Shown piece after piece: positions 1-20,933 of a DNA stretch of 20,933 bases (position 1 is its first letter; every line of letters begins with the position of its first letter). The stretch covers positions 1-20,933 of IMG/VR virus record IMGVR_UViG_3300037193_000801; one strand, given 5' to 3'. The translations under genes were made by a program, and so were the position numbers. The DNA is from a virus. The notes below the pieces were generated by a model. It saw only the letters and a list, made by a program, of their open reading frames with translations. It did not search any database and had not been told where the DNA came from.

Positions 1-48
1 GGCGCCTTCAGCGCGTTCGTCGACTTCGCGCGCGGCGTGCAGGTCTGA
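1..48 (+). CDS. 3' end of a rightward gene (partial, unknown)
   Basis: The window opens inside a + strand reading frame in frame 1. It encodes the last 15 residues, GAFSAFVDFARGVQV, and ends in TGA at 46-48. The codons are GC-rich at third positions, like the neighbouring genes, and a strong hairpin follows 24 bases later, which fits the end of a real gene. Too little is present to assign a function. Confidence 0.5.
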   Translation, partial: GAFSAFVDFARGVQV

Positions 49-72
49 CCTACCCGCACCACAGCACAGCCA

Positions 73-103
73 CCGGCCTCGCCCCCTCCAGGGGCGGGGC
101 CGG
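73..103 (+). terminator. GC-rich hairpin, probable terminator
   Basis: A 13-bp stem (73-85 paired with 91-103, one G-T wobble) closes a 5-base loop. It lies between the stop of the partial gene at 48 and the start of the next gene at 138. No T-run follows, which is common for actinobacterial terminators but leaves the call uncertain. The structure would also form in the other strand's transcript. Confidence 0.5.
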
Positions 104-137
104 GTCCCTAACATCTCAAGAGACCAAGGAAGATCCA

Positions 138-959
138 ATGGGTACCTTCGCATTCGGGAGGCGCACGCGGGACCGCGTGATCCGCTCCCTGTCCAACCTC
201 CGCACGTTCCAGGCCAATGAGGGGACCGACCTGAGCCACGGCCTGGTGGGGCTCTCCGGCCCGTACCGGCGCCTGACGGGCGCCCGGTACGGCGCCCTGC
301 CCCGTGAGTACGCCGTGGGCCTGGACGAGGCGGAGTATGTCGTCTACTGCTACGGCACCCCCATTGCGTGGGTGAGCAACGCCGACGGGGCCCGGTTCGA
401 GGGGGACACCCCCCGCGTCAACTACGTCCCGGACTGGCAGTACAGCGCCACCACGACCTACTACCAGAGCCTGGTGATGCAGGCGTGGGGTGGCAAGTTC
501 GTGGACCCCGACCCCCGCAAGTCCCGGCGCGACAACCGGGGCACGGCGCGCGGCCGGTACTCCGACGTCCGTTACGGCCGGGTACCGGCCCGTGAGACCC
601 CTGACCTTCCGGGCGTAGCGCGACGGATGGTGCAGCGGACCGGCCAGCCGTCCCGCACCACCCCGTCCGGCATCTTCACCCGAGCGGAAGTGCAAGCCGC
701 TCACGACGAGGGGACCTCCCGCTTCCGCACGGACCACCGAGGTGTGCGGTACGACTCCCTGGTGGAACGGGACACGTCATACGAGCGCGACATGGCGGAG
801 GCGTCCGGGCCCCCTGCGTACCTGCTGGACCGGAGGTACAGCGACCCGGACTGGACGCCGTGGAACGAGGGCGGGACCAACCTGCCTCCGGGCGCGGAGA
901 GCCGGGACGCCGACCGCATCGAGGCGGACGAGCGCGCGGGGCGGAGGTGGAGGCCGTGA
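138..959 (+). CDS. Protein of unknown function, TPIAW-core family (copy 1)
   Basis: This 273-residue protein has no assigned function. The ATG start is preceded by AAGGAAG at good spacing. Residues 67-79 read YVVYCYGTPIAWV, followed by a VPDWQYSATT motif near 98-106. The same core recurs in the gene at 1587-2150, so the two are paralogues. The region after about residue 118 is rich in Arg, Asp and Pro, looks flexible, and is not matched in the second copy. There is no signal peptide or membrane segment. It is the first gene of a four-gene rightward operon, and its TGA overlaps the next start (GTGA). The compact core could be a small beta-rich fold; this type of protein occurs in other actinophages, by memory only. 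Confidence 0.8.
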   Translation: MGTFAFGRRTRDRVIRSLSNLRTFQANEGTDLSHGLVGLSGPYRRLTGARYGALPREYAVGLDEAEYVVYCYGTPIAWVSNADGARFEGDTPRVNYVPDWQYSATTTYYQSLVMQAWGGKFVDPDPRKSRRDNRGTARGRYSDVRYGRVPARETPDLPGVARRMVQRTGQPSRTTPSGIFTRAEVQAAHDEGTSRFRTDHRGVRYDSLVERDTSYERDMAEASGPPAYLLDRRYSDPDWTPWNEGGTNLPPGAESRDADRIEADERAGRRWRP

Positions 960-1237
960 CCGTCCTCAGCGCCAGGGACAAGGAGCGGCTCAAGGCATTC
1001 CTCGCCGCTCCGGCCGCCGACTACGACGCGGACCAGGGCTCCAACCCTGACCCGTACAACAAGATCCTCGCGTGGGCCCGTGACCCCGAGCACGGGAGCC
1101 TGCCGGAGCGCTCCGCCCGGTCGTTCGCCGACTGGCTGAGCAACGTCTGGGCCGACTGGACGGACGACGAGGGCGTGACCGTGGAGGCCGTCCTCCAGGG
1201 CGCCGTGTCGGACTGGTGCGGAGGGAGGACGTTCTGA
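956..1237 (+). CDS. Small acidic phage protein, unknown
   Basis: This 93-residue protein is not recognised. I chose the GTG at 956 over upstream in-frame codons because it overlaps the previous stop as GTGA and has GGAGG at 943-947. The protein begins MTVLSARDKERLKAFL and ends SDWCGGRTF. It is acidic and Trp-rich in the middle (FADWLSNVWADW), which suggests a small helical domain that may bind a partner. There are no membrane segments or metal motifs. It sits between copy 1 of the TPIAW-core family and another small gene, and its stop overlaps the following ATG (TGATG), so the genes are probably translationally coupled. Confidence 0.75.
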   Translation: MTVLSARDKERLKAFLAAPAADYDADQGSNPDPYNKILAWARDPEHGSLPERSARSFADWLSNVWADWTDDEGVTVEAVLQGAVSDWCGGRTF

Positions 1238-1590
1238 TGGGGCTCATCGAAGGATCGCGGGAGCGGAGGAACTTCCACGACTCCAAGGGAGGCCACCTGT
1301 TCCCGCACCCGGAGACCTACGCGCGCCGCAGCGAGTGGACGGCGTGGGACCGGGACTACGCCAAGCACCTGGACCGGCACCGGGAGCTGATCGCCAATCC
1401 GGAGCCGATGAAGGGTGACCCGCAGATCGTCACGGATCTGTTCGCCCACATCGAGCACCTGCGGGCGATCATCTCCAAGGAGCAGCAGCTGATCACAGCT
1501 CTCCGGCAGAAGGCGGCCGAGGGGGCGGAGACCGACGACAGGGACACCGACGAGATCCGGCGCATCATCCGGACGGAGGAGGGATCGTGA
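1237..1590 (+). CDS. Small helical protein, unknown
   Basis: This 117-residue protein is not recognised. The ATG at 1237 overlaps the previous stop and has a strong GGAGGGAGG ribosome binding site at 1220-1228. The N-terminal half is rich in charged and aromatic residues, with repeated Arg/His/Tyr. Residues from about 70 onward (LFAHIEHLRAIISKEQQLI and beyond) look like a continuous amphipathic helix or short coiled coil, followed by an acidic tail (TDDRDTDEI). That suggests oligomerisation. It lies between the two paralogous TPIAW-core genes and overlaps the next start as GTGA. Confidence 0.75.
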   Translation: MGLIEGSRERRNFHDSKGGHLFPHPETYARRSEWTAWDRDYAKHLDRHRELIANPEPMKGDPQIVTDLFAHIEHLRAIISKEQQLITALRQKAAEGAETDDRDTDEIRRIIRTEEGS

Positions 1591-2150
1591 GCAGGACGCG
1601 CACGACGTACCGCAACGCGGAGATCCCCGGACTGATCGCGGAGCTGCGGCCGTTCCTGTCCACCGGCAAGCTGCCGGACGGGACGCGGCTGTGGTCCGCT
1701 CACTCCGGTCCGGCCGTGGAACTGGGGCACCTGCCCGCTCGGTTCCACGCCTCCGCCCGGTCGGCCGTGTACGTGGTCTACAGCTACAGCACGCCGATCG
1801 CGTGGGCCGTCGAGGACGACGCGGGGCGAGGGGCCGACCACTGGTTCCACGTCCCGGACGTCGGCTACTCGCCGACCACGGGCCAGCACCAGTACGCGTG
1901 CCTGGAGGCTTGGGAGGCGCACCTGCGGCGCCAGGGCGACTACCGGCGCGGCCCCGGCCGCCACCGGGAGGTCATCCGCGTCCCCGGCAACGCTGAGGTC
2001 TACGGCCGGACGCTCCGGGCCCGCTCCGGCGGGGTGGACGGGGTCCGGCCGGGGGACGTCGTCGGCCGTCGGTCCGCGTACGAGGGTGTCACCGGGGACG
2101 CGATGCACTACACACCGGGGCCGCACTGGAGCGGCCGGTCGCACCCGTGA
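1587..2150 (+). CDS. Protein of unknown function, TPIAW-core family (copy 2)
   Basis: This 187-residue protein is a shorter paralogue of the gene at 138-959. It shares YVVYSYSTPIAW at residues 62-73, then HVPDVGYSPTT at about 88-98 and an EAW at 107-109; copy 1 has a VPDWQYSATT motif and QAW at matching distances. The GTG start overlaps the previous stop, with GGAGGAGGG just upstream. The C-terminal part after residue 110 is basic and shows no clear match to copy 1. Function is unknown; the conserved core with variable tails suggests a small domain used in two contexts. It is the last gene of the first rightward operon, and a hairpin spans its stop codon. Confidence 0.8.
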   Translation: MSRTRTTYRNAEIPGLIAELRPFLSTGKLPDGTRLWSAHSGPAVELGHLPARFHASARSAVYVVYSYSTPIAWAVEDDAGRGADHWFHVPDVGYSPTTGQHQYACLEAWEAHLRRQGDYRRGPGRHREVIRVPGNAEVYGRTLRARSGGVDGVRPGDVVGRRSAYEGVTGDAMHYTPGPHWSGRSHP

Positions 2151-2156
2151 CCGGCC
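2133..2156 (+). terminator. Hairpin over the stop codon, possible terminator
   Basis: GGCCGGTC (2133-2140) pairs perfectly with GACCGGCC (2149-2156) across an 8-base interval that can add a G-T and a C-G pair. It overlaps the TGA of the preceding gene (2148-2150). There is no T-run. It may terminate the four-gene operon or only attenuate read-through towards the WhiB-like gene. Confidence 0.4.
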
Positions 2157-2245
2157 TGTAGACCCCTGGGGCACCTAGTGACTTTCTCTCAATCGGGGTG
2201 GATCGTTGAGGACAGAGACAACACCGCTGATGAGAGGGAGGCTGG

Positions 2246-2674
2246 GTGCCCCAGGATGCGTTTCGCGCCGCCGACGTCGGCTGGCAGAGGGACGCGAACT
2301 GCAACGGGGCCCCGTTCGACTTCACGCCGAACGTGGAGACCCGTTCAGGAAAGGAGACCGCCCGGACCGGCTGGTGCAATGCCTGCCCGGTCCGGGCGGA
2401 GTGCCTTGCGTACGCCCTGCTGTACCGGATGTCCGGCTACTGGGGCGGGACGGACACCGTGGAGCGGCGCCTCCTCGGGTACGCGCGGGAGCGCGCGCGA
2501 TGCCCGGTATGCAAGAGCAAGACGCTCGTCATCACGCCGGACGGTCACGAGATATGCCAGGCATGTGGGGTGTCCTGGACGTCGGCCGCCCGGAAAACCC
2601 CGGAGCCTGAGGAGCGACCGGATGACACTGACCGTGGCCGAACTGAGGGAGCACGCGCACCGGCTCCAGGATGA
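2246..2674 (+). CDS. WhiB-like iron-sulfur regulator with C-terminal zinc ribbon
   Basis: This 142-residue protein carries the WhiB signature: four cysteines at 19, 44, 47 and 53 (C-x24-C-x2-C-x5-C) that would hold a [4Fe-4S] cluster, followed by the GYWGGT turn at 64-69. WhiB-like proteins are restricted to actinobacteria and their phages and act with the primary sigma factor to activate or repress promoters. After a basic segment there is a second metal motif, CPVC at 86-89 and CQAC at 104-107, typical of a zinc ribbon. This is not part of the standard WhiB domain and may replace the usual basic DNA-binding tail. The GTG start has GAGAGGGAGG just upstream. The C-terminus overlaps the next gene in another frame. 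Family call is firm; the target is unknown. Confidence 0.88.
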   Translation: MPQDAFRAADVGWQRDANCNGAPFDFTPNVETRSGKETARTGWCNACPVRAECLAYALLYRMSGYWGGTDTVERRLLGYARERARCPVCKSKTLVITPDGHEICQACGVSWTSAARKTPEPEERPDDTDRGRTEGARAPAPG

Positions 2675-2837
2675 CCTCGCGCACAAGCGCCGGGAGATCC
2701 GGGACCGCGACTTCAGCACCTACGACCGGGCCACCCTGACCCGCCAGTGCGATGCGCTGGCGAACCGGGTGGACGAGATCCTCGCGGAGCTGGAGGTGAT
2801 CGACCGCCTTCAGCTCCCTCAGACGGCGACCGCCTGA
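2622..2837 (+). CDS. Small helical protein, unknown
   Basis: This 71-residue protein is not recognised. I chose the ATG at 2622, inside the end of the WhiB-like gene, because GAGGAGCG lies just upstream and the sequence before it is not protein-like in this frame. The product is almost entirely predicted helix with heptad-like leucines (LREHAHRLQDDL, then LANRVDEILAELEVI), so it probably forms a coiled-coil hairpin or dimer. It overlaps the WhiB-like gene by 53 bp, implying coupled expression, and its 3' end overlaps the convergent glycosyltransferase gene by 19 bp. It could be a partner or modulator of the WhiB-like protein, by position only. Confidence 0.72.
   Translation: MTLTVAELREHAHRLQDDLAHKRREIRDRDFSTYDRATLTRQCDALANRVDEILAELEVIDRLQLPQTATA
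2819..2837. other. Convergent gene overlap forming an imperfect palindrome
   Basis: The last codons of the rightward gene (TGA at 2835-2837) and the leftward glycosyltransferase (TGA complement at 2819-2821) overlap over 19 bp. The overlap is itself an imperfect palindrome: TCAG and CTGA at the ends, an A/C mismatch, then CGG/CCG around a CGA loop. Both stop codons sit at the palindrome ends. Confidence 0.6.
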
Positions 2838-3916
2838 GACCGCTGGAGATCGCGGGCCCGGCTCCACGCCTCCAGCCACCGCCAGGAGTGCTCCCGGAGC
2901 CTGAGACCCTCGGCCACCCCCCTGCCCGCTTCCGCCAGCTCCTGGCGGAAGCGGGCATTTTGCGTGAGACGGGTCAGTTCCCGGTGCCAGCGCCGGGGGG
3001 TGTCGGCGAGGACTCCGGCGCCCCGGCGGTGCAGCCGCTCGTACTCCGCGCGCGGGGACGCGACCCACGGGACCCCGAGCGCACTCAGCTCCAGAGGCTT
3101 GAGCCACGACTTGCAGGCGTTGAAGCGGGTGTCCGCCAGAGGTGCGATCCCCACCCCCAGCTCCGCGACCGCTGCGGGCCACTGTGCAACCCCTACGGGG
3201 CCCGAAGCTCCCTGTGGGTCCTCTCGCAGCCCGAAAGCGGCCCCGACACCTATCGGGTCACCCACCACCCTGAAAGCCTCCCCTGCGGCCACGAGGCGCG
3301 CGACGGCACCCCCTACAGCCGACGGGTCGTCCGGGTGGGAGTGCAGGGACGCGGGCCAGCCCACGACGGCGGAGTCCTCGTGGGGCACGCCGAAGTAGAT
3401 GTCCGGCAGGTAGTTGAACAGCACCTGGCCTCGCCCGTGGGAGGCGTACCGGGCGAGCAGGGCCGGGGTGGAGACCGTCACGAGGGTCGCGTCCCGGCAC
3501 GCCTGCTTCAGGTTCAGCCAGCTGTGCCGGGTGACCTCCCGCTTGACGGGGTCCCACGTCCCGCTGTTGCGGGGGTGCAGTGCCTCGTACGCCGGGTTGC
3601 TCGGGTGGATCGACCCCAGGTGGTCGTCGATGTCGACCACGACGGCGGCCCCGGCCTCCCTCAGGAGCGGGACGCACTGCGCCATCCACGAGTGAGTCAG
3701 GCGCTGGAACACGTAGACGGCGTCCGGGTCCGCGTCCACGACCTCCACCACGCGCTCCCCCTCCATGCGCAGCTTGAGGTCGCGCTCGGTCGGCGGCCGG
3801 ACCTCCACCGTGACGTCGTCCGGGAGCGCGCCGGAGGCACGCAGCGCCTCCACGGGCCAGATCAGCCTGAAGTGTCCGCATCCGGTCGTGTCGGCCGGAT
3901 AGACCTTGATCCTCAC
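2819..3916 (-). CDS. Glycosyltransferase, GT4-like
   Basis: This 365-residue protein resembles GT-B fold (GT4-like) glycosyltransferases, which move a sugar from a nucleotide donor to an acceptor. It starts MRIKVYPADTTGCGHFRL, as in the N-terminal Rossmann half. VVVDIDDHLGS lies at 92-102, a GWPASLHSHPDD stretch at 186-197 fits the start of the second half, and the donor-site-like GIAPLADTRFNACKSWLKPLE begins near 256, followed by ELSALGVPWVAS. The length suits the family. The GTG start overlaps the stop of the previous gene (GTGA). It is the last gene of the late operon, past lysis, so likely acceptors are a virion protein or a host surface component. Substrate is unknown. Its 3' end holds a terminator for the opposite strand. 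Confidence 0.75.
   Translation of the reverse strand: MRIKVYPADTTGCGHFRLIWPVEALRASGALPDDVTVEVRPPTERDLKLRMEGERVVEVVDADPDAVYVFQRLTHSWMAQCVPLLREAGAAVVVDIDDHLGSIHPSNPAYEALHPRNSGTWDPVKREVTRHSWLNLKQACRDATLVTVSTPALLARYASHGRGQVLFNYLPDIYFGVPHEDSAVVGWPASLHSHPDDPSAVGGAVARLVAAGEAFRVVGDPIGVGAAFGLREDPQGASGPVGVAQWPAAVAELGVGIAPLADTRFNACKSWLKPLELSALGVPWVASPRAEYERLHRRGAGVLADTPRRWHRELTRLTQNARFRQELAEAGRGVAEGLRLREHSWRWLEAWSRARDLQRSQAVAV
2923..2961 (+). terminator. Rho-independent terminator inside the glycosyltransferase gene
   Basis: A perfect 16-bp stem (TGCCCGCTTCCGCCAG at 2923-2938 with its complement at 2942-2957) closes a CTC loop and is followed by TTTT at 2958-2961. The T-run follows the hairpin only on the + strand, so it is oriented to end the rightward operon, 86 bp past its last stop codon. 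It lies fully within the 3' part of the leftward glycosyltransferase coding sequence, around residues 320-331. Confidence 0.75.
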
Positions 3917-4125
3917 GGCGTGCCCGGATCCTTCACGGTGCGGGGCCGGGACGCGGAGCCGGAGCCCCTGGCGGTCTGCGCCCGCGCCGCCTTTTCCGGA
4001 GGGCTCAGCCGGTCCTTCAGGTCGGCCACGTCCTTTTCCAGGGCGTCCAGTCTCCGGTCCGTCTCGCCCGTGAGGGCGCGGACCACGGACTCCACCATCT
4101 CCCTGATCTGTGCGGCGGCGCTCAC
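3913..4125 (-). CDS. Small coiled-coil protein next to the endolysin
   Basis: This 70-residue protein has no firm assignment. The GTG at 4125 overlaps the stop of the amidase gene. Residues about 5-42 form a heptad-patterned helix (IREMVESVVRALTG, then RRLDALEKDVADLKDRL), strongly suggesting a coiled-coil oligomer. The C-terminal 25 residues are basic, Ser/Gly/Pro-rich and probably disordered. There is no membrane segment or signal peptide. Placed between endolysin and glycosyltransferase, it might be a lysis accessory or a regulator, but nothing in the sequence decides this. Confidence 0.7.
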   Translation of the reverse strand: MSAAAQIREMVESVVRALTGETDRRLDALEKDVADLKDRLSPPEKAARAQTARGSGSASRPRTVKDPGTP

Positions 4126-5021
4126 TGGGGGCCCTCCAGCCGGAAGGCGAGGCCGTTCAGCTTGTCGGCGATGTCGGCCGGGAGCCGGGACAGATCGATC
4201 GCACCCAGGGTGGCTCGGATCGCCGTGAGGGCCTCGCCGTTCGCGCGCACCTGCGCGAGGATGTCGTCCACGTCCTTGGCCGTGGCGCGGCCGGTCGTGG
4301 TCTGCGCCTGCACGTGGGACGCGAACGTCCAGAACGGGTTCGTCTCGGCGGTCTCCGCGTCCGGCGGCGCCTTGAGCAGACCGTCCGTGGTGAAGATCCG
4401 CTCGATGTCGGACCCCTCCAGGACGCCTCCCCCGGCGATGAGCTTCTTGACCACGGCGTCCGCGACCTTGGTCACGTCGGCGTCGGTGAGTGCCACGTCC
4501 TCGTCTCCTCCCACGTCCCCGGCGATCAGTCGCGGCAGGACGATGTCGTTGAACTGCTCGGTCCGGATCGGACCCGGACAAGCTGTGCCCCCGGTGGACC
4601 ACTCGGGGAACATCTTGTGGTAGCCGAATCCGGGGTCGGTCCAGCTCCGGCACTTGCGCCGGGGGATGCCGTGCTCCTCGGCGGCCCAGTCCATGGCCCG
4701 GACCAGGGTGTTGATCTGCGCATCCGTCCAGGGATCCGAGTTGGACGTGTTGGCGGCCGACTCCAGGCTGATGGCCCTCGGGTTCGCCTGCGCGTTGGCG
4801 TCGGCCCGTGTGTTGGTCCCGATGTACTGCGCCAGGCGGCCGTCATACCCAAGGCCGAAATGACTTTCTAGGTTCGTGCTGTCCCGCCAGTACTGATACA
4901 GCCGCTCGACGGTCCACGGAGCGGCGATGCTGTGGGCGATGAACTGCGTGGGCTGGATCGCGGCCTGAGCGTCGGACTCCGGCTGCAACTCCATCTTCTT
5001 GGCGAACGGGCACCAGCTCAT
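4122..5021 (-). CDS. Endolysin: N-acetylmuramoyl-L-alanine amidase (Amidase_2/PGRP type)
   Basis: This 299-residue protein cleaves the bond between N-acetylmuramic acid and L-alanine in peptidoglycan. The zinc site of the type-2 amidase fold is visible: His30 (FIAHSI), His135 (GYHKMF) and Cys148 (GGTACPGP). Other family marks are the SHFGLGYDGRLAQYI strand at 53-67 and ISLES at 84-88. The ATG at 5021 overlaps the upstream membrane-protein stop (ATGA) and has GAGAGGAG before it; the longer upstream extension is not protein-like. There is no signal peptide, so a holin is needed for access to the wall. The C-terminal 140 residues contain helical, Ala-rich sequence (NPFWTFASHVQAQTTTGRA near 230-250) and no cell-wall-binding module that I recognise. 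Confidence 0.9.
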   Translation of the reverse strand: MSWCPFAKKMELQPESDAQAAIQPTQFIAHSIAAPWTVERLYQYWRDSTNLESHFGLGYDGRLAQYIGTNTRADANAQANPRAISLESAANTSNSDPWTDAQINTLVRAMDWAAEEHGIPRRKCRSWTDPGFGYHKMFPEWSTGGTACPGPIRTEQFNDIVLPRLIAGDVGGDEDVALTDADVTKVADAVVKKLIAGGGVLEGSDIERIFTTDGLLKAPPDAETAETNPFWTFASHVQAQTTTGRATAKDVDDILAQVRANGEALTAIRATLGAIDLSRLPADIADKLNGLAFRLEGPQ

Positions 5022-5335
5022 GCCGCGCTCCTCTCTCGGTCCCGGCGCTGCCGGTGCAGCCTGACGAGCAGGACTGTCTGGAAACAGAATGCCCCGCCCA
5101 CGGCCGCCTGGAGCCCGAACCACACGGCCCGGAACCACAGCGGGCTCACGTGCCCGACGACCGTGAGGAGGAGCAGGAGCGACATCAGCACCTCGGCCCC
5201 GGCGTACGTCACCATCATCCGGCCGACGTGGTTCCTCCACCACGCATAGGTCGCGGAGTAGACCGAGATCATGGCCACCCCGGACGCCGTCACGAACGTG
5301 CCGAAGCAGAGGTACAGGATTTCGAACCAGGTCAC
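5018..5335 (-). CDS. Holin-like membrane protein (three segments)
   Basis: This 105-residue protein has three hydrophobic stretches, at about 5-30, 40-62 and 66-92, followed by a very basic tail (RLHRQRRDRERSAA). Small size, several membrane segments, a charged C-terminus and a position directly upstream of the amidase fit a holin, which forms holes in the cytoplasmic membrane to release endolysin. The GTG start overlaps the preceding stop (GTGA) with GGGAGG upstream, and its own stop overlaps the amidase start. No specific holin family is recognised, so the role rests on topology and position. It could instead be an antiholin paired with the protein at 5519-5830. Confidence 0.7.
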   Translation of the reverse strand: MTWFEILYLCFGTFVTASGVAMISVYSATYAWWRNHVGRMMVTYAGAEVLMSLLLLLTVVGHVSPLWFRAVWFGLQAAVGGAFCFQTVLLVRLHRQRRDRERSAA

Positions 5336-5547
5336 GGGGAGCCTCCCATCGCTCTGGAGATCCGCGCGGCGAAGTCGTTGTCGTCTCCCAGGCGCTTCAG
5401 CCTCCGTACGGCCGCCATGATCTCACGACCGGCGTCCTGAGCGTCCTCCAGGGACTCCTCAGCCTTGCCGAGCGCCTTGGACGCCTCGGCCTGCCCGGCG
5501 GTCGCGGCCGGGAGACGCTCACTCCTCCTCCGCCTCAGCCAGGGCAT
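5332..5547 (-). CDS. Small basic helical protein of the lysis module
   Basis: This 71-residue protein begins with a basic cluster (MPWLRRRRSERL) and continues as an Ala/Glu-rich helix that is probably a coiled coil (GQAEASKALGKAEESLEDAQ), ending SRAMGGSP. It is not recognised. The ATG at 5547 lies within the end of the upstream membrane-protein gene, with a GGGGG stretch before it. Overlap on both sides makes it part of the translationally coupled lysis segment. A regulator of holin timing is possible but only inferred from position. Confidence 0.65.
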   Translation of the reverse strand: MPWLRRRRSERLPAATAGQAEASKALGKAEESLEDAQDAGREIMAAVRRLKRLGDDNDFAARISRAMGGSP

Positions 5548-5830
5548 GAGGCCCCCTTTCGTTCATTGCTCCCACCGGCAGCGCCTGTATGACGCGGGTG
5601 GTCGTCCGGTTCGCCTCCATGAGGGCCGTGATGTGGTCCCGCTGTACTTCCTGGCCCTCGATGGCCTTGTCGTACGCAGCTTTCCACAGGTCTATCTGAC
5701 GGTCCTTGTCGGCGCGCATGTCGTCGACCTGACTCCGGGGGACGAGCCTCCCCGTGAAGATCATGTAGATGACGACGGCGAGCAGGCCCCCGGCCCCGAG
5801 GGACGGAGTGAGCATCGCTGTGTAGTCCAT
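5519..5830 (-). CDS. Single-pass membrane protein with cytoplasmic coiled coil (holin candidate)
   Basis: This 103-residue protein has one clear membrane segment near 10-28 (LGAGGLLAVVIYMIFTG). It is followed by LVPRSQVDDMRADKDRQIDLW and a long charged helix to about residue 80. This layout, one N-terminal segment plus a coiled coil with a QVDDMRADKDRQI-like patch, recurs in actinophage lysis modules and is often called holin or a membrane protein of unknown role. The ATG start has GAGAGGGA upstream. It lies just after the last of the three paralogous tail genes and before the second membrane protein, so the two may act as a holin/antiholin pair. Confidence 0.7.
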   Translation of the reverse strand: MDYTAMLTPSLGAGGLLAVVIYMIFTGRLVPRSQVDDMRADKDRQIDLWKAAYDKAIEGQEVQRDHITALMEANRTTTRVIQALPVGAMNERGPHALAEAEEE

Positions 5831-5839
5831 ACGTCCCTC

Positions 5840-6391
5840 TCACAGGGGGAGCACCCACAGCCTCCGGTCGGCGGCCGTGCCGGTCCCGGAACTGACGTTG
5901 TACTCCAGCTTGAACGTGTTCGATCCGGGCGTGAGGCCCGTGGCCAGGTCCACCACGCCGGTCCGGGTCTTGAGGCCGTTGACGCTGTTGGACACCGAAT
6001 ACCCGACGGACCGTGTCGTGGAGGCCGCGCGCGTGGTCGCCCCGGAGATCGAGTAGCTGGCCTCCACACGGGCCGTCGTGGACGGTACCTCCAGGTAGGA
6101 ACGGTATCCGACGAGCGCCTGCACCCCTGTCGTGACCGTGACGGACGGTCCGGCGGAGCCGGTGGCCGGGTCGGCGAACGTGGTGGACGTGAAGGTGGCG
6201 GTGCCGGTGTCGATGGCGGCGCCGGGGATGCGCTCCGCGATCTGGTTCGTCCCCGAGACGGCGAAGATGGAGCCGGGCGTGGTGGCCTTGGCCGGTGCGG
6301 TCTCGTTGAGGTTGTCGCGGACGTAGGTGTTGAACTGCGCGGCCTGGAACACGGCTCCGGCAATGGCAGTCATGGGGGCTGTCCAGGCCAC
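5840..6391 (-). CDS. Small tail protein, paralogue A
   Basis: This 183-residue protein belongs to a three-copy family in the window. The N-terminus (MAWTAPMTAIAGAVFQAAQF, then YVRDNLNETAPAKAT) is the conserved region, probably the attachment part. The C-terminus (LTPGSNTFKLEYNVSSGTGT, then RRLWVLPL) is beta-rich and Thr/Ser-rich. There are no enzymatic motifs. Such proteins after the tape measure and hub genes are usually minor tail or tail-tip proteins that may contact the receptor. At the DNA level its N-terminal region matches copy C while its C-terminal half resembles copy B, so it looks mosaic. It overlaps none of its neighbours and is followed by the lysis module. Confidence 0.8.
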   Translation of the reverse strand: MAWTAPMTAIAGAVFQAAQFNTYVRDNLNETAPAKATTPGSIFAVSGTNQIAERIPGAAIDTGTATFTSTTFADPATGSAGPSVTVTTGVQALVGYRSYLEVPSTTARVEASYSISGATTRAASTTRSVGYSVSNSVNGLKTRTGVVDLATGLTPGSNTFKLEYNVSSGTGTAADRRLWVLPL

Positions 6392-6401
6392 GGCGGTCTC
6401 C

Positions 6402-6974
6402 TTAGAGCGGGACGACGAACAGGCGCCGGTCGTTGACCACGCCGGATCCGGAGCTGACGTTGTACTTGAGGGTGAAGGTGTTCAGGCCCGGAGTCAGCTC
6501 CGTCGCGAGGTCCATCCACCCGGCCCGCAGGTTCAGGCCGGATGCGGAGTTGGACACGGAGTAGCCGATGGACCTCGTCTTGGACGTCTCCACGCTCGTC
6601 TCCCCCGAGATCTCGTAACTGGCCTCGCACCGGGCGCTGACGGACGCGTTACGGATGTTGACGCGGTACCCCACCAGAGCCTGTACCCCCGTCAGGACCG
6701 TGACGGCCGGGCCGGGGGTGGAGGGGCGCTCCGTGGAGTTCTCGTTCTCGGGGTCCCCGAACGACGTGGACGTGAAGTCGACGGACTGGGTGTCGATGAT
6801 CGACGCGGGGGTGCGCTGGACGATCCGGTTCGTGTCGGACGCGGCGAACCAGGACCCGGCGGACGTCGCTCGGGACGGCATGGTCTCGGCCAGGTTGTCC
6901 CGGATGAAGGTGTTCCACTGCGCCGCCGTGAAGACGGACCCGGCGACCGCTGTGAACGGGGCTGTCCACGCCAT
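6402..6974 (-). CDS. Small tail protein, paralogue B
   Basis: This 190-residue protein is the middle member of the three-copy family. It starts MAWTAPFTAVAGSVFTAAQW with FIRDNLAETMPSRAT following. It ends LTPGLNTFTLKYNVSSGSG, then RRLFVVPL. The ATG at 6974 shares its A with the stop of the upstream gene (TGATG). I rejected a longer reading frame extending to 8042 because that region is already coded by other genes. Compared with copy A it has a short acidic insertion (ENENSTERPSTPGP) in the middle. It is probably a virion tail-tip or fibre-like protein; receptor contact is inference. Confidence 0.8.
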   Translation of the reverse strand: MAWTAPFTAVAGSVFTAAQWNTFIRDNLAETMPSRATSAGSWFAASDTNRIVQRTPASIIDTQSVDFTSTSFGDPENENSTERPSTPGPAVTVLTGVQALVGYRVNIRNASVSARCEASYEISGETSVETSKTRSIGYSVSNSASGLNLRAGWMDLATELTPGLNTFTLKYNVSSGSGVVNDRRLFVVPL

Positions 6975-7270
6975 CAGGACCCCAGGTCCGGATCCGGAGG
7001 CTCTAGGTGCTCCTCGTCGATGACCGGCGGCCGATAGGGCAGCTGCGGGTAGTCGGCGTCCCGTGCGTTGGTCAGCACGGTGTTCATCTCGGGGTCCGTG
7101 GCGGTCCCCTTGAGGAACAGGATCCGCAGGATGCAGCCGGTCACCACAGCGCCGGACACCGCGAGGGCGCGCACCGGAAGGTCTGCCTGGCGCAGGTCGT
7201 ACCCGAGTTTCTGGCTGACGGCGGACTGCACCCTCCAGACCTGGAGCGCGTACTGCTTGATGGTGGCCAT
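6974..7270 (-). CDS. Small protein between tail paralogues, unknown
   Basis: This 98-residue protein is not recognised and is unrelated to its paralogous neighbours. It starts MATIKQYALQVWRVQSAVSQ with GTGAGG just upstream of the ATG. It has a moderately hydrophobic stretch at about 34-55 (ALAVSGAVVTGCILRILFL) that is too polar at its edges to call a membrane segment with confidence. It ends in a Pro/Glu/Asp-rich tail (PPVIDEEHLEPPDPDLGS). Its position inside the tail-gene array suggests a small structural component or an adaptor, but no function can be read from it. Confidence 0.7.
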   Translation of the reverse strand: MATIKQYALQVWRVQSAVSQKLGYDLRQADLPVRALAVSGAVVTGCILRILFLKGTATDPEMNTVLTNARDADYPQLPYRPPVIDEEHLEPPDPDLGS

Positions 7271-7276
7271 GGGTCC

Positions 7277-7816
7277 TCACAGGGGGATGACGGCTATCTC
7301 GCGCCGCTGGAAACGGGCGGTCGACGACCCGGCCCGGTACTGCATGGTGAAGGTGTTCGACCCGGCAGTGAGACCGGTGAAGACGTGGAACATCCCGTAC
7401 CGCACGAAGTTGCCCGCCTGCACCCCGTCGGAGAGCAGGGCCCAGCTGTCCGACGCGGAGACGGAGGACGCCCCGGTGACGGCGACGGAGGACAGGCACG
7501 CGGAGTTGGCCGTGTCGTTGGCCTGGCTGGCGGCGAAGTAGACGATCGCGATCGTCCCGCAGGTGACGGAGAGGGACGGGCCCGGCGTCGCCAGGTCGGT
7601 GTACGACGTGGACGTGGTGCTCTCGTTGGTGGAGACGGACGTGGTGCTCGGAGTCCTCGTCGTGATCGCGTTTGTTCCCGTGGAGACGAACAGCTGGGAC
7701 GCGGCTGTGGCCTTGGCCGGTGCGGTCTCGTTGAGGTTGTCGCGGACGTACTGGTTGAACTCGGCCGCCGAGAACGTCGCCCCGGAGACCGCCGTCATGG
7801 GCGCGGACCAGGTCAT
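7277..7816 (-). CDS. Small tail protein, paralogue C
   Basis: This 179-residue protein is the first-transcribed member of the three-copy family. It starts MTWSAPMTAVSGATFSAAEF with YVRDNLNETAPAKAT following, almost identical to copy A at 34-48. The middle and C-terminus diverge (FHVFTGLTAGSNTFTMQYRA, then RREIAVIPL). A 44-bp stretch (7707-7750) is identical to 6282-6325 in copy A. It is rich in Ser, Thr and Ala, with beta-type spacing, and has no catalytic motif. Its ATG overlaps the stop of the zinc-ribbon gene upstream (TGATG). It is probably a tail-tip protein with a common anchor and a variable outer part. Confidence 0.8.
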   Translation of the reverse strand: MTWSAPMTAVSGATFSAAEFNQYVRDNLNETAPAKATAASQLFVSTGTNAITTRTPSTTSVSTNESTTSTSYTDLATPGPSLSVTCGTIAIVYFAASQANDTANSACLSSVAVTGASSVSASDSWALLSDGVQAGNFVRYGMFHVFTGLTAGSNTFTMQYRAGSSTARFQRREIAVIPL

Positions 7817-8175
7817 CAGAGCACCCCGTGTTCCTCGTTCTCGTCGAGCAGGTCACGCACGCTCTGCCCGTGGGGGACGTGGAAGTTGACGGCCACCGGG
7901 TGGTCCTTCGGGTACCAGTTCCGGGTCTGGGGGACCGGCCGCAGGGAGAGCACCTGGAGGATCTCGTGCTCACGGTCCGGCCACTCGATGCCCGACTGGA
8001 TCCCGCAGTTGGAGCACAGGTAGAACGGCCTCCGGACGTCACGGGGCCCGTTCATCCGGGACGGGGTATACAGGAACTCCACGTTGCCGCAGCTACGGGG
8101 GCAGTCGGCCACCCACTCGCCGCTGTAGACGTACGCGCGGGCGACGGTCTGCACCTCGCTGGGTGTCTCGAACAA
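7816..8175 (-). CDS. Zinc-ribbon protein in the tail region (TTG start)
   Basis: This 119-residue protein carries paired cysteines, C25-x3-C29 and C54-x2-C57 (DCPRSCGN and YLCSNCGIQ), typical of a zinc ribbon. The C-terminal half (RNWYPKDHPVAVNFHVPHGQ) has no recognised domain. The start is TTG at 8175, chosen because a strong GAGGAGGGACC site lies directly before it and the next in-frame start would remove the first Cys pair. It sits between the large minor tail protein and the tail paralogues, so it is either a virion component stabilised by zinc or a small assembly factor. Confidence 0.75.
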   Translation of the reverse strand: MFETPSEVQTVARAYVYSGEWVADCPRSCGNVEFLYTPSRMNGPRDVRRPFYLCSNCGIQSGIEWPDREHEILQVLSLRPVPQTRNWYPKDHPVAVNFHVPHGQSVRDLLDENEEHGVL

Positions 8176-8184
8176 GGTCCCTCC

Positions 8185-10572
8185 TCAGGTCCCGAACAGG
8201 CCCGTGTCGAACACGCCCTGAGTGGGGTGGTCGAAGATGAACACGGTCGAGGCATTATCCGCCGTGATCGGGTCGAACACGCCCTGGTCGAACCCCGAGC
8301 CACGGACGTCGAACCTGAAAGGGTTCGCCGTGGAGACGAGGTCCCGCTCACAGCCGAAGACCACGGCGTGCACGGGAGGCTTGCCGTCCTGGTTGATGCG
8401 CCGGACCGTGTGGGTGACCCTCTCCACGAAAAAGTCCGCGTCCAGGCTGGCCTCGCCGTGCGTGATGTGGATGCGGTCGCTGACCGTCCGGGTGAGGATC
8501 TGGACGAAGTGCTCCGGGTTCTCGGAGACCACTCTCAGCTGCACCGTGGGGCGCCTCTGCGCGTACTGGAGCAGGACCATTCCGGCGATGGCGTCCGCAT
8601 CGTTCGCGTTCGCCCACGGGGCCGCGTCCGGGTAGGCGCGCTCGCCGTGCAGGGTGATCGAGCCGGTGTCCTGGCGGGTGACCTTGATCGTTTTGGTCAC
8701 GGTGATCGGCTTGGCGCGCAGCTTCAGGGACGACACGACCACGGCGCCGCCCACAGCCAGGAGGGTGATCTTCACGGACTGGCCGGAGGTCCGGGACATG
8801 ACCACGTTCAGGGTCCCGGCGCCGGACACCGTGTAGTCCGTCCCGGACACCGGGGTGACGGCGTCCACGAACGGGTCCGACGTGGAGATTGCGATCTCCG
8901 TGCTCTGGCCGATGCCGAGGGAGATCGTGTCTTCCGACGTCCAGACGTCCTCCAGGTCCCCGCTGACGATCCGCTCCGGCACGTCGAACGAGACGGAGTT
9001 GATGATGTCCCTCCAGCCGTGGGCGTAGGTGAAGGGCGCCGTGAAGTCCAGGCCGGTCGACGCGGGGGAGTCACAGCCCACGGCCTGTGCGGAGAACTCC
9101 GCCTGGACGCTGACCGACTCCGTCCGCAGCAGCCGGTGGTGCCGGTCCCGGAAGATGAAGGTGTTGTCCGGGCCGACGTAGGCGATGGACGGCGGGCCCT
9201 CCGACTTCACCAGCTCATTGATCGCGGCGAACGCGTCCGTGCCCTCCGCCCACCAGTACGGGACCACGGTGGCCCCGAGGTCGATGTCCCGGCCGCCGGT
9301 CCATCCGGCCAGGTCCAGGATCGTGTCGATGAGCGCGCCGGTCCGCATGGCTGTGTAGACCCCGGTCGACAGCTTCACGCCCTGGAGATCGTTGAGCCCG
9401 TCCAGGAACGTGAACTCCACCGTGCGGTTGGCCCGGTCCACCCGCAGGTCGTAGTCGTCGATCCGGCCTCGCGCGATGGGGTACGTGGTGGTGTCGTACT
9501 GCACCTGTGCCCGCATCTCGCGGGCGGGGTTGAGGTCCCCGAACAGGGGCGAGGACGGGTCGTCCGGGTAGTACGTCCCGTTGGAGTTGTTGAGCGTGAA
9601 CGCCGATGAGCCCACGGCCGCCGGGTTGAGCTGACGCTCCTGGTCCCGGCCGTAGGTGGCGGTGACCTCGGAGATCAGGTCGGGCGTCACGTCGTCGCCG
9701 GGGCTGAACGACCCGTCGCCGTCCCAGTCCACCTCGAACGCGTACTGGGGCAGACCTCCTACGGAGCACAGGTCCCAGGGACCCGAGACGGCCTGCACGG
9801 TCGCGTCGTACGCGGTCCCGGCCGCCGTCGCGGTCCCGGCGGACGCGTTGACCACGGTGGCCGTGGAGGCGGGCTTGAGGGCGATGGAGAATCCTGCGGA
9901 CCCGTACTCCAGGAACGCATCGCTGGACGTCGTGGTGCGCTGGGTCTGGAGCCCCGGCGCCAGGCCCCCGTTCGAGTCGTACAGGGCCGCACCCAGCTCG
10001 CCGAACCCGTCATTGTCGTCAACGCGTTCGGAGTTGGTGCCGCCCGAGATCGTGAACGTCTGCGCCGTGTCGCCAGAGCTGCCCGCCCGGACGGTCAGGA
10101 GCCAGTCCTGGTTCACCGCCGTGGTGAGCTGCGGGTGCGCGAACGCCGCGTCGGTCGAGACCGTGGAGGACTGCGACCAGGTATCGATCGGACCCGTGGT
10201 GTCCACGCCCGTGTAGGCGGCCGTGAACGCGATCAGGTACGGGTCCCCGGTGGGCCACGTCTGTGTGCTCACGGAGAGGCTGACCGATGCCCCCAGGGAC
10301 CCGTTGTCGACCCGGTGCCAGACGATCAGGCGGGGGTACCCCTTGTACGGGGACTGGGTGGACGGGGCGGGGTTGGATACAGCGAGCAGGGTCCACCCGG
10401 CGGGGGTCGGCGGGTTGAGGTTGTTGTCCGCCAGGTAGACGAGGATGAGCCAGTCCCCGCTGGCGTGTCCGGCCGGGAGCGCGACGCTCACGCTCGTGGA
10501 CCCTCCGCCGGGAGGAAGCGTGGCCACGTCCAGCTTGGTCCGGGCGCCCGCAGCTTTGAAGGCGATGGCCAT
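8185..10572 (-). CDS. Large minor tail protein (hub/tip-like)
   Basis: This 795-residue protein follows the tape measure gene, where siphoviruses encode distal tail and hub proteins. Residues about 1-245 resemble a beta-sandwich of the kind seen in phage tail and carbohydrate-binding proteins (SVALPAGHASGDWLILVYLA). From about 265 on, DLCSVGGLPQYAFEVDWDGD begins a hub-like section with FTLNNSNGTYYPDD and a YPIARGRIDDYDLRVD stretch, as in actinophage minor tail proteins. The C-terminus repeats a short motif (QGVFDP, then QGVFDTGLFGT). The ATG abuts the tape measure stop, with GGGGAGG inside the end of that gene. No enzyme motif is visible. It probably links the tail tube to the tip proteins downstream. 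Confidence 0.8.
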   Translation of the reverse strand: MAIAFKAAGARTKLDVATLPPGGGSTSVSVALPAGHASGDWLILVYLADNNLNPPTPAGWTLLAVSNPAPSTQSPYKGYPRLIVWHRVDNGSLGASVSLSVSTQTWPTGDPYLIAFTAAYTGVDTTGPIDTWSQSSTVSTDAAFAHPQLTTAVNQDWLLTVRAGSSGDTAQTFTISGGTNSERVDDNDGFGELGAALYDSNGGLAPGLQTQRTTTSSDAFLEYGSAGFSIALKPASTATVVNASAGTATAAGTAYDATVQAVSGPWDLCSVGGLPQYAFEVDWDGDGSFSPGDDVTPDLISEVTATYGRDQERQLNPAAVGSSAFTLNNSNGTYYPDDPSSPLFGDLNPAREMRAQVQYDTTTYPIARGRIDDYDLRVDRANRTVEFTFLDGLNDLQGVKLSTGVYTAMRTGALIDTILDLAGWTGGRDIDLGATVVPYWWAEGTDAFAAINELVKSEGPPSIAYVGPDNTFIFRDRHHRLLRTESVSVQAEFSAQAVGCDSPASTGLDFTAPFTYAHGWRDIINSVSFDVPERIVSGDLEDVWTSEDTISLGIGQSTEIAISTSDPFVDAVTPVSGTDYTVSGAGTLNVVMSRTSGQSVKITLLAVGGAVVVSSLKLRAKPITVTKTIKVTRQDTGSITLHGERAYPDAAPWANANDADAIAGMVLLQYAQRRPTVQLRVVSENPEHFVQILTRTVSDRIHITHGEASLDADFFVERVTHTVRRINQDGKPPVHAVVFGCERDLVSTANPFRFDVRGSGFDQGVFDPITADNASTVFIFDHPTQGVFDTGLFGT

Positions 10573-13500
10573 CTAGGGCAGCCTCCCCTTCCGCTTGATC
10601 GACGTCAGCGACTCCACCAGCCAGTCCTCGGTCTCCTGGCGGCTGCCGATCACCCCGTGGTTCTCGATGACGAGCCGCTCCACGGTAAGCCCTCCGCCCC
10701 CGGTCGCCAGAGCGGCCGTCCGGCGCGCGTTGAGGACGCGCCAGCCTGCCGGGCTGTACCCCATCTCCGGGCCGTCCTCCCCGAACAGGTGCCAGCCTCC
10801 GACCGTCCCGTTGGTCCCGTTGCGGTACCCGCCCTTGCGGTTGTAGGCGCGGGGCAGGGAGCCGTAGGCCGCCAGCGCGTACCGCATCGAGGAGTAGATG
10901 TTGGCTGCCGGATTGACGGACACGCCGTACAGGAACGGGCCCGTCTTGCGGTACTTGCCCGCATACGAACGGAACGTCGGGCCGATCACCTGCATCAGCC
11001 CGACCGACGGGTGACCGGCCTTCCAGTTGCTGTCCCACTTGTTGACGATCGTCGGGTTGCCGCCAGACTCCTGGTTCATCCGGCGCAGCGTGATGCCTGT
11101 GTACGCGGCGGGCTGGCCGACCTGCCGGAGCATCATCTGCACGACCCCGGCCCACCTCTTCACTCCGGAGCCCCCGCTGGAGCCGAGACCGACCGCGCTG
11201 CCGATGCCCCCGAGGATGTCCCCGGCGGAGTCCTTCACCGCCTTGATGAGCCCGTCCACGGCCATCCGGGGGAGCTTGGTGGCCATCTTGACCCAGGGGG
11301 AGTTGCCCAGCTTGGACATGCCCGACAGGGAGGCCAGCAGCAGCTTCTTGGCCTTGCCGACAGGGTCCCCGAGGAAGTCGGCGACGCCCTTGGCCGCTCC
11401 GGTCGCGGCCCCGGTCACCTTGCTGGCCGCCTTGCCGAGGGTCCCGAGGATGCCCCCGTCCTCCATGAAGTGCGCTCCGGCCGCCTCCCACAGCCCGCGC
11501 GCGCGGGTGGCGTACTTCGGGTCCGTGGGGATCACGTACTCCGGGTACGCCGGGTTGCCCTCGCCGACGATGGCTGTGGGCCGGTTGAAGATCCCCATGC
11601 CGGACCTGCCGACCGTCCCTCCGGCCGCCAGCTCCTTGACCGTCTTCAGCCCGTTCTTGATCCCGATCCAGCCTGCGATCTTCCCCCAGACCGAGACGAT
11701 CCCTTTGTTCCACACGTTGCGCAGCACCCAGTTGATGGGCGACTTGGCCTTGTTCTTGATCCCGTTCCAGATCACCCCGATACCGTCACGCATGTCGGAA
11801 AAGAACCCTTTGACCTTGTCCCGCAGGGTGCGGGCCCAGCCGGGGATCGTCTGGGTGAAAAAGGTCCGTATCGGACTGAAGACGCGGTTCTTGATGCTGG
11901 TGAAGACTCCGGAGACCCGGTCGCGCAGGCCGTTCCAGGCGCCCACGACCCGGTCGCGCAGGGCGCGCGCGGCGCCGGGGATCGTCTGGGTGAAGAAGTT
12001 GATGATGGGCCGGATGACGAACCGCTGGTACAGGCCCCACGCCGCCCGGACCCCCGAGACGATCAGGTTCCAGAACTGGACGATCTTGTTCCAGACGAAC
12101 TTGGCGGCCCCCGGCACGGCCTCCAGGTAGAACCACAGGAACGGCTTGACCAGGAACTTGTAGTACAGACCCCAGGCCGTCTTGGCGGCGCCCCAGATGA
12201 AGTTCCAGTACTGGACGATGATGTTCCAGACGAACTTGGCCGCTGCGGGCACGGCTTCCGTGTAGAACCACAAGAACGGCCGGACCAGGAACTTGTAGTA
12301 CAGGTCCCAAGCCTTTTTGAAGAAGTCGACAAAGGGACCGGCGAACCAGCGGCCGATCGCGGCGGCCACGTTCTTCACGCCCTCCATCGCCTTGTTGACG
12401 ATGTTGCGGAACGTCTCGGATTTCTTGTACGCGAGGATGAAGGCGCCCACGAGCAGCGCGATTCCGGCGATGATCAGTCCGATGGGGTTACTGATGATCG
12501 CGATGGCGAGCAGGCGGAACCCGGTCGCGGTGAGCACGAGACCGAGACGGAGCGCGACGAGGCCGTACCGGAAGGCGAGCATGACGCCGGAGGCGACCCG
12601 CATCGCGAGGCTGAAGGTGGCGGTTGCAGCTGCCGCGATCCGGCTGGCCAGCGCGTGCGCCACGAGGGATATCCGGTGCGCGACGAGGACAACCCGGCTG
12701 GCGTAGGTCACGCCCGTGCTCGTGGTGACCGACGTGGTGAACAGCCACGTGGCAGCTGTCGCGGCAGCGGAGTAGATCGCGTACAGCTTCATTGCTGTGT
12801 TCACCGCGAGGATCGCGGGGACCAGCACCTGGAGGACCGGGGTGGGGATCGCGTCGATGATCTGCGCGAAGATACCGGCGATGGTGATTCCGACCCCGGC
12901 CAGGGGTCCGGCGGAGTCGGAGATCTTCCCCATGGCCTCGGCGATGGAGCGAAACAGATCCCCCAGCTTGGGCCCGGCGTTCTCGGCGGTCTGCACGAAG
13001 GTCTGGAAGCCCCCGCTGGAGCCCAGGTTGGCGCTCCAGTCGGCGAACCGCTGGCCCATCTCGGCCATGCCCCCTCCCACGCGCTCCTGGAAGGGGGCGA
13101 ACGCGTTCAGGATCCCGAGGATCCCCGCCACCATGTCCTTGCCGAAGGACAGGAAGTCGCGGAGCGCACCCCCGGCGTTCTTGCGCATGTTGTCGCCGAA
13201 CTCGCGGAAGATCCGCCCGGCGGACCCCTCCCCCAGGGTGTCCATGAATCCCTGGATCGCTCCGGCCGCCGACCTGACGAACGGGGTGAGGCTGGGCAGG
13301 AGTCGGCGGACCCCTTGCAGGGCGCGGGTGAAGATCGGCATCGTGGCGCCGCTGAGGGAGTCGGACCACCGTTCAAAGTCGTCCTTGAGCCCCAGGAACT
13401 CCTTGGCGGTCGCCCTCGTCGCCGGGGTCATCTCCGCCATCTTGGCCTTGTATTCGTCCTGCGCCTTGCGCGCGGCGTTGGACGCCGTCTTGGACTCCGA

Positions 13501-13914
13501 CAGGGCCTTGTTGTACTTCAGCGCCTCCTCGCGCGCGGTGTCCGTCATCTTGGACGTGATCTTGATGGAGGCGCCGTACTCCACGCCGAACTTCTTGGCG
13601 ACCTTTTGGGCGTACGCCTTGGCCTGGTCCGCCTTGGCGCTCTTCTCCTGGGCTGTCTTGTACTTCTCGTTCGCGTCCGTAATTTTCTGGAACTGCGGGA
13701 TGACAGCAGCGCCGAACGCTCCGGCCGCCGCTCCGGCGGACGCCAGCGCGCCGCCGATCGCGCCGATCCCCGTGGCCACGAGAGCCGTGGCCGGGAGGAG
13801 CGTGGTCGTCAGCGCGCTGGCGGCGATGGACCCGAAGCCCTTGAGCGCTTTCAGGGCGGGCTTGGTGTCCGACTCGATCCGGACGAACCCTGTGGCGACC
13901 AGGATGCTAGCCAT
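10573..13914 (-). CDS. Tape measure protein with lytic transglycosylase domain
   Basis: This 1113-residue protein sets tail length and is ejected with the DNA. The N-terminal 200 residues are Ala/Lys-rich helices (SAKADQAKAYAQKVAKKFGV). Residues about 360-500 hold several hydrophobic segments, and 535-711 form about four 45-residue repeats. The last 180 residues resemble a soluble lytic transglycosylase domain: MNQESGGNP with a probable catalytic Glu near 949, GLMQVIGPTF, and an AYGSLPRAYNRKGGY stretch. This domain would open peptidoglycan during DNA entry. The ATG overlaps the chaperone stop by 8 bp. The gene length predicts a tail of very roughly 165 nm by the usual 1.5 angstrom per residue rule. 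Confidence 0.93.
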   Translation of the reverse strand: MASILVATGFVRIESDTKPALKALKGFGSIAASALTTTLLPATALVATGIGAIGGALASAGAAAGAFGAAVIPQFQKITDANEKYKTAQEKSAKADQAKAYAQKVAKKFGVEYGASIKITSKMTDTAREEALKYNKALSESKTASNAARKAQDEYKAKMAEMTPATRATAKEFLGLKDDFERWSDSLSGATMPIFTRALQGVRRLLPSLTPFVRSAAGAIQGFMDTLGEGSAGRIFREFGDNMRKNAGGALRDFLSFGKDMVAGILGILNAFAPFQERVGGGMAEMGQRFADWSANLGSSGGFQTFVQTAENAGPKLGDLFRSIAEAMGKISDSAGPLAGVGITIAGIFAQIIDAIPTPVLQVLVPAILAVNTAMKLYAIYSAAATAATWLFTTSVTTSTGVTYASRVVLVAHRISLVAHALASRIAAAATATFSLAMRVASGVMLAFRYGLVALRLGLVLTATGFRLLAIAIISNPIGLIIAGIALLVGAFILAYKKSETFRNIVNKAMEGVKNVAAAIGRWFAGPFVDFFKKAWDLYYKFLVRPFLWFYTEAVPAAAKFVWNIIVQYWNFIWGAAKTAWGLYYKFLVKPFLWFYLEAVPGAAKFVWNKIVQFWNLIVSGVRAAWGLYQRFVIRPIINFFTQTIPGAARALRDRVVGAWNGLRDRVSGVFTSIKNRVFSPIRTFFTQTIPGWARTLRDKVKGFFSDMRDGIGVIWNGIKNKAKSPINWVLRNVWNKGIVSVWGKIAGWIGIKNGLKTVKELAAGGTVGRSGMGIFNRPTAIVGEGNPAYPEYVIPTDPKYATRARGLWEAAGAHFMEDGGILGTLGKAASKVTGAATGAAKGVADFLGDPVGKAKKLLLASLSGMSKLGNSPWVKMATKLPRMAVDGLIKAVKDSAGDILGGIGSAVGLGSSGGSGVKRWAGVVQMMLRQVGQPAAYTGITLRRMNQESGGNPTIVNKWDSNWKAGHPSVGLMQVIGPTFRSYAGKYRKTGPFLYGVSVNPAANIYSSMRYALAAYGSLPRAYNRKGGYRNGTNGTVGGWHLFGEDGPEMGYSPAGWRVLNARRTAALATGGGGLTVERLVIENHGVIGSRQETEDWLVESLTSIKRKGRLP
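11782..12312 (-). repeat. Tandem 135-bp repeats in the tape measure gene
   Basis: Four units of 45 codons run from 12312 leftward: 12312-12178, 12177-12043, 12042-11908 and a shorter one from 11907. Units 1 and 2 are close to identical in protein (AWDLYYKFLVRPFLWFY and AWGLYYKFLVKPFLWFY). Units 3 and 4 share FFTQTIPG followed by AR and LRD. A 21-base string is identical at 12148-12168 and 12283-12303, exactly 135 bp apart. This fits growth of the tape measure by unit duplication. Confidence 0.85.
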
Positions 13915-14305
13915 CGAGTGTCACCCCCTGTGCGGCCAGCATCTGCTGGCTCTCCGTCTCGTCGTCCGTCCACCACGACGGAACCTTCAGCCCGTCCTCC
14001 GTGACCTTTGGCCGGACCGGACCGGGCCTGCGCGTGTGCAGCGGCGTCCACCACTCCGCCACGCCCATCTCGTTGTCCAGCTGCCGGGACACCGCTTCCG
14101 CACTCTCGTTCTCGCGCACCTCGCGCGCGTCGACCCGTGCGGCGTACAGGATGTTCAGGAAGCTGTCGAGGGGGAGGCTGCGGAGATCGACACCACGTCC
14201 GGCATGCTGTCCGTCGAGGTAATGCCAGGTACCGGGGGCGAGCCCCCACTGGACGAGCTGCTGGATCCGGTCGTAGGGCGGAGCCCGTACTCCTCGAACA
14301 GCCAC
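13907..14305 (-). CDS. Tail assembly chaperone, T-type frame (made by -1 frameshift)
   Basis: This frame lies in the -1 register relative to the chaperone gene upstream and overlaps it from 14305 to 14155. Its first codon is a GTG right after an in-frame TGA and has no ribosome binding site, so it is probably read as an extension of the first chaperone, as in lambda G/GT. A joined product slipping at CCT (14277-14275) to CCC would have about 227 residues and read ...EYGLRPYDRIQQLVQWGLA. Beyond that lie DLRSLPLDSFLNILY and a basic, Trp-containing C-terminus. The protein would bind the tape measure and tail tube subunits during assembly and leave before maturity. Confidence 0.75.
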   Translation of the reverse strand: MAVRGVRAPPYDRIQQLVQWGLAPGTWHYLDGQHAGRGVDLRSLPLDSFLNILYAARVDAREVRENESAEAVSRQLDNEMGVAEWWTPLHTRRPGPVRPKVTEDGLKVPSWWTDDETESQQMLAAQGVTLDG

Positions 14306-14589
14306 TCAACGACGTCGTTGAGCTGCTCCATGTCGATGGGGTTGGTCTTGTCCGCCATGCGCTGCTGGAACCGGAGGAGGGACTCCGGCACGAGCATGTT
14401 CTCCAGCGTCTTGCGCAGGAGGCTCACCTGTTCGCGCGGAGACATCTGGGTGGGGTCGGCCGTGGTGATCTGCTCGGCGAAAGAGATCATCTCCTCCGCC
14501 GGAATCGCGGCAACGGCCGTGAACAGGTCCTCGTCGATGCGGAACTGCGGAGCCTTCCGCCTGCGGGTGAAGTCCTTGATCTCGCTCAT
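14155..14589 (-). CDS. Tail assembly chaperone, G-type
   Basis: This 144-residue protein lies immediately before the tape measure gene, where siphoviruses encode the tail assembly chaperone. It is helical and acidic (FRIDEDLFTAVAAIPAEEMI, then EQVSLLRKTLENMLVPESLL), and it ends in a low-complexity Ser/Gly/Thr/Pro tail of about 40 residues from the TTGSSSSSS stretch. That tail is not protein-like, whereas the -1 frame over the same DNA is. The ATG at 14589 has no clear Shine-Dalgarno; an in-frame GTG at 14607 lacks one too. It holds tape measure protein in an assembly-ready state. Confidence 0.8.
   Translation of the reverse strand: MSEIKDFTRRRKAPQFRIDEDLFTAVAAIPAEEMISFAEQITTADPTQMSPREQVSLLRKTLENMLVPESLLRFQQRMADKTNPIDMEQLNDVVEWLFEEYGLRPTTGSSSSSSGGSPPVPGITSTDSMPDVVSISAASPSTAS
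14272..14280 (-). other. Candidate programmed -1 frameshift site
   Basis: On the - strand the codons CGC CCT ACG span 14280-14272. A tRNA-Pro on CCT slipping back one base would re-pair with CCC and then read TAC, entering the T-type frame. The zero frame turns low-complexity directly afterwards. It is not a classical XXXYYYZ heptamer. A short GGGGG-CTCG-CCCCC hairpin (14247-14234) lies about 25 bases downstream and could stimulate slipping, or offer an alternative slip site. Confidence 0.45.
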
Positions 14590-14627
14590 GGGCGGAGCAT
14601 AGGGCACGGGGTGCCCATGATCGCTCG

Positions 14628-14987
14628 CTACCCCATCCGCAGGGCCTTGGTCAGGAAGTCGTTCGGCTTGGTGCCAGGGTGGTGGACGACCTTGGCGAAC
14701 ACCGTGTTGCCCCTGGAGGTGAACTTCAGCACCTTGCGGTACCGGGGCCGGATGATGTGCTTGCGGGTCCCCTTGATCACGTACATGGTCGCCGGGTGCG
14801 ACGACTCGATGCGCACGTGCTTGCCGACGATGACGGCGTTGACCTTCTTGCCCATGCGGCCGGGGGCCATCCGGCGCGCGTTGCGCTGCACCCTCCGGGC
14901 GCGGCTGAGGAGGAACTTCATCACCTCGGCGTCGAGCTGCGCCTGCGCGCCGGGGCCCGGCCGCCACTCGATGTTCGCTGCGGGCAT
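14628..14987 (-). CDS. Tail/neck joining protein, HK97 gp10-like
   Basis: This 119-residue, strongly basic protein resembles the HK97 gp10 / tail-completion family, small neck proteins that connect head to tail. Typical features are the long N-terminal helix (LDAEVMKFLLSRARRVQRNA), followed by ARRMAPGRMGKKVNAVIV, and a C-terminus ending in TKPNDFLTKALRMG. This N-helix, APxxxG turn and C-terminal FLxxAL pattern is usual in the family. The ATG shares bases with the upstream stop (TGATG), and GGAG lies just before. It is followed after 38 bp by the chaperone gene. Confidence 0.75.
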   Translation of the reverse strand: MPAANIEWRPGPGAQAQLDAEVMKFLLSRARRVQRNARRMAPGRMGKKVNAVIVGKHVRIESSHPATMYVIKGTRKHIIRPRYRKVLKFTSRGNTVFAKVVHHPGTKPNDFLTKALRMG

Positions 14988-15490
14988 CAGGGACGCTCCA
15001 GCGCGACGAGGACGCGGAGGGTGAAGCCGACACAGTCGCCGTTCGGTCCGGCCGACTCCGCAGGGGTCACGAGGTAGTCACTGATCTCGTCGGCATCGTC
15101 CATCGAACACATCAGGACCGCCAGGGCGTCCATGGTCTCGGCGATGTCCTGGAGGAGCAGGCCCGCTGCGTTGTCGAGGTCCGCCGCGAAGGGCGCGATG
15201 TCCTGGCCGTCCGGCTGAGGGGCGCAGCGGACCACGGACACGGTGTACTCCCCTACCTCGTACGGGGCCCGGCAGCGGGCCCCCACGGGCGTCTCCTGCT
15301 CGGCGGGGAACGCTTCCGATAGGTAGACGCGGGGCACCGTGACGTACAGGGCTCCGTCGCAGCTGCACTCGTCCCAGGCGATGTCTCCGGGGACCTGCCC
15401 CGCGCGCGCGACGGACGAGGAGAGCCCCGTGCGGACGGCGGTGACGATCCGGGCCCCCACGGTGTACCAGCGTGCCGACCCGGTAATCAC
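14987..15490 (-). CDS. Neck protein, tail-terminator candidate
   Basis: This 167-residue protein has not been matched to a named family, but it sits between the adaptor and the gp10-like gene, where the tail terminator or head closure protein belongs. It begins with a helix (WYTVGARIVTAVRTGL), then a beta-rich middle with cysteines (WDECSCDGALYVTVPRVYLS, later RCRAPYEVGEYTVSVVRCAP). A helical segment and a final strand (GDCVGFTLRVLVALERP) complete it. This helix-plus-sheet order fits the tail-terminator fold. The GTG start overlaps the adaptor stop (GTGA) with GGAGGGCGGGG upstream. Several cysteine pairs suggest metal binding or disulfides. Confidence 0.6.
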   Translation of the reverse strand: MITGSARWYTVGARIVTAVRTGLSSSVARAGQVPGDIAWDECSCDGALYVTVPRVYLSEAFPAEQETPVGARCRAPYEVGEYTVSVVRCAPQPDGQDIAPFAADLDNAAGLLLQDIAETMDALAVLMCSMDDADEISDYLVTPAESAGPNGDCVGFTLRVLVALERP

Positions 15491-16278
15491 GTCCCCGCCC
15501 TCCGGTGCAGGACCTGGTCCACGCTGTAGACCCGGCCGCGCTGCGTGAGGCCGTGAGGGTTCTCGGCCGCGAGGAACATGTCCACGAGGTACAGGCCGGT
15601 GCGCCCGTCCTTCAGGAGCTGGCCGACGTCCGGGTACTGGATCGTCACGCCCTGGCGGACGAGCTGGGTGACGCCGGGCGGCAGTCGGCAGTCCAGTCCG
15701 GCTCCGGCCTTGCTGATCTCGCAGGCGAGCTCACCCATCGCGAGACGGGCCCCCTCAGGCACGTCCTCGCCGTACAGGGCCGTTACGGACCACGTGCCAG
15801 CCTCTGTGTCGTCCTTGCTCAGATCGTTGCAGAGAGGCCACTCCTGGCCGTCCGTACGTACCAGCAGCCGGTTGTTGTCGACCCGGTACGCCCCGGTGAC
15901 GAGCGGGGTGCCGTCGACCTTCACCTGGACGATGCTGTTGACGGGGGAGGGGAGGACGACCTCAGAGACGCGGGAGCACGAGCAGCCGGTGGTGCAGGCA
16001 CCGCAGGCGAGCGGGAACCAGTAGCGGTACGAGGACCAGACCGAGGTCCCGAGCACGGAGTTGTCCCACTCGGTCCACCCCCACGGCCAGGAGTCGTAAC
16101 AGTCCTTGCGGCACGGGCGGAGCGTGGTCTGGCACGTGCCGAACCGGCGGCCGGAGAGCGACCACAGCACCCGCGTCGCCATCGATACGGCGTACCCGGT
16201 CACGGCCGGATCCAGCGAGGACGTCTGGCACGTCCAGTGGATCGGCCAGTTCTCACAGGGCCCGAAGTCAGCAGTCAC
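15487..16278 (-). CDS. Head-to-tail adaptor, Cys-rich
   Basis: This 263-residue protein fits the head-to-tail adaptor of actinophages by its position and sequence: an N-terminal ENWPIHWTCQTSSLDPAVTG helix region, VLWSLSGRRFGTCQTTLRPC, and a later RVDNNRLLVRTDGQEWPLCN strand pair. The C-terminus (TGLYLVDMFLAAENPHGL, then VYSVDQVL) is usual for these adaptors. Cysteines are very frequent near 49-101, including CGACTTGCSC, which could bind zinc or form disulfides. The GTG start has GGGAGGT upstream and follows a 234-bp spacer. Adaptors form the ring under the portal that seals the packaged head and docks the tail. Confidence 0.7.
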   Translation of the reverse strand: MTADFGPCENWPIHWTCQTSSLDPAVTGYAVSMATRVLWSLSGRRFGTCQTTLRPCRKDCYDSWPWGWTEWDNSVLGTSVWSSYRYWFPLACGACTTGCSCSRVSEVVLPSPVNSIVQVKVDGTPLVTGAYRVDNNRLLVRTDGQEWPLCNDLSKDDTEAGTWSVTALYGEDVPEGARLAMGELACEISKAGAGLDCRLPPGVTQLVRQGVTIQYPDVGQLLKDGRTGLYLVDMFLAAENPHGLTQRGRVYSVDQVLHRRAGT

Positions 16279-16512
16279 GGCGACCTCCCGACGGAAGGAT
16301 ATACGGGCCGTGGCCTACGGCCTCTTACCGGCCTGTAGCGATCTGTGGCCCGACCTGGCCGAACAACGAACTCCGGACGGGTGTCCGAGGAGACAGGGTG
16401 TCCGCAGATCGCTGCGGAGAACGCAACCTCGTGCTTCCGCTACGCTACGCATCGGTAGATTTAGCTAAAGCGACTCCGGGTAACCGGATAGGTATCCGGC
16501 GGGACGAATAAA
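16279..16512. other. 234-bp spacer in the late operon with several inverted repeats
   Basis: This is the longest non-coding gap between leftward genes. It holds CCGGATA-GG-TATCCGG (16484-16499), the palindrome TTTAGCTAAA (16460-16469), TCCGCAG-ATCG-CTGCGGA (16401-16418) and GGCCGT-GGCCT-ACGGCC (16306-16322). The stretch at 16452-16515 is less GC-rich than its surroundings. It carries the ribosome binding site of the adaptor gene at 16283-16289. I see no tRNA, and no convincing promoter. It could be a processing, attenuation or regulatory site. Confidence 0.5.
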
Positions 16513-17019
16513 CTAAACCGAGATCCGGAGCAGTCCGTCGGCGTTGAAGATCACGGAGAACGTCCCCGAGGTGACCGACTGAGCGCCCCCGAACCAGAGG
16601 TAACAGACACCCTGGTCCGCCACCCCGCCGGTCCCGGCGGCGATCGTGTCGTCGTAGATCAGGGCCCCCTCGACGTTCGACATCGTGGCGGTCGCCGCAC
16701 TCGTCAGGTCTGCCGCGTCGAACATGAACACCCCGGAGGACGGGGTGGTCAGGGTCTTGGATCCCAGAGTCCGGCCGCCGGAGACCCAGTCGGCCCCGCC
16801 CGTCTTCTCGTTCGCCGTGACCCACTGGGACGAGCCGGAGTTGTAGCCGGTCTGCGCGAGGACCGCGTCCTTGTCCGGGGTGTTGCCTCCGAACAGGGCG
16901 CACTTGACGGTGTCGGCTCCCAGTCCGGCGTACCCGGCCGGGAGAACGGCCGCCGTCTGTCCCTGCCCCATCACGGACCGGGGCCACTCCCGGAAGATCG
17001 CGCTAGCGCTCCACGCCAT
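16513..17019 (-). CDS. Virion structural protein, unassigned
   Basis: This 168-residue protein is probably structural: it lies in the head-tail block, is beta-rich, Gly/Ser/Thr/Ala-rich and neutral to acidic, and has repeating strands (TVKCALFGGNTPDKDAVLAQ, GALIYDDTIAAGTGGVADQG, FSVIFNADGLLRISV). An N-terminal amphipathic segment (MAWSASAIFREWPRSVM) comes first. There are no catalytic motifs or transmembrane segments. The ATG overlaps the end of the upstream gene by 17 bp, with GAGG about 10 bases before it. It might be a decoration, fibre or neck protein; the order does not decide. Confidence 0.65.
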   Translation of the reverse strand: MAWSASAIFREWPRSVMGQGQTAAVLPAGYAGLGADTVKCALFGGNTPDKDAVLAQTGYNSGSSQWVTANEKTGGADWVSGGRTLGSKTLTTPSSGVFMFDAADLTSAATATMSNVEGALIYDDTIAAGTGGVADQGVCYLWFGGAQSVTSGTFSVIFNADGLLRISV

Positions 17020-17314
17020 CGGACACCATCCTCATACGGGCCGCAGGCGCCAGCACGGTGCAGTCCTCGCCATCGTCCCGCACGGTCATGATGGCGGCGA
17101 CCGGGCGCCCCTCGCCATCGCACTGTACGGTCTCCCGGCCCACGTAGTCCTCGCGCTCCCGCGCCACCACCTTGCAGCGGGTTCCCTCCAGGACCATGGG
17201 CGCGAGGAGCAGGCGCAGGCCCGTGCAGCGGTGGAAACGGTTGGTCTGCCCCTCCGTCACGGCCGTGGCCGGACAGTTGGGGCAGACCCAGCGCTGCTCC
17301 GCGTGAAGGATCAC
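17003..17314 (-). CDS. Small zinc-finger-like protein in the tail block
   Basis: This 103-residue protein has an N-terminal metal-like motif, CPNC at 11-14 followed by FHRC at about 27-30, then APMVLEGTRCKVVAREREDYVG and a short C-terminal section. The GTG start at 17314 overlaps the stop of the probable major tail protein (GTGA); there is no clear ribosome binding site, so translation is likely coupled. I rejected the longer frame to 18016 because the other frame is coded by the tail protein there. Similar CPNC plus EREDYVG proteins sit in the structural block of other actinophages, from memory. Function unknown. Confidence 0.68.
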   Translation of the reverse strand: MILHAEQRWVCPNCPATAVTEGQTNRFHRCTGLRLLLAPMVLEGTRCKVVAREREDYVGRETVQCDGEGRPVAAIMTVRDDGEDCTVLAPAARMRMVSDGVER

Positions 17315-18009
17315 GTAAGGGTGGTCGGGTTGCACGCCGCTGTCGGCGGAGCCGTGGTCGTGATGTTCCACAGCCAGTGCTCCCCGGTCCCGAGCGTCTC
17401 CCCGGACGGCAGCCAGCTCGTGCTGGAGCCCGGCCCGTTGAGCCAGCCGACGGTCGCCGTGGTCGACCCGGCCTGGGACTCGCTCATGAGCTGGAACGTG
17501 GAGCGGCCGTTCTCGATGGAGTACGAGCCCAGCTTGCTCGCCCCGAGGTTCGGCCACGCGTTGTAGATGTACCGCTGCGCGCCGGACGCGTCGCACGCCC
17601 CGGATCCGGCGACTTTCTGCCAGACCTCCAGCGAGTACCGGTTCGACGGGGACCCCTCCGCGAACGCCATGCCGGACCCGGTGACCCCCGCTCCGGACGC
17701 CGTCAGCTCCCGAGCGCTGGTCATGAAGGCCAGCATGGTCGTGTTGACCTCGCAGAAATCCATCGTGAGCTGGAAGCGCTTGAGGACAGGGTCGTCCTTC
17801 TGGTTGACACAGACGGTGCCGTCGGCGGTCCGCTCGAAGAATTCCTCTCCGTCCTCGTACTGCGGCTCGTTCTGCACCTGCACGAATCCCTTGGTCACGA
17901 CGACCAGGGAGCCGGTGCCGGTGACCGGGAGACCGCAGGAGTCCAGACGGACCACGCGCATGTGCGTTCCCTTGATCGGGGTTGCGCATGCAGAGACTGT
18001 TGCTACCAC
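17311..18009 (-). CDS. Probable major tail protein
   Basis: This 232-residue protein matches the pattern of actinophage tail tube proteins: an N-terminal strand set (GSLVVVTKGFVQVQNEPQYE), the DGEEFFERTADGTVCVNQKD loop region, then LKRFQLTMDFCEVNTTMLAF and a middle SNRYSLEVWQK strand. Tail tube subunits stack in rings between neck and tip. The GTG start at 18009 has AAGGGGTGA upstream. The order is unusual, since the chaperone and tape measure lie several genes further on, with the neck genes between, so the role is probable rather than certain. Its stop overlaps the next start. Confidence 0.6.
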   Translation of the reverse strand: MVATVSACATPIKGTHMRVVRLDSCGLPVTGTGSLVVVTKGFVQVQNEPQYEDGEEFFERTADGTVCVNQKDDPVLKRFQLTMDFCEVNTTMLAFMTSARELTASGAGVTGSGMAFAEGSPSNRYSLEVWQKVAGSGACDASGAQRYIYNAWPNLGASKLGSYSIENGRSTFQLMSESQAGSTTATVGWLNGPGSSTSWLPSGETLGTGEHWLWNITTTAPPTAACNPTTLT

Positions 18010-18019
18010 TGTTCACCCC

Positions 18020-18919
18020 TTACGTGGGAACACCGAGGTTGACGAGAGCCGCCAGGTGGCAGCAGTCGTATCCAAACAGGTACGTACGGGACGCGAGCAT
18101 GCGCACCGTGTTCTCGGCCCGGTCGAACGTGTCGGGAAACTCCCGTGCGAACACCTCCGACCGGAACCCGAACAGGGCGCCAGTCGCGTACACCCAGGAG
18201 GTTCCGGAGGCCGGGGCCGCGCCCGCCGGGGACGTCCCGGCGTACCCCTGTCCGGGGACCACGAGGTTGCCCGCTACGGTGACCAGACGGTCTCCGTCGA
18301 CCCGGACCAGCCCGCGAGCGACGAACGTGGGCAGAGCCTCGTACGCCATGTGGACCACGCCCTGGCCGCCGTAGCACTCCACCAGCCGGGCCTCCAGCTG
18401 ACCGAGCGCCACAGCCGGATCCTCGCCCCCGGTGACGAGCGGGCTGGCCGCCGTCTGGAGCCGGATGCCCTGCGTGTCATCGAGGGTCGCGTTGGCGGCG
18501 AGGTGAGGCCAAACCGTGGTCTGACCGGTCCCGTTCGAGGATCCGGCCGTTCCCGTCCAGAACGCACGGCTGACCAGGTACGGCTCACGCTTGGCCAGGG
18601 CCTCCACGGCCTTGTCCTGCATGTAGTCCTGACCAACCGGCGCGCAGTCGAACTCCGCGTACACCGTGAAGGCCGTGGCGCCCCGGTTGGACTGATCGAC
18701 GTTGTCGGCGAGGGCAGCCTGTGCGGCCGGAGTGCCTCCGGTCCCAGTGACGGCGATGCACTCGTCGTACGCGGTGCCTCCGCCCCCGCAGCGCTCGATC
18801 CAGGTGACACCGTTCTGCCAGTGGGCGTCCTCGGTCGCCGGGTGCTGCGCCGCGTCCCACAGGAAGTTGGGGAGCGGAGTGAACTCCGGGCCGTTGATGA
18901 AGTCCCGTGCTCCAGCCAC
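18020..18919 (-). CDS. Virion protein next to the capsid gene, Cys-containing
   Basis: This 299-residue protein follows the major capsid gene by 45 bp. It is not enzymatic by eye. Notable parts are FINGPEFTPLPNFLWDAAQH, WIERCGGGGTAYDECIAVTG, TAFTVYAEFDCAPVG and, near the C-terminus, a FDRAENTVRMLASRTYLFGY stretch followed by DCCHLAALV. The six-plus cysteines in distinct strands may cross-link or bind metal. The GTG start has AAAGGAGGGTG upstream. Position suggests a second capsid-associated protein, such as a decoration or minor capsid component; a HK97-like fold cannot be confirmed here. Confidence 0.68.
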   Translation of the reverse strand: MAGARDFINGPEFTPLPNFLWDAAQHPATEDAHWQNGVTWIERCGGGGTAYDECIAVTGTGGTPAAQAALADNVDQSNRGATAFTVYAEFDCAPVGQDYMQDKAVEALAKREPYLVSRAFWTGTAGSSNGTGQTTVWPHLAANATLDDTQGIRLQTAASPLVTGGEDPAVALGQLEARLVECYGGQGVVHMAYEALPTFVARGLVRVDGDRLVTVAGNLVVPGQGYAGTSPAGAAPASGTSWVYATGALFGFRSEVFAREFPDTFDRAENTVRMLASRTYLFGYDCCHLAALVNLGVPT

Positions 18920-18964
18920 TGGTCACCCTCCTTTCGGTCCTGTGGGACGGCTGGGCAGGAGGGA

Positions 18965-20752
18965 TCACACCTTAACCGCAGCGACCCCGGCACCGACCGT
19001 GCCGTCCACCCGGATGGCTGCGGTGTACCGGCGGGACTGGTGACCGACCTTGGCGATCAGGTGGCACTCCTCCGCCCACAGCGCGGTGAAGTCGTTCTCC
19101 GCGTTGAGGACGGAGTCCCGGATGACGCCGAGGTCCAGCTGAAGGCCGTTGCCGTGGACGAACGTGCCTGCCGCGTACAGCATGAACTCCACGCTCGTGG
19201 GCCAGGCGGCCAGGTTGTTGGTGCTCACGCCCGGCAGGCCGGTGCCGCGCACCTGGTAGTCGCTGACGAACTGCGGCCGGACGTTGCGCGCGGTGAACAT
19301 CGAAACGATCGTCGCGTCGGCCACGGCCATGTCGTCGGGGCTGTCGTTGCCGGGCTTGTAGCCGAGGTCGGAGCGGGCCATCTCCAGCACCCAGTACGGG
19401 AGCACGACCTCCAGGACGGCGTTCTCGTCCATGGCGAACCGGGTGCGGTAGTCGGTCGCGGCGAGGGCCACGGCGTTGGGGAGCTGCGGGATGACACCGT
19501 GGGCGGCCGTACCGATGCTCACCGCCGACTCCGATGCGGTCTGCATCAGGCTGATCAGGCGCGCGTTGATGGCGTGGGCGTAGGCGGCGCGGAGGAGCTG
19601 GATGAAGTTCTGGGTGCTCTCCGGGTAGGCGTCGTCCGTCAGGTTGCCCGCCGTGAGGCTGATGCCGTAGCACTCCAGCCGGACCTCGCTGAACGAGGGG
19701 CAGGGAACCCGCAGGGTCGGCTTGTTGACGGAGCCTGTGACCGTCAGGGCGTCGTCAGACTCGGTCCACAGCCACGGGTCAGTCGCGTTGCTCATCGAGA
19801 ACGCGAACCCGCCGAAGCCGGACGCGGGGCTGGACCCGGCGTTGGCCTGGAAGAACGTGTCACCGATGGCGGGGGAGACGGGGAAGCGGATGCCGCCCCG
19901 GCTCACGCCGACGGTCGGCAGGTCGATCATCCGGGGTGCGGCCGACGCGATGTTGAAGAAGTCGTACTTGACCTCGGAGGGGGCGCACCATCCACCACCG
20001 GCCACGAGAGCGTCGGCGGAGTCGACCCCGTCCACCATCGAGCGCAGCAGGCGCTCGACCTCGGCATGGGCGGTCCTGTTGTCCACCGTGTGCTCGAACC
20101 GGTTGCGGACGGACGCCACGAGGTGACGCGCGGCGCCCTGTCCGGCCATGGTGACCGGGATGGCCTTGGCCTTGGAGCGGAACGCTTCCCCGAGGGCCTC
20201 CAGGGTCGGCAGAGTCTGACCGGCCTGCACGCCGGGGATGTCGACGGACGCGGTGATGGCGTCGGTGCGCTCGGGGACACGAGGGTCCGGAGCACGGTCG
20301 CGGGTGGCGGACAGGGTCGCGAACCGGCGCTTGGCCTGCTCCAGCTTCCCCTGGTCGTCCCCGAACAGCGCGAGGGCGACACCCTGGGCGGTCGCCTGGG
20401 TGAGTGCGGCGAGGTCGACGCGGTCGCCTCCGGCGGTGACGGCCGCCGTGGGCTCGCCCCCGTCGCCGGGGCCGTGGACCCGCTCACTGAGGGACGCCAT
20501 CTGGCGCTCGGTCTCCTGGCGCGCGAGGGCTGCCTGCTCGTCGGCGCGGGTCTTGCGCACCCGCAGCTCCGCCCGGATCTTGTCCAGGTCCCCGGTGAGA
20601 CGCTGCGCGTAGATGACGTCGTCCGGAGTGCGGGTCTCCAGACCCATCACCCGGTCGAACTCCGCCACGGCCTGCGTCTCCAGGGACTGGAGATCCGCGT
20701 CCCCCACCAGGGTGAGGTCAGCGGGTGCTTCGAACAGCTGAGGCTCCGGCAC
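18965..20752 (-). CDS. Major capsid protein with N-terminal scaffold-like region
   Basis: This 595-residue protein is the major capsid protein by position, length and motifs. The region after about residue 210 looks like an HK97-type shell protein (GGGWCAPSEVKYDFFN at 252-267; RTAHAEVERLLRSMVD before it; YPESTQNFIQLLRAAYAHAI later). Residues about 15-95 are a charged coiled coil (QRLTGDLDKIRAELRVRKTR) and 95-210 a Gly/Pro/Ala-rich linker, as expected of a scaffold (delta) domain fused to the capsid protein. The GTG at 20752 is chosen because GGAGG sits at close spacing; the upstream 24 residues are promoter-like DNA. No maturation protease is in the window. Confidence 0.85.
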   Translation of the reverse strand: MPEPQLFEAPADLTLVGDADLQSLETQAVAEFDRVMGLETRTPDDVIYAQRLTGDLDKIRAELRVRKTRADEQAALARQETERQMASLSERVHGPGDGGEPTAAVTAGGDRVDLAALTQATAQGVALALFGDDQGKLEQAKRRFATLSATRDRAPDPRVPERTDAITASVDIPGVQAGQTLPTLEALGEAFRSKAKAIPVTMAGQGAARHLVASVRNRFEHTVDNRTAHAEVERLLRSMVDGVDSADALVAGGGWCAPSEVKYDFFNIASAAPRMIDLPTVGVSRGGIRFPVSPAIGDTFFQANAGSSPASGFGGFAFSMSNATDPWLWTESDDALTVTGSVNKPTLRVPCPSFSEVRLECYGISLTAGNLTDDAYPESTQNFIQLLRAAYAHAINARLISLMQTASESAVSIGTAAHGVIPQLPNAVALAATDYRTRFAMDENAVLEVVLPYWVLEMARSDLGYKPGNDSPDDMAVADATIVSMFTARNVRPQFVSDYQVRGTGLPGVSTNNLAAWPTSVEFMLYAAGTFVHGNGLQLDLGVIRDSVLNAENDFTALWAEECHLIAKVGHQSRRYTAAIRVDGTVGAGVAAVKV

Positions 20753-20795
20753 TGTAACCTCCGTGGGTGACGGCCGAATGATCGTTGTCGCGCGC

Positions 20796-20824
20796 ACCGT
20801 AGCAGACGAAACCGGCCCGCCCAA
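20796..20824 (-). promoter_or_regulatory. Candidate late promoter upstream of the capsid gene
   Basis: On the - strand TTGGGC (20824-20819) and TACGGT (20801-20796) are separated by 17 bases, a vegetative-type layout. The start of transcription would lie near 20788, giving a leader of about 36 bases to the capsid GTG. The match to consensus is partial (3 of 6 in each box), so this is a candidate only. Confidence 0.4.
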
Positions 20825-20850
20825 ATGAGGTCATTTAGACGAACCGGTTC
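20823..20850. promoter_or_regulatory. Two palindromes next to the candidate promoter, possible operators
   Basis: AAATGA-GG-TCATTT (20823-20836) overlaps the candidate -35 box, and the perfect 10-mer GAACCGGTTC follows at 20841-20850. Both are more AT-rich than their surroundings and lie in non-coding DNA. They could bind a dimeric regulator; the sequence alone does not identify it. Confidence 0.35.
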
Positions 20851-20864
20851 AGGGAATTCGCAGG

Positions 20865-20933
20865 TCAGGATCCGCTGGGACCACCGGGACCCGGAGGGGG
20901 CGGGGGCGGAGGGGGCGCAGGCTTGTTGCAGCC
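20865..20933 (-). CDS. 3' end of an upstream leftward gene (Pro-rich tail)
   Basis: This fragment encodes the last 22 residues of a protein whose body is outside the window. It reads GCNKPA, then eight prolines, then GPGGPSGS and TGA at 20867-20865. In this operon order the missing part would be the gene before the capsid gene, such as a portal, protease or other head-assembly protein, but the fragment is too low in complexity to tell. It is in the same direction as the capsid gene. Confidence 0.5.
   Translation of the reverse strand, partial: GCNKPAPPPPPPPPGPGGPSGS

Follow-up and report, generated by a model that had tools for sequence, protein, structure and literature searches.

Tandem Putative Lectin-like Tail-tip Proteins in Phages Related to Streptomyces Phages: Position-specific Paralogs with Probable Short-tract Gene Conversion

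Introduction

The accessory baseplate proteins of some mycobacteriophages end in domains that recall soluble bacterial lectins. Thus, gp60 of mycobacteriophage Corndog is a trimeric upper baseplate protein whose C-terminal domain resembles PDB 6TID, that is the BC2L-C lectin, and similar domains in mycobacteriophage baseplates were proposed to meet cell-wall glycans (PMC13252515). The lectin PLTL is a trimer that binds the sugar between two of its protomers, and fucose is contacted by residues Thr80, Ser89, Arg91, Arg117 and Tyr53 (PMC12914763).

The locus described here carries three tandem genes, A, B and C, related to such domains. With a probability of about 0.68, these genes are considered to encode tail-tip adhesins, namely old and position-specific trimeric glycan-binding knobs, which would undergo occasional short conversion and larger swaps between phages. 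The family to which they belong appears to be previously unnamed and, among characterised phages, known by its C-terminal domain only (PHROG 7565). To our knowledge, phage receptor binding in Streptomyces has been little studied.

Organization of the Locus

The window, i.e., the whole stretch of 20,933 bp that was analysed (IMG/VR record IMGVR_UViG_3300037193_000801), belongs to a phage related to Streptomyces phages and includes a siphophage structural module encoded on the minus strand. This module comprises the genes of the major head protein (18965-20824, minus strand; PHROG 777), the major tail protein (17311-18009, minus strand), the head-tail adaptor (15487-16278, minus strand) and the tape-measure protein (10573-13914, minus strand; PHROG 4197, E 8e-79). 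The tape-measure gene is followed, still on the minus strand, by a 795-aa tail-tip gene (8185-10572), a 119-aa gene (7816-8175), gene C (7277-7816), a 98-aa gene (6974-7270), gene B (6402-6974) and gene A (5840-6391), then by small genes, a holin (PF23778) and an amidase endolysin (PF01510). A glycosyltransferase gene (2819-3916; PHROG 7162) lies after the lysis genes. The placement of the array, beside tail-tip genes, after the tape measure and before lysis, fits that of a siphophage baseplate accessory or upper baseplate protein.

The original prediction had recognized a family of three tail genes whose coordinates agree exactly with the ORF list, and A, B and C are indeed paralogs of about 180 aa: C, the first copy of the array, encodes a protein of 179 aa predicted to form a TNF-like knob, B, the second, a protein of 190 aa, and A, the third, which begins with GTG, a protein of 183 aa. 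At the protein level, A shares 62% identity with B and 43% with C. The resemblance of the C-terminal half of A to B, also pointed out earlier, is borne out (61% identity to B versus 30% to C). In its N-terminal half, A is as close to B as to C (63% identity in each case), codons 23-37 being the one stretch where it is nearer to C. Within these codons lies a block of 44 bp (6282-6325, minus strand) that is repeated exactly in C (7707-7750, minus strand), just as had been noticed. It is the sole exact run of at least 14 bp common to A and C, and no run of this length is shared by A and B.

Distribution and Genetic Neighbourhood of the Family

Related loci were sought in IMG/VR and GTDB genomes using A, B, C, an alignment of the three and the tip protein as queries; B alone retrieved five loci only. 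The family comprises 206 full-length members distributed in 98 loci, with one to seven copies each. One copy is found in 35 loci, two in 40, three in 12, four in 6, six in 4 and seven in 1, these numbers being minimum counts because of contig ends. Where a host is named, it is Streptomyces, apart from one "Actinobacteria bacterium" and one Planotetraspora. Two loci (L060 and L063; NZ_JOCT01000029.1 and NZ_MUKA01000058.1) lie on Streptomyces contigs whose entire lengths, 95,726 and 92,743 bp, equal those of the virus records, which would fit extrachromosomal prophages (phage-plasmids). Two others (L029, positions 3665-4892, and L059, positions 5705-6770) carry long ORFs (355-409 aa) where about 140 other residues interrupt the family domain. 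These ORFs consist of the N-terminal part, an insert, then the C-terminal part again, and are possibly fused or nested copies.

In every one of the 98 loci, the first copy is immediately preceded by the 119-aa gene, a constant and previously unnamed partner of the array. The product of this gene, a possible adaptor with zinc-ribbon-like cysteines, matches no PHROG; in Pfam, nothing exceeds the cut-off, the similarity to Zn_ribbon_GRF_2 being weak and below it. A homolog of the tip gene is found upstream of the 119-aa gene in 97 loci. Homologs of the 98-aa gene are present in 22 of the 98 loci, mostly between copies 1 and 2, and homologs of the glycosyltransferase are encoded downstream of the array in 66.

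No Pfam family matches A, B or C, and tblastn searches with A and C against 50,697 phage records returned nothing, whereas the family consensus reached mycobacteriophages in the same records. The PHROG 7565 minor tail protein profile is matched by A (4e-11), C (5e-12) and B (0.0015) over its positions 737-880 of 882, and 108 of 113 members match it with E values down to 7e-21. The matches of A, B and C start at position 737 or later, and the large N-terminal part of the profile (its first ~740 positions) matches nothing in them; reciprocally, the N-terminal anchor of the family has no PHROG match. A sequence search of the PDB gave retroviral integrase matches that were rejected as chance (E 0.12 and above). 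In the literature, no title or abstract retrieved described minor tail genes arranged in tandem in phages of Streptomyces.

Predicted Fold and Variability

AlphaFold models of A and C, built with family alignments, have a high mean confidence (pLDDT 94.2 and 95.3, respectively). Both predicted structures include a helix at residues 17-28, short beta strands at residues 42-67 and then a beta-rich domain. The best matches among solved structures are the TNF-like lectins PLTL and the N-terminal domain of BC2L-C (Z 12.5-13.3, rmsd 2.2-2.5 over 116-121 residues), while lower-ranked folds are Pgp3, ExsF, C1q and TNF (Z 8-11). In particular, predicted residues 55-183 of A match PLTL (Z 13.3, rmsd 2.4 over 119 residues) and predicted residues 55-179 of C match the PLTL and BC2L-C lectins (Z 13). 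The TNF-like jelly roll of these lectins is thus found in the models of both proteins.

Variability is unevenly distributed along the proteins. The anchor helix has a low entropy (0.85 bits), and a W-P-T...N...RDNL motif is conserved in the N-terminal part. Entropy reaches about 3-3.3 bits on strands 95-101, 129-132 and 140-150 of the jelly roll, and strand 107-111 is also variable. A conserved anchor and variable strands are what is expected of a fixed base and a variable face.

Phylogeny and Order of the Copies

It had been proposed that A arose by recombination from a C-like gene, which gave the N-terminal part, and a B-like gene, which gave the C-terminal part. The 44-bp identity with C and the B-like C-terminal half of A, on which this proposal was built, are both real. 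However, half-gene DNA trees of 35 members from 13 phages (codons 1-57 versus the remainder) agree for A, which groups in both with third copies of related phages. In the N-half tree, A belongs to a supported six-row clade (95/92) with L068_3, L074_3, L143_3 and L094_3, and in the C-half tree it branches with L068_3 (100/99). Furthermore, the N half of A is equally identical to B and to C, and outside codons 23-37 its DNA is no nearer to C (similarity over codons 1-22 of 0.74 between A and B and 0.67 between A and C). A recombinant origin of A therefore has very little probability left, and the earlier statement is corrected here. In the same trees, C groups with first copies in both halves, while B is unresolved in the N-half tree and joins a second copy, L068_2, in the C-half tree.

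The mosaic history that had been suggested holds insofar as some recombination has occurred in the family, not for A as a product of C and B. Thus, copies 2 and 3 of the phage L094 group with their orthologs by their N halves but are apart from them by their C halves. In the phage L146, copies 2 and 3 share a common C-half type with N halves from different groups.

Over the whole family, changes between "first" and "later" labels on the tree number 15, against 43.6 when the labels are shuffled (minimum 39). Copies from the same genome are not more alike than copies from different genomes, contrary to what would be expected of a concerted or shuffled multigene array. As judged from these comparisons of sequences, the copies are old paralogs kept in a fixed order, with no wholesale shuffling, and they correspond to two position-specific types, a first and a later one.

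This bears on another reading, in which the array would be a store of receptor-binding alternatives that recombine and are reshuffled for a change of host range. A variable jelly-roll face, a conserved N terminus, tandem copies and some conversion patches are features that such a store could have, and the C halves have a small excess of nearest relatives in their own genome (12 of 149 versus 2.0 with shuffled genome labels, maximum 8). However, N halves do not have this excess (2 of 149 versus 2.0), and the order type of the copies is maintained. Copy number is equal in all 11 locus pairs whose tip proteins share at least 84% identity and differs from about 83% down. Moreover, all copies are full genes, each provided with a start codon, so that no silent cassettes are seen. 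A store of alternatives thus appears distinctly improbable. Rather, since the copies are old and position-specific paralogs, a multi-copy phage would most likely carry several different knobs at once.

Short-tract Gene Conversion

The 44-bp block encodes YVRDNLNETAPAKAT, which is the family consensus, so that the match between A and C at the protein level needs no recombination. The match at the DNA level is better explained by recombination. Given the same amino acids, agreement in all 14 codons would have a chance of about 2e-4 with the codon usage of the window and 2e-5 with that of the family. Besides, synonymous agreement between A and C concerns 14 of 15 codons in the block versus 28 of 55 elsewhere (Fisher p = 0.002).

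The alternative is convergence, in which conserved residues and a strong preference for high-GC codons would have produced the identity with no gene conversion. It has some arguments in its favour: the block spells the consensus, unrelated phages reach 42 identical bases of 44, and family-wide synonymous identity is slightly higher within genomes than between them. Nevertheless, the low chance calculated under the codon use of the window, the sharing by A and C of the rare codon GCA and the existence of a C allele with six silent differences at the block in a closely related phage (see next section) all argue against convergence. The same is true for another pair, copies 1 and 3 of L068, which agree in 14 of 15 codons in the block versus 25 of 54 elsewhere (p = 0.0008). 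As the codons of L068 differ from those of the window and include the unusual AGG, ACT, GCT and CCT, this is an independent patch at the same place. Furthermore, exact runs of at least 25 bp between first and later copies are found in 15 of 96 within-genome pairs versus 20 of 662 pairs between close genomes (p = 5e-6), i.e., an approximately six-fold enrichment within genomes. Convergence thus seems quite unlikely. The 44-bp match is best read as a probable case of short-tract gene conversion, which is infrequent and scattered: occasional conversion between copies of the same genome would have left the A/C patch. A role of codons 23-37 as a general conversion hotspot was also considered and rejected, as long within-genome runs are distributed over the length of the gene and synonymous identity in these codons is only slightly raised.

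Conversion in the window likely proceeded from A to C. The block of A is two bases from that of L074_3, an A-type ortholog in another phage, while the block of C departs from the orthologs of C. This points to A, or to an A-like donor, as the likely source and to C as the likely recipient.

Exchange between Sister Phages

A sister phage, IMGVR_UViG_3300031911_000002, is 98.7% identical to the window over 18,573 bp. The comparison of the two phages reveals no difference in A and B, including the block of A, whereas a cassette (6986-7984, minus strand) that includes gene C together with the greater part of the 98-aa gene and a portion of the 119-aa gene contains 122 differences over 999 bp (12% divergence). 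The boundaries of this cassette are sharp, its lower edge lying 12 bp above the start of B, although such a boundary could be mimicked by strain-mix assembly, the window, the sister and most of the relatives being viral contigs of metagenomic origin. The C gene of the sister phage lacks the 44-bp match to A: it has six differences within the block, all synonymous, so that C matches the block of A in the window only. The 98-aa gene that lies in the cassette differs together with gene C.

With A and B unchanged between the sisters and C in a divergent cassette, it is C, and not A, that appears to be the recently exchanged gene. Either sister phage could hold the newcomer allele. Such larger swaps would occur by homologous recombination between related phages, and this pair offers a clean case of natural allele replacement at a single copy. 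A second divergent patch (15071-15757), with 53 differences over 687 bp, covers the head-tail adaptor and the next gene, so that genes other than those of the tail tip also undergo cassette exchange.

The exchange of outer domains with a change of host range, which the original prediction had put forward, finds no evidence here. Between the sisters, the difference in the C cassette is mostly silent (42 synonymous versus 12 nonsynonymous codon differences in gene C).

Proposed Function

The lectin-like fold, the homology with Angel gp22 (see next section) and the parallels with Corndog gp60 and PLTL lead us to propose that the products of A, B and C form trimers, which would serve as glycan-binding knobs at the tail tip. 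Their attachment to this structure is suggested by gene order, and docking, trimer formation, glycan binding and simultaneous display are what we infer from these likenesses. The first ~40 residues of each protein, with the helix 17-28 and the conserved motif, would serve to dock it at the tail tip, with the 795-aa tip protein, which is the presumed attachment site, and/or the product of the 119-aa gene as probable partners. From about residue 53 to the end, the protein would form a TNF-like jelly roll assembling as a trimer and binding cell-surface glycans of the actinobacterial (Streptomyces) host.

The proteins could instead have a structural role, decorating or cementing the tail as knobs that bind no receptor, as TNF/C1q-like folds are also found in non-lectin structural knobs such as the spore proteins BclA and ExsF and in virus capsids. 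However, the nearest structural matches of A and C are lectins, their variability is highest in one part of the jelly roll, and contact with cell-wall glycans has been proposed for similar domains of mycobacteriophage baseplates (PMC13252515). A purely structural role is therefore unlikely.

If the proteins are adhesins, the array might also work as a rack of lectin knobs, a possible but doubtful extension of the proposal. The helix would act as the address of each knob to its own place on the tail tip, copy number would determine the number of different glycans that a virion can read simultaneously, and short conversion would keep the docking motif in step as the knobs diverge. A family with one to seven lectin-like copies is a ready comparison set for what extra adhesins add.

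Comparison with Known Systems

A first likeness is with minor tail proteins of cluster-G Mycobacterium phages. The knob can be aligned to the ~125 C-terminal residues of Angel gp22 (hhalign 98.6%), and the gene of this PHROG 7565 protein is likewise located among minor tail genes before lysis genes. However, in Angel the domain ends a single-copy protein of 797 aa, whereas the family consists of stand-alone proteins of about 180 aa that have their own anchor and occur in one to seven tandem copies. Corndog gp60 is a trimeric accessory baseplate protein with a BC2L-C-like end (PMC13252515), but it is a 281-aa protein encoded by one gene, with a beta-rich anchor, unlike the tandem knobs.

PLTL from Photorhabdus and the N-terminal domain of BC2L-C from Burkholderia have the same jelly-roll fold (Z ~13 over ~118 residues). 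They share only 10-14% sequence identity with the knobs and are soluble bacterial lectins rather than phage parts. The CBD of the short tail fibre of cyanophage A-1(L) and a chain of the portal-tail complex of cyanophage A4 also provide TNF-like domains of tail proteins (Z 8.7-9.7), but these are included in longer proteins and match less well than the lectins.
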